From positions 62,001 to 126,000 of the forward strand of contig JAUSJA010000026.1 of the NCBI GenBank assembly GCA_030647905.1: a stretch of DNA of 64,000 nt, written 5' to 3'. The DNA comes from Gemmatimonadaceae bacterium. Its GTDB lineage: Bacteria; Gemmatimonadota; Gemmatimonadetes; Gemmatimonadales; Gemmatimonadaceae. Position 1 is the stretch's first letter; each line of letters begins with the position of its first letter. The position numbers were made by a program, and so were the translations under genes. Positions 1 to 64,000 of this stretch are shown piece by piece. The notes below the pieces were generated by a model that worked only from the letters and a program-made list of their open reading frames with translations, did no database searches and had not been told where the DNA came from.

Positions 1-1367
1 TGTTCTGCGCTCAACGTGCCGGTGAAGCGCACATCGGCTGCGGCGCCATCAGTGCGCCGGTCTTCGACGACCAGCGCCACGCCATAACTCGCTAGCAATG
101 CCTGCAAATCGTCCAGGCAACCGCGGGGAAGTGAGATATGCGCGGGGAGTTCCTCGGCGCAGCTGACAATCCGTGGTGTGTCGTGGGTTGAGAGGCGCAG
201 TCGCTGCTTCTGGTAGAATTCGGGGTTCTGGAACGCCGCCAGTTGCTTGATCTGCGTGATGAGTGACGAGGGTAGCCCAACCAGGGGAACGAAGAGTCGC
301 TGGGCGATCACTGCGGCGACGCATTCGGGGACGGGATCCGTGAGGCGACGCGATTGCGACTCCATCGGCGATGGAGCGAGTTCCCATGGTTGATCCTCCG
401 GCTGTGTGTCCGTCTCGCGGACGGCCCGTACGCCGAGGATGCGTCCGCTTTTCTCCGCCTCTCGGGCGAGGAGCTCGAGCGCGGCAGCCGTATGTCGCTC
501 AACTGACGCGAGATATTCCCATTGATCGGCCTGCGGTTCCCACCGATCGTTGAGGAAGAGTGTGTTGCCCTGTTCGGCTGCGCTGCGTTGCAACGGCAGC
601 GCGATCAGGTTTCCGAAGCCGCCTTTGGGTAGGGTGTCCTGATTCGGGAAGAGCCGGTCGTACGACGTGAGCCGGAGCTGGTGCCGGCGCACCATCGTCT
701 CGGTAATCAGAAAGCAGCCCACGGTGCGCGCGGTGCGAGCGGGCACCGGACTGGAGAAAAAAAACCACACATGCGCACCCCTCCCGGAGCGCGACCGCTC
801 GACTGACGGCTCAAGACCGAAAGTCCGACACGTCTCCGCAAAGGCCGCTACATCATCGCGCCAGCCGTCGTCATCGAAGTCGGCCGCGAGGAACCAGCAC
901 GTGTCGTCCGTCAGCAGCGGGTATACGCCGATGGTGTGCCGGCCGCGCAGGTGATCTTCAATCACGCGATCCGTGACAGGGAGAAACTCACGATTCAGAG
1001 CGTCTCCGCCCCGGAGCAGTGGCTTCTCGCGAACGCCCCGGAACCATTCGTTGGCGCACGCCGGGGCATAGCCCGACCGATTGAGTTTCGGGTTGTGCCA
1101 GAACTTCGGATAGACGTCTTCGCGGCCACGAAAGAGCGTGCGAAACCGGGAGATTTTCTCTGGAACGCTCAGTCGGGATGATGTCCCCGGCGGCGACGGT
1201 GCTGGTACTGAAGGACGCACCCCCAGCGCGACGGCCTGCCGTTCACGCAGATCCAGCAGGTGCGCTCGAGCTTCGGCTAACTCGTGGTCCAGCCGTGCTA
1301 CACGCGCCTCCTGTTCAGCGAGCGCCGATTCGATACCGGGCGGGTCGTCCTCAGAATTCATATCCAT
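1..1367 (-). CDS. TOTE conflict-system primase (AEP domain), partial at left edge
   Basis: This is the first 455 codons of a larger gene that continues past base 1. After a charged coiled-coil-like N-terminus (residues about 12-47) comes an archaeo-eukaryotic primase domain. The catalytic acidic pair lies in FLAADFDDD (D163 and D165) and the conserved histidine in SRSGRGAHVWFFF (H199), followed by SYDRLFPNQD and GFGNLIALPLQ, all typical of the TOTE primase family. The visible part ends at FTGTLSAEQ, where family members enter a superfamily 2 helicase, so the missing part is probably the helicase. In known TOTE proteins this pairing is inferred to act on nucleic acid in conflict between genomes. 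The frame is open across the T8 run at 764-757. The start is ATG 1367 or ATG 1361, 23 bases after the DUF2442 stop, so co-transcription with the DUF4160-DUF2442 pair is likely. Confidence 0.85.
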   Translation of the reverse strand, partial: MDMNSEDDPPGIESALAEQEARVARLDHELAEARAHLLDLRERQAVALGVRPSVPAPSPPGTSSRLSVPEKISRFRTLFRGREDVYPKFWHNPKLNRSGYAPACANEWFRGVREKPLLRGGDALNREFLPVTDRVIEDHLRGRHTIGVYPLLTDDTCWFLAADFDDDGWRDDVAAFAETCRTFGLEPSVERSRSGRGAHVWFFFSSPVPARTARTVGCFLITETMVRRHQLRLTSYDRLFPNQDTLPKGGFGNLIALPLQRSAAEQGNTLFLNDRWEPQADQWEYLASVERHTAAALELLAREAEKSGRILGVRAVRETDTQPEDQPWELAPSPMESQSRRLTDPVPECVAAVIAQRLFVPLVGLPSSLITQIKQLAAFQNPEFYQKQRLRLSTHDTPRIVSCAEELPAHISLPRGCLDDLQALLASYGVALVVEDRRTDGAAADVRFTGTLSAE

Positions 1368-1390
1368 CGGGTGGACTCGAACTCTGAGGC

Positions 1391-1855
1391 TCAAGCCGCC
1401 CGCGTCGCGGAGGGCTTGCGAGGCCGACCCCCACGGCGCCCGTTCCGCCTCGAGGCAGCTGCTTTCGCCGAACTTCGCGCACTCCCGCCCTTCTTACCCA
1501 CTTCTGCCATCCAGCGGCGCGTACCGAAGACCCCGCCTAGCAGCGCCGGAACGTAATGGTCAATCCCAAGCGCCGGCCAATGCAAGCCTGATCCGGGTCC
1601 TTCGATCTCGATTTGACCCAGTTCTTCGGGCTTCCTGCCTTCAAGGCCTTGTATCAGGGCGCGCGGAATGGCCACTTCGATACCAGTTGAGAGCAGCAGA
1701 ACGACATGATCTCCCCGGGCACGATACTTCGCCTTTATGACCCGAATGCCCCGCTCTTCCTGACTCCTGGCTTGTGCAATCGCCTTCTCGATCTGAGCGT
1801 CGTTTGCCAATACCTTGGCACTTGTCCTCACGTGTGCGGTTCTGAGCTTTGTCAT
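1391..1855 (-). CDS. DUF2442 domain protein with AT-hook-like C-terminus
   Basis: A DUF2442 domain occupies roughly residues 30-110 and includes the family's closing pattern around GLHWPALGIDHYVPALL. A basic, Gly/Arg-rich tail ends in RRGGRPRK, which resembles an AT-hook and suggests DNA contact. The ATG at 1855 overlaps the TGA of the DUF4160 gene as ATGA, and a GGGAGG at 1871-1866 serves it; a start at 1873 is also possible. DUF4160 and DUF2442 genes recur as neighbours in bacterial genomes and are predicted toxin-antitoxin-like partners, but neither function is established. Here the pair sits directly upstream of the TOTE primase gene, so the C-terminal tail may make this the DNA-binding, autoregulating member. 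Confidence 0.8.
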   Translation of the reverse strand: MTKLRTAHVRTSAKVLANDAQIEKAIAQARSQEERGIRVIKAKYRARGDHVVLLLSTGIEVAIPRALIQGLEGRKPEELGQIEIEGPGSGLHWPALGIDHYVPALLGGVFGTRRWMAEVGKKGGSARSSAKAAASRRNGRRGGRPRKPSATRAA

Positions 1856-2106
1856 CGGTGCATTGCCTCCCATGCCGCGACTAGCATATCAAAGTTGTCA
1901 GCTGCCAAATCCAGAATGTGTCGCACCTGATTTCGTTTCGCTTTCCCTGGCTGTACTGCATCCTTTCGATTGGCCAGAGTCACAGTTGCATTCTCATTCA
2001 AATCGAAAACGACCTCGATTCCCTGGTAGAGACCATGCACATGTCGAGGCGTATGGTCCTGCGGATACACTTTGAAGCGCACTCCGCCTATTTGTATCGT
2101 GGCCAC
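1852..2106 (-). CDS. DUF4160 domain protein
   Basis: This 84-residue protein matches the compact DUF4160 family. It has the N-terminal pattern IQIGGVRFKVYPQDH, then TPRHVHG, and a C-terminal helix ending LVAAWEAMHR. The start is GTG at 2106. Only eight bases separate a strong -10 box from this GTG, so transcription should begin within about three bases of the start codon, giving a leaderless or nearly leaderless mRNA. It overlaps the next gene (DUF2442) by four bases. The pairing suggests a two-component module of the toxin-antitoxin type, with this protein as the small partner; that role is inferred from context, not demonstrated. Confidence 0.82.
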   Translation of the reverse strand: MATIQIGGVRFKVYPQDHTPRHVHGLYQGIEVVFDLNENATVTLANRKDAVQPGKAKRNQVRHILDLAADNFDMLVAAWEAMHR

Positions 2107-2114
2107 GAGTTTCC

Positions 2115-2143
2115 AGTATAACCTAAGCGGCTTAGGTTTTCAA
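2115..2143 (-). promoter_or_regulatory. Promoter of the DUF4160-DUF2442-TOTE unit
   Basis: On the minus strand a -35 box TTGAAA (2143-2138) and a -10 box TATACT (2120-2115) are separated by 17 bases, close to the sigma-70 consensus. The predicted transcription start is at about 2109-2107, next to the GTG start at 2106. Confidence 0.65.
2120..2138. promoter_or_regulatory. Palindromic operator candidate within promoter spacer
   Basis: AACCTAAGCGGCTTAGGTT is a perfect inverted repeat with 8-base arms around CGG. It fills the space between the -35 and -10 boxes of the DUF4160-DUF2442-TOTE promoter, where a bound repressor would block RNA polymerase. A related site lies in the same place in front of the second module at 3206-3222. 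Confidence 0.6.
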
Positions 2144-2262
2144 GGTTGAGCGTCTGTTGGTTTGACGTTCTGACACCTTCCCGAAGGTGTGGAGCTACGA
2201 CCAACGGGGAAACCAGGAGAGAAGTAATTCCCGTCGCCGAGTCGATATCGCGCTGGTGATCC

Positions 2263-2628
2263 TCAGAATTCGTATCGCATCCGGACCCAATAGTGCCAAT
2301 CCGCGACCGCCCGGGTTGTCTGGGAATCGGTGGCAGGGATGGGCTTGAGTTGAGCCAGCGGCACCGCCAGACTCCTCTTCTCCCACCGGATCGTAACAAA
2401 TATCTCGTGCGCACAGACATCCTCGGCGGGCATCCGAATGACATCGATTTCGTCGTTCACCCGGAGCGGAGAGATTGACCGCTTAGCGATACAGGTCGCG
2501 GTGAACGGAAAGCGGAGCTGCTCGTGGAGGTAATTGTACCAACTCATCGCCCGTTCCTCGGCGCCATAAGCGTCAACGACGATCTCCTCGATTATTCGGC
2601 GTTCGCGATCTGTGTCCTGTTTTGGCAT
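2263..2628 (-). CDS. CcbP-like calcium-binding family protein
   Basis: A 121-residue acidic protein that matches the CcbP family (first known as a cyanobacterial calcium-binding protein). Recognisable stretches are IIEEIVVDAYGAEERAMSWY, PFTATCIAKRSISPL, EIFVTIRWEKRSLAVPLAQL and the closing ADWHYWV. It begins with ATG at 2628 behind GGAGA, ten bases after the second DUF2442 gene, so it is probably the last gene of that module. Homologues often sit beside small accessory genes of this kind. Calcium binding is a family property and was not tested from the sequence; the role here is unknown. Confidence 0.75.
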   Translation of the reverse strand: MPKQDTDRERRIIEEIVVDAYGAEERAMSWYNYLHEQLRFPFTATCIAKRSISPLRVNDEIDVIRMPAEDVCAHEIFVTIRWEKRSLAVPLAQLKPIPATDSQTTRAVADWHYWVRMRYEF

Positions 2629-2638
2629 GGTCTCCGCG

Positions 2639-3067
2639 CTACGGCCTTACTTTCGGGCGGCCTCCCTTTGCCCCGTTGGCCCGCGCTGCGCGAGCTTTCG
2701 CCGGACTTCGCGACGCGCCTCCGCTACGCCCCAGTAGCCGCATCCAACGACTGCTGCCCACTATGGTTTCAACCACACCTGCAACACTCAGGTCTGCATC
2801 CAACTCCTCCCACATCAACCCTTCTCCGGACGGGCTTACCTCGACCTTGGCAAGGTCGGCGTCAGATGCCCTTTGCAGACCAAGGGAAAGTTTCGCTGGA
2901 AAGCTGAATATTGCGCCGTTCGTCAGCGCCACTGTAACGCGCTTCGTTGCCCGGCTGTATCGAGCGCTTCTGGCACGCGGCTCGGTTGCCTTTGCAAGAC
3001 GAGCCCGCTCTCTGGCAGCGGGAATCTGAGCCAGTATCTGGGCGTCAGTCAATTTGTTATCCGCCAT
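2639..3067 (-). CDS. DUF2442 domain protein, second copy
   Basis: A 142-residue paralogue of the DUF2442 protein at 1391-1855. It carries ALTNGAIFSFP and SGEGLMWEELDADLSV in the domain and a basic tail ending GAKGGRPKV, again AT-hook-like. A GGAGG-type ribosome site precedes the ATG at 3067. The start overlaps by 11 bases the original end of a DUF4160 gene (TAA at 3059-3057), but that partner is now broken. If the pair is a toxin-antitoxin module, this copy has been left without its partner and may survive as a solitary regulator. Confidence 0.78.
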   Translation of the reverse strand: MADNKLTDAQILAQIPAARERARLAKATEPRARSARYSRATKRVTVALTNGAIFSFPAKLSLGLQRASDADLAKVEVSPSGEGLMWEELDADLSVAGVVETIVGSSRWMRLLGRSGGASRSPAKARAARANGAKGGRPKVRP

Positions 3068-3196
3068 GATGCTTCCTCCAATATTCCATGAGCGCGTCTG
3101 CGTTCATCTCGACGATCCAACGTGAGCAGGCCCATGCTCCCTTGGGGGCAGAAAGACCTTGATCGCAAAACCATCAATTCGAAGGACGGTCGGCAT
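3057..3196 (-). pseudogene. DUF4160 remnant with internal deletion and frame change
   Basis: The N-terminal DUF4160 signature MPTVLRIDGF...HGPAHV reads from ATG 3196, then the frame runs out at a TGA at 3106-3104. In another frame the family C-terminus IVEMNADALMEYWRKHHGG follows at once and ends with TAA at 3059-3057, overlapping the next gene as expected of an intact pair. Compared with the intact copy at 1852-2106, about 35 central residues are missing at the join near 3115-3110 and the two ends are out of frame. The gene is therefore a deletion pseudogene. A surviving truncated peptide of about 30 residues is possible. Confidence 0.78.
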
Positions 3197-3205
3197 CGAG
3201 AAATT

Positions 3206-3222
3206 AACCCAACGGTTGGGTT
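3206..3222. promoter_or_regulatory. Second palindromic operator candidate
   Basis: AACCCAACGGTTGGGTT is a perfect 7-base inverted repeat around CGG, ending ten bases upstream of the DUF4160 remnant start. It shares the AACCYAA-CGG-TTRGGTT pattern with the site at 2120-2138. On the minus strand it is followed by TTAATT, a plausible -10 box directly before the start codon, and preceded by a weak TAGAAC-like -35. Confidence 0.5.
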
Positions 3223-3468
3223 CTAGCAACTGGTAAAGGTTCCACAGGCCACGAGGGCATACCCTTCGCCACGTCTTGGCGAGCTGCGTGATGTAGGAGA
3301 AAAGGAGGGATTCAGAACAAGCTTTCATTGGCTTGGATCATCGTTCCGCTGCGGCGCGCCGAGAACGAGGGAAGCGCTTCAGCCGCACGGGAGTCCAATC
3401 TCAGCGGCCGTTCCGGCTGAGCGTCATCCAGGGTTGCTCGAGTAGCCTTACGCTGTGGGACGCCTGCC
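3223..3468. other. Intergenic stretch with no recognised gene
   Basis: Nothing in either strand resembles a known protein, RNA or repeat. The open frames here are short and have no family signature. It separates the second DUF module from the antitoxin gene and may hold degraded accessory sequence. Confidence 0.4.
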
Positions 3469-3720
3469 TCACTCCGATTCTGCTTTTAAGCCGTTCGGCG
3501 CTTTGGTCGCGTTTTCAGATAGGCTCGCAGCGCTGACCGCCCTGGAGTTGGGAAACGCAGCAGCGAGGTCGGGGTCCAAAACAATCAGATGGGCGCCATT
3601 TGAAAAGTGCCTGGCGTATTTGTTCCGAACACCGCCGCGGAAATCGTATTCCACCCGCATCTCATTCGCGGAGTCAGACGTTGACTTCTTCGCGCGAGAC
3701 GGTCTGGAACTCTTCTTCAT
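3469..3720 (-). CDS. CopG/BrnA-like antitoxin
   Basis: The predicted 83-residue protein contains the pattern MRVEYDFRGGVRNKYARHF followed by HLIVLDPDLAAAFPNS, typical of the short antitoxins found next to BrnT-type toxins. The first 20 residues are basic. The ATG at 3720 is preceded by GGAAAG five bases away, better than the longer possible start at 3789. The reading frame overlaps the end of the toxin remnant by 47 bases. In intact loci the antitoxin neutralises the RNase-like toxin and represses its own operon; here the toxin lacks its N-terminus, so this gene may be an orphan. Confidence 0.72.
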   Translation of the reverse strand: MKKSSRPSRAKKSTSDSANEMRVEYDFRGGVRNKYARHFSNGAHLIVLDPDLAAAFPNSRAVSAASLSENATKAPNGLKAESE

Positions 3721-3886
3721 ACACTTTCCGTTCTCGACGGTTGGCGAGCCGAGCGTTGATGATTCGGATATTGTCGCCACGCTCGGCATGGGCGACGATC
3801 AACAGATGTCTTCGCCGCGACATCCCGATCAGCAGATACCGATTTTCGTTTGAGGAGTGATCGGGGTCGGGGATCGCTGACCACAT
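3674..3886 (-). pseudogene. BrnT-family toxin, N-terminally truncated
   Basis: The sequence AIPDPDHSSNENRYLLIGM, LLIVAHAERGDNIRIINAR and NRRERKVYEEE is the C-terminal half of a BrnT-type ribonuclease toxin. The usual first 40-45 residues (a WDxxK...KHGVSF-type strand and helix) are not found upstream: the frame reaches a TAA near 3930 with no matching sequence, and the first ATG is at 3886 inside the fold. The catalytic core would be incomplete, so the gene is probably dead. It is followed by the antitoxin in the normal order. Confidence 0.65.
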
Positions 3887-3972
3887 GTGGACCGTTGAAG
3901 AAATTCCAGAAAAGATGAGTCCCGATTATCTGTTACAATCAAACTGACTCACTACCGGCAGAGTTGCTGGAC

Positions 3973-4002
3973 TTGCCGATTTCCCGAATTGCATGCTATT
4001 GT
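3973..4002 (+). promoter_or_regulatory. Candidate promoter of the metH leader
   Basis: TTGCCG (3973-3978) and TATTGT (3997-4002) are 18 bases apart and would start transcription about 10 bases before the riboswitch. The match to consensus is modest. Confidence 0.35.
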
Positions 4003-4020
4003 TGAGGGAGATCCCTGACC

Positions 4021-4075
4021 CGTGGCGATTTAAAGCAACTTGCGGCCACGTTAAACATTCCGCTAAAGCGCTCCC
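4021..4075 (+). promoter_or_regulatory. SAM-II riboswitch upstream of metH
   Basis: The leader matches the SAM-II aptamer. P1 is CGTGGC (4021-4026) pairing with GCCACG (4045-4050). The conserved GATTTAA lies in the first loop, then CTTGCGGCCACG, and then GTTAAACA and the invariant CGCTAAA (4061-4067) that form the pseudoknot side. An AGC at 4034-4036 can pair with GCT at 4070-4072 as part of the pseudoknot. The motif precedes metH by about 45 bases, consistent with repression of methionine synthesis when S-adenosylmethionine is plentiful. Confidence 0.85.
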
Positions 4076-4082
4076 GCCCAGC

Positions 4083-4102
4083 GCCCACGCGTGGGCTTTT
4101 TT
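4083..4102 (+). terminator. Intrinsic terminator-like hairpin in the metH leader
   Basis: GCCCACGCGTGGGC (4083-4096) can form a short GC-rich hairpin and is followed by six T (4097-4102), just after the SAM-II aptamer and 16 bases before the metH ATG. The position suggests that it is the riboswitch expression platform. Its 3' arm (CGTGG, 4090-4094) can also pair with the 3' strand of aptamer P1 (CCACG, 4046-4050), which would give an antiterminator. Confidence 0.6.
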
Positions 4103-4118
4103 CGTATAGGTATCTCGC

Positions 4119-7100
4119 ATGACCGCTCGACCAACTGACTCGCCCTACCTCAAGCTCCTCGAGAACCGCGTCCTCATCTACGACGGCGCCATGGGGACGA
4201 GCATCCAGCGCTTCAACCTCACCCCCGAAGACTTTGGCGGCAAATCCCTCGAAGGCTGCAACGACAACCTGGTCCTCACCCGACCCGACGTCATCCAGGC
4301 AATCCACGAGTCGTTCCTCGCGGTCGGTTGCGATGTGGTCGAGACATGTACCTTCCAGTCCACTCCCCGCCGTCTGGAAGAATGGGGACTCGGTGACAAG
4401 GTTCGAGAGATCAACATCGCGGCAGCAACAATCGCCCGCGCCGCAGCCGATAACTACAGCACTCCCGAAAAACCCCGCTTCGTTGCCGCCTCGATGGGCC
4501 CGACAGGCATGCTGCCCTCGAGCTCCGACCCCGCCCTCGGCAACATCACATTCGAAGAACTCTCGCGGAATTTCCACGACCAGGCCCAATACCTCATAGA
4601 AGGCGGCGTTGACCTCCTTCTCATCGAGACGTCGCAGGACATCCTCGAGGTCAAAGCCGCGGTCGCGGGAATCGAGCAGCTCTTCGCTGAGCTCGGCCGC
4701 CGCATCCCGATCCAGGCTCAGGTCACGCTCGACGTGTCGGGCCGCATGCTGCTCGGTACGGACATCGCCAGCGCGATGACTACTCTGGAGTCGCTCGGCG
4801 TAGACGTCATTGGGCTCAACTGCTCGACGGGCCCGGAGCACATGCGCGAGCCGCTCCGCTACCTCTCCGAAAACGCGACACTCCCGCTATCGGTCATCCC
4901 GAACGCAGGACTCCCGATCAACACAGGGGTTGGCGAAGCGGTGTATCCGCTCGAGCCGGCGCCGATGGCAGAGGCGCTCGCGGAATTCGTGAAGGATTTC
5001 GGCGTGCGGATCGTCGGCGGATGCTGCGGAACGACACCGGCTCACCTCGACGCGGTGGTCAAGGCGGTGCACGCGGTGGAATCGGCCGCGACCGCCGGCC
5101 CCCAAGCCGAAGTTGGCCGGAACGGCAAGCGAACCGGACACCACCACGTCCCCCGCGTCAGCTCCGCAATGCGCGCGATCACCCTCCACCAGGACCCACC
5201 ACCCCTCCTTGTCGGCGAGCGGGTCAATTCCCAGGGCTCACGCAAGGTGAAACGCCTCCTCCTGGCCGACGACTACGAGGGAATCCTCGAAGTCGCACGC
5301 GACCAGGTGGACTCGGGCGCCCACGTCCTCGACGTCTGTGTCGCCCTGACCGAACGGGCCGACGAAGCCGAGCAGATGTCGAAAGTGGTGAAGCTGCTCT
5401 CGATGTCGGTCGAGACGCCGCTGGTCATTGATTCGACGGAAGCCGACGTGGTCGAAGCCGCCCTCGAGCACATCCCGGGGCGCGGCATCGTCAACTCCAT
5501 CAACATGGAGAACGGGCGCAAGCGCATCGAAGCGATCGTGCCCCTTGTCAAGAAGCACGGCGCCGCGGTCATCGCGCTCACGATTGACGAAGTCGGCATG
5601 GCCAAGACCCGCGAGCGGAAGCTGGAGGTCGCGAAGGCCATATACCATATAGTAGTGGACGAGTACGGACTCGCCCCGGAAGACATCATCTACGACTGCC
5701 TCACCTTCACGCTCGCCACGGGCGACGCTGAATGGATCGACTCGGCGCACGAGACGATCGAAGGCATCCGCCTCATCAAGCGCGAGCTCCCGGGCGTCTC
5801 AACGATACTCGGCGTATCCAACGTCAGCTTCGGCCTCACGGTCGAAGCCCGCTCGGTCCTGAATTCGGTGTTCCTCCACCACTGCGTCACTGCGGGTCTC
5901 GACGCGGCGATCGTCAACCCTGCCCACATCACGCCGTACGCGGAGATCTCGGAAGAGCAAAGAGTATTGGCCAACGACTTGGTCTTCAACACCCGCGCGG
6001 ACGCCCTCCAGCACTTCATCGAGTACTTCGGGGAACACAGAGGCACAGATGGCACGGATGTCACAGAAAAGGCGGACCCTACCGCCGGGATGACGGCAGA
6101 AGAGCGCATTCACTGGATGGTTCTCCACCGGAAAAAAGACGGGATCGAGGAGCAGCTTGATGCGGCAGGGGTGAGGGAAAACCCTGTACGCGTTCTGAAC
6201 GAAGTGCTTCTCCCCGCCATGAAGGAGGTCGGCGACAAGTTTGGCGCGGGCGAGCTGATACTTCCGTTCGTGCTGCAAAGCGCAGAAGTAATGAAAAAGG
6301 CGGTCAAGCACCTCGAGCAGTTTCTCGAAAAGGCCGAAGGCTACACAAAAGGCAAGGTCGTGCTCGCTACGGTTTACGGAGACGTGCACGACATCGGCAA
6401 ATCGCTCGTCAACACGATCCTCTCCAACAACGGCTACACTGTCTACGACCTCGGCAAGCAGGTCCCGGTCAATACGATCCTCGAAAAGGCGATCGAGGTC
6501 GAAGCGGACGCGATCGGACTGAGCGCCCTGCTCGTCTCGACGTCGAAGCAGATGCCGCTGTGCGTGAAGGAGCTGGACAAGCGCGGGATGAAGATCCCGG
6601 TCATGATCGGCGGAGCGGCGATCAACCGGCGCTTCGGACGCCGCGCGATGTTCGTCGAGGACGAGCGCGACTACGCCCCGGGTGTGTTCTACTGCAAGGA
6701 TGCATTCGAAGGCCTGGAGACGATGGACAAGCTCCAGGATCCGGAGCGGCGCGACAAGTTCGTCGCGAAGAATCTCGACGATGCGAAGAACGACGTCTTT
6801 CTTCACACCTCTGTCGGCAAGGACATCGCCGCCGGCGACGACGCAGGGGTGCGCAGCGACGTCGCGGCGAACAACCCGGTGCCGGCTCCGCCGTTCTGGG
6901 GAACGCGCGTGCTGCGCGACATCCCGGTTGACGAAGTGTACGATCTGCTCGACCTCGACGAGCTCTATCGCCTGCAATGGGGGGCGCGCGGGTCGGGCCC
7001 GCAGTACGATGCGACGGTGAAGAACGAGTTCGAGCCGGTGCTCGCGCGCCTCAAGAAGGACGCGGCGGAGAAGGGCTGGGTCAGGCCGGAAGCGGTTTAC

Positions 7101-7742
7101 GGATACTTCCCCGCGCAGTCGCAGGGCAACGACGTGATCATCTACGATCCCGCCGCCTACTCGAGCGACGGCGGATCACTCCGGGAGATCGCGCGCTTCC
7201 ACTTCCCGAGAATGGTGGGCAGAGAGCGCCTTTGCCTCGCCGACTACATCCGCTCGGTCGAATCAGGCGACGTGGATGTCATTCCCCTTCAGATCGTCAC
7301 GGTAGGCAAGGAAGCGACGCTGCACTTCGAGAAACTCCAGGGCAACCACGAGTACACTGAAGCGTTCTACTCGCACGGCCTCTCGGTCGAAACGGCCGAA
7401 GCTACCGCGGAATGGCTGCACCGCCGCATCAAGAGCGAGCTCGGCATCGAAGGCGCACACAAGTTCAGCGAGGGCGAAGCTGCGCGAGGCGGCAAGCGCT
7501 ACTCGTGGGGCTACGGCGCATGCCCGGACCTCGACGATCACGCCACTGTCTTCAAGCTCCTTCCCGCCAAGGAGGCGTTGGGCATGGATCTCACTGAGTC
7601 GTTCCAGCTTCTTCCCGAGCAGAGCACGGCTGCGATCATCATTCATCACCCTGAAGCCAAATATTACGCTGTAAGGGGGAACGCTGGTGAGCCCGGTAAG
7701 ACCGGTGAGATCTCGCTCGCCGAGGCGGGGACGGCGACGTGA
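4119..7742 (+). CDS. metH: Cobalamin-dependent methionine synthase
   Basis: A full-length 1207-residue MetH, which moves the methyl group of 5-methyltetrahydrofolate to homocysteine through cobalamin. Domains in order: homocysteine-binding barrel (about 10-320) with zinc cysteines in GLNCSTG (C235) and GGCCGTTP (about 300); pterin barrel starting at LLVGERVN (about 363-630); cap and B12 domain with the cobalamin-ligand motif DVHDIGK (about 755); and the AdoMet reactivation domain (about 920-1200) with RPEAVYGYFPA and YSWGYGACPD. It is preceded by a SAM-II riboswitch and overlaps the next gene by four bases (GTGA). The linker between pterin and cap domains carries a short repeat at DNA level (6034-6067). 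Confidence 0.97.
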   Translation: MTARPTDSPYLKLLENRVLIYDGAMGTSIQRFNLTPEDFGGKSLEGCNDNLVLTRPDVIQAIHESFLAVGCDVVETCTFQSTPRRLEEWGLGDKVREINIAAATIARAAADNYSTPEKPRFVAASMGPTGMLPSSSDPALGNITFEELSRNFHDQAQYLIEGGVDLLLIETSQDILEVKAAVAGIEQLFAELGRRIPIQAQVTLDVSGRMLLGTDIASAMTTLESLGVDVIGLNCSTGPEHMREPLRYLSENATLPLSVIPNAGLPINTGVGEAVYPLEPAPMAEALAEFVKDFGVRIVGGCCGTTPAHLDAVVKAVHAVESAATAGPQAEVGRNGKRTGHHHVPRVSSAMRAITLHQDPPPLLVGERVNSQGSRKVKRLLLADDYEGILEVARDQVDSGAHVLDVCVALTERADEAEQMSKVVKLLSMSVETPLVIDSTEADVVEAALEHIPGRGIVNSINMENGRKRIEAIVPLVKKHGAAVIALTIDEVGMAKTRERKLEVAKAIYHIVVDEYGLAPEDIIYDCLTFTLATGDAEWIDSAHETIEGIRLIKRELPGVSTILGVSNVSFGLTVEARSVLNSVFLHHCVTAGLDAAIVNPAHITPYAEISEEQRVLANDLVFNTRADALQHFIEYFGEHRGTDGTDVTEKADPTAGMTAEERIHWMVLHRKKDGIEEQLDAAGVRENPVRVLNEVLLPAMKEVGDKFGAGELILPFVLQSAEVMKKAVKHLEQFLEKAEGYTKGKVVLATVYGDVHDIGKSLVNTILSNNGYTVYDLGKQVPVNTILEKAIEVEADAIGLSALLVSTSKQMPLCVKELDKRGMKIPVMIGGAAINRRFGRRAMFVEDERDYAPGVFYCKDAFEGLETMDKLQDPERRDKFVAKNLDDAKNDVFLHTSVGKDIAAGDDAGVRSDVAANNPVPAPPFWGTRVLRDIPVDEVYDLLDLDELYRLQWGARGSGPQYDATVKNEFEPVLARLKKDAAEKGWVRPEAVYGYFPAQSQGNDVIIYDPAAYSSDGGSLREIARFHFPRMVGRERLCLADYIRSVESGDVDVIPLQIVTVGKEATLHFEKLQGNHEYTEAFYSHGLSVETAEATAEWLHRRIKSELGIEGAHKFSEGEAARGGKRYSWGYGACPDLDDHATVFKLLPAKEALGMDLTESFQLLPEQSTAAIIIHHPEAKYYAVRGNAGEPGKTGEISLAEAGTAT
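6034..6067 (+). repeat. In-frame short direct-repeat cluster in metH
   Basis: Several near copies of GGCACAGA/GGCACGGA follow ACACAGAGGC within the coding sequence, encoding a hydrophilic linker (HRGTDGTDVTEK) between two domains. The 10-mer ACACAGAGGC recurs at 8647-8656 in the next gene. Confidence 0.55.
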
Positions 7743-9631
7743 GCGACCGCCAGGAGCTGCTTCAACGGCTGCTCGATCCGGAGCAGGTCGTCGTCTTCGA
7801 CGGCGCGATGGGGACGATGCTCTATTCCAAGGGCGTCTTCATCAACCAGTGCTACGACGAGCTTAACCTCCGCGCGCCCGAGCTCGTGCGCGAAGTACAC
7901 CGCGCATACGTGAAAGCCGGTGCCGAAGTCATCGAGACGAATACCTTCGGCGCAAGCCGTACCAAGCTCACGGGTTACGGACTCGAGACGCAGGTGCACG
8001 CGATCAACAAGGCGGCAGCGACGATCGCCCGCGAAGAAGCCGGCGAAAACGTCCTCGTCGCCGGCGCCATCGGCCCGCTCGGAGTCCGTCTCGAGCCGTA
8101 CGGCCCGACGTCGCATGAGGAAGCGCGCGCCATATTCGCCGAGCAGATGCGGGGACTGAAGGACGGCGGCGCGGATCTCTTCATCCTCGAGACGTTCGCC
8201 GATCTCACCGAGATCGAGGAGGGTATTCTCGCCGCACGTGACGTTGATCCGAACATGCCCGTCATCGCCCAGATGACAATCGGCACGGACTGCCTCACGC
8301 CCTACGGCGCATCGGCCGAGGACATCGCGAAGTCGCTCGATGCATTCGGCGCGGACATCATCGGCCTGAACTGCTCGGTCGGGCCGCAGATCATTCTCGA
8401 CGCGATCGAGAAGATGGCGAGAGTCACACGCAAGAAGCTGAGCGCGCAACCCAACGCTGGAATGCCGCGCGAGGTCCAGGGCCGCAGCATGTACATGGCG
8501 AGCCCGGAGTACATGGCGACCTATGCGGCGCATCTGGTCCGAGCCGGAGCGAAGGTCGTCGGCGGATGCTGTGGCACGACGCCCGAGCACATCGCCGCGA
8601 TGGTCGAGGGAATCCGTCCGCTGTCCCCGAGGCATCCGCGGGTAATACACAGAGGCCGCAGAGCAAGTGCAGAGACCGCAGAGATTCCACACGACAAGCC
8701 GGTCGAGCCAATCCCGTTCGGCGAGAGATCGAAGTTCGCGGGCAAGATCGCACGCGGAAAGTTCGTCACGTCGGTCGAGATCGTCCCGCCGCGCGGTGTG
8801 GATGCGTCGAAGATGCTGCGCGATACAAAGGCGCTCAAGGACGCAGGCGTTGATGCCGTCAACGTTCCCGACGGCCCGAGAGCACAAAGCCGCATGGGCG
8901 CGCTGCTCACCAGTCTTCTCATCGAGCAGCGGGTCGGCATCGAGGCGGTCACGCACTACTGCTGCCGCGACCGCAATCTCCTCGGCATGCTCTCCGACCT
9001 GCTCGGCGCATCGGCGATCGGGCTGCGCAACCTGCTCATCATCACCGGCGACCCGCCGAAGATGGGCCCGTATCCCAACGCCACCGCGGTGTTCGACATT
9101 GATGCCATCGGCCTCACCAATCTCGTCAACAACCTGAACCACGGCCTCGATCCCGGCGGCAATGCCATCGGCGCACCGACGTGCTTCGCGATCGGAGTCG
9201 GCGTGAACCCCGGAGCGATTGACATCGAGCACGAGCTGAAGCGTTTCACCTGGAAAGTCGAAGCAGGCGCCGAGTACGCCATCACCCAGCCGGTGTTCGA
9301 CGTCGAGCAGCTCGAGAGCTTCCTCGCGAAGCTCGACGGCAATCGCATTCCCATCATCGCGGGCATCTGGCCGCTCGTCTCGCATCGCAACGCCGAATTC
9401 CTCGCCAACGAGGTGCCCGGGGTCACGGTGCCGGCTCACATCATCGAGCGGATGCGGAAGGCGAACGAGAAGTCGAAGGAGCACGGCGTGCAGGAAGGCA
9501 TCGCGATTGCGCGCGAGATGCTCGATCGCGTGCGGCCCTCAGTGCAGGGTGTGCAGGTCTCTGCGCCGTTCGGTAAGGTCGAGCTGGCGCTCGAGGTGTT
9601 CAGGGAAACGCTGGCGGCGACAGGCACATGA
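7739..9631 (+). CDS. Bifunctional homocysteine S-methyltransferase / methylenetetrahydrofolate reductase
   Basis: Residues about 10-300 form a homocysteine S-methyltransferase barrel with DGAMGTML at the start and zinc cysteines in GLNCSVG (about 210) and GGCCGTTP (about 277). Residues about 335-625 are a MetF-type 5,10-methylenetetrahydrofolate reductase, shown by [32 protein letters not shown] and [10 protein letters not shown]. The FAD enzyme makes the methyl-folate that MetH consumes, so the two genes supply and use one-carbon units. It starts at GTG inside the metH stop, so translation is coupled, and it shares the SAM-II-controlled leader. The two halves are joined by a linker that contains a second repeat cluster. 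Confidence 0.93.
8647..8683 (+). repeat. In-frame short direct-repeat cluster in the fusion gene
   Basis: ACACAGAGGC is followed by copies of ACCGCAGAG/GCCGCAGAG. It encodes part of the interdomain linker ([12 protein letters not shown]) and starts with the same 10-mer as the repeat inside metH. Confidence 0.55.
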
Positions 9632-11498
9632 AAACAGGTTCATCGCGGAATTCTTATCCCGCGACCACCTCCCCCGCCGCGGCTCCAGGCGGTAGAATTG
9701 CCAATCCCATCGCTAACGGGCATCAGGAATTGCTTGAACAGCTAGAGAAGGCCCTTTCCGGGAAATACCAGGTCGAGCGCGAGCTCGGTCGTGGCGGCAT
9801 GGCGACGGTCTACCTCGCCCACGACCTCAAGCACGACCGCGAGGTCGCGCTCAAGGTCCTGCATCCCGAGCTCTCCTCCTCGACGAAGCGCTCTACCTCG
9901 CTCGCGGAATCGCCGGAGCGCTTGACTACGCGCATCGCCAGCGGGTGGTCCATCGCGACATCAAGCCCGAGAACATCATGCTTCACGAAGGTGAAGCGAT
10001 GGTGATGGATTTCGGGATCGCCAAGGCGGTCAGCGTGGCCAGCGGCGACACGCTGACTCAAATGGGCATGATGGTCGGCACGCCCGCGTACGTGAGTCCG
10101 GAACAGGCCGCCGGTGAGGCCGAGATAGATGGACGGAGCGATCAGTACAGTCTGGCGTGCATGCTCTTTGAGATTCTCACGGGCACGAAGGCGTTCGAGG
10201 GATCGTCCACACAGGCTGTGTTGAGCAAGCGATTCACCGACCCTGTGCCATCTCTCAAGAAAGCCGACCTGACTGTTCCCGACGAGATAGACGAAGCGGT
10301 TACGCGCGCCCTCTCGAAAGAGCCTCGCGAGCGGTTCAACACCTCCGGCGAATTCGCCTTCAAGGGAACTACCGAAGACATCCGCCAGGTCGGAAAGAAG
10401 CTGGATGTCGCCACGGTTCTCGAGGGAAGCGTCCGCAAGGCGGGGATGAAGCTGCGCATCAACGCGCAGCTCGTGAACGTCGCCGACGGATACCAGCTCT
10501 GGTCGCAGCGATACGACCGCGACATGGAGGACGTGTTCGCGATCCAGGACGAGATCGCGCAGAACATCGTCAAGGCACTGCGGGTGATACTCAGCGAGGA
10601 CGAGAAGCGCGCGATCGAGAAGGTGCCCACGGCCAACGTCGAGGCGTACGAGTGCTATTTGCGAGGCCGCCAGTTCTTCCACCAGTTCCAGAAGTCCGCG
10701 CTCGAATTTGCCCGGCAGATGTTCACGCGCGCGATCGAGATTGATCCGACGTACGCGCTGGCATACGCCGGACTCGCTGACTCCTGCTCGCTTCTCTACA
10801 CGAACTTCGACGCGTCCGAGACGAACCTTCGCAACGCCGACACGGCGAGCCGCCGCGCGCTCGAGCTCGGGCCCGAGCTGGCCGAGGCTCACGTCGCGCG
10901 CGGTCACGCGGTTTCGCTGAGCGGAAACCAGGCGGAAGCGGAGGCGGAGTTCGAGACCGCGATGCGTCTCAACCCGCAGCTCTTCGACGCCGCGTACATG
11001 TTCGGTCGCGCGCTGCTCGCGCAGGGGCAGCTCGAGCGGGCGGCGGAAATGTTCGACCGCGCGGGAGAGCTTCGTCCCGAGGATTACGTCGTTCCCGGTC
11101 TGCTCGGCGGAGCATATGCGGGACTGGGCCGCACGGCCGATGCCCAGCGCGCGTTCAGGCGTCAGCTCGACGCGGCGAGCAAGCGCCTTCAGCTCAATCC
11201 TGACGACCCGAGAGCCCTCTACATGGGCGGAGTTGCCCTTGCCCGATTGGGCGAGGGAGCGCGCGCCAGGGATTGGGCCAGCCAGGCCCTCGCCATCAAC
11301 TCGAACGACGCGACTGTTCTGTACAATGTCGCGTGCATCTTTTCACTCAGCGGTGAGATCGAGGAAGCGATCTCCATGCTCGAGCGCTCTGTCGGCGCGG
11401 GGTTCGGACACTGGAGCTGGATTGAGAACGACTCCGATTTCGAGCCGCTTCACAGCCATCCCCGCTACCAGGCGCTGCTCGCCCGCAAGGACCGGTAG
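9628..11498 (+). pseudogene. Decayed Ser/Thr protein kinase with TolB-like/TPR C-terminus
   Basis: The gene begins in frame with a kinase N-lobe: [11 protein letters not shown] and [10 protein letters not shown]. The frame then breaks: [19 protein letters not shown] and [10 protein letters not shown] continue in another frame, with about 60 residues (C-helix and hinge) missing at the join near 9875. The C-lobe has [11 protein letters not shown] and a SPEQ activation segment. At NTSGEFAFKG (near 10360) the lobe passes directly into the FKG...VATVLEGSVRKAG module of TolB/cyclase-associated proteins, with no transmembrane segment and no start of that module, then into TPR repeats (about residues 190-480 of the second frame). 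The second frame is open from ATG 9945 to 11498 and could give a 517-residue product without an N-lobe. It follows the preceding gene with an ATGA overlap. Confidence 0.72.
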
Positions 11499-11537
11499 CC
11501 GCTCACACGGGCTGAACAACATCAACGCAATCCTGAA

Positions 11538-12704
11538 ATGACGACACAAGCCGAAGTGCGCCCCGCACTCACCATCCTCTCCGAAGAAGAGGAGATGTTC
11601 CGCGACGCCGTCGCGGCTTTCGTGGAAGCAGAAGTTCGCCCCCGCGTGATGGACATGGAGCGGGCGGCAAAAATAGACCCCGATCTCATCCCCAAGTACT
11701 TCGAGCTCGGCCTCATGGGCATCGAAGTGCCCGAGCAGTACGGCGGCGCCGACGGCTCGCTCTTCATGGTCACCCTCGCAGTCGAAGAGATCAGCAAGGT
11801 GGACGCTTCCTCCGCCATCCTTTGCGACGTCCAGAACACGCTCGTCAACTATCCAATCAGCCGCTACGGCTCGGATACGCTGAAGTCGAAGTACCTGCCG
11901 CGCCTCACATCGGACACGGTTGGAGCGTATGCGCTCTCCGAATCCGGCTCCGGCTCCGATGCTTTCGGACTCGCCGCGCGCGCGGAGAAGAAAGGCGACA
12001 AGTGGATCCTCAACGGCGAGAAGCTGTGGATCACCAACGGCCACGAAGCCGGGATCTTCGTCATCTTCGCCAACGCGAATCCGTCGGCCGGCTACAAGGG
12101 AATCACGGCGTTCATCGTCGAGCGCGATTCCCCCGGATTCTCCGTCGGCAAGAAGGAGGACAAGCTCGGCATCCGCGCCTCCAGCACGGTCGAGCTGCTG
12201 CTCGACAACTGCGAAGTTCCGGAGGAGAACGTGCTCGGGCCGGTCGGTCAGGGATACAAGATCGCAATCGAAACGCTCAACGAAGGCCGCATCGGCATCG
12301 GCGCGCAGATGATCGGCGTCGCACAGGGCGCACTCAAGGCCGCGGTGCAGTATCTCAACGAGCGCAAACAGTTCGGCAAGTCGCTCAGCGAGTTCCAGGG
12401 CATCCAGTTCCAGGTCGCGCAGGCCGCGACGGATCTCGAAGCCGCGCGGCTCATGGTGTACAACGCGTCGCGCCTCAAGGACGCGGGACGCGACATCGCC
12501 CGCGAAGGCGCGATGGCGAAGCTCTTCAGCTCGCAGGTCTGCGAGCGCGTAACGTCACTGTGCGTCGAGCTGTTCGGCGGGTACGGGTATACGAAGGACT
12601 ACCCGGCCGAGAAGTTCTATCGCGACGCCAAGATCGGCGCGATCTATGAAGGAACCTCCAACATGCAGCTCCAGACGATCGCCAAAGCGGTCCTGAAAGG
12701 ATGA
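11538..12704 (+). CDS. Acyl-CoA dehydrogenase
   Basis: A 388-residue flavoprotein of the short/branched-chain acyl-CoA dehydrogenase type. It has the FAD signature YALSESGSGSDAFGL, KLWITNG, and near the C-terminus GGYGYTKDYPAEKFYRDAKI followed by YEGTSNMQL, where the glutamate is the catalytic base in this class. Length and motif order are standard. It would introduce the first double bond in fatty acid or branched-chain amino acid breakdown and pass electrons to electron-transfer flavoprotein; the exact substrate cannot be read from the sequence. It overlaps the following aminopeptidase gene as ATGA, an unusual operon partner. Confidence 0.93.
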   Translation: MTTQAEVRPALTILSEEEEMFRDAVAAFVEAEVRPRVMDMERAAKIDPDLIPKYFELGLMGIEVPEQYGGADGSLFMVTLAVEEISKVDASSAILCDVQNTLVNYPISRYGSDTLKSKYLPRLTSDTVGAYALSESGSGSDAFGLAARAEKKGDKWILNGEKLWITNGHEAGIFVIFANANPSAGYKGITAFIVERDSPGFSVGKKEDKLGIRASSTVELLLDNCEVPEENVLGPVGQGYKIAIETLNEGRIGIGAQMIGVAQGALKAAVQYLNERKQFGKSLSEFQGIQFQVAQAATDLEAARLMVYNASRLKDAGRDIAREGAMAKLFSSQVCERVTSLCVELFGGYGYTKDYPAEKFYRDAKIGAIYEGTSNMQLQTIAKAVLKG

Positions 12705-14218
12705 CGATGACAAGTATCACCCGACGTTGTTTCCAGATTCTCGCAATTTTCTCCACGCTCTCTGCGATTGGAACACTGGCTGGGGCGCAGATCGCCACCT
12801 CCGAGTACGCAACCCGCCGCGCCGCACTGGCAGAGCGGCTCCAGAATGGAATCCTCGTCGCACTCGGCTCCCCCGAGCCCGAAGAGGATTACATCTCGTT
12901 CAACCAGAATTCGCCGTTCAGATATCTGACCGGGTTCAACGAGCCGGAAGGCGCGCTGGTGATGGTGATCCGCAACGGCGCGATCGTTGGCACGCCGATG
13001 CTGTTCGTCCAGCCGAGCGATCCCGCGCGCGAGGTCTGGACCGGCCACCGCCTCGGCCTCGATGGCGTGAAGACGATGCTCGGCTTCGACGGCCGCCCGT
13101 TCGTATCGCTCGGCGCCGTTGTGGATACGCTGCTCTCACGAGACACGACCGCCGTTCTCCGCACAGTCGGCGCCTTCAACCCGGCGGGTCCGATCATGAC
13201 GCGCGACGACCAGATCGTCGGCACCCTGATCAGGAATCACGTCGGGACGAAGGTCGATTCCGCCAACGCCGATGTGAGAGCCCTCCGCCGCGTGAAGTCA
13301 GCGGCCGAGCAGGACTTCATTCGCCGAGCGGTCAACGTCACAGTCGGGGCGCAGCGCGACGCCATGCGGCTCATCGAGCCGGGGGTGAACGAGTTCGAGG
13401 TGCAGGCGCTGATCGAGTACGACTTCCGTCGAAATGGCGCGGATCGCCCATCGTTCTCGACGATCGTGGGATCGGGACCGAATTCGACGACCCTGCACTA
13501 CAACGCCGACGACCGCTTCATCGAGAAGGACGACATCATCGTCATGGATATCGGAGCGTCTTACCGCGGCTACGCGGCCGACGTTACGCGATCGGTCCCG
13601 GCGAGCGGAACTTTCTCTCCCGTTCAGCGCGACATCTATACCGCCGTCCGGGCAGCGCAGGCATCCGGGGAGCGCGCGGCGATAGTCAACGGGCCAGGAC
13701 ACGCAATGACCGACTCGGCCGTTGCGTCACTCGGCGCATCGCTTACGCGGCTCGGTCTCATCGAAGCCCCCAGCGCGACGTATGACTGCGACGTTTCGGC
13801 GAGCCGTCAGTGCGCGCAACGCTTGCTCTACTACATGCACGGCCTCGGACACGGGATCGGACTCGACGTCCACGATCCCGGCTCGGCGCCGAACAACGGC
13901 ACGCTCGTTCCGGGCACCGCATTCACCATCGAGCCGGGCATCTATGTGCGCGGCAATCTGCTCGACATCATCCCCAACACGCCGAAGAATCAGGCGATGA
14001 TCGCGAAGATCCGCCCCGCCGTGCAGAAGTACGCCAATATCGGCGTGCGCATCGAGGACGACTACATGGTCACGCCGGCAGGCGTCGAGTGGATCTCGCG
14101 CGCGCCGCGGGAAATGGCCGAGATCGAGGCGATCATGAAGGAGAAGTGGAGCGGCCCCGCGCCGCGCGACGCCGCTACTGTTGAAGCGTACCGGTCAACA
14201 GGCCGTCGCGTACCCTGA
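12701..14218 (+). CDS. Exported Xaa-Pro aminopeptidase (M24)
   Basis: The protein starts with a basic N-region and a hydrophobic stretch ending GTLAGAQ, a likely Sec signal peptide cut near residue 30. It then has an aminopeptidase P N-terminal domain (FNQNSPFRYLTGF, about 65-80) and a pita-bread M24 catalytic domain. Metal ligands appear in IVMDIGASYRGYAADVTRS, HGLGHGIGLDVHDPG, AFTIEPGIYV and GVRIEDDYMVT. It should remove N-terminal residues before proline in the periplasm, in keeping with the other peptidase genes nearby. Two ATG codons (12701 and 12707) are possible starts; the first overlaps the acyl-CoA dehydrogenase stop. Its last 44 bases overlap the end of the convergent M61 gene. Confidence 0.93.
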   Translation: MTMTSITRRCFQILAIFSTLSAIGTLAGAQIATSEYATRRAALAERLQNGILVALGSPEPEEDYISFNQNSPFRYLTGFNEPEGALVMVIRNGAIVGTPMLFVQPSDPAREVWTGHRLGLDGVKTMLGFDGRPFVSLGAVVDTLLSRDTTAVLRTVGAFNPAGPIMTRDDQIVGTLIRNHVGTKVDSANADVRALRRVKSAAEQDFIRRAVNVTVGAQRDAMRLIEPGVNEFEVQALIEYDFRRNGADRPSFSTIVGSGPNSTTLHYNADDRFIEKDDIIVMDIGASYRGYAADVTRSVPASGTFSPVQRDIYTAVRAAQASGERAAIVNGPGHAMTDSAVASLGASLTRLGLIEAPSATYDCDVSASRQCAQRLLYYMHGLGHGIGLDVHDPGSAPNNGTLVPGTAFTIEPGIYVRGNLLDIIPNTPKNQAMIAKIRPAVQKYANIGVRIEDDYMVTPAGVEWISRAPREMAEIEAIMKEKWSGPAPRDAATVEAYRSTGRRVP

Positions 14219-16001
14219 TCGCTTTCGGCGTCGCGTTCGTCATCTCGACGAGCCGCCGCGCCTCGATAGTTCTGAACTTCGCCGGGGCATTCAGCGTGAG
14301 ACGCTGGGTGCCCCGCATTATTTCCACCGGAATCATCTCGCCGGGTGGTGTTGCCGCGTACTTCGCGTTGAACTTGTCCTGGAACGCGGGGTCGGAAACG
14401 TCCAGACCACCGATCGTCAGCAGGTAATCGCCGAGCTTCGCTCCAGCAACGTTGCCCGACCCGCCGATGACGACCTGCATCACCCGCAGCCCCTGGTCGT
14501 CGCCTGACACCGCAAGACCGAGCGAAGGAAGCACGGACCGCTCGACCATCAGACGCAGGCCGGCGAGCGGAAGCACGCTGTCATACGGAAAGGGCTCGCG
14601 GCCGTTTACATACCTTTTCTCGAATTCGGCGAAGGATTTTCCGCCTGCTGCCTTCGATACCGACGCCCACCACTCCGCGTTCGTGAATCCCTTCCCCCGC
14701 TTGTAAGTCGTCTCGTATAGCTCGCGCATGACCGTGTCGAGCGAGCGCTGGCTGTCGCTCGCGTCGCGGATCATGATGTCGAGCAGCAGCCCGGCGACGG
14801 ATCCCTTGTCGTAGTAGAGATCCTTCGTGCCGTTGACGGGACTGATCCACGCCGAGAGCGACGCATCCTCGAGAGCGGTAGGCACGCTCTCGGCGATGGT
14901 GTCCATCTTTCCTTTTGTCGTCGTATAGAACGCGCGCGGCGTGACTGTCTTGCCACGAACCTGCGTGAGATCAGCGTAATAGTCGGTGACCCCCTCGCTG
15001 ATCCAGAGGAGAGTCGTCGGCTGTTCCCTGTCGTACTGATACGGCACCATCTCCGCCGGCCTGAGCCGTTTCACGTTCCACGCGTGGAAAACCTCGTGAG
15101 CGTAGAGCGACGTGAGGAACGGATTGCCGAGCACCTCGCTGGAGACGATGTCGAAGTGCGAATTCTGATGCTCGATACCGGCGGCGCCGCCAAGGGAAAA
15201 ATCGGGATCGGCGACCTGCATGACCGTGTAGGTGTCCCACGGCACTTCGCCGAATATCATCGCCTGCCAGGGTATGATCCTTCCGAGCTGCTCGAATGCC
15301 CCGGCGCGTGCCCCGGCGCGTGCCGCGGCCGTGACGCTGCCGGTCGGATAACTCGCGAACCGCAGCGTCTTCCCCACCACGCGCGTGCTGTCCATGTCGA
15401 ACCTGCCCACGAAGAAGGGCATGTCCACGAGATCGTGATAATTCGACGCCGTGAACGTGTTTGGCGTCGCCGCCGGGGTCATGCCGGTGGCGACTCGCCA
15501 CGCGGTGTCGGTGTGCACCGTGACGGTCGCGGCGAAATCGGTTCCGCGCCCCTCGGGATAGAGAAAGAGATTCGTCCCGTTGAAGAACGCGAAGTTCGGC
15601 TTTGACCACGACATGGCATTGTCGAGAGAGTCGGCCCTGTACTGGAAGGCCACTCTTACGTCACCGCCCAGCGGCACGCTGATGCGCCACGTATCGGGGT
15701 CGGCCTTGTCCCAGTCGAGCGAATCACCGCCGGCCGTAGCGGTGAAGTAATTCACGAACCGCGCGTAGTTGCTGATCTCGTACGCGCCCGGCGTCCATGC
15801 CGGCAGCGACAGCAGAACGTCACCGCCTCCCGCAGCCGTGAACGTCATGGATACGTCTATGGTGCGCGACTGGGCGGTGGCGGAGTCGAACGTCACGTCA
15901 TAGCGAATGCGCGAGACAGGCGCCGAGCGCGGCGTCTGCGAACTCGCGGGGCCAGCAAGAAGCGCCGCGAGCGAGATAATCAGCAGTTGTTTCACATGCA
16001 T
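14175..16001 (-). CDS. Exported M61 family peptidase with C-terminal PDZ domain
   Basis: A 608-residue protein with a cleavable signal peptide (hydrophobic stretch ending GPASSQ). The N-terminal beta domain is followed by a thermolysin-like catalytic domain with the zinc site HEVFHAWN (about residue 300) and the third ligand glutamate in WISEGVTDYY. Residues about 490-580 form a PDZ-like domain (LGLAVSGDDQGLRVMQV...GDYLLTIGG), as expected of glycyl aminopeptidase-like M61 enzymes. It is probably a periplasmic aminopeptidase with preference for small residues. It is transcribed toward the M24 gene, overlapping it by 44 bases tail to tail, and is divergent from the M42 gene. Confidence 0.92.
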   Translation of the reverse strand: MHVKQLLIISLAALLAGPASSQTPRSAPVSRIRYDVTFDSATAQSRTIDVSMTFTAAGGGDVLLSLPAWTPGAYEISNYARFVNYFTATAGGDSLDWDKADPDTWRISVPLGGDVRVAFQYRADSLDNAMSWSKPNFAFFNGTNLFLYPEGRGTDFAATVTVHTDTAWRVATGMTPAATPNTFTASNYHDLVDMPFFVGRFDMDSTRVVGKTLRFASYPTGSVTAAARAGARAGAFEQLGRIIPWQAMIFGEVPWDTYTVMQVADPDFSLGGAAGIEHQNSHFDIVSSEVLGNPFLTSLYAHEVFHAWNVKRLRPAEMVPYQYDREQPTTLLWISEGVTDYYADLTQVRGKTVTPRAFYTTTKGKMDTIAESVPTALEDASLSAWISPVNGTKDLYYDKGSVAGLLLDIMIRDASDSQRSLDTVMRELYETTYKRGKGFTNAEWWASVSKAAGGKSFAEFEKRYVNGREPFPYDSVLPLAGLRLMVERSVLPSLGLAVSGDDQGLRVMQVVIGGSGNVAGAKLGDYLLTIGGLDVSDPAFQDKFNAKYAATPPGEMIPVEIMRGTQRLTLNAPAKFRTIEARRLVEMTNATPKAIRVRDGLLTGTLQQ

Positions 16002-16004
16002 ACG

Positions 16005-16034
16005 TTACAGCCATGCAATTAGGCGTGCTATATT
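16005..16034 (+). promoter_or_regulatory. Candidate promoter for the M42 peptidase gene
   Basis: TTACAG (16005-16010) and TATATT (16029-16034) are spaced by 18 bases, about 50 bases upstream of the ATG at 16086. The site lies within the short divergent region between the M61 and M42 genes. Confidence 0.45.
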
Positions 16035-16085
16035 CGCTGACCCGATAACAGAGCGCGGCGAAACCGCCGCCGGAGACAACCCAGC

Positions 16086-17153
16086 ATGTTCAACGACGAC
16101 GCCCTCGGATTCCTCAAGCAGCTCCTCGACAGCCCCGGACCCTCCGGTTTCGAGTCGGCTCCCGCCAAGGTCTGGCGTGAAGAAGCCGCAAAGTTCGCCA
16201 GGGTTCGCGGCGACGTCGCGGGCAACAGCATCGCGGAAGTGAATTCGCAGGGCTCGCCGACGATCATGCTGGCCGGCCACATAGACGAGATCGGCGTCAT
16301 CGTCACCTACATTGATGACGAAGGCTATGCCTACATCTCGGGAATCGGCGGATGGGATCCCCAGGTGCTCGTCGCTCAGCGGATCCGCTTCATCGGCCGT
16401 GATGGTGATGTCTTCGGTGTGGTCGGCAAGAAGCCGATTCACCTCATGAAGACCGAAGACCGCAAGAAGGCGTCGAAGATAACGGACCTGTGGGTGGACA
16501 TCGGCGCCACCACGAAGAAGGAGGCCGAGGAGCGGCTGTCCGTCGGCGACGCGGGAGTAATTGACTCACGCCTGATGGAGTTCCCGAACGGACTGATCGT
16601 GTCGCGTTCCATTGACGACCGGATCGGCGCATTCATCGTCCTCGAGGCGTTGCGGCGGTACGCCGAGTCGCCGGGTTCGGCGCACGTCGTGGCAGTGGCG
16701 ACGACGCAGGAGGAGATCGCGTGGCGCGGGGGCGGGGCACTCATCTGCGCGACGCGCGTGAATCCGCAGATGGCGCTGGTGGTGGACGTGACCTTCGCCA
16801 GCGACCACCCGCAGGTCGAGAAGAAGGAGATCGGCGAATCGAAGCTGGGCGGAGGCCCCGTGTTCGCCCGGGGGTCCATCATCTCGCCCGTCGTGTTCAA
16901 CCTCCTGCGGAAGACCGCCGAGGAGAAGAGCATTCCGTTCGCCGTGCATGCGGCGGGACGGGATACGAGCACCGACGCGGATGCGATCCACATCGCCCGC
17001 GAGGGGATCGCGACCGGGCTCGTCTCGGTGCCGAACAGGTACATGCATTCGCCGAACGAGATGGTGTCGCTTGCCGACGTGGATCACACCGCCACGCTGC
17101 TGGCGGAAGTGTGTCGCGCGGTCAACAACGACACCGATTTCACGGCCCGGTAA
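16086..17153 (+). CDS. M42 family metallopeptidase
   Basis: A 355-residue cytoplasmic aminopeptidase of the M42 (glutamyl aminopeptidase/endoglucanase-like) family; no signal peptide is seen. Metal-site motifs are LAGHIDEIGVI (about 60), SIDDRIGAF (about 178), ATTQEEIAWRGG (about 212) and VVDVTFASDHP (about 237), with RYMHSPNEMV near the C-terminus. These enzymes are large oligomeric shells with two metals that trim peptides in the cytoplasm. It lies head to head with the exported M61 enzyme and upstream of an M28 lipoprotein peptidase, so the local genes cover peptide breakdown both outside and inside the cytoplasmic membrane. Confidence 0.92.
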   Translation: MFNDDALGFLKQLLDSPGPSGFESAPAKVWREEAAKFARVRGDVAGNSIAEVNSQGSPTIMLAGHIDEIGVIVTYIDDEGYAYISGIGGWDPQVLVAQRIRFIGRDGDVFGVVGKKPIHLMKTEDRKKASKITDLWVDIGATTKKEAEERLSVGDAGVIDSRLMEFPNGLIVSRSIDDRIGAFIVLEALRRYAESPGSAHVVAVATTQEEIAWRGGGALICATRVNPQMALVVDVTFASDHPQVEKKEIGESKLGGGPVFARGSIISPVVFNLLRKTAEEKSIPFAVHAAGRDTSTDADAIHIAREGIATGLVSVPNRYMHSPNEMVSLADVDHTATLLAEVCRAVNNDTDFTAR

Positions 17154-17230
17154 CCGAAGCTGTCGCGAGGATCTGCCGTGCGTTCGTTCAGGCGTATAGC
17201 TTCAGAACGAACCTCCCAACCCAGACACCA

Positions 17231-18535
17231 ATGAAAAGAACGATTCTGCGGCCTCTCGCCGCTTCGAGCATCATCATCGCTCTCGGTGCGTGCACTTCCG
17301 GCATGCGCGCACCCGAGCTTTCCCTGGGCCAGGCGATCGCTGATTCCACCGCTATCCGCGGTGACATCGCCTACCTCGCGAACGACCGGCTCGAGGGCCG
17401 CCTGACCGGAACACCCGGAAACGATTCAGCCGCCGCGTATATCGCGCGGCGATATGCCGCGCTCCGACTTCGCGCTCCATATCCGGGATACTATCAGAAT
17501 TTCGTCGCACGGCCGGCGGCCGCGGCTCATACGGGCGATACGACAGGACTCGTGACCCGGAACGTCGTCGCCATCCTTCCGGGCAGCGATCCCGCCGCAA
17601 AAGGCCAGTACATCGTGCTCGGCGCGCATTTCGACCATCTCGGCAAGAGCGCGCAGTTCTCTCTAGACCCGGAGGCGAAGGACGCGATCAGGAACGGCGC
17701 CGACGACAACGCGTCGGGGACAGCGGCGATACTTCAGCTGGCGCGGATGCTCTCGGTGGTTCGGCCGCGGCATTCGATCATATTCGTGAATTTCAGCGGC
17801 GAAGAGGAAGGCCTGCTCGGATCACAGTACTTCGTTGACAACTCGCCGGTGCCGCTCGACAGCATCGTCACGATGCTCAACTTCGACATGGTAGGCCGTC
17901 TCAAGGACAAGAAGCTGTTCGTCTACGGAACCGCCACCGCGACCGAGCTTGCCGCACTCGTGGACAGCGCCAATACCAGGTCGCCGCCGGAGTTCAGCCT
18001 TCAGGGCGGCGGCGACGGATTCGGATCGTCCGACCATGCCTCGTTCTACGCGAAGAACATTCCCGTCCTGCACTTCTTCACCGACAGCCACGAGGACTAC
18101 CACCGCGCGACCGACGACGTCGAGAAGATCAATGCCGCCGGTGAAGCAGGAGTCGTCAATCTCGCATTGCGCCTCGTCAAGTCCATTGACGCCCGGCCCA
18201 CGCGCCTCAGCTTCGTTCGTTCCACGACGCCTTCAAGGATGAGCACGAGCCGCAGCCAGGGATCGCAAGTGTTCCTCGGCTCGGTGCCCGACATGTCCGC
18301 CGGCACCGTGCCAGGCCTCAGACTCACCGGTGTTCGGCCCGGAAGTCCCGCGGAGAAAGGCGGGCTCGCTGCAAACGACATCATCGTCGAGCTCGGCGGC
18401 GTCGCCGTGGCGGACCTGCAGGGCTACAGCGACGCGCTCTACGCGCACAAGCCGGGCGACGTGGTGAAGGTCGTGTTCCTGCGAGATGGCAAGCGGATGG
18501 AAACGTCGGTGACTCTGGGCAGCCGGGGCGGCTGA
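17231..18535 (+). CDS. M28 family peptidase lipoprotein with PDZ domain
   Basis: The start ATG at 17231 gives an N-terminus with a lipobox, IALGAC, so the mature protein is probably anchored through its cysteine. A protease-associated-like start precedes an M28 zinc peptidase domain with GAHFDHLG, GADDNASG, FSGEEEGLLGS, NFDMVGRL and a final histidine region YHRATDDVEKI. A PDZ domain (LTGVRPGSPAEKGGLAANDI) ends the 434-residue protein. It should cut N-terminal residues from peptides in the periplasm or at the outer membrane. A much longer frame starting at 16721 runs through the M42 gene and is not used here. Confidence 0.92.
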   Translation: MKRTILRPLAASSIIIALGACTSGMRAPELSLGQAIADSTAIRGDIAYLANDRLEGRLTGTPGNDSAAAYIARRYAALRLRAPYPGYYQNFVARPAAAAHTGDTTGLVTRNVVAILPGSDPAAKGQYIVLGAHFDHLGKSAQFSLDPEAKDAIRNGADDNASGTAAILQLARMLSVVRPRHSIIFVNFSGEEEGLLGSQYFVDNSPVPLDSIVTMLNFDMVGRLKDKKLFVYGTATATELAALVDSANTRSPPEFSLQGGGDGFGSSDHASFYAKNIPVLHFFTDSHEDYHRATDDVEKINAAGEAGVVNLALRLVKSIDARPTRLSFVRSTTPSRMSTSRSQGSQVFLGSVPDMSAGTVPGLRLTGVRPGSPAEKGGLAANDIIVELGGVAVADLQGYSDALYAHKPGDVVKVVFLRDGKRMETSVTLGSRGG

Positions 18536-18551
18536 CCGCGGGCGAGGAGCG

Positions 18552-19451
18552 ATGCCCGAACCGATCCCCGCTCCTCGCGAGTCCGGCTTCACCGCAACGA
18601 CGACGGCCCCGCTCTACTGGGTCGCCTACGGGCCGCCCGCGGCCGGGAAGCTGCTCGTGCTCCACGGGGGGCCGGGCGCGCATCACGACTATCTGATCCC
18701 GCAGATGCTCCATCTCGCGAAGCGATACAACGTCATCCTCTACGATCAGCGCGGTGGGGGCCGGTCGAGATCGGACGACCGCGAGGAAATCACGTGGCGC
18801 ACGCACGTCGCGGATCTCGATGCGGTGATTCATGAGCTCGAAATCCCTTCGCCGTCAATCGTCGGGTACTCGTTCGGTGGAATGCTCGCACTGCTCTACT
18901 GCATCGAGGCGAACGGGAACGATCGCATGGAAATGCCGTCGCGGCTGGCTCTCATTGATACGGCGCCGTTGAGAATGGAATACAGGAAGCAGTTCGAGGC
19001 CGAGTTCGCGAGACGGCAGAACGGAATGGAGATCCGCCGCATGCGAGAGGAGCTCGCCGCATCCGGCCTGCGCGAAACGGATCCCGCGGAGTACAGGCAG
19101 CGGACCTTCGAGCTCGCCGTGGCAGCCTATTTCGCCGATCCCGCGAAAGCGCGGAAGCTCACGCCCTTCAGGGTGACCGCCCGGGTTCAGCAATCCACCT
19201 GGGAAAGCCTGGGGGCTGACTACGATCTGATCCCCGACCTGAAGCCGATGGGATTCCCCACCCTGTTCGTCCACGGCCGTGACGATCCAATTCCCGCGGC
19301 GTCATCCATTGAGGCCTCCAAAGCGATGGAAGCGCAGCTGGTTCTTCTGGACGACTGCGGGCATGTACCATACGTTGAACAGCCCGGCCAGTTGTTCGCG
19401 GCGCTGGATAAGTTCCTCGCCGCGTCGGACTCCCCGTTGACGCGCGGTTAG
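18552..19451 (+). CDS. Alpha/beta hydrolase, proline iminopeptidase-like (S33)
   Basis: A 299-residue alpha/beta hydrolase. It has the oxyanion-hole pattern LHGGPGAHHDY, then DQRGGGRS, the nucleophile elbow GYSFGGM, the acid in FVHGRDDPIP and the histidine in CGHVPYVEQP. The HGGPG and DQRGGGRS motifs are those of prolyl aminopeptidases (S33) and related enzymes, but acyl-transferring relatives share them, so the exact substrate is open. It begins at ATG 18552 behind GAGGAGC, 16 bases after the M28 gene, and is probably co-transcribed with it. No signal peptide is evident. Confidence 0.88.
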   Translation: MPEPIPAPRESGFTATTTAPLYWVAYGPPAAGKLLVLHGGPGAHHDYLIPQMLHLAKRYNVILYDQRGGGRSRSDDREEITWRTHVADLDAVIHELEIPSPSIVGYSFGGMLALLYCIEANGNDRMEMPSRLALIDTAPLRMEYRKQFEAEFARRQNGMEIRRMREELAASGLRETDPAEYRQRTFELAVAAYFADPAKARKLTPFRVTARVQQSTWESLGADYDLIPDLKPMGFPTLFVHGRDDPIPAASSIEASKAMEAQLVLLDDCGHVPYVEQPGQLFAALDKFLAASDSPLTRG

Positions 19452-19453
19452 CG

Positions 19454-19903
19454 ATGTCGGATTTCGGTATAGTTCAACAGCATCTTTCGACCATCGAAAT
19501 GGACGGCAAGCCGTGCGCGGTGTCCGTCCGCATCGCTTACGACGGCATCGAGTACATTGGCCGGCTGTTCTTCGGCGAACCCGAGACCGGTCAGAGCATC
19601 CCGGACCACGGGGCGATTCCCGGCCGCACGGTCGAAGAGGCCATCGAGTTCGCGCGACGGCTCAACGTCGAGGACTTCACGCGCCGATACCTTCGCGCCA
19701 AAGCCGACAAGCGCCGCTACACGTCGCTGCGCAAAGCTACCGACGAGATACTGATGAAGATCAAGTACATGAACCGCGTCTCGATCAACATGCGCAACGG
19801 GCTGCTCGACCATGAAGGCGCGAAGCAGGAGATCGAGCTCATCCAGCGTCAGCTTCATGAGATGATAGACCGGATGCCCGGTCATGCCGGCACGGAAGGG
19901 TGA
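19454..19903 (+). CDS. Conserved-looking hypothetical protein
   Basis: A 149-residue soluble protein not recognised as a known family. The N-terminal half looks like a small beta domain (VSVRIAYDGIEYIGRLFFGE), and the C-terminal half is charged and helical (GAKQEIELIQRQLHEMI). It begins two bases after the preceding stop and is followed by endonuclease III 17 bases on, so it belongs to a continuous gene string. Codon use matches the neighbours. The function is unknown. Confidence 0.7.
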   Translation: MSDFGIVQQHLSTIEMDGKPCAVSVRIAYDGIEYIGRLFFGEPETGQSIPDHGAIPGRTVEEAIEFARRLNVEDFTRRYLRAKADKRRYTSLRKATDEILMKIKYMNRVSINMRNGLLDHEGAKQEIELIQRQLHEMIDRMPGHAGTEG

Positions 19904-19920
19904 TCCGCCTGCATCGTTGA

Positions 19921-20616
19921 GTGAAAAAGCCGGCCCCCAACGCCGCGGCGAGGAATCCCGCCAAGCGCAAAAAGAAGCGCGGCGCCGAGCTGAAGGAGCA
20001 CGCGCTCGAGATTCTTGCGCGCCTCAAGCGGGAATATCCGGATGCGCACTGCGAGCTCGACTTCGAGACACCCCTTCAGCTGCTCATCGCGACCATTCTC
20101 AGCGCGCAATGCACCGACAAGCGCGTCAACATGGTAACACCGGAGCTTTTCAGGACGTTCCCCGATGCCCGCGCACTCGCCGCGGCTGACGTCACGGTCC
20201 TCGAGGATCTGATCAGGAGCACCGGCTTCTTCCGCAACAAGACGAAAAGCCTGCTGGGCATGTCGGCCGCCCTCGTCGAACGGCACGGCGGCGAAGTGCC
20301 ATCAACGATGGACGAGCTGGTCCATCTGCCCGGAGTGGGCCGGAAGACCGCCAACGTCGTGCTCGGCAACGCCTTCGACATCAACGAAGGCATCGTCGTA
20401 GACACCCACGTCGGGCGCCTCGCCCTCCGACTCGGCCTAATTGATCAGGGGGATCCGGTCAAGATCGAAAAGGCGCTCATGCCATTGATTCCCCGCGAGG
20501 ACTGGGCACTCGTCTCGCACCTGCTCATCTTCCACGGGCGGAGAGTCTGTATCGCCCGGGCACCCAGGTGCGCGTCCTGCGTCCTCTCCGATGTCTGCCC
20601 GTCGGCCCGGCTTTGA
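19921..20616 (+). CDS. nth: Endonuclease III
   Basis: A DNA glycosylase/AP lyase of base excision repair that removes oxidised pyrimidines. It has the helix-hairpin-helix [13 protein letters not shown] with the catalytic lysine, the catalytic aspartate in VDTHVGRLA, and a [4Fe-4S] cluster site with the classical spacing C-x6-C-x2-C-x5-C near the C-terminus ([17 protein letters not shown]). The 231-residue length includes a 25-residue basic N-terminal extension rich in lysine and arginine. The start is GTG at 19921. Confidence 0.96.
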
Positions 20617-20648
20617 TGTATTTTCACCGTTCTACCCTCTGAAATACG

Positions 20649-21131
20649 ATGACCAGATACGCAACCATAGAGACCAACCGCGGCATCATGACCGCTGAGC
20701 TGTACGACAAGGAAGCGCCGAACACCGTCGCCAACTTCGAGAAGCTCGCCAACGACGGCTATTACGATGGAATCAGGTTTCATCGCGTTATTTCCGGATT
20801 CGTCGTACAGGGCGGCGACCCGTACTCGCGCGACCTGCCGGAAGGCGATCGCCGCATCGGCACCGGTGGCCCGGGCTACAAGATCGACTGCGAAACCGCC
20901 GGCAATCCGCACAAGCATGAGCTGGGCTCGCTTTCCATGGCACACGCCGGGAAAAACTCCGGCGGCAGCCAGTTCTTCATCGTCCTCGACGAAGGCAACA
21001 CCCGCCACCTGAACGGTGTCCATACCGTGTTCGGCAAGGTTACCGACGGGCTGGACATCGTGACGGCCATCAAGCCGAACGACAGCATGACCAAGGTGCG
21101 CGTGTCCGACACGCCCTCTTCCAAGGAGTAG
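20649..21131 (+). CDS. Peptidyl-prolyl cis-trans isomerase, cyclophilin type
   Basis: A 160-residue single-domain cyclophilin that speeds the isomerisation of bonds before proline. The active-site arginine lies in [18 protein letters not shown], and [19 protein letters not shown] and [12 protein letters not shown] are family hallmarks. No signal peptide is seen, so a cytoplasmic location is likely. Eight bases separate it from a small membrane protein gene. Confidence 0.95.
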
Positions 21132-21138
21132 TAATCCA

Positions 21139-21369
21139 ATGGCTGCCCCCAGACCCAAGAGCCCGGACCTCGGCGCCGCCTTTGCCGGGCTCGTGCTCGG
21201 TGGATCGGTGATGTTCCTCATCATTCTGACCATCGTGTGGCTCACGAACTCCCACTTCGCGGCCGAGAAGGCAGTGGAGAAGCAGCAGCATGCGACGCCG
21301 GTGGCGACCGCACCCGCTCCCGCCGTTCCCGCCGCCACCCCTCAGAGCCCGCCTCCCGCGACGCGCTAG
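21139..21369 (+). CDS. Small single-pass membrane protein
   Basis: A 76-residue protein with one strong transmembrane helix (residues about 13-36, AFAGLVLGGSVMFLIILTIVW) and a C-terminal tail rich in alanine, proline and glutamine. The family is not recognised. It follows the cyclophilin gene by seven bases. Such proteins often anchor or chaperone envelope factors, but nothing here tells the role. Confidence 0.6.
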   Translation: MAAPRPKSPDLGAAFAGLVLGGSVMFLIILTIVWLTNSHFAAEKAVEKQQHATPVATAPAPAVPAATPQSPPPATR

Positions 21370-21465
21370 GGAAGTACCTGGAAGCCCAACAGCGGGCGGC
21401 ATGGAGGCGTAAGACCGACGTGAACCGCTCGTTCCCCGATAGCCATTCAACAACAAGCCGGACCG

Positions 21466-22002
21466 GTGCGTATCCCTGATGAGGAACGCGCGCTGGCTGA
21501 ACGGGCCCGCGCAGGCGATAACGAAGCCTTTGCGGGCCTGGTGCGTTTGCACCAGCGGCGCGCGTACCTCGTGGCGCGGGCGATCGTAACCGTCCATGAG
21601 GACGCGGAAGACGCTGTCCAGGAAGGATTCGTCCGGGCGTGGCAGGCGCTCGACAGGTTCGATCCGACGCAGGGCTTTGCGGCGTGGCTGAACCGTATCG
21701 TCGCCAACGCCGCGCTCGACATCGCACGGCGACGGAAGGTGAGAGCGACCGACGAGCTGAGCGACGCGCTTCAATCGCCTTTCCGGGACCCCGCGCAGGA
21801 CGCGGAGCTGAAAACGCGCCTCACTGAGGCGCTGGCCCAGCTCCCGGAACGGGCAAGATCGGTGATCGTGCTTCACGATGTTGAAGGATTCACACACGTG
21901 GAGATCGGAGAGATGCTCGGTATCCCGGGCGGCACGGCAAGATCCGATCTACATCATGCGCGGCAGAAGCTGCGCGGGCTTTTGAAGGACCTGAGGGGAT
22001 GA
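21466..22002 (+). CDS. ECF-type RNA polymerase sigma factor
   Basis: A 178-residue group IV sigma factor. Region 2 spans about residues 20-90 with HEDAEDAVQEGFVRAWQAL and the helix that melts the -10. Region 4 spans about 115-170 with LPERARSVIVLHDVEGFTH, EIGEMLGIPGGTARSDLHHAR for -35 recognition. The start is GTG at 21466. It leads a run of same-strand genes: a putative anti-sigma factor, a Spy-like protein, TolC, a MacA-like adaptor and a MacB-like permease. This suggests that it controls an envelope-stress or efflux regulon that includes itself. Confidence 0.94.
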   Translation: MRIPDEERALAERARAGDNEAFAGLVRLHQRRAYLVARAIVTVHEDAEDAVQEGFVRAWQALDRFDPTQGFAAWLNRIVANAALDIARRRKVRATDELSDALQSPFRDPAQDAELKTRLTEALAQLPERARSVIVLHDVEGFTHVEIGEMLGIPGGTARSDLHHARQKLRGLLKDLRG

Positions 22003-22005
22003 CAC

Positions 22006-22431
22006 ATGAGCGATGAACTGAAATTTCCTGATTCCGCCGCGAGAGCCGATCGCGACTCGTTGCCCGAGTCGCTGAACGGCATCATTCGCGACGCGTATGC
22101 GCCGCCCGCCGGACCCGGCGGAGCGGAAGCGTACTGGGCGGGGTTGGAGCAGCGTATCATGGCCCGTATCGCGGCCGAGGGTGCGGGCGACGGACGCTGG
22201 TGGACCGTGCTCGCTCCGTGGGCGCGCGCCGGCCTCGTCGCCGCCGCGGCGATCTTCGCGCTCGCCGGTGTCATCAACGAGCGCCTCGGCGATGCCGAAT
22301 CGCAGCTTGCCTACGAATCCGTCGTCGAGGCGACCACTCCCGAGGTGCTTTCGACTTCGGAAGAGCTCCTTACGGTGCAGAGTGGGCCGGATAACGACGG
22401 CGCCGCGCTCCGTTACTTCCTTTCACACTAA
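22006..22431 (+). CDS. Putative anti-sigma factor (single-pass membrane protein)
   Basis: A 141-residue protein starting four bases after the sigma gene. The N-terminal 75 residues are polar and helical and would lie in the cytoplasm; a single transmembrane helix follows (about 73-92, ARAGLVAAAAIFALAGVI); the rest would be periplasmic. Size, topology and position next to the ECF sigma gene fit an anti-sigma factor, but no HxxxCxxC zinc motif is present and no family was recognised, so the assignment rests mainly on context. Confidence 0.6.
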   Translation: MSDELKFPDSAARADRDSLPESLNGIIRDAYAPPAGPGGAEAYWAGLEQRIMARIAAEGAGDGRWWTVLAPWARAGLVAAAAIFALAGVINERLGDAESQLAYESVVEATTPEVLSTSEELLTVQSGPDNDGAALRYFLSH

Positions 22432-22443
22432 CGAGATCCTTCG

Positions 22444-22872
22444 ATGCAGCGCTCCAAGAGCTACGCATTGCTGTTCCTGCTCGCCGCTTTCGTGGCGGGA
22501 GTCGCGCTCGGCTTTACCGCCGACCGCCTTCTCCTGACGCGCGGCGGGCATGGCCGAAGCGACCGTCCATCACGCAACCGGATGGCGAAAGAGCTGGGCC
22601 TGACACCCGCTCAGCGCGCGCAATTCGATTCGATCACGACCTCGAGGCGGACGCAGATGCGCGAGCTGTTCAAGCCGCTCCGTCCGCAGATGGACTCGCT
22701 GCAGAAGGTCGCGAAAATCATCGGCGACAGCACGCACGAGCAGCTCAAGCGGGTGCTCACTCCCGGGCAGGCCAGGAAGCTTGACGAGATGCGCGAGCAC
22801 GGACGCAAGCGGGCCGCCGAGGCGCGTGCGCCTGGCGACAGCGGCAGAGACAGACCAACTCCGATACCGTAA
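22444..22872 (+). CDS. Spy/CpxP-like periplasmic protein
   Basis: A 142-residue protein with an N-terminal signal anchor (LLFLLAAFVAGVALGF) and a helical LTPAQRAQFD-type core that is typical of the Spy/CpxP/LTXXQ family of periplasmic chaperone-like stress sensors. The repeated helical segments (LTPAQ at about 52 and LTPGQARKLDEM at about 102) are visible. The C-terminus is basic and then proline-rich. It sits between the anti-sigma factor and TolC, where proteins of this kind report envelope damage. Confidence 0.75.
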   Translation: MQRSKSYALLFLLAAFVAGVALGFTADRLLLTRGGHGRSDRPSRNRMAKELGLTPAQRAQFDSITTSRRTQMRELFKPLRPQMDSLQKVAKIIGDSTHEQLKRVLTPGQARKLDEMREHGRKRAAEARAPGDSGRDRPTPIP

Positions 22873-24183
22873 ATGAGACTTTCAGCAGCCATAGCAGCAT
22901 CGTTTTTCGCGATCCCGCTGGCACTCGGCGCGCAGACATCCGATACCGCCGCGACACCGATGACGCTCGCCGAGGCGATTCGTCTCGCGCAGCAGAACGC
23001 TCTTACGACGGTTCAGGCGCGCGGCTCGATCCGCACGTCCGAGCTGAGCGTGAAGCAGTCGTATGCGGCATTTCTCCCGAGCTTCTCGCTTTCCGCTGGA
23101 ACGCAGCGGCAGAGCGGCGATCGCTTCGACACACAGGGCAACCTCGTTCCGTTCACGGGAAACCCGTCGAACTATTCGACGGGTATCCAGAGCAGTCTTC
23201 AGCTTTTCGATGGCGGCCGTCGTTTCTTCGACGTGAAGAGATCGAAGGCCGATGTGGACGCCGCCGAGGCGGGCGAGACGGCGTCGCGATTCCAGGTCGC
23301 GCTGCAGGTAAAGCAGCAGTACTACAACATTCTCGCCGCGCGTGAATCGCAGAGCGCGGCCGAAGCGCAGATCGAGCAGACGACGCAGCAGCTGAACGCG
23401 TCATCGCTCCGGCTTCGCGCCGGCGCGGCGACAGTTTCCGATTCGCTCCGTTCTGTCGTTCAGCTCGGCAACGCGCGTCTCGCGTTGCTCACCGCGCAGA
23501 ACAATCTCCAGCTCGCCAACGCGACGCTGACGCGCCTCGTCGCGTCGTCCCGCCCCATTACCGCGACCGTGTCGGATACGGTGGACCAGCAGGTAGTGAT
23601 CCCTGACATCGCCGAGCTCGACGCTCTTGTTCAGCGCGCGCCGGCGATTCAGCAGGCCGATGCCCAACTGGCGTCGGCGCACGCCAGTCTCCGCTCGGCG
23701 AAGACGTCTTATCTGCCGACCGTAAACATGAACTTCAACCGCAGCGGGAGCGGACTCGATCCGCAGTTCGGCATCGGCGACAAGCGCTATGCGTACAACC
23801 AGAACCTGAGCTTCAGTCTCAACTTTCCCCTGTTCAACAACCTGACCCGCGAAGTCAACGTCGCGAGGGCGATCGTCGCCGAGGATGTGGCTGAAGTCGC
23901 GGCGCGCGACGCGAAGCTCCTCGCGCACCAGACGCTCGTGCAGTCACTCGGGCAGATGCAAACCGCGCTGGCGCAGGTGGCGATTCAGACCACGTCCGTC
24001 GCCGCCGCAACCGAAGACCTGCGCGTGCAGAAACGCCGATACGAGCTGGGCGCAACGACATTGCTCGATCTGCTCACTTCACAGACCCAGCTCGACACCG
24101 CTCGCTCCGCTCTCATCAGGGCGCGTTATGACTACCGTGTGGCCAAGGCGCAGCTCGAAGCGCTGATCGGCCGTGACCTTTAG
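22873..24183 (+). CDS. TolC family outer-membrane efflux protein
   Basis: A 436-residue outer-membrane factor with a signal peptide ending at about LGAQ. Two repeats of long amphipathic helices flank short beta segments, the TolC pattern (LAEAIRLAQQN near 40, and the second repeat from about 230). The C-terminal helix ends LEALIGRDL. Such proteins form trimeric tunnels that receive an adaptor. It begins directly after the Spy-like stop, and the adaptor gene follows with an overlapping ribosome site, so the three form an export complex candidate. Confidence 0.92.
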   Translation: MRLSAAIAASFFAIPLALGAQTSDTAATPMTLAEAIRLAQQNALTTVQARGSIRTSELSVKQSYAAFLPSFSLSAGTQRQSGDRFDTQGNLVPFTGNPSNYSTGIQSSLQLFDGGRRFFDVKRSKADVDAAEAGETASRFQVALQVKQQYYNILAARESQSAAEAQIEQTTQQLNASSLRLRAGAATVSDSLRSVVQLGNARLALLTAQNNLQLANATLTRLVASSRPITATVSDTVDQQVVIPDIAELDALVQRAPAIQQADAQLASAHASLRSAKTSYLPTVNMNFNRSGSGLDPQFGIGDKRYAYNQNLSFSLNFPLFNNLTREVNVARAIVAEDVAEVAARDAKLLAHQTLVQSLGQMQTALAQVAIQTTSVAAATEDLRVQKRRYELGATTLLDLLTSQTQLDTARSALIRARYDYRVAKAQLEALIGRDL

Positions 24184-24192
24184 GAGAAGACC

Positions 24193-25857
24193 TTGAACAG
24201 AAAGACAATTCTCGCGCTGGCGGCATTCACTGCACTGGCGTGCTCGAAGAAGAAGGATCAGGTGCTCACCATTCCCGTCGAGCCCGTGCAGCGGCAGACG
24301 ATCGTCGTGAGCGCGGACGCCACTGGTGTAGTGGAGCCGATCAATGTCATCGAGGTCAAATCCAAATCCTCTGGTCAGATCGTCGCGATGCCTGTCGAGA
24401 CAGGCACCTACGTGAAGCCGGGCGATCTCCTGGTGCAGCTCGACACGCGTGACACGCGCAACGCGTATGCACAGGCCAAGGCCGACCTCGACGCCGCCCT
24501 GATCAAGCTGCGCGTCTCGAAGACGGCGCGTGACCGCGCTACCAAGCTCTTCACCGAGCGCATCATCACGTCCGCCGAGAACGAGGCGGCCGAGGTGGAT
24601 TACGCCAACTCGCAGGCGGCCGTGCTGCGGAACCGCGCGTCGCTCGACCTCCGCGCGCAGAGCCTGGAGGACGCGACCGTGCGCGCTCCCGTCGCCGGCA
24701 CCGTCATCGAGAAGAGCGTCGCGCTCGGCCAGGTGATCGCATCGGGCACCGGTACCTTCGGCGGAGGGACGACCATCCTCAAGATGGCCGACCTCACCAA
24801 GGTGCGCGTGCGCACTCTGGTGAACGAGACCGATATTGGAAAGGTTCGCGCGGGACTTCCGGCGACGGTGACCGTGGACGCGTATCCTGACCGGCCGTTC
24901 AACGGAACAGTCGAGAAGATCGAGCCGCAGGCGACCATCCAGCAGGCCGTGACGATGTTCCCCGTGCTGGTGAGCATTGACAACGTGAGTGGATTGCTGA
25001 TGCCGGGCATGAACGGCGAGGTATCCATCGAGGTGGAGCGTCGCGACAACGCGCTCGCCATCTCGAATGACGCCGTGCGCAGCCCGAACGAGATCGTTTC
25101 GGTGGCGACTCTGCTCGGCCTCAATCCCGATTCCGTCCGCGCACAGCTTGCGTCCCAGGGTGGCGGCGGATTCCACCGTGGTGGAGCGGCTGGCCAGAAC
25201 GGAGGCGTGGCAAACGCCAGTCAGACTGGCGGGACCAGCGGGACCAGCGGGAACACGGCCGCCGCGGGCGGACAGCGGGGTGGATTCAATCTGCCGGCTG
25301 TGACCGACCAGCAGTGCCAGAAAGTCACGGAGACGCTCGCGAAGCATCCCGACGTGCAGACCAAGCTCTCCGACCTTCGCACGAAGATGATGAACGGGGA
25401 GCTCGACCGTCAGGCGATGCAGGCGGAGTCACAGAAGATCTATTCGGCGATCGGTCTCGACGCGTCGGTTGCGCGCGCGTGCAACTTCCGCCAGCACGGA
25501 GGTCAGACGGCCGCGACGGGCCAGTCCGGCGCGAACGGCGGCCAGCGTGGGGGACGCCGCGGGATGGTATTCACCGTAAAGGGCGGCAAGTACACGCCGA
25601 AGGTCGTTCGTCTCGGCGTGAGCAACTACGACGTATCGGAAGTCCTGTCGGGACTGAGTGAGGGTGATTCGGTCGCCATCCTCAATGTTGCGGCGATGCA
25701 GGCGAAGCAGCAGGCTGACATGGACCAGGTGAGAAACCGTGGCGGTGTCCCGGGCCTTCAGCGCCAGCAGACGGCTGGCGGTCAGGCGGGCGGTCAGGCG
25801 GGCGGTCAGGGCGGAGCAGGCAGAATGGGCGGCGCCGGCGGCGGCACCCAGAGATGA
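24193..25857 (+). CDS. MacA-like periplasmic adaptor with an inserted helical segment
   Basis: The start is TTG at 24193 behind AGGAGA. A lipobox LTALACSKK gives a lipoprotein. Residues 30-290 follow the adaptor pattern of biotinyl-like (SSGQIVAMPVETGTYVKPGD), alpha-hairpin and beta-barrel parts. After VATLLGLNPDSVRAQL, a Gly/Asn-rich linker leads into a helical block of about 60 residues (C376 to C434 in CQKVTETL ... VARAC) that is bracketed by two cysteines and resembles Spy-like helices. A second Gly-rich linker then returns to the membrane-proximal part (MVFTVKGGKYTPKVVRLG). The C-terminus ends in repeated GGQAGGQ. At 554 residues it is longer than usual adaptors because of this insertion. 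Confidence 0.88.
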   Translation: MNRKTILALAAFTALACSKKKDQVLTIPVEPVQRQTIVVSADATGVVEPINVIEVKSKSSGQIVAMPVETGTYVKPGDLLVQLDTRDTRNAYAQAKADLDAALIKLRVSKTARDRATKLFTERIITSAENEAAEVDYANSQAAVLRNRASLDLRAQSLEDATVRAPVAGTVIEKSVALGQVIASGTGTFGGGTTILKMADLTKVRVRTLVNETDIGKVRAGLPATVTVDAYPDRPFNGTVEKIEPQATIQQAVTMFPVLVSIDNVSGLLMPGMNGEVSIEVERRDNALAISNDAVRSPNEIVSVATLLGLNPDSVRAQLASQGGGGFHRGGAAGQNGGVANASQTGGTSGTSGNTAAAGGQRGGFNLPAVTDQQCQKVTETLAKHPDVQTKLSDLRTKMMNGELDRQAMQAESQKIYSAIGLDASVARACNFRQHGGQTAATGQSGANGGQRGGRRGMVFTVKGGKYTPKVVRLGVSNYDVSEVLSGLSEGDSVAILNVAAMQAKQQADMDQVRNRGGVPGLQRQQTAGGQAGGQAGGQGGAGRMGGAGGGTQR

Positions 25858-25867
25858 GGAGGGGCTG

Positions 25868-27205
25868 ATGACAGCACCGGTTCAGAAAAGCGAAGAGCGA
25901 GGCGTCAAGCTCCGCGGCGCCAGCGCGGACCATGACAGTTCGAAGAGCGGCGGCCGTCGCGCCCAGATTCCCGCCGCCGGCATCATGCTCGCGAAGGAGA
26001 TCGTGCTCGTCGCGCTCGGCGCGCTGCGCGCCAATAAGCTGCGGTCGTTCCTCACGATGCTCGGCATCGTGATCGGAGTCGCCGCGGTGATCGCGATGGT
26101 CGCGATCGGCAAGGGCGCGCAGAATTCGATCAGCCAGCGGATCGCCGGACTCGGAACGACGCTGCTCACAGTGCGTCCCGGAGCGCGCCGGGGAATGGGC
26201 GTCGCCACCGAGAGCAACGAGAAGCTGACCATCGAAGACGCCGATGTGCTGTCTAAGCGCGGCCAGTATTTCGCTGCCGTCGGGCCGGAGATGAACAAGC
26301 GCACGCTGCTCCAGTACGGCTCTCTCAACGCGCAGACTCAGGTCACCGGCGCCAAGCCGGAGTTCCTCGCGATTCGGAAGTTCACGGTGGCCGCGGGCCG
26401 TTTCTTCAACGAGGGCGAAGAGGCCGGGATGCGTCGTGTCGCCGTACTCGGATCAGCCGTCATTGACAATCTCGGACTGCAGACACCCGAAGCGATCGTC
26501 GGCGAGAACGTGAGAATCGGCGGGCTTCAGTTCGAGGTTATCGGCGTGATGGCGTCGAAGGGACAGGCCGGCGGATTTGGAAACAATCCCGACGACATCG
26601 TCATCATTCCGCTCTCCACGGCGCGCTATCGGCTGATGGGCACGCCGAATCTCAACTCGATCAGCGTCCTCGCGATCACGGAGGACAAGATCCCGGAAGC
26701 GCAGGCCGAGATTCAGTCCATCCTGCGGCGCCAGCACCGCCTCACCGCCGGTAAGAAGGACGACTTCGACATCCGCAACCAGGCCGAGTTCCTGACCACG
26801 TTCGCCGAGACGACGAAGACGTTCACGTTCCTGCTCGCGGGCATCGCCGCGGTGAGCCTTCTCGTCGGCGGAATCGGCATCATGAACATCATGCTCGTGT
26901 CCGTCACCGAGCGCACGCGCGAGATCGGCGTGCGCAAGGCGCTGGGCGCGACGAAGGTCGCGATCCTCTTCCAGTTCCTGATCGAGGCGATAGTGCTTTG
27001 CCTCCTCGGCGGACTGGTCGGTGTGGTGGTGGGAGCCGGCGGGGCGTTTGCGCTCAGCAAGCTTGGCGGATTCAACACCACGGTGGACATCTCATCGGTG
27101 ATTCTGGCGTTCGTCTTCTCCGCCACTGTCGGAGTTCTCTTCGGCGTGTGGCCCGCAAGACGCGCGGCGGCACTCGATCCGATCACCGCTCTGAGGTACG
27201 AGTAG
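25868..27205 (+). CDS. MacB-like ABC transporter permease
   Basis: The start is ATG 25868 behind GGAGGGG. A transmembrane helix near residue 60 (LRSFLTMLGIVIGVAAVIAM) is followed by a large MacB-type periplasmic domain (about 90-320), then three helices with the FtsX-like pattern GGIGIMNIMLVSVTERTREIGVRKALGA. The 445-residue protein is the permease half only: no ATP-binding domain is fused and no ATPase gene follows, unlike the one-polypeptide MacB of E. coli. It would work with the adaptor and TolC upstream to move substrates across the outer membrane, powered by an ATPase encoded elsewhere. Confidence 0.92.
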   Translation: MTAPVQKSEERGVKLRGASADHDSSKSGGRRAQIPAAGIMLAKEIVLVALGALRANKLRSFLTMLGIVIGVAAVIAMVAIGKGAQNSISQRIAGLGTTLLTVRPGARRGMGVATESNEKLTIEDADVLSKRGQYFAAVGPEMNKRTLLQYGSLNAQTQVTGAKPEFLAIRKFTVAAGRFFNEGEEAGMRRVAVLGSAVIDNLGLQTPEAIVGENVRIGGLQFEVIGVMASKGQAGGFGNNPDDIVIIPLSTARYRLMGTPNLNSISVLAITEDKIPEAQAEIQSILRRQHRLTAGKKDDFDIRNQAEFLTTFAETTKTFTFLLAGIAAVSLLVGGIGIMNIMLVSVTERTREIGVRKALGATKVAILFQFLIEAIVLCLLGGLVGVVVGAGGAFALSKLGGFNTTVDISSVILAFVFSATVGVLFGVWPARRAAALDPITALRYE

Positions 27206-27230
27206 CGGCCTGAAAAACTACGGAACCGAG

Positions 27231-27260
27231 AAAAGACGGGCTCCGATTTCGGGGCCCGTC
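27231..27260 (-). terminator. Intrinsic terminator for csbD
   Basis: GACGGGC (27235-27241) pairs with GCCCGTC (27254-27260), with an inner CCG/CGG stem. On the minus strand the hairpin is followed by CTTTTC, placing it after the CsbD stop at 27289. It may also stop leftover transcription from the permease. Confidence 0.65.
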
Positions 27261-27288
27261 GTCGTATTCCTGGAACCTCAGTGCGCGA

Positions 27289-27489
27289 TCAGACCGATTC
27301 GTCGGCCTTTCTCTCGCCCTTGCCGAAGTTCTTCTGGATCCTCCCCTTGAGCTCCTCCACGCGGCCCTTGATGTGCTCGCTCCTGTTGTCGGTCGCGTCC
27401 CCGAACTTGCCACGCACCTTGCCTTTCATCTCTTTCGCCGCGCCCTTCACTTCGTTCTTGAGTCCGCGGCTTTTCAGATCCTTGTCCAT
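27289..27489 (-). CDS. CsbD-like stress protein
   Basis: A 66-residue, highly charged, helical protein matching the CsbD family. It has the repeated pattern KNEVKGAAKEMKGKVRGKFGD. Such proteins accumulate on general stress in many bacteria; their function is not established. A GGAGG site lies five bases before the ATG at 27489. It is transcribed against both flanking genes. Confidence 0.85.
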   Translation of the reverse strand: MDKDLKSRGLKNEVKGAAKEMKGKVRGKFGDATDNRSEHIKGRVEELKGRIQKNFGKGERKADESV

Positions 27490-27582
27490 ATATTCCTCCG
27501 GTTAGACTTGCGCTTGATCGATTGGCCGCGCTTTGCGGCACAGAATACAAATGCAATGGGTGTGCCCGTCATCGTGTAAACG

Positions 27583-27726
27583 GTGACCGAGCTTGGGGAC
27601 GGGTTCTGGCGAGTGGTGGCGAAGTTCGGATTCATGGAGAAGGCCGACGTCCCCCAGGTGCTCGCACGAGCGAAGGAGATGGGGGTCATAGCCGATCGGC
27701 GCGACACCACCCAGATCAAGATCTAG
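27583..27726 (+). pseudogene. C-terminal fragment of a second kup gene
   Basis: The frame reads VTELGDGFWRVVAKFGFMEK and then ADVPQVLARAKEMGVIADRR, closely similar to the C-terminal VELREGFWRVKARYGFMES region of the intact Kup encoded just downstream. A stop codon (TAA) lies six bases before GTG 27583 and another (TAG) at 27724-27726, so only about 48 codons remain. It is a relic of a duplicated or replaced potassium transporter gene, about 130 bases upstream of the intact copy. Confidence 0.8.
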
Positions 27727-27852
27727 CGGGTGTCCGCTTGCCCCGCCGAAGCGACCTGTTGAGATTCCTTGGCCTTGGGCCCGGTTTCCGGCAGCCCGTC
27801 AATCGAACCAGGTCGACACATCAGTACAAATCCGGAGACGCACCCCGGCGGG

Positions 27853-29721
27853 ATGCGCCTCAGACAATTAACCGTTGTTGCACTCGGCGTCGTCTATGGC
27901 GACATCGGGACGAGCCCGCTCTACGCCCTCCGCGAATGCTTCAAGGCGGAATATGGAATCAGCGCCACGCCGGCGAACATCTATGGCGTTCTCTCGCTGG
28001 TCGTGTGGGCTCTCATCCTCGTCGTCAGCGTCAAGTACCTGATCTTCATCCTCCGCGCGGACAACCGGGGTGAAGGCGGCGTGCTCGCGCTTCTCGCACT
28101 GCTTCTCCAGCAGCAGCAACGGGAAGGCGACAAGCTCCGAAAGAAGATCATCATCGTGCTCGGCCTCTCCGGCGCGGCGCTGCTCTACGGCGACGGTGTC
28201 ATCACGCCGGCAATCTCCGTTCTCGGCGCGATGGAAGGACTCGAAGTGATAACGCCGAAGCTCACGGTCGCCGTGGTTCCTCTTACGCTCGTGGTCCTGC
28301 TGACGCTGTTCCTCGTGCAGAAGAAGGGCACGACCGGCGTCGGGCGCGTCTTCGGGCCCATCATGGCGCTGTGGTTCGTAACCATCGGAGCGCTCGGCGC
28401 GTACGAGATCATGATCGCGCCCGAGATTCTCGCCGCGGTCAATCCCCTGTACGGGGTCAGATTCTTCGCGGCGTACGGCAGGCAGGCCTTCGTTCTGCTC
28501 GGCGCGGTTGTTCTCGTCGTGACGGGAGGTGAGGCGCTTTACGCCGATATGGGACACTTCGGAGCGAGGCCGATCAGGCTGGCATGGTTCGGGCTCGTGC
28601 TCCCAGCCCTTCTGCTCAATTACTTCGGGCAGGGCGCGCTCGTTCTGCGGGAGCCCGCGGCGGCAGCGAATCCGTTCTACCTCCTTGCCCCTCGAGTGCT
28701 TCTCTATCCGATGGTCGCGCTGGCCACGATGGCGGCGATCATCGCCTCACAGGCCCTCATCTCCGGCGCGTTCTCCCTGACCCAGCAGGCGGTCCAGCTC
28801 GGCTATTCACCGCGTGTGAACATCATTCACACATCGAAGAGCGAAGCGGGACAGATCTACAGCCCCGAGGTCAACACCGCGCTGATGGTCGGTTGCCTCC
28901 TCATCGTGCTCGGCTTCAGGTCCTCCAGCGCACTCGGCGCGGCGTACGGCATCGCCGTCACCGGTACGATGGCAATCACCACGATCCTTTTCTACATGCT
29001 GGCGCGGTCGCGGTGGAACTGGAGCATCGCGAAGGCCGGCTCTCTCGCCGGGTTCTTCCTCATCATAGACCTGGCCTTCTTCGGCTCCAACGCGCTCAAG
29101 ATCCTGCATGGCGGGTGGGTTCCGATCGTGATCGGCCTCGGACTCTTCACTCTGATGACAACGTGGTACACCGGCCGGCGCATCGTCCTGAAGCTGCTGC
29201 ACCGCGGATCGCTTCCGATCGAGATGTTTCTCAACTCGGTCGCAGAGCACAAGCCGGTGAGAGTTCCCGGCACCGCGGTGTTCATGACGTCGGATCCCGA
29301 CGGCGCACCACTCGTGCTTCTGCATCACCTCAAGCACAACAAGGTGCTTCACCACCAGGTGGTGCTGCTGTCGGTGCTGTCGGCGAACGTCCCGGAGATT
29401 CCGGAGTCCGAGCGCATCTCCGCCGTTGAGCTGAGAGAGGGATTCTGGCGCGTGAAAGCGCGTTACGGATTCATGGAATCCGCGAACGTCCCCGAGATCC
29501 TCGCGCGCTGCAAGAAGTCCGGCATTGTCTGCGAGAGGCTGCAGACCACGTACTACCTGGGACGCGAGCGGCTGATACCGAATCCGAAATCCAAGCAGCG
29601 CCTCGCGGGGTGGCGGAAGAAGCTGTTCATATTCATGTCCCGGAATTCGCGATCGGCTACGGAGTTCTTCGGGATTCCCCCGAATCGCGTCGTGGAGCTG
29701 GGCGCGCAGATAGAGTTCTGA
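27853..29721 (+). CDS. kup: KUP-type potassium transporter
   Basis: A K+/H+ symporter with about twelve transmembrane helices and a cytoplasmic C-terminal domain. It has the family signature GVVYGDIGTSPLYALRECF, then VSVKYLIFILRADNRGEGG, GDGVITPAISVLGAMEGLE and TGGEALYADMGHFG. ATG 27853 gives 622 residues, the same length as E. coli Kup; a TTG at 27769 would add 28 residues. The C-terminal part resembles the fragment at 27583-27726. It is isolated and on the strand opposite to csbD. Confidence 0.93.
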   Translation: MRLRQLTVVALGVVYGDIGTSPLYALRECFKAEYGISATPANIYGVLSLVVWALILVVSVKYLIFILRADNRGEGGVLALLALLLQQQQREGDKLRKKIIIVLGLSGAALLYGDGVITPAISVLGAMEGLEVITPKLTVAVVPLTLVVLLTLFLVQKKGTTGVGRVFGPIMALWFVTIGALGAYEIMIAPEILAAVNPLYGVRFFAAYGRQAFVLLGAVVLVVTGGEALYADMGHFGARPIRLAWFGLVLPALLLNYFGQGALVLREPAAAANPFYLLAPRVLLYPMVALATMAAIIASQALISGAFSLTQQAVQLGYSPRVNIIHTSKSEAGQIYSPEVNTALMVGCLLIVLGFRSSSALGAAYGIAVTGTMAITTILFYMLARSRWNWSIAKAGSLAGFFLIIDLAFFGSNALKILHGGWVPIVIGLGLFTLMTTWYTGRRIVLKLLHRGSLPIEMFLNSVAEHKPVRVPGTAVFMTSDPDGAPLVLLHHLKHNKVLHHQVVLLSVLSANVPEIPESERISAVELREGFWRVKARYGFMESANVPEILARCKKSGIVCERLQTTYYLGRERLIPNPKSKQRLAGWRKKLFIFMSRNSRSATEFFGIPPNRVVELGAQIEF

Positions 29722-29746
29722 CGGGCGTTTGACTCCGGCGATGCGC

Positions 29747-30163
29747 TTACTCGCGACGGCGCAGCCGCTCTATCTCGCGGCGGTCTTTCTTCGTGGGACG
29801 GCCGGCCTCGTAGCCGGTGTTGGCGTTCATCGCGCGGACATGCGCGGCCATCACCTCGCGCGCCTTCCTGCTGTCGGGCTCTTCCTCATAGGGAGCCTGC
29901 GCGATGGATGCCGATCCGCGCCGATCCGAAACATCACGGACGACTACGATATGCTCGTAGGGGCCGATACGGATGCTCAGGCGATCGCCGGCATGGACGA
30001 GCCGGGCGCGCTTGGCACGCTCTCCGTTCACCTCGATCTTCCCACCGTCGATTGCCTCGGCGGAAAGCCCGCGCGTCTTGTAGAAGCGCGCCGCCCACAG
30101 CCACTTATCGAGGCGCACTTTGCCGGGCTGTCCGGCTTCGTCATCGTCGCGCTGCGCTCGCAT
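29747..30163 (-). CDS. S4 domain RNA-binding protein, Hsp15-like
   Basis: A 138-residue basic protein with an S4 domain (VRLDKWLWAARFYKTRGLSAE) followed by an Hsp15-like segment (RLSIRIGPYEHIVVVRDVSDRRGSA) and a strongly basic tail. In E. coli Hsp15 binds stalled 50S subunits that carry nascent chain and helps to recycle them. The start ATG 30163 is preceded by GGGAGA, better supported than an upstream ATG at 30205. It is convergent with kup. Confidence 0.85.
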   Translation of the reverse strand: MRAQRDDDEAGQPGKVRLDKWLWAARFYKTRGLSAEAIDGGKIEVNGERAKRARLVHAGDRLSIRIGPYEHIVVVRDVSDRRGSASIAQAPYEEEPDSRKAREVMAAHVRAMNANTGYEAGRPTKKDRREIERLRRRE

Positions 30164-30218
30164 TTTTCTCCCGGCATCAACTGAAGCGGATAAGTTATCG
30201 CGCATGGCGAAACGACAG

Positions 30219-30254
30219 AACGCCCGGAGGCATCACTGCCTCCGGGCGTTTTGT
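30219..30254. terminator. Strong hairpin between the PDZ-protein and S4 genes
   Basis: AACGCCCGGAGGCA (30219-30232) and TGCCTCCGGGCGTT (30237-30250) form a 14-base perfect stem with the loop TCAC. The + strand is followed by TTTTG and the minus strand by TTCTG, so it is a probable terminator for the upstream minus-strand gene, although the U-tract on that strand is weak. Confidence 0.6.
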
Positions 30255-30262
30255 CGCCGCGA

Positions 30263-31018
30263 TTACTTCTTCTGGGTTTTCGCCTTGTCGTTCTCGGTCT
30301 TCACCTCTATCCGGATATGGTCGCGCATTCCATCGAGCTGCATGCGCGGGAGCTGCATCTCCTCCATCCGCATGTGCGGCATGCCGCGGAGCTGCATCAT
30401 CGGCATGCGCATGTGCTCCATGTCGGGCATGCCGCGCAGCGTCATCGCTCCGGGCCCGTCGAAGAAATAGCCGAACGGGCCGGGCTCACGCAGATCCGAC
30501 GCGCGTCCCGCCGTGACCTGGACATCGCGCACCCGTCCACCGGACGAAACTCGCAGATTCACCACCGCGCCGGGCGACAGCTTCGCGACCTCGCGCGTGA
30601 GGCGCCGCGACGGCAGCCCGCTCGCATAAGCGTCTCCCGCATCGGCCGCGTTGACGCGCAGATCCACGCCGTTGACCGAGACGATCCGGTCACCCTCGAC
30701 GATCCCGGCGTTCTCCGCGGGTCCCTTGGGCGTCACGCGGGCCACGAACACGCCGATCGTGTCGCGGACGCTGCCCGTGGCCGTAAGCTGAATTCCGAGG
30801 GCAGCCCGCTTCATTAGCGCCGAATCAGGGCCGATGCGGCGGATGATACGGCACTCTGTCCTGCCGCCTGTGGTGACGCAGTTTTCGCCGTCCGGAGCCG
30901 GGACGCGCATCGGCGCGGGCTCCTTCCCCGGGGCGGGGCTCCTCGGCTGCTGGGCGCCGAGACCCGCGGCGAGTCCGAGAGTGGCGCCGCCGGCAATTAT
31001 CGAAAGAATCACACGCAT
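30263..31018 (-). CDS. Exported PDZ protein with Met-rich tail
   Basis: The start ATG 31018 is preceded by GGAGA. A signal peptide ends near GLGAQ. A PDZ domain follows (about 90-190: LGIQLTATG, FVARVTPKGPAENAGIVEGD). The end is unusual: residues about 191-231 contain 13 methionines, with alternating short units such as MRMPMMQLRGMPHMRMEEM. Such spacing could bind copper, or form a flexible hydrophobic surface; no function is known. Transcription is divergent from the MbfA-like iron exporter gene, so a metal link is possible but unproven. Confidence 0.75.
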   Translation of the reverse strand: MRVILSIIAGGATLGLAAGLGAQQPRSPAPGKEPAPMRVPAPDGENCVTTGGRTECRIIRRIGPDSALMKRAALGIQLTATGSVRDTIGVFVARVTPKGPAENAGIVEGDRIVSVNGVDLRVNAADAGDAYASGLPSRRLTREVAKLSPGAVVNLRVSSGGRVRDVQVTAGRASDLREPGPFGYFFDGPGAMTLRGMPDMEHMRMPMMQLRGMPHMRMEEMQLPRMQLDGMRDHIRIEVKTENDKAKTQKK

Positions 31019-31115
31019 TGTCTTCTCCGGAAGTGGGGTTCTTGTGCATATGACAGCATCGCGTGGCGGAGGGTTGCCGGTGCCTAAAGATGGATGCTCC
31101 GGACATATTTGAGCC

Positions 31116-32264
31116 ATGGCAACTACGGCCGAATCAAAGCGCGGCGCGCGGCAAGAGCCCGACGTCCACACCTTCGAGCACCACTGGCAGGACGAGGCCG
31201 ACGCGGCCTTCCTCTACCGAATACTCTCCGAAACCGAGTCCGACGCCCACAGGAAGGACATCTACGCGCGGCTCGCTGACGTCGAGGAAAGGCACGTAGT
31301 CGTCTGGGGAGACCTGATGGCGAAGCTCGGCCATCCCCCGAAGCCGTTCCGGCCGAGCGCGCGGGCGCGTCTCCTCGCCCTTCTTGGAAAGTTGTTCGGA
31401 CCTGGATTCCTTCTGCCGATGCTTCTCCAGGAGGAAGGACGCGAGGTCAAGGGATACCTCGACATGCACCGCGCGACTCCAGCCGGCGCCCCCGGCGGGG
31501 GCGAGGCGCTCACTCTCGCGCGCGAATCGGCCGAGCACGCCACGACCCTCGCGGGAATCGCCGGAAAGAGCAGCGAGCCGTGGCACCGCACCGAGTCCGG
31601 TGGATTCCTGCGCAACGTGGTGTACGGCTTCAACGACGGCCTCACCGCGAACTTCGGTCTCGTCGCGGGTGTGATCGGCGCGGCCACCACGCAATACCAC
31701 GAGGCAGTGATCGTGGCCGGTGCGGCAGGATTGATCGCCGATGCGCTGTCCATGGGATCCAGCGGATATCTCGCCGCCAAGAGCGAGCGCGAGGTTTACG
31801 ACTACGAGATCGCGATGGAGCGCGACGAAGTCGCGCTGATGCCCGAGATCGAGCGTGACGAGCTCGCGCTGATCTACGAAGCCAAGGGAATGGACCAGGC
31901 CGCCGCGTACGCGCTCGCGACGCAGGTGATGGCCGACCCGGAGCGCATGCTCGAGGAGCAGGTGCAGGAGGAGTTGAAGATCGGAAAGCAGACGATCTCA
32001 CCGCTCCGCGAGGGCTGGGTCACGGGCCTGGCGACCGCATTCGGCGCGATCATACCGGTATTCCCATTCTTCATCACCGCGGGACGCAATGCCATCATCG
32101 CGTCGTTCGCGTTCTCGATGCTCTCACACTTCCTGGTCGGCGCCGCGCGATCGGTGTTCACCGGTCGCAGCATCTTCCGCTCGGGCCTCGACATGTTCGT
32201 GGTGGGACTCGGCGTCGCGATCGTCGGCTACTACGTCGGCGGGTGGATCGGGCACGTTTTGTAG
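31116..32264 (+). CDS. Ferritin-like/VIT1 membrane iron exporter (MbfA-like)
   Basis: A 382-residue fusion. Residues about 20-150 form a rubrerythrin/ferritin-like four-helix region with EADAAFLYRILSETE and DVEERHVVVWGDLM, whose acidic and histidine residues would bind iron. Residues about 165-380 are a VIT1/CCC1 transporter domain with NDGLTANFGLVAGV, ADALSMGSSGYLAAKSE and three or more C-terminal helices. This is the layout of membrane-bound ferritin A proteins, which export iron and protect against iron and peroxide stress. It lies 97 bases from the divergent PDZ gene and faces leuS. Confidence 0.92.
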   Translation: MATTAESKRGARQEPDVHTFEHHWQDEADAAFLYRILSETESDAHRKDIYARLADVEERHVVVWGDLMAKLGHPPKPFRPSARARLLALLGKLFGPGFLLPMLLQEEGREVKGYLDMHRATPAGAPGGGEALTLARESAEHATTLAGIAGKSSEPWHRTESGGFLRNVVYGFNDGLTANFGLVAGVIGAATTQYHEAVIVAGAAGLIADALSMGSSGYLAAKSEREVYDYEIAMERDEVALMPEIERDELALIYEAKGMDQAAAYALATQVMADPERMLEEQVQEELKIGKQTISPLREGWVTGLATAFGAIIPVFPFFITAGRNAIIASFAFSMLSHFLVGAARSVFTGRSIFRSGLDMFVVGLGVAIVGYYVGGWIGHVL

Positions 32265-32269
32265 ATCCG

Positions 32270-34747
32270 CTACCCGCTACCGGCAACGATGTTCAGGAGC
32301 CGGCCCGGCACGAAGATGATCTTCCTCGGCTCCGATCCGTTCAGGAATTTCGCCAGCGATTCCTCGGCGAGCGCGGCGGCGACTGCATCGTCCTGACCGA
32401 TGTCGCGCGGGACGCTGAGCTTGCCGCGCGTCTTGCCGTTGATCTGCACTACGAGGTCGAATTTCTCGGCGGAGGCGAGCGCGGAGTCGAATACCGGCCA
32501 CCCCGCGTCGAAGACGCTTCCGACGTGGCCGAGCTTCTCCCACAGCTCCTCGGCGATGTGCGGCGCGAACGGCGAGACGAGCTGAACCAGCGGCTCGACT
32601 TCCGCGCGCACGGGTGTGCGCTCGCCGCGACGGAGCGCGTTCATGTACTCCATCATCGCGGCGATCGCGGTGTTGTAGCTGAGACGCGAGATGTCGCCGC
32701 CGACCTTTCTGATCGTCTGATGCAGCTTGCGCATGACGTCCTGATCGGCGGCGCGATCGGGTGCAGGCAAATCGCACACAACCGCCACTGACGCCCACAG
32801 CCGATCGAGGAACCGCTTCGCGCCGGAGATGCTGGCGTCGCGGAAATCTCCCCCTTCCTCGAACGGGCCGAGGAACATGAGGTAGGTGCGGAACGCGTCG
32901 GCGCCCCACTTCTCGATGTAGCGATCGGGAATGACGACGTTGCCGCGGCTCTTCGACATCTTCGCGCCGTTCCTGATGATCAGCCCGTGCGCGCGGAATC
33001 GGACGAACGGCTCCTCGAAATCAATGATCCCCATGTCGCTGAGAACCATCGTCACGAAACGCGAGTAGAGCAGGTGCAGCACGGCGTGCTCGTTGCCCCC
33101 GATGTAGCTGTCCACCGGCAGCCACTTCTTCGTCAGCGTTGCGTCAAATGGAACTTCGTCGATCCCGACGCTCGGGTAGCGGAGAAAGTACCACGCGCTG
33201 TCGAGGAAAGTGTCCGACACGTCCGTCTCACGCCGCGCCATCTTCCCGCACTGCGGGCACGGGACGCGGTACCAGTCTTTGTGGCGCGCGAGTGGAGACA
33301 CGCCGGAGTCGTCCGGCTTGAAGTCGTCCACGTGCGGCAGAACCACCGGCAGATCCTTCTCCGGCACCGGCACCGCGCCGTGGTCGTCGCAATAGATGAT
33401 GGGAATTGGCGGGCCCCAGTACCGCTGGCGCGAGATGCACCAGTCGTGCAACCGGAAATTGATCACCGGCTTGCCCGCCTGCTTCTCTTCGAGCATCGTG
33501 ATGATCTCGCGCTTGGCTGTCGCGACAGTCATTCCGTCGAATTTTCCGGAATTCACGATGATCCCGCGTTCGTTTTCCGTGAAGGCGGCGGCAAGCGGAG
33601 CGGCCGGATCCTCGCCTTCGCCACAGACGACACGTACGATCGGCAGACCGAACACCTTCGCAAATTCGAAATCGCGCTCGTCGTGTCCGGGCACGGCCAT
33701 GATCGCGCCGGTGCCGTACTCCATCAGCACGTAATCGGAAATCCAGATCGGTATCTCTTCGCCGGTCGCCGGATTCGTCGCGTGCACGCCCGTGAACACG
33801 CCGCTCTTTTGGATGTTCGACTTGCGGCTGACGACGTCCTGCTTCGCGCTCCGCGCGAGATACTGGTCCACGGCGCTCCTGTAGAGACCGCCCGTGAGCC
33901 ACGACACCATCGGATGCTCCGGCGCAATCACCAGATACGTGGCGCCGAAGACAGTGTCGGGACGCGTGGTGAAGACGCGAATCGACTGCTCTTCGCCGTT
34001 CCGCCTGACCGGGAACGACAGCTCGGCGCCTTCCGACCGCCCGATCCAGTTCCGCTGCGCCGTCTTCGTCGTCTCCGACCAGTCGAGCTTATCGAGGTTG
34101 GCGAGGAGACGCTGCGCGTAGTCACTGATCCTGAAGAACCACTGGCTCAGGAAACGCTGCTCGACCGGCGTGTCGCACCGCTCGCACGCGCCGCCGATGA
34201 CCTGCTCGTTTGCCAGCACTGTCTTGCAGCTCGGACACCAGTTGACCGCCGCCTGCTTCTTGTAGGCGAGCCCATGCTTCAGGAGCTGCAGGAAGACCCA
34301 TTGCGTCCACTTGTAATAATCCGGATCGGTGGTGGACAGCGATTTGGACCAGTCAACCATCAGCCCGGCCCGTTCCAGCTGGCGCCTGAAGTTCGAGATG
34401 TTCTGCGGAATCAGGTCCGTCGGGTGCTTCCCGACCTTCAGGGCGTAGTTCTCGGAGTGAATCCCGAACGCGTCGTAGCCCAGCGGCTCGAAGACGTTGT
34501 GCCCCTGGAGCCTCTGGAATCGTCCATATATGTCGTTCCCCACGAACGCGAAGAGGTTGCCGACATGCAGCCCCTCGGCGGACGGGTAGGGGAACATCAT
34601 GAGCGCGTAGAACGGGTCGGGAGCGTTGGCGACGTCGGTTGTATTCGTCTGCATTTCGCGCCAGCTCTGCTGCCACTTCTGCTCGACGGTCGCGGGGTCG
34701 TACCCCGCGGTCTCTTCGATCGGGTCGGGATTCACCGAATTGTCCAT
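32270..34747 (-). CDS. leuS: Leucine-tRNA ligase
   Basis: A full-length 825-residue class Ia synthetase that charges leucine to tRNA-Leu. The HIGH-type motif is PSAEGLHVGN (about 53-62) and the KMSKS motif is KMSKSRGNVV (about 598). The connective polypeptide editing domain includes FTTRPDTVFGATYLV and ends at MAVPGHDERD. The C-terminal leucine-specific region ends with VQINGKTRGKLSVPRDI. No T-box was seen in the 40-base gap to the divergent chemoreceptor gene. Confidence 0.97.
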   Translation of the reverse strand: MDNSVNPDPIEETAGYDPATVEQKWQQSWREMQTNTTDVANAPDPFYALMMFPYPSAEGLHVGNLFAFVGNDIYGRFQRLQGHNVFEPLGYDAFGIHSENYALKVGKHPTDLIPQNISNFRRQLERAGLMVDWSKSLSTTDPDYYKWTQWVFLQLLKHGLAYKKQAAVNWCPSCKTVLANEQVIGGACERCDTPVEQRFLSQWFFRISDYAQRLLANLDKLDWSETTKTAQRNWIGRSEGAELSFPVRRNGEEQSIRVFTTRPDTVFGATYLVIAPEHPMVSWLTGGLYRSAVDQYLARSAKQDVVSRKSNIQKSGVFTGVHATNPATGEEIPIWISDYVLMEYGTGAIMAVPGHDERDFEFAKVFGLPIVRVVCGEGEDPAAPLAAAFTENERGIIVNSGKFDGMTVATAKREIITMLEEKQAGKPVINFRLHDWCISRQRYWGPPIPIIYCDDHGAVPVPEKDLPVVLPHVDDFKPDDSGVSPLARHKDWYRVPCPQCGKMARRETDVSDTFLDSAWYFLRYPSVGIDEVPFDATLTKKWLPVDSYIGGNEHAVLHLLYSRFVTMVLSDMGIIDFEEPFVRFRAHGLIIRNGAKMSKSRGNVVIPDRYIEKWGADAFRTYLMFLGPFEEGGDFRDASISGAKRFLDRLWASVAVVCDLPAPDRAADQDVMRKLHQTIRKVGGDISRLSYNTAIAAMMEYMNALRRGERTPVRAEVEPLVQLVSPFAPHIAEELWEKLGHVGSVFDAGWPVFDSALASAEKFDLVVQINGKTRGKLSVPRDIGQDDAVAAALAEESLAKFLNGSEPRKIIFVPGRLLNIVAGSG

Positions 34748-34787
34748 GGTTACAAAGTAGCGTCACCGTTCCACTCTTTCATCATCC

Positions 34788-36257
34788 ATGCACCAGCTAT
34801 CGCCGATGGGCCCCGCATTTCAGCTCGATGGGACGGAGCGGACACACACGCCCTCATGGGACCGAATCCCCATCGTCGAGATCAAATCCGATGGCATTCT
34901 GAGCCCGATCGTCGGGCTGCTCCAGCGCCAGGCAGCCTTCGTCATCGTCTTCTCGATCTCCGTCGTCCATGTTGGGATCGGGTGGATGGCTTACCGGCTC
35001 TTCCACCTTCTGTCGCCCGACGTTCAGCGCGCCTTCCTCGCTTCTGGCGACGTGCGATGGACGATCGCCGTGGGAGCGATCTGGGTAGTCGGGCTGCTGG
35101 TCATGGCTTCGCTCTTGGTGCTCCGGCTGATCAACGCGCACATCACTGCCCCGATCGCCGAGCTGGCGCGCGTGTCTGAAGCGGTGGCAGGCGGTGAGCT
35201 CGCGGTTCCTTTCGTTGCATCGGCCACCAACAACGAGGTCGGTCGGCTGAGCCGGGCGACTTCCTCCATGATCATCGCCTTGCGCAGGCTCGCCGCGACG
35301 ATGCGGTCATCTGCCCGTGATACCAGTGCTCTGTCCGCTCAGATCACGGCTGCCTCCGAGAATATGGCGGCAGCAGCGCAACAGACAGCCGCCACTTCAA
35401 GCGCACTTAGCCAGGAATCGAAGGAAATGGCCCGAACCATCAACGAGATCGCGGCCGATGCCGCAAAGCTCGAGGAAGTTTCGAGCTCACTCCGAGGGAG
35501 GGCCCAGGAAGGGCTCCGACGAGAGCGCCACCTCCGCAACCTGGCCCAGGAGAACCGCGCCCGCCTCGACGACAGCTCGCGCGCTCTCGAGATGCTGACC
35601 TTCGACGCCAGCGCCAGCGCCGAGTCCATTGACGCCCTCGCCACCGCCGTGGACGAGATCCGCGCCTTCCTCACGCTGGTCCAGAAGATCTCGCGCCAGT
35701 CCAAGCTCCTTGCCCTCAATGCCGCGATGGAAGCCGCCCGGGCCGGTGAGCAGGGCCAAGGTTTCGGGGTCGTCGCCGACGAGGTGCGCCGTCTGGCCGC
35801 CGATTCAGCCGAAGCGGCTGAGCGTACCGACCTTCTCGCTCGCGCCATGGCTGAGCGGGTGGGGCGGTCCCGCGAGTCGGCCGCTCGCACGCTGTCGACG
35901 CTTCAGACGGTGAACGATGCGACGCACCACGGCCGCCAGTCCTTCCTCCAGGTGGAGCAGGGCGTCATCGACGCCGAGAAGTGGAGCGGCGCGATCGAGA
36001 GCGCCGTGGAGGAGTCCGGGCGTCTGGTTGTGGACATGACCCGCCGTCTCGACAACCTGGCTCTCGGCACTCAGGGCTTCGCCAGCGCCGTGCATCAGGT
36101 CGCCACCGCGAGCGAGGAGCAGAGCGGCAACATCGATCAGATCGCGTTGGCCGCGAACTCGCTGAGCGCCGCCGCCCGCAAGGTCGTCCAGATCGCGGGG
36201 ACGTTCCGGCTTGGCGAGGCGGCAACGCCCTGGGACATGCAGGAGGTCAGTCCGTAG
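34788..36257 (+). CDS. Methyl-accepting chemotaxis protein lacking a periplasmic sensor
   Basis: A 489-residue receptor with two transmembrane helices (about 46-76 and 91-114) separated by only about 15 residues, so there is no folded periplasmic domain. A HAMP linker follows (about 115-165), and the long coiled coil carries the signalling tip [20 protein letters not shown] at about 305-325, the contact site for CheA and CheW. It should sense a cytoplasmic or membrane cue, or work with another sensor. No other chemotaxis gene is in the window. Its end overlaps the converging asparaginase-family gene by 11 bases. Confidence 0.9.
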
Positions 36258-37368
36258 CCTTACCCTCGAACGCCGGCTCCATCTCGAACGTCTGGGCACC
36301 GTTCTCGGTGCAGATGGCGTAGCTGCCGGCCTTGTACATCCCGACGCCCGCGTACCGGCCCTGTTTGTCGAGGGCGTAGAAGCTCATCCCGAAGTTCGGC
36401 AGCCCGCGGCTGTTGAGCAGTCGCTTCTCGACTGTGTTCTTCGCGATCCGTTTGCACACGTCGATCATCGCGTCCCTGGGATGCATGCCCTTACGCATGT
36501 TATCCACGATCACGTACGACGAAAGGTTGTACAGATTTGCTTCACCGCGTCCCGTGGATCCCGCTGCCCCGACGTCGTTGTCCACGTAGAGACCCGCACC
36601 GAGTATCGGTGAGTCGCCGACACGTCCGGGGACCTTCCACGCAAGACCGCTGGTCGTCGTCACACCGCAGATCTCGCCCTTCGCGTTGATTGCGTCACAA
36701 TTGATGGTTCCGTAGATGTGCTCGGCGTCGAGCAGGCCCTCGGCTACCATCTCGTGGCGTACGCGCATTTCGGCCGCGGCGCGCGCATTTGGATCCAGAT
36801 AGTGAAGCGGATCGGTGCGCCGCTTCCACTCGAGCCACTTCGCTCGCGAGTTCGGCGTGTTGAGATCGTCTTCGACCGTGAACCCGAGCTTGCGCGCAAA
36901 ATCCTGCGCGCCCTTTCCGGCAAGCAGATGGTGATCGGTCTGCAGCATCACTTCCTTCGCGACGTTCGCCGGCGTGCGAATGCCTTCGATTCCCGCCACT
37001 CCACCAGCGCGCTTTTTCGGACCGTGCATCACGCACGAGTCGAGCTGCACGACGCCGTCGGCGTTCGGAAGTCCGCCGTAACCCACGCTGTCATCGAGCG
37101 GATCGAGCTCCACGATGTTTACGCCCGCGACAACCGCGTCGAGCACGTCGGAGCCGCCGGTGATCATGCTGAACGCCTTTTCCACCGCCGTTTGTGATCC
37201 GCCATTCCTGAAACGATTGCCGTTGCCGGAGGCGATCACGAGCGGCTTCGCGGCCGATCGCGTGATGACTGCCGGCGCCTCCGTCATGCCCGTCGCGGGG
37301 ATCGCCAGTGAGAGTCCTGCTGCCGCGCCGACGACGACAAAATCGCGGCGGTTGATGTTCTGAGTCAT
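36247..37368 (-). CDS. Asparaginase/aspartylglucosaminidase family Ntn-hydrolase, exported
   Basis: The start ATG 37368 gives a 373-residue precursor with a twin-arginine-like signal ([13 protein letters not shown]). The Ntn-hydrolase fold is shown by [22 protein letters not shown] in the first half, a G-T junction in [13 protein letters not shown] for self-cleavage that exposes the threonine nucleophile, and [26 protein letters not shown] for substrate binding. Family members release aspartate from asparagine, isoaspartyl peptides or N-linked GlcNAc-asparagine. It is divergent from aspartate ammonia-lyase, which would use its product. Confidence 0.88.
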
Positions 37369-37438
37369 GACGATCCGTGTGATGGTGAAGGGGGTTGTCT
37401 TAAAAAATGTACGACTCCGATGTAGTTTGACGCTATCC

Positions 37439-38887
37439 ATGACGACCCCCGCAAATAATTCGCGGCATAAGAACGAGAGCCCAACCGGCCTCACCGCCGC
37501 TACACGCCGCGAGCACGACCTGCTTGGCGAGCGCGACGTTCCGCAGAATGCGCTCTATGGCGTGCAGACTCTCAGGGCGATGGAGAACTTCGCCATCAGC
37601 GGCGTCGAGCTGAGCGAATTCCCGACTCTCGTGAGCGCCATCGCCGCCGTGAAGGAAGCGGCAGCCGAGTCGAACCGCGATCTGGGGCTGCTCAATGCGC
37701 CGATCGCGCAAGCGATAATTGACGCGTGCCGCGAGATCCGCAGCGGGCTGCATCACGAGCACTTCCGCGTGGACATGATTCAGGGTGGTGCCGGGACCTC
37801 GACGAACATGAACGCCAATGAGGTCATCGCCAATCGAGCCCTCGAGCTGATGGGTCACGAGCGCGGGCAGTACGACATCATCAGCCCCAACAGTCACGTC
37901 AACCTCAGCCAGTCCACCAACGACGTCTATCCGACGGCGATCAAGCTGGCGATGCATTCGAGCATTGACGACCTGAAGGAAGCGATGGGCGCCCTCGCCG
38001 GCGCGTTCCTGCTCAAGGGCGAAGAGTTCGCGCCACACGTCAAGATGGGACGCACGCAGCTTCAGGACGCGGTCCCCATGACGCTCGGCCAGGAGTTCAC
38101 TGCTTTCGCGCACACGATGCTCGAGGACGTGGACCGACTCACCGAGGCGCAGGCGCTGATTCGCGAGATCAACATGGGCGCGACCGCGATCGGCACCGGC
38201 ATCACCGCGACGCGGGGCTACGCCGAATCCGTTCGCCAGCATCTGGCGCGAATCACCGGACTGCAACTGATCACTGCGCCCGACCTGGTCGAGGCGACGT
38301 CCGACACCGGAGTGTTCGTTCAGCTCTCCGGCGTGCTGAAGCGCTGTGCGGTCAAGCTGTCGAAGATCTGCAACGATCTGCGCCTGTTGAGCTCGGGCCC
38401 GCGCGCGGGGTTTGGTGAGATCAATCTTCCGGCGATGCAGCCGGGCTCGTCCATCATGCCGGGCAAGGTGAACCCCGTGATTCCCGAGGTCGTGAACCAG
38501 GTGTGCTTCGACATCATCGGCGGCGACGTCACGGTGACGCTCGCGGCCGAAGGCGGCCAGCTCCAGCTCAATGTTTTCGAGCCGATCATCGCATTTCGGC
38601 TTCTCAGGGGGATGATTATCCTCACACGGGCATGCGAGACTTTGCAGACCAGGTGCGTCGCAGGGATCACGGCGAACGTGGAGCGGATGCGGTATTTCGT
38701 CGAGCATTCGATCGGGATCGTGACCGCGCTCGTGCCAATCCTCGGATACGAGAAGGCCACGGAGATCGCAAAGGAAGCGCTCGATTCTGGACGCGGCGTC
38801 TACGATCTCGTGTGCGATCGCGGAATGATGACGCGGGAAGAGCTGGACCGCGCGCTGAATCCCGAGGCGATGACCGCGCCGCGCTAG
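37439..38887 (+). CDS. aspA: Aspartate ammonia-lyase
   Basis: A 482-residue enzyme of the aspartase/fumarase superfamily that converts aspartate to fumarate and ammonia. It shows the conserved regions GAGTSTNMNANEVIANRA, SQSTNDVYPTA, GRTQLQDAVPMTLGQEF and the flexible-loop signature GSSIMPGKVNPVIPEV. The ATG at 37439 is 70 bases from the divergent asparaginase-family gene, so the two may share control and together turn asparagine-derived material into a TCA-cycle acid. Fumarase is the alternative, but overall similarity favours AspA. Confidence 0.9.
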   Translation: MTTPANNSRHKNESPTGLTAATRREHDLLGERDVPQNALYGVQTLRAMENFAISGVELSEFPTLVSAIAAVKEAAAESNRDLGLLNAPIAQAIIDACREIRSGLHHEHFRVDMIQGGAGTSTNMNANEVIANRALELMGHERGQYDIISPNSHVNLSQSTNDVYPTAIKLAMHSSIDDLKEAMGALAGAFLLKGEEFAPHVKMGRTQLQDAVPMTLGQEFTAFAHTMLEDVDRLTEAQALIREINMGATAIGTGITATRGYAESVRQHLARITGLQLITAPDLVEATSDTGVFVQLSGVLKRCAVKLSKICNDLRLLSSGPRAGFGEINLPAMQPGSSIMPGKVNPVIPEVVNQVCFDIIGGDVTVTLAAEGGQLQLNVFEPIIAFRLLRGMIILTRACETLQTRCVAGITANVERMRYFVEHSIGIVTALVPILGYEKATEIAKEALDSGRGVYDLVCDRGMMTREELDRALNPEAMTAPR

Positions 38888-38891
38888 GGAG

Positions 38892-38921
38892 ACGGCTGTC
38901 TGTCACACGGCTGTCTGTCAC
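38892..38921. repeat. Perfect tandem repeat, 15 bases twice
   Basis: ACGGCTGTCTGTCAC occurs twice head to tail directly after the aspA stop, followed by a partial ACTCCC. It is non-coding and may be a copy of a dispersed element. Confidence 0.7.
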
Positions 38922-38975
38922 ACTCCCAATGTGTCATGGCAGGCGTTAGCTTCCAGCAGTTTTTACCACCCGTGG

Positions 38976-39007
38976 AGCGCCCTGTTTCCCCCCGTTGGGG
39001 CGCTTTT
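38976..39007 (+). terminator. Terminator-like hairpin between aspA and coxB
   Basis: AGCGCCC (38976-38982) pairs with GGGCGCT (38998-39004), followed by four T. It lies 26 bases before the coxB ATG, so besides ending aspA it could attenuate the oxidase operon. Confidence 0.5.
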
Positions 39008-39032
39008 GAAACGACGGCCTAAAGGACCTGGA

Positions 39033-40358
39033 ATGAAAGGCAATTCCCGCCTGCGCCAACTTGCGTGGTTCGGCTCTATGGCTGTGCTCGCCTTCGCGCT
39101 CGCAGCCTGTGCACAGACTTACCCGAATACGGTGTTCGAGCCCAGATCGGAGACCGGGCGAGCGATAGACGTCCTATGGGACCGGCTGCTTCTCATCGGC
39201 ACCATCGTATTCATTCTGGTCGAGCTGGCGCTGGTCTATGTAGTCATCCGCTATCGTCGCCGGCCCACCGATACAGGCAAGCCGCCGCAGACGCACGGGC
39301 ACACAGTCCTCGAGGTCATCTGGACGCTCATTCCCGCATTCATCCTTCTCTTCATCGCCGTGCCGACGGTGAAGACGATTTTCCAGACCCAGGCGAGAGT
39401 CGCTACGGGAACACTCGATATCGAGGTGATCGGACACCAGTGGTGGTGGGAGTTCCGTTATCCCGAGTACAACGTCGTCACCGCGAACGAGATCTACATC
39501 CCCACCGGGCGTACGGTGAATTTCAAGATGACGTCGAACGACGTCATCCATTCGTTCTGGGTTCCCCAGCTCGCCGGAAAGCGCGACGCCATCACGAACC
39601 GCACGAATTACCTCTGGTTCACGCCGGATTCCTCTCTCGGACCGTCGGTATGGAACGGCTTCTGTACCGAGTACTGCGGCACCTCTCACGCCAAGATGCA
39701 CTTCCGTGTATTCACGGTTAAGCCGGACCAGTTCGCGAGCTGGATCGCGGGCCAGCAGAAGCCGGCGGCGTTCGGAGCAGTCGCTACCGCGCCGCAGCCG
39801 ATGCTTCCGGCATTCCCCGGGTCGAGGGAAAGGATGACCGGGGTCGAGGGCGGAGCAGCGCACGCGAGCCCCGCCGCGACCTCATCCCCTTCTCCTGCTC
39901 CGGCAACCGGAGTCGCGACAGCAAGCCTCGCTTCCGGTTACACTTTCCCGCGCAACCAGGCGGAGTTCGACTACGCCAAGCCCCATACACCGGTGCCCGC
40001 GGGACTCACGTTCACGAAAGGGCTCACCGGAAACGCCGCCCGCGGACAGCAGGTCTATTCGTCGACCGCATGCATCGGGTGTCACGTCGTCAACGGCAAC
40101 CCGATGTCAATGGGAGTCGTCGGACCGAACCTGACGCACTTCGGATCGCGCGCCACCATCGGTGCGGGCAGCTTCCCGAACACGCCCGCATATCTCGCGC
40201 TGTGGATCAAGAACGCCCGCGCGATGAAACCCGGCATCCTGATGCCGACGCTCGGAAAGAATCAGTACGACCCCCAGCTCAAGCAGCCGGTGACCACGGG
40301 TGGGCTCGACGACCAGCAGATCGCTGACATCGTCGCCTACCTGATGTCGTTGAAGTAA
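39033..40358 (+). CDS. coxB: Cytochrome c oxidase subunit II with fused cytochrome c (caa3)
   Basis: The start ATG 39033 follows an AAAGGA site; a longer frame from 38931 lacks one. A lipobox-type LAAC signal is followed by two transmembrane helices (about 47-70 and 87-107), the CuA domain with QWWWEFRYPEYN and FCTEYCGTSHAKMHF (the C-x3-C-x3-H-x2-M ligands), an Ala/Pro/Ser-rich linker and a cytochrome c domain with the heme site CIGCH (about residue 350). This 441-residue fusion is the electron-entry subunit of a caa3-type terminal oxidase. It starts the operon coxBACD-ctaG. Confidence 0.95.
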   Translation: MKGNSRLRQLAWFGSMAVLAFALAACAQTYPNTVFEPRSETGRAIDVLWDRLLLIGTIVFILVELALVYVVIRYRRRPTDTGKPPQTHGHTVLEVIWTLIPAFILLFIAVPTVKTIFQTQARVATGTLDIEVIGHQWWWEFRYPEYNVVTANEIYIPTGRTVNFKMTSNDVIHSFWVPQLAGKRDAITNRTNYLWFTPDSSLGPSVWNGFCTEYCGTSHAKMHFRVFTVKPDQFASWIAGQQKPAAFGAVATAPQPMLPAFPGSRERMTGVEGGAAHASPAATSSPSPAPATGVATASLASGYTFPRNQAEFDYAKPHTPVPAGLTFTKGLTGNAARGQQVYSSTACIGCHVVNGNPMSMGVVGPNLTHFGSRATIGAGSFPNTPAYLALWIKNARAMKPGILMPTLGKNQYDPQLKQPVTTGGLDDQQIADIVAYLMSLK

Positions 40359-40372
40359 GAGGAAATAACAGA

Positions 40373-42229
40373 ATGGCCACGACAGCTGTGCCCAGCCACC
40401 CGGTTCATCACGCAGCAACTGCGTACGATGAGCATTCCGGAATATGGGGCTGGCTCACAACGGTAGATCACAAGCGAATCGGAGTGCTGTATCTCTACAC
40501 GGCACTCGTCTTCTTCATAATTGGCGGGCTCGAAGCCGTCATCATCCGCGCCCAGCTCCAGGGCCCGAACGGTAGCGTCGTCTCGGCAGAGACCTACAAC
40601 CAGCTGTTCACGATGCATGGCACGACGATGGTCTTCCTCGCGATCATGCCGTTGTCGGCCGCGTTCTTCAACTTCCTGATTCCGCTGCAGATCGGAGCGC
40701 GCGACGTCGCGTTCCCGCGGCTCAACGCGTTCAGCTACTGGGTCTACCTGTTCGGCGGCATCTTCATCACGATCCCGATTCTCTTCCATGTTGCTCCGAA
40801 CGGCGGATGGTTCGGCTACGCGCCGCTCACGACGAAACCGTTCTCGCCCGGGATCAATATCGATTTCTGGGTGATCGGCATCCAGATCCTCGGCGTCTCC
40901 TCGCTCGCCGCCGCGTTCAACTTCATCACGACCATCATCAACCTCCGCGCGCCGGGCATGACCCTCATGCGGATGCCGGTGTTCACATGGATGTCGTTCG
41001 TAGTGCAGTTCATGATCATCCTGGCGTTCCCCGTCATCACGGTCGCCCTCGTATTTCTGCTTTTCGACCGTTTTTTCGGAACACAGTTCTATGAAGTCGC
41101 GGCGGGTGCCGATCCGCTTCTCTGGCAGCACCTGTTCTGGATCTTCGGACACCCCGAGGTCTACATCCTGATCCTGCCGGCCTTCGGCCTGGTGTCGGAG
41201 GTCCTGCCGACATTCGCCCGCAAGCCGCTCTTCGGCTACCCGGTGGTGGTGTACTCGGGGGTGCTGATCGGCGTGCTCGGCTTCGGCGTCTGGGCGCACC
41301 ACATGTTCGCGGTGGGAATGGGGCCGATCGCCGACAGCATGTTCGCCATGTCCACGATGCTCATCGCTATTCCGACGGGCGTGAAGATCTTCAACTGGAT
41401 CGGCACGATGGCCCAGGGCCAGCTCCGGTTCACGACCGCGAACATGTTCGCCATCGGACTGATTTCGCTGTTCACGATTGGCGGAATCTCCGGAGTCATG
41501 CACTCGTCACCGCCCGCCGACCTGCAGCAGACGGACAGCTACTTCATCGTTGCGCACTTCCACTACGTGCTGTTCGGCGGCTCGATCATGGGAATCTTCG
41601 CCGGCATCTACCTCTACTTCCCGAAGATCACCGGCCGTCTGATGAACGAGAAGCTGGGCAAGGTCCACTTCTGGCTCAACTTCATCGCCATGAACCTTAC
41701 CTTCTTCCCGATGCATTTCTCGGGAATGCTCGGCATGCCGCGCCGCATCTACACGTACGACGCGGGCCAAGGCTGGGACACCTTCAACCTGATCTCGAGC
41801 ATCGGCGCTTATCTGCTCGTCGTCGCCACGGCGATCTTCCTGTTCAACTTCTTCCGCAGCAGGAAGAACGGCGAGGTCGCGGGCTCGAATCCGTGGGACG
41901 CCGGCACGCTCGAGTGGACGATTCCCTCTCCCGCTCCCGTGTACAACTTCGCCGTGATTCCGCAGGTGACGTCGCGCTACCCGCTGTGGGAAGGCAACGA
42001 GAAGGACGCCGAGAGCGCGCGGATCAATTCGCAGGAAGGCAGGACGGCGGAGGAGCTTCACATAGTTCTGCCGTACAACACCATCAAGCCCATGCTCGTC
42101 GCGGGCTCGATGGTCATCATGTTCTGCGGACTCATCGCGTCCAAAGCACTCATCTTCGTCGGCGCGGCCGCCATGGTCGCGGCGCTTTACAGCTGGCTGC
42201 TCAGCCCGCTCGAGCCGGAGCACCACTAA
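40373..42229 (+). CDS. coxA: Cytochrome c oxidase subunit I
   Basis: The catalytic subunit of the heme-copper oxidase, with about twelve transmembrane helices. It has the first heme ligand in HGTTMVFLAI, the CuB and proton-channel region FGHPEVYILILPAFG, the histidine pair HHMFAVGM, and the two distal histidines in HFHYVLFGGSIMG. The 618-residue length and GHPEVYI form place it with A-type oxidases. It couples O2 reduction to proton pumping and works with subunits II, III and IV around it. Confidence 0.97.
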   Translation: MATTAVPSHPVHHAATAYDEHSGIWGWLTTVDHKRIGVLYLYTALVFFIIGGLEAVIIRAQLQGPNGSVVSAETYNQLFTMHGTTMVFLAIMPLSAAFFNFLIPLQIGARDVAFPRLNAFSYWVYLFGGIFITIPILFHVAPNGGWFGYAPLTTKPFSPGINIDFWVIGIQILGVSSLAAAFNFITTIINLRAPGMTLMRMPVFTWMSFVVQFMIILAFPVITVALVFLLFDRFFGTQFYEVAAGADPLLWQHLFWIFGHPEVYILILPAFGLVSEVLPTFARKPLFGYPVVVYSGVLIGVLGFGVWAHHMFAVGMGPIADSMFAMSTMLIAIPTGVKIFNWIGTMAQGQLRFTTANMFAIGLISLFTIGGISGVMHSSPPADLQQTDSYFIVAHFHYVLFGGSIMGIFAGIYLYFPKITGRLMNEKLGKVHFWLNFIAMNLTFFPMHFSGMLGMPRRIYTYDAGQGWDTFNLISSIGAYLLVVATAIFLFNFFRSRKNGEVAGSNPWDAGTLEWTIPSPAPVYNFAVIPQVTSRYPLWEGNEKDAESARINSQEGRTAEELHIVLPYNTIKPMLVAGSMVIMFCGLIASKALIFVGAAAMVAALYSWLLSPLEPEHH

Positions 42230-42233
42230 AAAC

Positions 42234-42884
42234 ATGACAGCACCAGCCGCAGGTCACTACACGACCACGGGTCTCGACAGCCGGAAGATCGCAATCTGGG
42301 CCTTCATCGGCTCGGAGTGCATGCTCTTCGTGTCCCTCATCTCGACCTATCTCATCTATAAAGGGCGCAGTCTCGCCGGCCCGTATCCGCACGAGGCGTA
42401 CGTCAGCCCCACCGGCGAGCACTTCAATCCCATCCTCAACATCCCGGTCACGTCGGCGTCAACGTTTGTCCTGCTGATGTCGTCGCTGGCGATGGTGCTG
42501 GCGCTCGCCGCGGTGCAGAACAAGAACGTGCCCAGGCACACCCGGGGAGAGCGAATCCTCGGTTCATCCAGGCTCTGGCTATGGATGACGGCGCTCCTCG
42601 GCATGACGTTCCTCAGCTTCCAGGCGTTCGAGTTCACGTCGTTCGTTCACGAAGGGCTGACGATTCGCACCAATCTGTTCGGCTCGTCGTTCTTCACCCT
42701 GACTGGCTTCCATGGCGCGCACGTTACGGCCGGCGTGATCTGGCTGCTCACGCTGCTGGCGATCGACTACCGCCGCGGACTTGGCCCGGCCGACGCGGCG
42801 AATGTAGACATCGCGGCACTGTACTGGCACTTCGTTGACGTGGTGTGGATCGCGATCTTCACTCTGGTTTACCTGATCAGGTAG
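42234..42884 (+). CDS. coxC: Cytochrome c oxidase subunit III
   Basis: A 216-residue integral membrane protein with the subunit III pattern: GSECMLFVSLISTYLIYKGR at helix one, SFQAFEFTSFVHEGL, and GSSFFTLTGFHGAHVTAG, with several helices to the end ALYWHFVDVVWI. It stabilises the catalytic core. It starts four bases after coxA and precedes the small subunit IV. Confidence 0.95.
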   Translation: MTAPAAGHYTTTGLDSRKIAIWAFIGSECMLFVSLISTYLIYKGRSLAGPYPHEAYVSPTGEHFNPILNIPVTSASTFVLLMSSLAMVLALAAVQNKNVPRHTRGERILGSSRLWLWMTALLGMTFLSFQAFEFTSFVHEGLTIRTNLFGSSFFTLTGFHGAHVTAGVIWLLTLLAIDYRRGLGPADAANVDIAALYWHFVDVVWIAIFTLVYLIR

Positions 42885-42890
42885 GCGACG

Positions 42891-43256
42891 ATGGCACACG
42901 AACCAACTCATCCGGATACCGCCACCGCCGAAGGCCATATGAGCGGCGGGGAACATCATCATCCCGGCTGGTCCACCTACTGGAAGGTGGCCACCATCCT
43001 CACGCTCATCACCGTGTTCGAGGTGTGGGCGTACTACGTCCCGTCATTCGTGGCGTCGCGGGCGTTCGTGCCATCGCTGCTCGTGATGTCGGCGGTGAAG
43101 TTCGCGGTCGTCGTGATGTTCTACATGCATCTCAAGTACGACCATAAGCTCTTCCGCACACTGTTCACCGGCCCGCTGCTGATCGCGGCGCTGACGCTGA
43201 CCTCGCTTCTTTTCCTCTTCGGGCAGCTCGCTGCGCGGTTTGGCCCGGGCAGGTAA
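42891..43256 (+). CDS. coxD: Cytochrome c oxidase subunit IV
   Basis: A 121-residue small subunit with a His-rich N-terminus (EHHHPGWSTYWKVA) and three transmembrane helices, ending with a basic tail. It matches the bacterial subunit IV family that is found with caa3 and related oxidases. Position within the operon supports the assignment more than the sequence alone. Confidence 0.88.
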   Translation: MAHEPTHPDTATAEGHMSGGEHHHPGWSTYWKVATILTLITVFEVWAYYVPSFVASRAFVPSLLVMSAVKFAVVVMFYMHLKYDHKLFRTLFTGPLLIAALTLTSLLFLFGQLAARFGPGR

Positions 43257-43262
43257 CGTCCC

Positions 43263-44129
43263 ATGATCGTGCTGGCGCTGCTGCACCCGTTCACCCGGTT
43301 CAGCTGGCTCTCGTGGTCCATTCATCCGAGCACCGTCATCGGACTGGCAGCACTCGGAGCGCTGTATCTCTGGCGGGCGCGTGACGCGTCCGCCGAGAGA
43401 CCGCTCAGCGGATGGCGGAAGCTCTCGTTCTTTTCCGCGCTGTTCGTCATCTTCGCGTCGCTCAACGGTCCCATCCACGACCTGAGCGACAACTATCTGT
43501 TCAGCGGCCACATGGTGCAGCATCTGCTGCTCACGCTGGCGATGCCGCCGCTGCTGATCGCCGGTGTGCCGGGCTGGATGATCCGCCCGCTGCTTCGGAA
43601 TCGAGCCATCGGCTGGCTCGCGCGCCGACTGACGCGGCCGATCGCCTGCTTCGCGATCTTCAACATCGTGATCGCCGCCTGGCATCTGCCGGTGCTCTAC
43701 AACGCGGCGATGGACAACCACGACATTCACATCTTCGAGCACCTGATGTTCATGGCGTCGGCAGTGCTGATGTGGTGGCCGCTGGCGAGCCAGCTGCCGG
43801 AGCTGCCGCGGCTGTCATATCCCGGACAGATGCTCTACTGCTTCCTGATGAGCATTCCGATGTCCATCGTGGCGGTGTACATCACGATGTCCGACCACAT
43901 TCTGTATCCCGCATATTCATCGGCTCCGCGCATCATGGCGCTCTCGCCGATGGAGGATCAGCTTCTTGGCGGTCTGATAATGTGGGTGCCGGGCGGACTG
44001 ATCTTCGTGATCATCATGTCCGTCGTCTTCTTCAAGTGGGCCGCGCACGGCGAGGACGACACGGCTGGCGCGCAGGTAGACTGGAAGCCGGTGTATGACT
44101 CGATGAGAGCCCGCTCGCTGAACGCCTGA
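43263..44129 (+). CDS. ctaG: Cytochrome c oxidase assembly factor CtaG (caa3 type)
   Basis: A 288-residue polytopic protein of the caa3-CtaG family, which helps to deliver copper to the oxidase. It has several transmembrane helices and conserved histidines, for example in GPIHDLSDNYLFSGHMVQHLL and NHDIHIFEHLMFM. It follows subunit IV by six bases and ends the oxidase operon. Confidence 0.92.
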   Translation: MIVLALLHPFTRFSWLSWSIHPSTVIGLAALGALYLWRARDASAERPLSGWRKLSFFSALFVIFASLNGPIHDLSDNYLFSGHMVQHLLLTLAMPPLLIAGVPGWMIRPLLRNRAIGWLARRLTRPIACFAIFNIVIAAWHLPVLYNAAMDNHDIHIFEHLMFMASAVLMWWPLASQLPELPRLSYPGQMLYCFLMSIPMSIVAVYITMSDHILYPAYSSAPRIMALSPMEDQLLGGLIMWVPGGLIFVIIMSVVFFKWAAHGEDDTAGAQVDWKPVYDSMRARSLNA

Positions 44130-44138
44130 CTGTAATCC

Positions 44139-45722
44139 ATGCTGTATCGCAAACTCAGGGTCTTTGCCGCAATTCTACTCGCTTCTCTCGCGGTGGCCCC
44201 GCTGAATCTGCCCTCGCAGACGACGAAGAAAAGAACCACGACCAGCGCTCAGCGACGGGCCGCGGCGAAGAAGAAAGCGACAAGGAGGCCGGCGACAAAG
44301 CCGAAGCGCCCGTTGAGAAAAGCTGCTGCAGCTCGCGCCGCGCCAGTCGTCAGTGCCACTTCCCCCAGGTCGGTCGGCGCGCTCAGCGCCGATATGGGGT
44401 TCATGACGGGAAGGGTGAGAAGCGGTCAGTTCGGGATCATGGCTGTGTCGCTCACTCGCGGCGACACTCTCTTCACGCACAACGCCGGCACGCCTCTCAT
44501 GCCGGCATCAACGATGAAGATTCTGACCAGCGCCGTGGCCTTCGAGCGGCTCGGTCCCCGCTATCAGTTCAGCACTGATGTCCTCTACGACGGCACGCTG
44601 GCACCGGACGGCACGCTCATCGGCAACATCTATCTCCGCGGCGATGGTGACCCGTCGCTGTCCGGCCGATACCTCGCCGGCGGCCCCGAGGCGCCGATGA
44701 ATTTTCTCGCCGACCAGCTCGTCTCGCGCGGCGTGAAGCGGATCACCGGTCAGGTCATCGGCGACGCGAGCGCATTCGACGATCAGAAGATTCCGGAGGG
44801 CTGGCTGACGCGCTATCTGCAGGCGGGGTACGCGGCGCGTGTGTCAGGGCTGTCGCTCAACGAGAATCTCGTCTGGGTCACGATCACCCCAGGTAGTGTG
44901 AAGCTCGAGCCGGCAACGAGCGCGATCCAGCTCGTGAGCAACGTGCGCACGGTGCCCGGGGGGGGCGCGAGACTGTCGGTCCGCCGACAGCTCAACGGGA
45001 CGATCATGGTATCGGGACGGATCGGATCGCGCTCACCACCACGCCGCTACGAGTACGTGGTCGAGGACCCGGCGTTGTTCACCACCGGCGCGCTGAAGGC
45101 GGCGCTCGTGGCGAAGGGCCTGGCGGTGGACAGCGGAATCCGGCTCGGCCGCACTCCGCCGTCAGCGGTGAAGATCGCGAGCATCCAGTCGCCGACGCTC
45201 GACCGAATCATTTCGGCGATGAACAGGGAGAGCATCAACCACTTCGCCGAGCTGCTGATGCGGGACGCCGTGCGCGGGCCGCAGCGCAATGAACAGGGGA
45301 CGGTCGCCAACGGACAGAGGCTGCTTCGTAACTTCTTCGCGACGAAGATCCGTGCCGACACGACGTATCTGCAGATCTCCGACGGCAGCGGGCTCTCGAC
45401 GCTGGACCGCGTCACACCGCGCGCGATGACTCAAGTGCTGGGCTATGCGCACAAGGCGGAGTGGGGCCCGTGGTTCCACGCATCGCTCCCGGTGGCCGGC
45501 GAGTCCAAGCTGCTGCGCCGCCGCATGCGCGGCGGCGCAGCACAGGGAAATCTCCACGCCAAGACCGGCACGACGAACAACGTCGTCGCCCTTGGCGGCT
45601 ACGTCACTGCGCTGAACGGTGAGGTGATCGCATTCACGTTCATATACAACGGGACCGACCGATGGACGGCCAAGTCAATGATAGACGTCATGGGGCAGAC
45701 GCTGGCCAACTTTGCCCGGTGA
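44139..45722 (+). CDS. dacB: D-alanyl-D-alanine carboxypeptidase/endopeptidase (PBP4, S13)
   Basis: A 527-residue exported penicillin-binding protein with a signal peptide and a lysine-rich low-complexity segment (about 25-65) that is longer than usual. The active-site serine-lysine motif is ASTMK (about 123), SDGSGLS is the second motif, and the third is HAKTGTTNNVV. It cuts D-Ala-D-Ala or cross-links in peptidoglycan. Its start lies nine bases after ctaG, but a functional link to the oxidase genes is unlikely. Confidence 0.92.
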   Translation: MLYRKLRVFAAILLASLAVAPLNLPSQTTKKRTTTSAQRRAAAKKKATRRPATKPKRPLRKAAAARAAPVVSATSPRSVGALSADMGFMTGRVRSGQFGIMAVSLTRGDTLFTHNAGTPLMPASTMKILTSAVAFERLGPRYQFSTDVLYDGTLAPDGTLIGNIYLRGDGDPSLSGRYLAGGPEAPMNFLADQLVSRGVKRITGQVIGDASAFDDQKIPEGWLTRYLQAGYAARVSGLSLNENLVWVTITPGSVKLEPATSAIQLVSNVRTVPGGGARLSVRRQLNGTIMVSGRIGSRSPPRRYEYVVEDPALFTTGALKAALVAKGLAVDSGIRLGRTPPSAVKIASIQSPTLDRIISAMNRESINHFAELLMRDAVRGPQRNEQGTVANGQRLLRNFFATKIRADTTYLQISDGSGLSTLDRVTPRAMTQVLGYAHKAEWGPWFHASLPVAGESKLLRRRMRGGAAQGNLHAKTGTTNNVVALGGYVTALNGEVIAFTFIYNGTDRWTAKSMIDVMGQTLANFAR

Positions 45723-45741
45723 AAGACGACTGGTTCTCGGC

Positions 45742-46890
45742 TTACGACTCGGAGACTTTGATATCTATGCCGCGCTTGCGGAGCTCGTCGATGTATCGGA
45801 CCGCGGGGATGCACTCGTCGGGGGTGTGCACGCCGGGCGGTTGTACTTCGCCGCGCGCCTGCATCTGGCCGGTGATCGAAAGCGAGTATCCGGTCGTGCG
45901 CATCATCGCGCTGATGCCGCGCTCCTCGTCGTAGCGGTCCACGAGCTCGAACTCGATCATCTTTGGGTTGCCGGCCTTCTTTCCCTTCACCGTCACTCTC
46001 AGCGCCACGAGATCTTTCCCCTTGGGCTTCGTGAGGCGCGGGCCCATCGCGGCGACGGCGACATCGCGCGGCGAGACCATCACTCCCTTCACCTCGATCG
46101 GCTCCAGCTCGAGGAGGCCGAGCTCACGGATCGCTTCCATGATTTGCGCGTGCCCGGGATACCGGAGCGTCTTGTATTCCATCGTCGGAATCCTGCCTTC
46201 GTAGCGCGCCGCCATCGTCGAAAGACCACCGGCGGTGTGGAACGCCTCGAGCTCGCCAACCGGCGCGTCGAAGTGCACGGGCTCCCGCTCCGACAGTGCC
46301 TTCACCTGCGTCTGCTTTCCGTCGCGCACGACCCACGACAGCGTCGTGTAGTAGTCGAGCACGCCCTCGAGCGAGTACACGATCTGATAGTTGAGCGGTG
46401 GCTCCGGATTCTGCGGCAGTCCGCCGACGTAGATCTTCACCTCGTCCACGCTGTCCATCTGACTGATGCCGTACTGCGCCAGGATGTTCACCATTCCCGG
46501 CGCCAGTCCGCAGTCGGGAACAACGGTGACCCCCTTTCTCCGCGCTGTCGCGTCGAGCTTCTTCTGTTCGACCACGATATCGGTGTTTCCGCCGAGGTCG
46601 CAGAAATGAACGCCGGTCTCGGTGGCGAGCCGCGCGAGGTCGAGGTTGAAGTAGTACGGAATGGCGCTCATCACCGCGTTGGCTTCGCGCATGAGCGCCC
46701 GCACTGCATCGGTATCGCGCACGTCGAGCGGTGTGGGAATCAGCCGCCTGCCCGAATACGGCGCCAGAAACGGGGCGATGTGCCCGACATCGAGATCGGC
46801 GAGTCGTACTTCCGTCACTTCGTCGTTCTGCAGCAAATCGTACGCGCAGGCTGAGCCCTGAAGCCCCGCCCCGAGAACCAGCATCTTCAT
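45742..46890 (-). CDS. Saccharopine dehydrogenase-like NAD(P)-dependent oxidoreductase
   Basis: The ATG at 46890 gives a 382-residue protein. A Rossmann fold begins at once (MLVLGAGLQGSACAYDLLQ), then RALMREANAVMSAIPYYFN and GLAPGMVNILAQYGI are typical of the saccharopine dehydrogenase/lysine-ketoglutarate reductase family. The C-terminal half is a substrate domain. It may act in lysine breakdown or reduce another imine; neighbours give no help. A longer start at 46947 lacks a good ribosome site. Confidence 0.85.
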   Translation of the reverse strand: MKMLVLGAGLQGSACAYDLLQNDEVTEVRLADLDVGHIAPFLAPYSGRRLIPTPLDVRDTDAVRALMREANAVMSAIPYYFNLDLARLATETGVHFCDLGGNTDIVVEQKKLDATARRKGVTVVPDCGLAPGMVNILAQYGISQMDSVDEVKIYVGGLPQNPEPPLNYQIVYSLEGVLDYYTTLSWVVRDGKQTQVKALSEREPVHFDAPVGELEAFHTAGGLSTMAARYEGRIPTMEYKTLRYPGHAQIMEAIRELGLLELEPIEVKGVMVSPRDVAVAAMGPRLTKPKGKDLVALRVTVKGKKAGNPKMIEFELVDRYDEERGISAMMRTTGYSLSITGQMQARGEVQPPGVHTPDECIPAVRYIDELRKRGIDIKVSES

Positions 46891-46991
46891 GTCGTGAATC
46901 TCCGTGTGGATCCGTGATGCGACCGGAAATCTATCCGGGATGAGCATTTCACGTCAGGTCGGCGCAATCGTTGCATTGATGCACACGCAAG

Positions 46992-47453
46992 ATGACAACC
47001 GATATCGAAACTCCGATTGCCCGCTGGCGCGAACACATCATTGATTCGCACGAAGGAATCCGTCGCGTCATCGCCGATACGCGGCGGATCGCCGTGCTCG
47101 GTATCAAGGAAGGAGACCACCGCCCGGCATTCTTCGTACCCAAGTATGCGCAACACGCTGGCTACGAGATCGTGCCGGTGCCGGTCTACTATCCGGACGC
47201 CACCGAGATGCTTGGCGAGCCGGTGTACCGCACGGTCTCCGCGGTTCCGGGAGAAGTGGACATGGTGAACGTCTTCCGCCGATCCGAGGACATCCCGCCG
47301 CACGTTGACGACATTATCGCGAAGAAACCGAAGTCAGTCTGGTTTCAACTCGGCATCCGCAATGACGAGGCCGCCGAGCGATTCGCGAAAGCCGGCATAG
47401 ATGTGGTGCAGGACCGTTGCCTGCTGGTCGAATTGCGGCGGCTCGGGAAGTAG
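46992..47453 (+). CDS. CoA-binding domain protein
   Basis: A 153-residue Rossmann-like CoA-binding protein of the small (YccU-type) family, with RIAVLGIKEGDHRPAFFVPKY, EIVPVPVYYPD, VDMVNVFRRSEDIP and KSVWFQLGIRNDEA. These features resemble the CoA-binding part of succinyl-CoA synthetase, but no catalytic domain is present. The role is not known. Confidence 0.88.
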   Translation: MTTDIETPIARWREHIIDSHEGIRRVIADTRRIAVLGIKEGDHRPAFFVPKYAQHAGYEIVPVPVYYPDATEMLGEPVYRTVSAVPGEVDMVNVFRRSEDIPPHVDDIIAKKPKSVWFQLGIRNDEAAERFAKAGIDVVQDRCLLVELRRLGK

Positions 47454-47514
47454 CCCGCAAAATCGTCGCGCGCCCGCCAGCTACTCTACATGGCAGCGGA
47501 GCTTCCCCGGTACG

Positions 47515-48549
47515 CTACCAGCCGACCACATAGACGATCGCCTCGACCGGCACCTCGTTCGCCACCGCGTTCGATCGCGGCGCCAGAGCGAGTATGTATC
47601 TCCCGCCCTTCGTGGCGGCGAGCGCTTTGCCGGAGCCGATGGTGAAGCTGCGTGACGTTGTGTCGGCGACGGGTGTCGTCTCGCGGGCCGTTATCACTCC
47701 TCGCACGCTCTCGATAGAGAACGATCGGCTCCCGTTCTTCACGTTGATCGGCGGAGCGCCCTGCATGTCCACCGGTACCGAGATATCGAGCACGGGCCCG
47801 TTTACCCATCGCGGTACGACGAGCTGCGCGTTCGCCGGCAATGTGCCGTGCAACGCTCCGGTCTTCGGGTCGAGTGCGGCCCACGTTTGCGACGGCTCGT
47901 CGTCCTGCACTCGCGCCGGGCTGTTACCGAGCGCGATCGTCGAGCCGTCGGGTGTCCATCGTACGCGCCAGCCGAGTGCGATGGGGTACATGCGCGGTGT
48001 GGACGCGTCGCTCGCGCCGGTCGCGCGCGAGTCGGCCGGCACCTGAATGGTGCCCGGCTGCGCGATGGCGCGGGCCATGGACATTCCGCTCGACGCGAAC
48101 GATCCCATGCGTACTGTCGCGGTGTCCATCCCAGTGCGGCGTGCAAGGTCCTGCCACATCGCTGCGGGAATGCTGTCCGCCTCGCGCGGATTCAGAACGT
48201 ACGCGCGAGAGAACGCGATTGTTCCCCAGTCCGGAGACGGCGCGACGTCCCAGACACTGTCCATTCGCGTCTGGAAGTTTCTCGATTCGCTTCCGTAGAA
48301 GAAACCGTTCGGGATCGCTTCGTTCTCGACACCGGCGGGGTCCACCATCGCGATGATGGCCGAGCTGTCCGGCGATATTACCCACTTCACGCGCGACGCC
48401 ATGCCATACGTGCCCTGGTTGATGCGAAGCGACGTGATGACGGGTGCCGTTCGCGCTGCCGATTCGGTGTCCGCGGAGCCGCGTGGAGCGGTCTCGACGC
48501 ATGCCGTCGCGAGCGCGACGAGCAGCAGGATCTTCAGCATGGATTTCAT
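47515..48549 (-). CDS. Hypothetical lipoprotein
   Basis: A 344-residue protein with a lipobox (LVALATAC, cysteine about 17). Segments such as SRVKWVISPDSSAIIAMVDP, PSPDWGTIAFSRAYV and WRVRWTPDGSTIALGNSPA repeat every 50-100 residues in the way of beta-propeller blades (TolB-like). No family was recognised. It probably sits at the outer membrane or in the periplasm. Confidence 0.75.
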   Translation of the reverse strand: MKSMLKILLLVALATACVETAPRGSADTESAARTAPVITSLRINQGTYGMASRVKWVISPDSSAIIAMVDPAGVENEAIPNGFFYGSESRNFQTRMDSVWDVAPSPDWGTIAFSRAYVLNPREADSIPAAMWQDLARRTGMDTATVRMGSFASSGMSMARAIAQPGTIQVPADSRATGASDASTPRMYPIALGWRVRWTPDGSTIALGNSPARVQDDEPSQTWAALDPKTGALHGTLPANAQLVVPRWVNGPVLDISVPVDMQGAPPINVKNGSRSFSIESVRGVITARETTPVADTTSRSFTIGSGKALAATKGGRYILALAPRSNAVANEVPVEAIVYVVGW

Positions 48550-48600
48550 GAGTCTGCGAGGTGGAAGCGGAGACGCGGATGTCTCGCGCGTGTTCGAGCT

Positions 48601-49734
48601 TCAGCTGCAGACTAGATTACGCCCGCTCCCCTTGGCGCGATAGAGAGCCGCATCGGCGGCCCTGAAGAGATCCTCCGCCGACTCGATCTGCGACGACGGA
48701 TACGTTGCCACCCCGATGCTCGCCGTGAGATGTATCTCCTGGCCTCCGGCGACCGGGAATCGATGCGCCGCCATCTTGTCCCGGACGCGCTCGGCGAACG
48801 AGACGGCGCCATGCTGTCCAGTCTCCGGCAGAACGATCACGAACTCCTCACCACCGTAGCGGGCCACGAGATCGACGCTCCGCACCGCATGCTGAAGCAG
48901 CGACGCGACGCCGGACAGCACGTCGTCTCCCACCAGGTGACCGTACGTGTCGTTGACCAGTTTGAAATGATCGAGATCCACCAGCAGCATCGCGAGCGGC
49001 GCGTTGTACCGCCGCACCCGCTCCATCTCCGTCACCAGCCGGATCGTCAACGCACGCCGGTTGACGAGTTGCGTCAGCGGATCGGTCTGCGCCAGCGCCT
49101 CGAGGCGATGATTGTCCGCCCGCGTGCTCTCGATCGCGTGGGCGCGCTGGATCGCCGCCACGCCGCCCTTCACCACCGTCTCGGCGAACTGTACGTCGGC
49201 GGCATCGAACACGGGGGTGTCCACCGTTCGGCGCAGCAGGAAGACGCCGGCCTTCTCGTCGTCGAGCGGAAATGGCAGCGCCATCACCGACCTGACGTCG
49301 ATATGCGTCCCCTCCTCCGCCCACTTCGCGCGCAGCGGCGCGTACAACGGACAGTGCTGGAGGTCGGGTATCAGCACCGGGATACGTCCGTGCAGCGCGG
49401 AGATGACCTCGGGATACTTGTCGAGCTCGATCTCGAGGTCGTGCAGGTGGGGCTGCTCGAAAGCCGTCGCGACCACACCCGTTCGCTCACCTGGCTTCGC
49501 CAGAATCACCGATGCATGCGAGAGATTCAGCGCCCGCGCCAGTCGCCGCGCGAGAAGATGGAAAATCTCATCGGTCGGGAGATTTCCCATCACCTCGTTC
49601 AGAACTTCGACGAGATGCTTCCGCGACTCTTCTTCGTCGCGGAAACGCTGAAGCTCAGTCTCCGTATTGCGGAGCGCCGCCCTCAGCGCCTGCACCTCGT
49701 TGCCATTCTGTGCGTTCAAGCGATACGCCCTCAC
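48601..49734 (-). CDS. GAF-GGDEF diguanylate cyclase
   Basis: Residues about 10-45 form a coiled coil, about 55-195 a GAF domain (ILAKPGERTGVVATAF), and about 215-377 a GGDEF domain. The active-site motif is GGEEF (RYGGEEFVIV), and the inhibitory site RxxD is present as RSVD five residues before it, so the enzyme should be active and product-inhibited. It makes cyclic di-GMP from two GTP, with the GAF domain as sensor. It begins with GTG nine bases after gyrA, so the two are probably co-transcribed. Confidence 0.92.
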   Translation of the reverse strand: MRAYRLNAQNGNEVQALRAALRNTETELQRFRDEEESRKHLVEVLNEVMGNLPTDEIFHLLARRLARALNLSHASVILAKPGERTGVVATAFEQPHLHDLEIELDKYPEVISALHGRIPVLIPDLQHCPLYAPLRAKWAEEGTHIDVRSVMALPFPLDDEKAGVFLLRRTVDTPVFDAADVQFAETVVKGGVAAIQRAHAIESTRADNHRLEALAQTDPLTQLVNRRALTIRLVTEMERVRRYNAPLAMLLVDLDHFKLVNDTYGHLVGDDVLSGVASLLQHAVRSVDLVARYGGEEFVIVLPETGQHGAVSFAERVRDKMAAHRFPVAGGQEIHLTASIGVATYPSSQIESAEDLFRAADAALYRAKGSGRNLVCS

Positions 49735-49743
49735 TGTGCTACG

Positions 49744-52269
<2,526 letters not shown>

Positions 52270-52306
52270 TTGGGTTTTGTACGGGCTGCGAAAGGTGGGA
52301 AAGGCA

Positions 52307-52342
52307 ACCCTCAAATATAGCGTTTTGAGGGTGTTTTCGCAA
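52307..52342 (-). promoter_or_regulatory. gyrA promoter with overlapping inverted repeat
   Basis: On the minus strand TTGCGA (52342-52337) and TATATT (52319-52314) are spaced by 17 bases, about 45 bases before the gyrA ATG. A perfect inverted repeat, ACCCTCAAA (52307-52315) and TTTGAGGGT (52324-52332), covers the -10 box and the predicted start site. Confidence 0.55.
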
Positions 52343-52357
52343 CCTGAACCACTGCCG

Positions 52358-52927
52358 CTAACTTATTGCCCTTAAACCAGTTACAGGTGTGCGCAGACGC
52401 CCGCTCGAGCCGGCCGGGAAACTACCGCTCACAAGCCCTTTCGCGGAGGCCGTCGAACCAGCAATAAGCCGCTCGAACTGGTCAGCTGGAAGGGGATACG
52501 ATACATAGAAACCCTGGCCCAGCCCGCATCCGAGAAGTCGCAGGCGGTCCCACTGTTCCTTCGTCTCGATCCCTTCGGCCACGACCCGCAATCCGAGAAT
52601 CCGGCCCAGGCCGATGACCGCTTCGGCAAGTGGCGACTTCGACTGCTCGGTGCCGAGCCCGCTGATGAATGACCGGTCCATCTTGAGACTGTCCACAGGG
52701 AAGCGCTCGAGGTACGCAAGCGACGAGTAGCCGGTACCGAAATCGTCGATGGAAAGCCGGACTCCGAGTGTCTTCAGTGCGTGCAGCCGCTCCAGTGTCG
52801 CGCGGTTGTCATGCACCAGCATGCTTTCCGTCATCTCCAGCACGAGGTGGCTCGGCGTGAGACCGGAGGCCCGACCGAGGCGAGTCCTTCCCGCGGTCGC
52901 GAGTGAAAGACGGGGGAAGGGGTGCAC
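52358..52927 (-). pseudogene. EAL-domain protein fragment (C-terminal half)
   Basis: The frame holds only the second half of an EAL phosphodiesterase: SHLVLEMTESMLVHDN, SIDDFGTGYSSLAYLERFPVD, MDRSFISGLG and VVAEGIETKEQWDRL. The EAL motif itself and the first half of the domain are missing; the start MHPFPRLSL does not match the family. The fragment ends in a low-complexity tail. It is probably a remnant and could not hydrolyse cyclic di-GMP. It lies upstream of gyrA, whose operon encodes a diguanylate cyclase. Confidence 0.72.
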
Positions 52928-53008
52928 GTCACAGTTTTTCGGGTCACCAGGTCACGCAGGGGAGGCGCAGAACCCGGAGATGGCGATCAAGGCGACATAG
53001 TCGCCTGG

Positions 53009-53752
53009 CTAGCTGCGGTAGCCCTGCGCCTCGGCTTCGTCTTCCAGGTCGAGTTGCGCGTTGTCCTTGTCAATCGCGTCCTTCTCCGCCCGGTAGCGGT
53101 TGTACCACTCGCGCGTGACTTCGGCGGCAAGCTCACGGTTTCCGAGACCGAACGCGAGCGCGAGAGCGAGCGCGACGGCGCCGAAGAGAAGGGCGAACGC
53201 GGTCGTGACGATCTCGCTCGCGACGCCAAGCTCCTGCAACGCCATGAAGACGGCGAGGACGATCACGCCGCCCTTACCGACGCGGGCGAGAGTCGGACCG
53301 CCGTGAAGTCCGCCGGCGCTCGCCATGATCAGCCCGCCGACGAATCCACCGAGCACGATACCGACGATGATGATGACGATCGCCGCGATGACGCTCGGGA
53401 TGTAGCTCACCAGCTCGCTGAAGACGTTCGCCAGCGACTGCAGGCCTAGCGCGTTCGCCGCGACAAGCATCACCGTGAACATGATGAACCAGAACACCAG
53501 GTTCGCGCTGATGCGGATCGGATTGACGTGCGAGCCTGCGCGCTCGACGGCGTCCATGACGCCTCCGCGCTCGAGCAGCTGGTTGAACCTTATGCGGCGG
53601 AGGACCTTTTCCGTCCCCTTCTCGAAAAGCCGCGCGAGAAGGTAGCCGGCGAAAAGGATGACGAGCGCGCCGACGAGCGCGGGTACGTACTGGTATAGCT
53701 GCGAGAAGCTGTCCTGAAGCCGTTCGGTGAAGCTCTGTGTCGTGTTGCCCAC
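53009..53752 (-). CDS. Mechanosensitive-channel-like membrane protein (TM-helix repeat family)
   Basis: About four transmembrane helices are visible: about 20-40 (VPALVGALVILFAGYLLARL), 90-110 (FWFIMFTVMLVAANALG), 120-150 and 185-215. The sequence matches the conserved TM-helix repeat proteins related to MscS, but the MscS beta domain is absent. The soluble tail is acidic (KDAIDKDNAQLDLEDEAEAQ). GTG 53752 is chosen as start; TTG 53797 is possible. It may be a small channel, with unknown gating. Confidence 0.8.
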   Translation of the reverse strand: MGNTTQSFTERLQDSFSQLYQYVPALVGALVILFAGYLLARLFEKGTEKVLRRIRFNQLLERGGVMDAVERAGSHVNPIRISANLVFWFIMFTVMLVAANALGLQSLANVFSELVSYIPSVIAAIVIIIVGIVLGGFVGGLIMASAGGLHGGPTLARVGKGGVIVLAVFMALQELGVASEIVTTAFALLFGAVALALALAFGLGNRELAAEVTREWYNRYRAEKDAIDKDNAQLDLEDEAEAQGYRS

Positions 53753-53818
53753 GGTCTGCTCTTGGTGGATTGCCGGACTGCCCTCTAAGAATAGCAACCC
53801 TTACGGTTCTTTGCTCGG

Positions 53819-54043
53819 CTAGTTCCGCGTTCCGCGCTTGATGTCGTAGATGGCGCTGCGGTGGCAGCGCGGACAGATGAGCCACTCCCGTTTCCGGGCA
53901 TAGCCAAGCCCGAACGACCCGCCCCCGATTGGACGCTCCGTCATTCGAACATGGCAGCGGGGACAATCGGGCATCACACCGGTGACGAATACCTCGCGAA
54001 TCGCCTTCAGCTCCCCGGCCGCATACTGTGCCCGCTCGCTCAT
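53819..54043 (-). CDS. Small zinc-ribbon-type protein
   Basis: A 74-residue protein with two CPRC pairs (CPRCHVRM at about 27 and CPRCHRSA at about 57) that would hold one zinc ion, with GGGSFGLGYARKREW in between. The ATG at 54043 overlaps the stop of the upstream oxidoreductase gene as ATGA, so it is translationally coupled. The function is unknown. Confidence 0.75.
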   Translation of the reverse strand: MSERAQYAAGELKAIREVFVTGVMPDCPRCHVRMTERPIGGGSFGLGYARKREWLICPRCHRSAIYDIKRGTRN

Positions 54044-55077
54044 TGCCCGACCTTCACGACGATTTTTCCGAACTGCTCGCCCGCAACCATCCGGGCGTAG
54101 GCTTCGCGGCCGTTCTCCAGGTCGAAGACCGAGTCCACCACTGGAGTCAGCCTGCCCGCTCTGAGCTCCTCCGTGACGGCGTCGAATTCGGCATCGTTGC
54201 CCATCGTCGAGCCCATGATCGTCCACTGGTTCCAGAAAAGGCGGCGCACGTCGGTCTGAACCAGCGCACCGGACGTGCCTCCGCAGGTGACGAGCCGTCC
54301 GGCCCGCCCAAGCGCGACGAGCGATTGTTCCCATGTCGCCTGCCCGACGCTGTCAATCACGACGCTGACTCCACGCTTTGCAGTACGGGCGCGGATCTCC
54401 TTACCGACGGATTGCGTGCGATGGTTCAGCGTTTCGTCGGCGCCGAGTTCCCGCGCGCGCTCGAGCTTCGCGTCACTGCCCGACGTCACCCACACCCGGG
54501 CCCCACACTGTTTCGCGATCTGTAGCGCCGCCTGTGCAACCCCGCCCCCAATTCCCCATATCAGGACGTTGTCGCCCGGGCCGACGTTCGCGCGTGTCAC
54601 GACCATCCGCCACGCCGTAAGTGTCGCGAGGGTAAACGCGGCGGCCGTCTCGTCGGAGATACTTTCCGGAATCGTCCGCACGTTTCCAGCAGGAACCACG
54701 ACGTACTCGGCGAGAGTTCCCGGAAGGTGTTCACCGAGAAGCCTGAAGTGGATACAGAGGGACTGTTCGCCGGCCTGGCAGAATTCGCAGGCTCCGTCAC
54801 TGATGCCGGGATTGATGACCACGCGGTCGCCGGGCTTCACCGAATGAACCCCGTCACCGATTGAATCAATGACGCCAGTCCCGTCGGCGCCCATCACCCA
54901 GGGTGGCGTTATGGTGATCCCGGGAAAGCCCGCGACCGTGAAAACGTCGAGGTGATTGAGGGCCGCGGCACGGATGCGGACGCGAACGGTGCCGGGCGCG
55001 GGTTCAGGCACGGCGACGTCGGTGCGGAATTCGAGCTGTTCTACCCCGCCGTGCGCGGAGATGGTGAGTGCTCGCAA
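54040..55077 (-). CDS. Quinone oxidoreductase-like zinc-binding dehydrogenase (MDR family)
   Basis: A 345-residue medium-chain dehydrogenase/reductase. The GroES-like part has AALNHLDVFTVAGFPG and GADGTGVI, then CEFCQAGEQSLC, part of a structural zinc loop. The Rossmann part has LIWGIGGGVAQAALQIAKQCGA for NADPH binding. Catalysis on a quinone or an enal is likely; the substrate is not certain. It is coupled to a small zinc-ribbon gene. Confidence 0.9.
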   Translation of the reverse strand: MRALTISAHGGVEQLEFRTDVAVPEPAPGTVRVRIRAAALNHLDVFTVAGFPGITITPPWVMGADGTGVIDSIGDGVHSVKPGDRVVINPGISDGACEFCQAGEQSLCIHFRLLGEHLPGTLAEYVVVPAGNVRTIPESISDETAAAFTLATLTAWRMVVTRANVGPGDNVLIWGIGGGVAQAALQIAKQCGARVWVTSGSDAKLERARELGADETLNHRTQSVGKEIRARTAKRGVSVVIDSVGQATWEQSLVALGRAGRLVTCGGTSGALVQTDVRRLFWNQWTIMGSTMGNDAEFDAVTEELRAGRLTPVVDSVFDLENGREAYARMVAGEQFGKIVVKVGQ

Positions 55078-55170
55078 CGAAAACCTCGAGCGTTATATTG
55101 AGATTCCACCGCGCCTAAGCGACGGTGACCGCACAAGATACCGGGTCAGTCCTCATTTCGCTCCGAGTCA

Positions 55171-56415
55171 ATGCTATCCATCAAGGTGCCCCCGCTGGGT
55201 GAGTCGATCGTCGAAGCAACCGTGTCGCGCTGGGTGAAGAAGAAGGGGGATACGGTAGCGAGCGGCGATACGATCGTCGAGCTCGAGACGGACAAGATCA
55301 CGGTAGAGGTCCCGGCTCCGCGTGCCGGCGTGCTCGCTTCTCTCGAGGTTGCTGAAGGCGATGTCGTGAAAGTTGACCAGGTACTGGCCGAGCTCGACGA
55401 GACCGCTGCAGGCGTGGCGGCTCCCGCGGCTGCGGCTGCTCCTGCTGCTCCAGCGACGCCGGCGGCCTCTGCTGCCGCGGCGGCTTCTGCTCCGCCCGGC
55501 CCGGCCGAGGCGAAGTCATCCCCCGCTGCGCGGCGCCTTGCCGCAGATACCGGAGTTTCGATCGGAGATATCGCGGGAACCGGACGCGGCGGCGGCGTAA
55601 GCAAGCCGGATGTCGCAGAGCACGTGGCCAGGGGCGGAACCGCGGCACCTGTTCTCGCGCCGACTCCGAGAGCGCCGGCACCACAGGCCGGATTCGCCCC
55701 TGTTCCTGCGGTCGCCGGCGAGCGTGAGACACGTGAGAAGATGACCACGCGGCGCAAGCGCATCGCGGAGAATCTGTTGCAGTCCCAGCACGCAACCGCG
55801 CATCTCACGACGTTCAACGAGATTGACATGTCGGCGGTGAACGCGCTGCGCGAGCGGATGAAGGAGAAGGTCGAGAAGGAGCACGGAGTCAAGCTGACGT
55901 TCATGCCGTTATTCGTGAAAGCCACGTGCATGGCTCTCGAGAGCTTTCCGGTCGTCAACGCGCAGATTGACGGCGACTCGATCGTATACAAGCACTACGT
56001 CAACATGGGAATCGCGGTCGCATCCGACGCAGGGCTCGTGGTCCCCAACATCAAGGATGCGCATCGCAAAGGCATCATTGAGGTCAGCCGCGACATCTCC
56101 GCCGTCGCCATGCGCGCGCGGGACGGCAAGCTGTCCATGGACGACCTCATGGGCGGCACGTTCACGATCACCAACGGCGGTGTTTTCGGATCGCTCATCT
56201 CCACACCGATCATCAACTACCCGCAGGTCGGCATCCTCGGCCTTCACAAGACGCAGGACCGGCCCGTCGCCATAAACGGGCAGGTCGAGATCCGCCCGAT
56301 GATGTACATCGCGTTGTCCTACGACCATCGCATCGTGGATGGACAGCAGGCGGTGCTGTTCCTCATTCGCGTGAAGGAGCTCCTCGAGGATCCCGCATCC
56401 ATGCTCATCTCCTGA
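55171..56415 (+). CDS. sucB: Dihydrolipoyllysine succinyltransferase (2-oxoglutarate dehydrogenase E2)
   Basis: A 414-residue E2 enzyme. A single lipoyl domain carries the lysine in [15 protein letters not shown]; an Ala/Pro-rich linker and a peripheral-subunit-binding domain ([18 protein letters not shown]) follow; the catalytic domain ends with [13 protein letters not shown], which holds the active-site histidine. It transfers succinyl from E1 to CoA in the TCA cycle. The E3 gene is next, but the E1 gene sucA is not in the window. Confidence 0.94.
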
Positions 56416-56421
56416 CGCACC

Positions 56422-57828
56422 ATGACTGAAATGAAATCCGCAGACGTCGTCATCATCGGCAGCGGACCGGGCGGATACGTCGCCGCGATTCGCGCTGCGC
56501 AGCTCGGACTCAGCACCGTCTGCGTTGAGATGGAAGAGACGCTCGGCGGAACTTGCGTCAACGTCGGATGCATTCCGTCGAAGGCTCTCCTCACATCATC
56601 CGAGCATTACGAGTTCGCGCGCCTGCACGCGGCCGAGCATGGGGTGAAGTTCGAGGGCGTGTCGGCCGACCTTCCGACCATGCTCAAGCGGAAGGACGCG
56701 GTGGTCGCACAGAACACAAAGGGCATCGAGTTCCTGTTCAAGAAGAACGGGATCGAGTGGGCGAAGGGACGCGGCACCCTGAAGGCGGGCAACGTCGTCG
56801 AGGTCACCGGCGCCGACGGTGTGGTTACGTCGTACCACGCGAGGAACGTCATCATCGCCACCGGCTCCGTTCCCATCGAGCTGCCGTTTCTCAGGTTCGA
56901 CGAGCAGCGCGTTCTCTCCAACATCGGCGCGCTCACCATCTCCGAAGTGCCAAAGGAGCTGATTGTCATCGGCGGTGGAGTCATCGGCCTCGAGCTCGGC
57001 TCGGTCTGGCGCCGGCTCGGCGCGAAGGTGACGGTCGTCGAGCTGTTCCCGACGATTCTTCCCGGGAATGACGCCGAGATCATCAAGGAAGCCGATCGCA
57101 TCTTCCGGAAGCAGGGACTCGACATCCGCGTGGGCACCAAGGTCGTCGGCGCGAAGCGCGAAGGCGACCGGCTCAAGGTTGACGTCGAGAAGGACGGCAA
57201 GACGGAGACTCTCGAAGCCGATTACGTGCTCGTCTCCGTAGGCCGCAAGCCGTCGCTCACCGGCATAGATGCGGCTGCGCTCGGCCTGACGCTGGGCAAG
57301 CGCGGCGAGATCGCAGTGGACGCGCAGATGCGCACCAATCTTCCGAACGTCTACGCGATCGGCGATGCTGTCGGTGGCAAGCTGCTGGCGCACAAGGCGG
57401 AAGAAGAGGGTGTGATCGCGGCCGAGGTGATCGCCGGCCATCACGCTCACATGGATTACAAGTCCATGCCGTCGGTCGTCTATACCTGGCCGGAGATTGC
57501 CACGGTTGGACTCGCCGAGCACGAGGTGAAGGAGTCGGGACGCGAGTACAAGGTCGGGAAGTTTCCGTTTTCGGCGAACGGCCGCGCACGGACGATGGCG
57601 GAGACGAACGGATTCGTGAAGTTCATCGCCGACGCGAAGACCGACGAGCTGCTCGGGTGCCACATCATCGGCGCCAATGCATCCGATCTCATCCAGGAGG
57701 TCGTGCTCGCATTCGAGTATCGCGGCTCATCGGAAGACATCGGGATCACCGTGCATGCCCATCCGACCCTTTCCGAGACGGTGAAAGAGGCCGCTCTGGG
57801 CGTGCTCGGCCGATCACTACATATATAG
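56422..57828 (+). CDS. lpdA: Dihydrolipoyl dehydrogenase
   Basis: A 468-residue FAD disulfide oxidoreductase (E3). The redox pair is in GGTCVNVGCIPSKALL, the FAD-binding start is VVIIGSGPGGYVAAIRAAQ, the NAD site is VIGGGVIGLELGSVWRRLG, and the catalytic histidine is in TVHAHPTLSE. It re-oxidises the lipoyl group of E2 and passes electrons to NAD+. It follows sucB by six bases. Confidence 0.96.
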   Translation: MTEMKSADVVIIGSGPGGYVAAIRAAQLGLSTVCVEMEETLGGTCVNVGCIPSKALLTSSEHYEFARLHAAEHGVKFEGVSADLPTMLKRKDAVVAQNTKGIEFLFKKNGIEWAKGRGTLKAGNVVEVTGADGVVTSYHARNVIIATGSVPIELPFLRFDEQRVLSNIGALTISEVPKELIVIGGGVIGLELGSVWRRLGAKVTVVELFPTILPGNDAEIIKEADRIFRKQGLDIRVGTKVVGAKREGDRLKVDVEKDGKTETLEADYVLVSVGRKPSLTGIDAAALGLTLGKRGEIAVDAQMRTNLPNVYAIGDAVGGKLLAHKAEEEGVIAAEVIAGHHAHMDYKSMPSVVYTWPEIATVGLAEHEVKESGREYKVGKFPFSANGRARTMAETNGFVKFIADAKTDELLGCHIIGANASDLIQEVVLAFEYRGSSEDIGITVHAHPTLSETVKEAALGVLGRSLHI

Positions 57829-57848
57829 ATAGTGACACAGAGCCGACG

Positions 57849-58337
57849 GTGCTTGCCCCAGCCCTGAAGCGACTCGATGTCCACGCGGCGCGCGAAGAGG
57901 ATCTCGCCGCCGCGCTTGCGTTGGTGGAGTTCGAGCGGCAGAAGAACCATTGGGTTGACCGGATTCCCGAGCTGCTGCAGGATGCCGTTCTCAAGCCGGA
58001 TGGTGAGCACCGCGCGTGCGTTGCGGTTCGGGATGGCGAAGTCGTCGGCTTCGGAGTGTACGGAATCGTCGCCGGAACCGTCGGAACCGGAATCCTCTAT
58101 TCCGTGCTGGTGGCGCCGCGCTCACGGCGGGCCGGAATTGGGCAGTGCATCCTTTCCTACATTGCGACCGAGCTGTCGAATACGGGGGCGCGAAAAATAT
58201 TCACCGAAGTTCCGGGCGACCCATACCTGATGCGCTATCGAGCACTGCTCATTTCGTATGGGTTCATGGAGGAGTCCCGGGTCGAGAACTATTACCGCGA
58301 TGGGGTCCCGCAGATAATCTCCAGGTTCGACCTGTAG
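57849..58337 (+). CDS. GNAT family N-acetyltransferase
   Basis: A 162-residue acetyltransferase. The acetyl-CoA-binding segment is LYSVLVAPRSRRAGIGQCIL, with strands GEVVGFGVYGIVAG before it and RALLISYGFMEESRVENYY at the end. GTG 57849 is the most likely start. It follows lpdA, but co-function is not evident, and the substrate is unknown. Confidence 0.85.
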   Translation: MLAPALKRLDVHAAREEDLAAALALVEFERQKNHWVDRIPELLQDAVLKPDGEHRACVAVRDGEVVGFGVYGIVAGTVGTGILYSVLVAPRSRRAGIGQCILSYIATELSNTGARKIFTEVPGDPYLMRYRALLISYGFMEESRVENYYRDGVPQIISRFDL

Positions 58338-58364
58338 TCTCACTTTGGCCCCGGCCCATTCGAC

Positions 58365-59171
58365 ATGCTTCTGAAGCCAGTGTCATCCCGCGACCGTCTG
58401 CAGCTCCGCGACAAGGACGCATCTCCGCCCAAATCGCTTGGAAGCGGCGCCGAGCTCGAGAAACAGCTCCACAAGCTGCTCGACCGGCTGGGGGGGCTGC
58501 AAGAGGTCTTTTACGCCGATGGACGGCGCGCTCTGTTGATCGTGCTTCAGGGGCGCGACGCATCCGGCAAGGACGGCGTGGTGCGTACGGTGATCGGGGC
58601 GGGAAACCCGGCTGGCATCAGGGTCACTTCGTTCAAGGCGCCATCGCCCGTCGAGCTCGCACACGACTATTTGTGGCGCGTACACCAGGTGATGCCGGAA
58701 AAGGGAATGATGGGAATCTTCAACCGGTCTCACTACGAGGATGTGCTGGTTGTGCGCGTACACGAGCTCGTTCCCGAAGAGATGTGGTCGAAGCGGTACG
58801 ATCAGATCAACGACTTCGAGAGGATCCTGACCGAGAACGGGACGGTGATCCTCAAGTTTTTCCTTCACGTGTCTCACGACGAGCAGAAGCAGCGGCTGCG
58901 CGAGCGGGTGGATGACAAGACCAAGAACTGGAAGTTCAACGCGGGCGACCTCGACGAGCGGAACAGGTGGGACGAATACACCGGTGCGTATCTCGATGTC
59001 CTCAGGAGGTGCAGTACGAAGTGGGCGCCGTGGTATGTCGTTCCCGCCGACAGCAACAAGGCCCGCAACTATCTCGTCGCAAAGCGGATCGTGGAGACGC
59101 TCGAAGGGCTGGATCTCTCGTACCCGAAGCCGAAGACCGACCTGAAGCAGTATCTGAAGACACTGAAATAG
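58365..59171 (+). CDS. Polyphosphate kinase 2 family protein
   Basis: A 268-residue PPK2-type kinase. The Walker A region is GRDASGKDGVVRTV, the Walker B/lid region includes MGIFNRSHYEDVLVVRV, and the conserved RERVDDKTKNWKFN and RCSTKWAPWYVVPAD are present. It is of the single-domain class that phosphorylates AMP, ADP or NDPs with polyphosphate; the exact class cannot be settled from motifs. Confidence 0.93.
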   Translation: MLLKPVSSRDRLQLRDKDASPPKSLGSGAELEKQLHKLLDRLGGLQEVFYADGRRALLIVLQGRDASGKDGVVRTVIGAGNPAGIRVTSFKAPSPVELAHDYLWRVHQVMPEKGMMGIFNRSHYEDVLVVRVHELVPEEMWSKRYDQINDFERILTENGTVILKFFLHVSHDEQKQRLRERVDDKTKNWKFNAGDLDERNRWDEYTGAYLDVLRRCSTKWAPWYVVPADSNKARNYLVAKRIVETLEGLDLSYPKPKTDLKQYLKTLK

Positions 59172-59232
59172 TGCTGGAGCCCCGGGCTCGAGCGCCGGGT
59201 TAACACTGCGGCGGTGACGGCGTCTACCAGCC

Positions 59233-61080
59233 ATGCCAACAGGCCGTGGGATGGAGCGTCGTCGCGATATTCTCTTCACAGCCGCGATCCTGGCTCTGAG
59301 CCCGGGGCTGGATCTCCGCGATGCGCGGGCGCAGACCGTCTCACCCTCGAGTCGCCAGAAGGCGTCGGTGCCGCGACTCGATCATCGCGAGCTGGCCGCC
59401 GACCAGCAGATCATCCACGCGCTCAACCGGCTCACGTTCGGCACGCGGCCGGGCGATGCTCAGAAGATTCGCGCGATCGGCCTCGACAACTGGATCAATC
59501 AACAGCTGCATCCCGAGCGGATCGATGATTCGGTGCTCGACGTATTCCTCGATCGCTACAGCATTCTGAAGCAAAACCAGAACGAGCTGCTCGCTCAATA
59601 CACCGAAGCGCAGCGCGCTCGCCAGATGGTGAGGCGCGCCGCTGATGACACGACGCGAGGCGTCTCACGCGACGACAGCATGGCGTTCCAGCGGATCGCG
59701 CAGAGCCGTCGGGCGGTGGTTGGAGAGCTCCAGTCCGCCCGTGTCGCCCGCGCCGTTGCGGGCAACCGGCAGCTCGAAGAGGTGATGACCGACTTCTGGC
59801 TCAACCACTTCAACGTCTTCGCGCAAAAGGGGCCTCCCCAGCCGTACTACCTGGTTCAGTACGAGCGCGACGTGATCCGGCCCAACGCTCTCGGGACATT
59901 CCGGAATCTCCTCGGCGCCGTGGCAAAGAGTCCGGCAATGCTCTTCTATCTCGACAACGCGCGCAGCATGGTGGACAGTACGCGCCCGCGTCTCGCAAGT
60001 ATTAACCGTGCGCGCGGCCGTGCGCTTCCGCCCGAGCTGCGCCAGCGAGTGAACCAGCTCCGGAATGGCGGGCTCAACGAGAATTACGGACGCGAGCTGC
60101 TCGAGCTTCACACGCTCGGCGTTGATGGTGGGTACACGCAGCAGGACGTCATCAACGTCGCCCGGGCGCTGACCGGCTGGACGATTGAACGGCCGATGGC
60201 CGGCGGCGGATTCGTCTTCCGGCCGGTGATGCACGACGCCGGCGAGAAGATCATGCTCGGACACAAGCTCAAGGCCGGGCGCGGAATCGAGGATGGCGAA
60301 GACATTCTTGACATCGTCGCGCGGCATCCGGCCACGGCGCGCTACATCGCGACGAAGCTCGTGCGCCGGTTCGTGTCGGATGACCCACCGACGGCTCTCG
60401 TGGATCGGGCCGCCGCGGTGTTCATGAAAACCGATGGAGATATCCGCGAAGTCGTCAGGACGATCGTCACGTCGAACGAGCTATTCTCGCAGCGAGCGTT
60501 CCGCAGCAAGGTGAAATCCCCGTTCGAGGTCGTCGTCAGCGCGATGCGCGCGATGAACGCCCAGCCAGACAGCACGCCGCGTACCGCGCAGGTCATCGCG
60601 TATCTCGGCCAGCCCATCTACGGACATCAGGCGCCCAACGGATATTCCGAGACCGGGGATGCATGGATGAATGCGGGCGCCATCCTCAACCGGATCAACT
60701 TCGGAATTGCCGCGGCTTCAAACCGTGTTCCCGGCGCTCGTGTGAGCGCGATTCCGGGACTCGATTCACTGGATGCGGCGCCGCGTGCGAAGCAGGTTGA
60801 CGCGGTCGTCTCGGTTCTGCTCGGCGGTGCCGTATCAGCCGATACGCGAGCGGTGCTGCTCTCGGGCGAGAACTTGCTGCTGGCAAACGCAGCGGCGACA
60901 GGTAACCAGGACGCTTCGATGCAGGCGATGGATGTGCGGCGGCGGGCGCCAGGCAACGGACCCAGTGGCGCCGCGCGGGCAAATCCGCTCGGGCGGCCGG
61001 GCGCATTGCTTCCGCAGCTCGCGGGAATCGCCCAGGTGGTCGGACTGGCGCTCGGCTCGCCCGAGTTTCAGCGCCGATGA
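59233..61080 (+). CDS. DUF1800 domain protein, exported
   Basis: A 615-residue protein with a signal-like start (second ATG 59251 gives MERRRDILFTAAILALSPG). DUF1800 hallmarks include HALNRLTFGTRPGD, MTDFWLNHFNVFA, NGGLNENYGRELLELHTLG and YTQQDVINVARALTGWTI. The function is unknown, but the gene is nearly always next to a DUF1501 gene, as here. Confidence 0.92.
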   Translation: MPTGRGMERRRDILFTAAILALSPGLDLRDARAQTVSPSSRQKASVPRLDHRELAADQQIIHALNRLTFGTRPGDAQKIRAIGLDNWINQQLHPERIDDSVLDVFLDRYSILKQNQNELLAQYTEAQRARQMVRRAADDTTRGVSRDDSMAFQRIAQSRRAVVGELQSARVARAVAGNRQLEEVMTDFWLNHFNVFAQKGPPQPYYLVQYERDVIRPNALGTFRNLLGAVAKSPAMLFYLDNARSMVDSTRPRLASINRARGRALPPELRQRVNQLRNGGLNENYGRELLELHTLGVDGGYTQQDVINVARALTGWTIERPMAGGGFVFRPVMHDAGEKIMLGHKLKAGRGIEDGEDILDIVARHPATARYIATKLVRRFVSDDPPTALVDRAAAVFMKTDGDIREVVRTIVTSNELFSQRAFRSKVKSPFEVVVSAMRAMNAQPDSTPRTAQVIAYLGQPIYGHQAPNGYSETGDAWMNAGAILNRINFGIAAASNRVPGARVSAIPGLDSLDAAPRAKQVDAVVSVLLGGAVSADTRAVLLSGENLLLANAAATGNQDASMQAMDVRRRAPGNGPSGAARANPLGRPGALLPQLAGIAQVVGLALGSPEFQRR

Positions 61081-61098
61081 TTGCCGAGGCATAGGGAT

Positions 61099-62361
61099 AT
61101 GGAACGCAGAGCATTCGTAAAATCGGGAGCGCTGGCCCTCGTCACGATCGGGCTCAGTCCCAGCTTCCTCCGCCGCACCGTGTTCGGCGCCGAGCTGTTG
61201 AAGGCACCGAAGGGCAAGACGCTGATCTGCCTCTTTCAGCGCGGTGCGGCGGACTCACTCAACATCGTCGTCCCCCACGGCGACGCGTCGTATTATGCAC
61301 TCAGGCCTTCGATCGCGATTCCGCGGCCGACTGGACTCGCACGAACCGTGTCACGCGACGCGGCGATTGACCTGGACGGTTTCTTCGGGCTGCATCCGTC
61401 GCTCGCGCCGTTCAAGCCACTGTACGACCGAGGTATTCTGGCGCCGGTGCACGCCGTGGGAAGTCCCAGCGCCACGCGGTCGCACTTCGACGCGCAGGAT
61501 TATATGGAGACCGGCACGCCCGACGTGAAGGGCACGCCAGACGGCTGGCTCAATCGCTATCTCGCCGTGAAAGGGACGTGCGATGAGTGTCACGTGAGTC
61601 CGTTCCGGGCCGTCGCGCTGACGCAGCAGACACCGCGCATCATGGAAGGCGCCAACAAAGTCGTGGCGATGAACAGTCTCGACGAGTTCACTCTCCGCGC
61701 GACGGGCTCGCAGGCCGATCGCCTCGAAGCGCTGTATCGCACCGGTTCGGCGGATCTCGTGCACGGCACTGGCAAGGAGATGTTCGAGGCGGTGAAGATG
61801 CTCAAGGCCGCCAATCCACAGAAGTACGCGCCGCGCCGCGGAGCGGAGTATCCGCGGTCGCAGTTTGGACACAGGCTGATGCAGATCGCGCAGCTCATCA
61901 AGGTCGACGTCGGGCTCGAGATCGCGTTCGCCGATGTCGGTGGATGGGACACGCACGTGAACCAGGGAGCGGCGACGGGTCAGCTTGCGCTTCGTCTCGA
62001 CGACTTCGCCCGTTCGATCGCCGCGCTCGTCACCGACCTCGGTGACGGGATGGACGATGTCCTGATTCTCACGATGTCGGAGTTCGGTCGGATGGCGCGA
62101 GAGAATGGCAATCGCGGAACGGATCATGGACACGCCGGCGCGCTGTTCGTCATCGGCGGCGACGTCAAGGGCGGAAAGGTGCATGGCAAGTGGCCCGGCC
62201 TCGCGCAGGAGCAACTCTACGAGGGCCGCGACCTTGCGCTGACGACCGATTTCAGATCCGTGTTCTCCGAAGTGACGTCGCGGCATCTCGGCGCGACGAA
62301 GCTCGACAGGATCTTCCCCGGATTCGCTCCGCAGCCCGGAAGCTGGCTGGGATTAGTCTGA
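61099..62361 (+). CDS. DUF1501 domain protein, exported
   Basis: A 420-residue protein with a signal-like N-terminus (RRAFVKSGALALVTIGLSP, twin-arginine-like). It has CLFQRGAADSLNIVVPHGD, FADVGGWDTHVNQG, TMSEFGRMARENGNRGTDHG and FVIGGDVKGGKVHG, the alkaline-phosphatase-like DUF1501 pattern with possible metal ligands. It is the usual partner of DUF1800; the pair is proposed to act on the cell surface. A TTG at 61081 is the longer alternative start. Confidence 0.92.
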   Translation: MERRAFVKSGALALVTIGLSPSFLRRTVFGAELLKAPKGKTLICLFQRGAADSLNIVVPHGDASYYALRPSIAIPRPTGLARTVSRDAAIDLDGFFGLHPSLAPFKPLYDRGILAPVHAVGSPSATRSHFDAQDYMETGTPDVKGTPDGWLNRYLAVKGTCDECHVSPFRAVALTQQTPRIMEGANKVVAMNSLDEFTLRATGSQADRLEALYRTGSADLVHGTGKEMFEAVKMLKAANPQKYAPRRGAEYPRSQFGHRLMQIAQLIKVDVGLEIAFADVGGWDTHVNQGAATGQLALRLDDFARSIAALVTDLGDGMDDVLILTMSEFGRMARENGNRGTDHGHAGALFVIGGDVKGGKVHGKWPGLAQEQLYEGRDLALTTDFRSVFSEVTSRHLGATKLDRIFPGFAPQPGSWLGLV

Positions 62362-62404
62362 TCGGCGGGGTGTGCTGAGTCACGCCGCCCTGCCACCCCC
62401 AGCC

Positions 62405-64000
62405 CTAGAACCTGAAGATTCTTCCGAGCGCTTTCTGGATCTTTTTCCCGAGACGGTCGGCCTGACGCTCGACTTTGCGACCGATCTCACCCGAGTCGGC
62501 CCAGCCCGGCATTTCTTCGTCTGGTGGACCGTGCTCCATGCATTCCGTGTGCGGGCCGGTGCCGGGCTTGAAGTACTCGAGCTTGCGGGCGGGACACCAT
62601 TCGTTGGCGATCCACCCCGTCGTCGGATCTATCATCACCGCTTCGCTCACCCCCGGCGGCGGCTGCCACGAACCCGGCGGTACTGCTTCGCGCCATCCCT
62701 GCGTGTAGAACTCCGCCCAGGCGGGTGACGCAAGGCGACCGCCCGACGCGTCGTGACTGATCGCGTGCGGATCATCGTATCCGAACCAGAATGCGGCGAC
62801 GAGATTGGGTGTATACCCGACGAACCAGACGTCGGTACCGTTGTTCGTCGTTCCGGTCTTGCCGGCGATCATTCCCTTCGCGCCGTAGTCGCGGATCGGG
62901 CGTCCCGTGCCGTAGTCCACCACTGCGCGCAGCATGGATGTCAATTCGTACGCGTCGCGCGGATCGAGCACTTGCTCCGGTGCGATGGTCTCGCTGCTCC
63001 ACAGCACTTCACCGTCACGCGATTCGATGCGGCGGACGAGACGAGGCGTGATGCGAAAACCGCCGTTCGCGAAAGGCGAGTACGCGCGCACGAGCTCGAT
63101 CGGCGTCACGTCGGCGGCGCCGAGCGCGACGGCGGGGTAATTGGGAATGTCGCTGTCTATTCCCAGCCGGTGAGCCCCTTCGATGATCCGTGACAGTCCC
63201 ACTGACTGGCTGACGCGGACCGCGGCAGCATTCGACGAGCGCATCAGTGCGCGACGAAAGGTGATCAGCCCGAGATATGAATCGTTGTAGTTGGAGGGCG
63301 ACCACACGTTCCTGCCCTGCACCACTTCCACCGGCTCGTCGCGCACGTCCGAGGCGGGGGAATATCCCGCGGCGAGCGCGGCGACGTACACGAACGGCTT
63401 GAACGCCGACCCCGGCTGTCGTTTCGCTTTCAGCGCGCGATTGTAGTTGCCACGCTCGTAACGCCGGCCTCCCGTGAGAGCGCGGATGTCGCCGTTCCGC
63501 GGATCGATCGCGACGGCCGCGCCCTGTATCGAGTGACGCGTGCCGTTCCACCATCCGCTCGACTCGGACTGGATCGCCGATGCGCGGCGTGCCACCGCTC
63601 TGTCGGCGGCGATCTGTGCGCGCCGATCGAGGGTCGTATATACGGTGTAATCGGAGACGTCGTCGTCACGATCCTTCAATACCGAGTCGGTGAACGCGCG
63701 CACCGCATCGAGCGCATACGAGTCACCGCGCGTGTCCGGCCTCCACTCGTCGCGCGCGATCTGGAGACCCGTGGCCGCCAGGCCGCTGAGCCGGCCTTTC
63801 GACACGTAGCCCTCCTTCACCATCAGGCCGAGCACGAGATTGCGTCGCGCAAGGGCGCGCCGCGGGTTGCGCCGGGGCGTGTAGTACGACGGAGCTTTCG
63901 GCAGTGCGGCGAGCATTGCCGCCTCGGGCAGAGCGAGCCGGCTCACGCTCTTGCCGAACAGATCGCGGCTCGCCGCCTCGATTCCATAGACGCCGTTCCC
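62405..64000 (-). CDS. Class A penicillin-binding protein, partial at right edge
   Basis: The frame stays open to the right edge, and the visible 531 residues start inside the glycosyltransferase domain (YGIEAASRDLFGKSVSRLAL, LPKAPSYYTPRRNP). The transpeptidase domain follows, with the SxxK motif in GSAFKPFVY, the SSN motif in MRSSNAAAVRVSQSVG and the KTG motif in AGKTGTTNNGTDVWFVGY. A C-terminal Cys/Pro-rich tail (WCPARKLEYFKPGTG) is present. It polymerises and cross-links peptidoglycan. Confidence 0.93.
   Translation of the reverse strand, partial: GNGVYGIEAASRDLFGKSVSRLALPEAAMLAALPKAPSYYTPRRNPRRALARRNLVLGLMVKEGYVSKGRLSGLAATGLQIARDEWRPDTRGDSYALDAVRAFTDSVLKDRDDDVSDYTVYTTLDRRAQIAADRAVARRASAIQSESSGWWNGTRHSIQGAAVAIDPRNGDIRALTGGRRYERGNYNRALKAKRQPGSAFKPFVYVAALAAGYSPASDVRDEPVEVVQGRNVWSPSNYNDSYLGLITFRRALMRSSNAAAVRVSQSVGLSRIIEGAHRLGIDSDIPNYPAVALGAADVTPIELVRAYSPFANGGFRITPRLVRRIESRDGEVLWSSETIAPEQVLDPRDAYELTSMLRAVVDYGTGRPIRDYGAKGMIAGKTGTTNNGTDVWFVGYTPNLVAAFWFGYDDPHAISHDASGGRLASPAWAEFYTQGWREAVPPGSWQPPPGVSEAVMIDPTTGWIANEWCPARKLEYFKPGTGPHTECMEHGPPDEEMPGWADSGEIGRKVERQADRLGKKIQKALGRIFRF

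Follow-up and report, generated by a model that had tools for sequence, protein, structure and literature searches.

Based on the whole analysis, it was concluded that the DUF4160-DUF2442 gene pair at the start of the window (the entire 64,000-nucleotide stretch of Gemmatimonadaceae DNA that was analysed) is probably, at about 0.7, an independent and autoregulated toxin-antitoxin module of the DhiTA type. It would have fallen upstream of a mobile gene encoding an AEP primase fused to an XPB-like helicase, in a variable chromosomal region, and the latter gene would be transcribed by read-through owing to its position. What looked like a new operon of a toxin-antitoxin pair and a TOTE system was thus interpreted as a toxin-antitoxin family already known, lying next to a mobile gene for which the name TOTE fails here.

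The toxin-antitoxin pair and its promoter

The following features of the window were considered:

1..1394, minus strand, 5' part of the gene for the AEP primase and SF2 (XPB-like) helicase, which continues outside the window
1391..1855, minus strand, gene of the DhiA-like DUF2442 antitoxin, a protein of 154 aa that carries the basic tail RRNGRRGGRPRK at its C-terminus; Pfam PF10387, 40.6 bits against a cut-off of 23.9
1852..2106, minus strand, DUF4160 toxin gene (DhiT-like), GTG start, 84 aa; Pfam PF13711, 35 bits against a cut-off of 23
2115..2143, minus strand, promoter TTGAAA-17-TATACT, matching at 10 of 12 positions
2120..2138, operator-like palindrome AACCTAAGC-C-GCTTAGGTT, 19 bp with perfect 9-bp arms, filling the promoter spacer

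The arrangement described in the first-pass annotation, with the pair and the primase on one strand, a 4-base overlap and a 23-base gap, was borne out by the open reading frames and the Pfam scores. The toxin gene comes first and overlaps the DUF2442 gene by 4 bp if the latter starts at ATG 1855. The gap between DUF2442 and the primase gene is 23 bases when the primase starts at ATG 1367; if TTG 1394 is used instead, the primase start and the stop codon of DUF2442 overlap as TTGA. The DUF4160 protein keeps the near-invariant residues H22, H24 and W79 in an alignment of 70 relatives. Its AlphaFold2 model was confident (pLDDT 90.8); a fold search with this model returned no solved structure at E <= 0.001, hence no enzymatic class was proposed for the toxin. 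Solved relatives of the DUF2442 antitoxin were found (3k8r and 2x8n). No PADLOC match was obtained for the pair, nor for the CcbP and BrnT genes located nearby.

The suggestion that such pairs are toxin-antitoxin modules was of the right type and had already been published under the name DhiTA (PMC8198452). In Dickeya dadantii 3937, the dhiTA genes (DUF4160/DUF2442) are co-transcribed, the DhiT toxin stops growth in both Dickeya and E. coli, the DhiA antitoxin relieves this effect, and the dhiTA promoter is repressed by the antitoxin as well as by the complex (PMC8198452). A DUF4160/DUF2442 pair of a Thermus thermophilus plasmid is a plasmid-stabilising and persistence-enhancing module; introduction of the plasmid fails if the second gene (DUF2442) is missing, the loss of that gene being the only one not tolerated (PMC12724237). 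By analogy, the pair of the window is probably a working, ordinary type II toxin-antitoxin module of the DhiTA type, and the toxicity, neutralisation and autorepression expected of it are taken from these published relatives.

It was proposed that the palindrome between the -35 and -10 elements would be bound by the DUF2442 protein, either alone or in company with the toxin, that the protein would thereby shut its own promoter, and that the promoter would open upon loss of the antitoxin. The primase-helicase would then be read from the promoter of the pair as a local by-product of its position rather than as a conserved TOTE part. The promoter scan of the region returned two sites of this kind against 1.3 expected by chance, and none that could serve as a close promoter of the primase-helicase gene itself. 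Because no such promoter was found and no more than 23 bp separate the gene from the antitoxin stop codon, it is probably read through from the promoter of the pair. A single transcript covering both the pair and the primase gene is plausible here, as a local arrangement.

The palindrome had not been recorded in the first-pass annotation. It comprises the whole 17-base spacer and one base on each side, and occurs as a single copy in the 3.1-Mb genome. The pattern ACCTAAN{2,6}TTAGGT was present at 27 places, spread over 26 of 395 genomes of the phylum. The loci available for 26 of these places were scanned with HMMs, and four sites lay about 40-60 bp before a DUF4160-DUF2442 pair, namely in this genome, G190, G320 and G083. 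As DUF4160 is present in at least 125 and DUF2442 in at least 154 of the 395 genomes, several such coincidences in ~1.5 Gb were estimated by us to be very unlikely by chance. The layout seen in the window, with the palindrome between the promoter elements before DUF4160, was found as TTGAAA-17-TATAAT in a Lentisphaeria genome from outside the phylum (L199), and a related palindrome, as judged by eye, occupies the same place in most of nine plasmid pairs, for example ACCCAAGCCGCTTAGGTT in Cupriavidus. Since plasmid-borne pairs and pairs from other phyla are also preceded by the palindrome, the motif was assigned to the toxin-antitoxin module and not to the primase.

The form of approximately AACCYAA-N-TTRGGTT lying just before the -10 element was observed at 2120-2138 of the window, in L249, L263, L265 and L199, and in the plasmid loci L272, L356-L359 and L361-L363. 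The strict motif occurred in 2 of 74 other DUF4160 upstream regions against 0 of 1305 control windows, and so it marks a DhiTA subfamily rather than the entire family. When the regions before DUF4160 genes at large were searched for any long palindrome, no enrichment over the controls was seen, the conservation being limited to the specific sequence. The palindrome is a candidate operator for repression by DUF2442, and AACCTAA-N-TTAGGTT filling the promoter spacer, as a conserved candidate operator of the DhiTA subfamily, allows a direct test of switching.

The primase-helicase gene and its upstream neighbours

The primase-helicase gene is complete and intact in the contig (G000:C26:60938-63394) with 818 codons from TTG. 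The domain scores were 306 bits for PF22548 (AEP-TOTE) and 84.5 bits for ResIII, and the translation holds the motifs ADFD, SGRGAHVW, GSGKT, DECHH and QYAGRLHR. The gene was present in 19 of the 395 genomes of the phylum and absent from every other genome of the genus among those listed. Six viral contigs carried it; no phage record matched at E <= 1e-30.

The association of the pair with AEP-TOTE genes, expected to recur within 200 bp upstream of them in distant genomes, was not confirmed. HMMs built from DUF4160 and DUF2442 loci were scanned over 100 other AEP-TOTE loci themselves, 80 from the GTDB collection (many phyla) and 20 from the same phylum; among the loci with a placeable start, 91 had at least 300 bp upstream. 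Neither domain was detected near AEP-TOTE in any of the 100 loci. About a third of the known DUF2442 loci escaped the first DUF2442 HMM, but a more sensitive one gave the same answer, and a role of the pair as a recurrent AEP-TOTE partner was rejected on these scans. Among the loci scanned, the tight pairing was found in this genome only, which is the outcome that the first-pass annotation itself had named as refuting its proposal. The pair was absent from the six viral contigs and from 13 of 14 plasmid loci scanned. The sole near case, and the only loose second instance, was a plasmid of Azotobacter salinestris (L272:1397-2051 and 2478-5385), where the pair lies 965 bp upstream of the primase-helicase and is separated from it by other sequence and a 181-aa gene overlapping the primase gene. 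The nearest relative of the pair that was found (G190; 63% and 59% identical) shares the operator, and that genome contains no AEP-TOTE gene; the pair was therefore regarded as an independent module.

A different toxin recurred in the upstream slot. Of 73 genes standing before an AEP-TOTE gene on the same strand, 20 matched AbiEii, in agreement with PADLOC and in several cases only 7 bp away, and one place further upstream AbiEi antitoxins were found in at least 10 of 54 cases. AbiEii was absent among the families listed for 45 downstream neighbours. On a tree of 90 primase-helicases the AbiEii label required eight changes, so that it is not scattered at random, nor does it belong to a single clade. 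AbiEii was seen just upstream of the primase-helicase in L042, L043, L047, L051, L054, L063, L072, L036, L017, L005, L084, L085, L273 and others. The order of AbiE and primase-helicase, often as AbiEi followed by AbiEii, was observed in Acidobacteria, Verrucomicrobia, Proteobacteria, Campylobacterota and this phylum. Other occupants of the slot were PIN toxins in two relatives of the same phylum, a weak HicB-like match in another, and Fic proteins. On plasmids it was taken by HigB with an HTH protein in Acinetobacter and by AbiEii in Arcobacter.

The broader idea that toxin-antitoxin genes precede primase-helicases thus found support, mainly through AbiE, but not for DUF4160-DUF2442. We read the primase-helicase as a mobile gene often found in places rich in toxin-antitoxin genes, with AbiE as a real and repeated partner. 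No description of the link between AbiEii and the primase was found among the literature titles listed, although the link may have been described elsewhere. A direct test of module switching is offered by the order AbiEi-AbiEii-primase/helicase, which is repeated in bacteria distant from one another.

Surroundings of the pair and rival explanations

Further features were found upstream of the pair, in a patch that also contains a BrnT gene:

2263..2628, minus strand, gene of a CcbP-type calcium-binding protein, between the two DUF2442 modules; PF11535, 125.6 bits
2637..2785, direct repeat of 149 bp, the copy at the 3' end of the second DUF2442 gene; other copy at G000:C26:59572-59720
2639..3067, minus strand, second DUF2442 gene, intact, 142 aa; PF10387, 52.6 bits
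3061..3196, minus strand, DUF4160 remnant, the partner of the second DUF2442; pieces MPTVLRIDGFAIKVF..HGPAHV and WIVEMNADALMEYWRKHHG

In the remnant, the N-terminal piece is followed by the C-terminal piece in another frame and the middle is missing; no Pfam match was obtained for it. The copies of the 149-bp repeat are 98% identical, lie 5065 bp apart and occur at only these two places in the genome, with the second copy beyond the primase. They bracket ~5 kb comprising the primase gene, the toxin-antitoxin pair and CcbP. A general insertion device at the 3' ends of DUF2442 genes was considered and rejected; none of 20 other DUF2442 loci showed such a repeat, which was therefore regarded as having arisen locally.

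The stretch upstream of metH had no match in those genus relatives with enough sequence, and in one of them (G126) the neighbour of metH is a gene found some 21 kb from it in the genome of the window. As judged from these comparisons, the region before metH is variable within the genus. A SAM-alpha riboswitch (45.2 bits, 4012-4087, plus strand) was observed directly before metH, which encodes the cobalamin-dependent methionine synthase and is followed by a homocysteine methyltransferase-MTHFR fusion gene.

On plasmids the primase-helicase often travels with TniA-TniB-TniQ or with tyrosine recombinases. In rhizobial and sphingomonad plasmids (L239, L241) it stands directly after TniB and TniQ, as if it were a part or the cargo of a Tni-type transposon. 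Three tyrosine recombinases were observed downstream of the gene in L236 and L238.

The pair may alternatively be a functional lead module of the primase-helicase, acting as a sensor, repressor or fail-safe, with derepression upon infection switching the effector on and with DhiTA as one of several interchangeable families (AbiE, HigBA, VapC-like PIN, HicB-like). The upstream frequency of AbiEii (20 of 73) with AbiEi next to it (at least 10 of 54), its absence among the listed families of 45 downstream neighbours, the eight changes on the tree, and the PIN, HicB-like, HigB and plasmid AbiEii cases all speak for such a role. However, no second tight pairing of DhiTA with the primase was found in 100 loci, defence islands are generally crowded with toxin-antitoxin genes, and many primase-helicases have transposon genes and no toxin-antitoxin gene upstream; we consider the proposal quite improbable. 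A broader form of it, in which AEP primase-XPB-like helicases constitute a cassette for defence or conflict that is widespread and headed by toxin-antitoxin modules of exchangeable kind (most often AbiE, also HigBA, PIN, HicB-like and here DhiTA), the autorepressed promoter controlling the primase-helicase and the toxin serving as a fail-safe if the effector is blocked, was judged unlikely.

It was also considered that chance alone has brought the pair and the primase together in a toxin-antitoxin patch undergoing decay, the two being unrelated in function and expression and the primase having its own unrecognised promoter or being silent. The second DUF2442 with its deleted toxin partner, the BrnT and CcbP genes, the duplicated 149-bp DUF2442 3' end and the absence of the entire stretch next to metH in those relatives of the genus that were compared are consistent with decay, yet all frames of the pair and the primase are open with intact motifs and the junction is operon-like, which makes this explanation a doubtful one as well. 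The preferred reading, an independent DhiTA-type module with positional read-through, is itself weakened by several points: a junction as tight as a 23-bp gap or a TTGA overlap is closer than a random neighbour needs, the lone Azotobacter plasmid does carry the pair upstream of a primase-helicase, the DUF4160 protein is far below the score of DhiT proper, and the strict operator motif is rare among DUF4160 upstream regions.

Comparison with known systems

The AEP region of the primase-helicase matches the CRISPR-associated PrimPol (CAPP; 7nqd, 7nqf) in sequence and scored 285 bits with the PADLOC PrimPol model, and its SF2 helicase region matches the XPB/RAD25 helicases. Unlike either of these, the protein of the window fuses both parts, and no CRISPR gene was recognised alongside.

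The name TOTE stands for TPR, OB, TBP and Effector (PMC12458937), and TBP is a defining part of such systems. The AEP domain of the window falls within the AEP-TOTE effector family (PF22548). A TPR-bearing protein kinase is located ~6 kb away (L002:411-2996). Pfam named no OB, CSD (cold-shock) or TBP domain among the flanking genes scanned, and no TBP gene (PF00352) was detected in 32 primase-carrying genomes, its own included, while archaeal controls were detected. Membership in TOTE is therefore unsafe, and the label of a TOTE conflict system given in the first-pass annotation reflects a domain name only.

The AbiE type IV toxin-antitoxin system shares with the pair the slot upstream of AEP-TOTE genes; its proteins are unrelated to those of the pair, of which it is not a part. 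The Thermus module has the same tandem DUF4160-DUF2442 genes, the second neutralising the first, but is plasmid-borne and plasmid-stabilising, and the published passage considered here does not mention a primase-helicase neighbour (PMC12724237).

With the NCBIfam equivalog of DhiT proper (NF048015), the DUF4160 protein of the window scored 17.8 bits against a cut-off of 100. By this cut-off, it is a Pfam-family relative and not an ortholog of Dickeya DhiT, and its presumed toxicity is thus deduced from a distant relative. The DUF2442 protein of the window differs from its Dickeya counterpart in being longer and having a basic tail, while both systems share the two domains, the toxin gene in first place, a short overlap and a promoter directly upstream.
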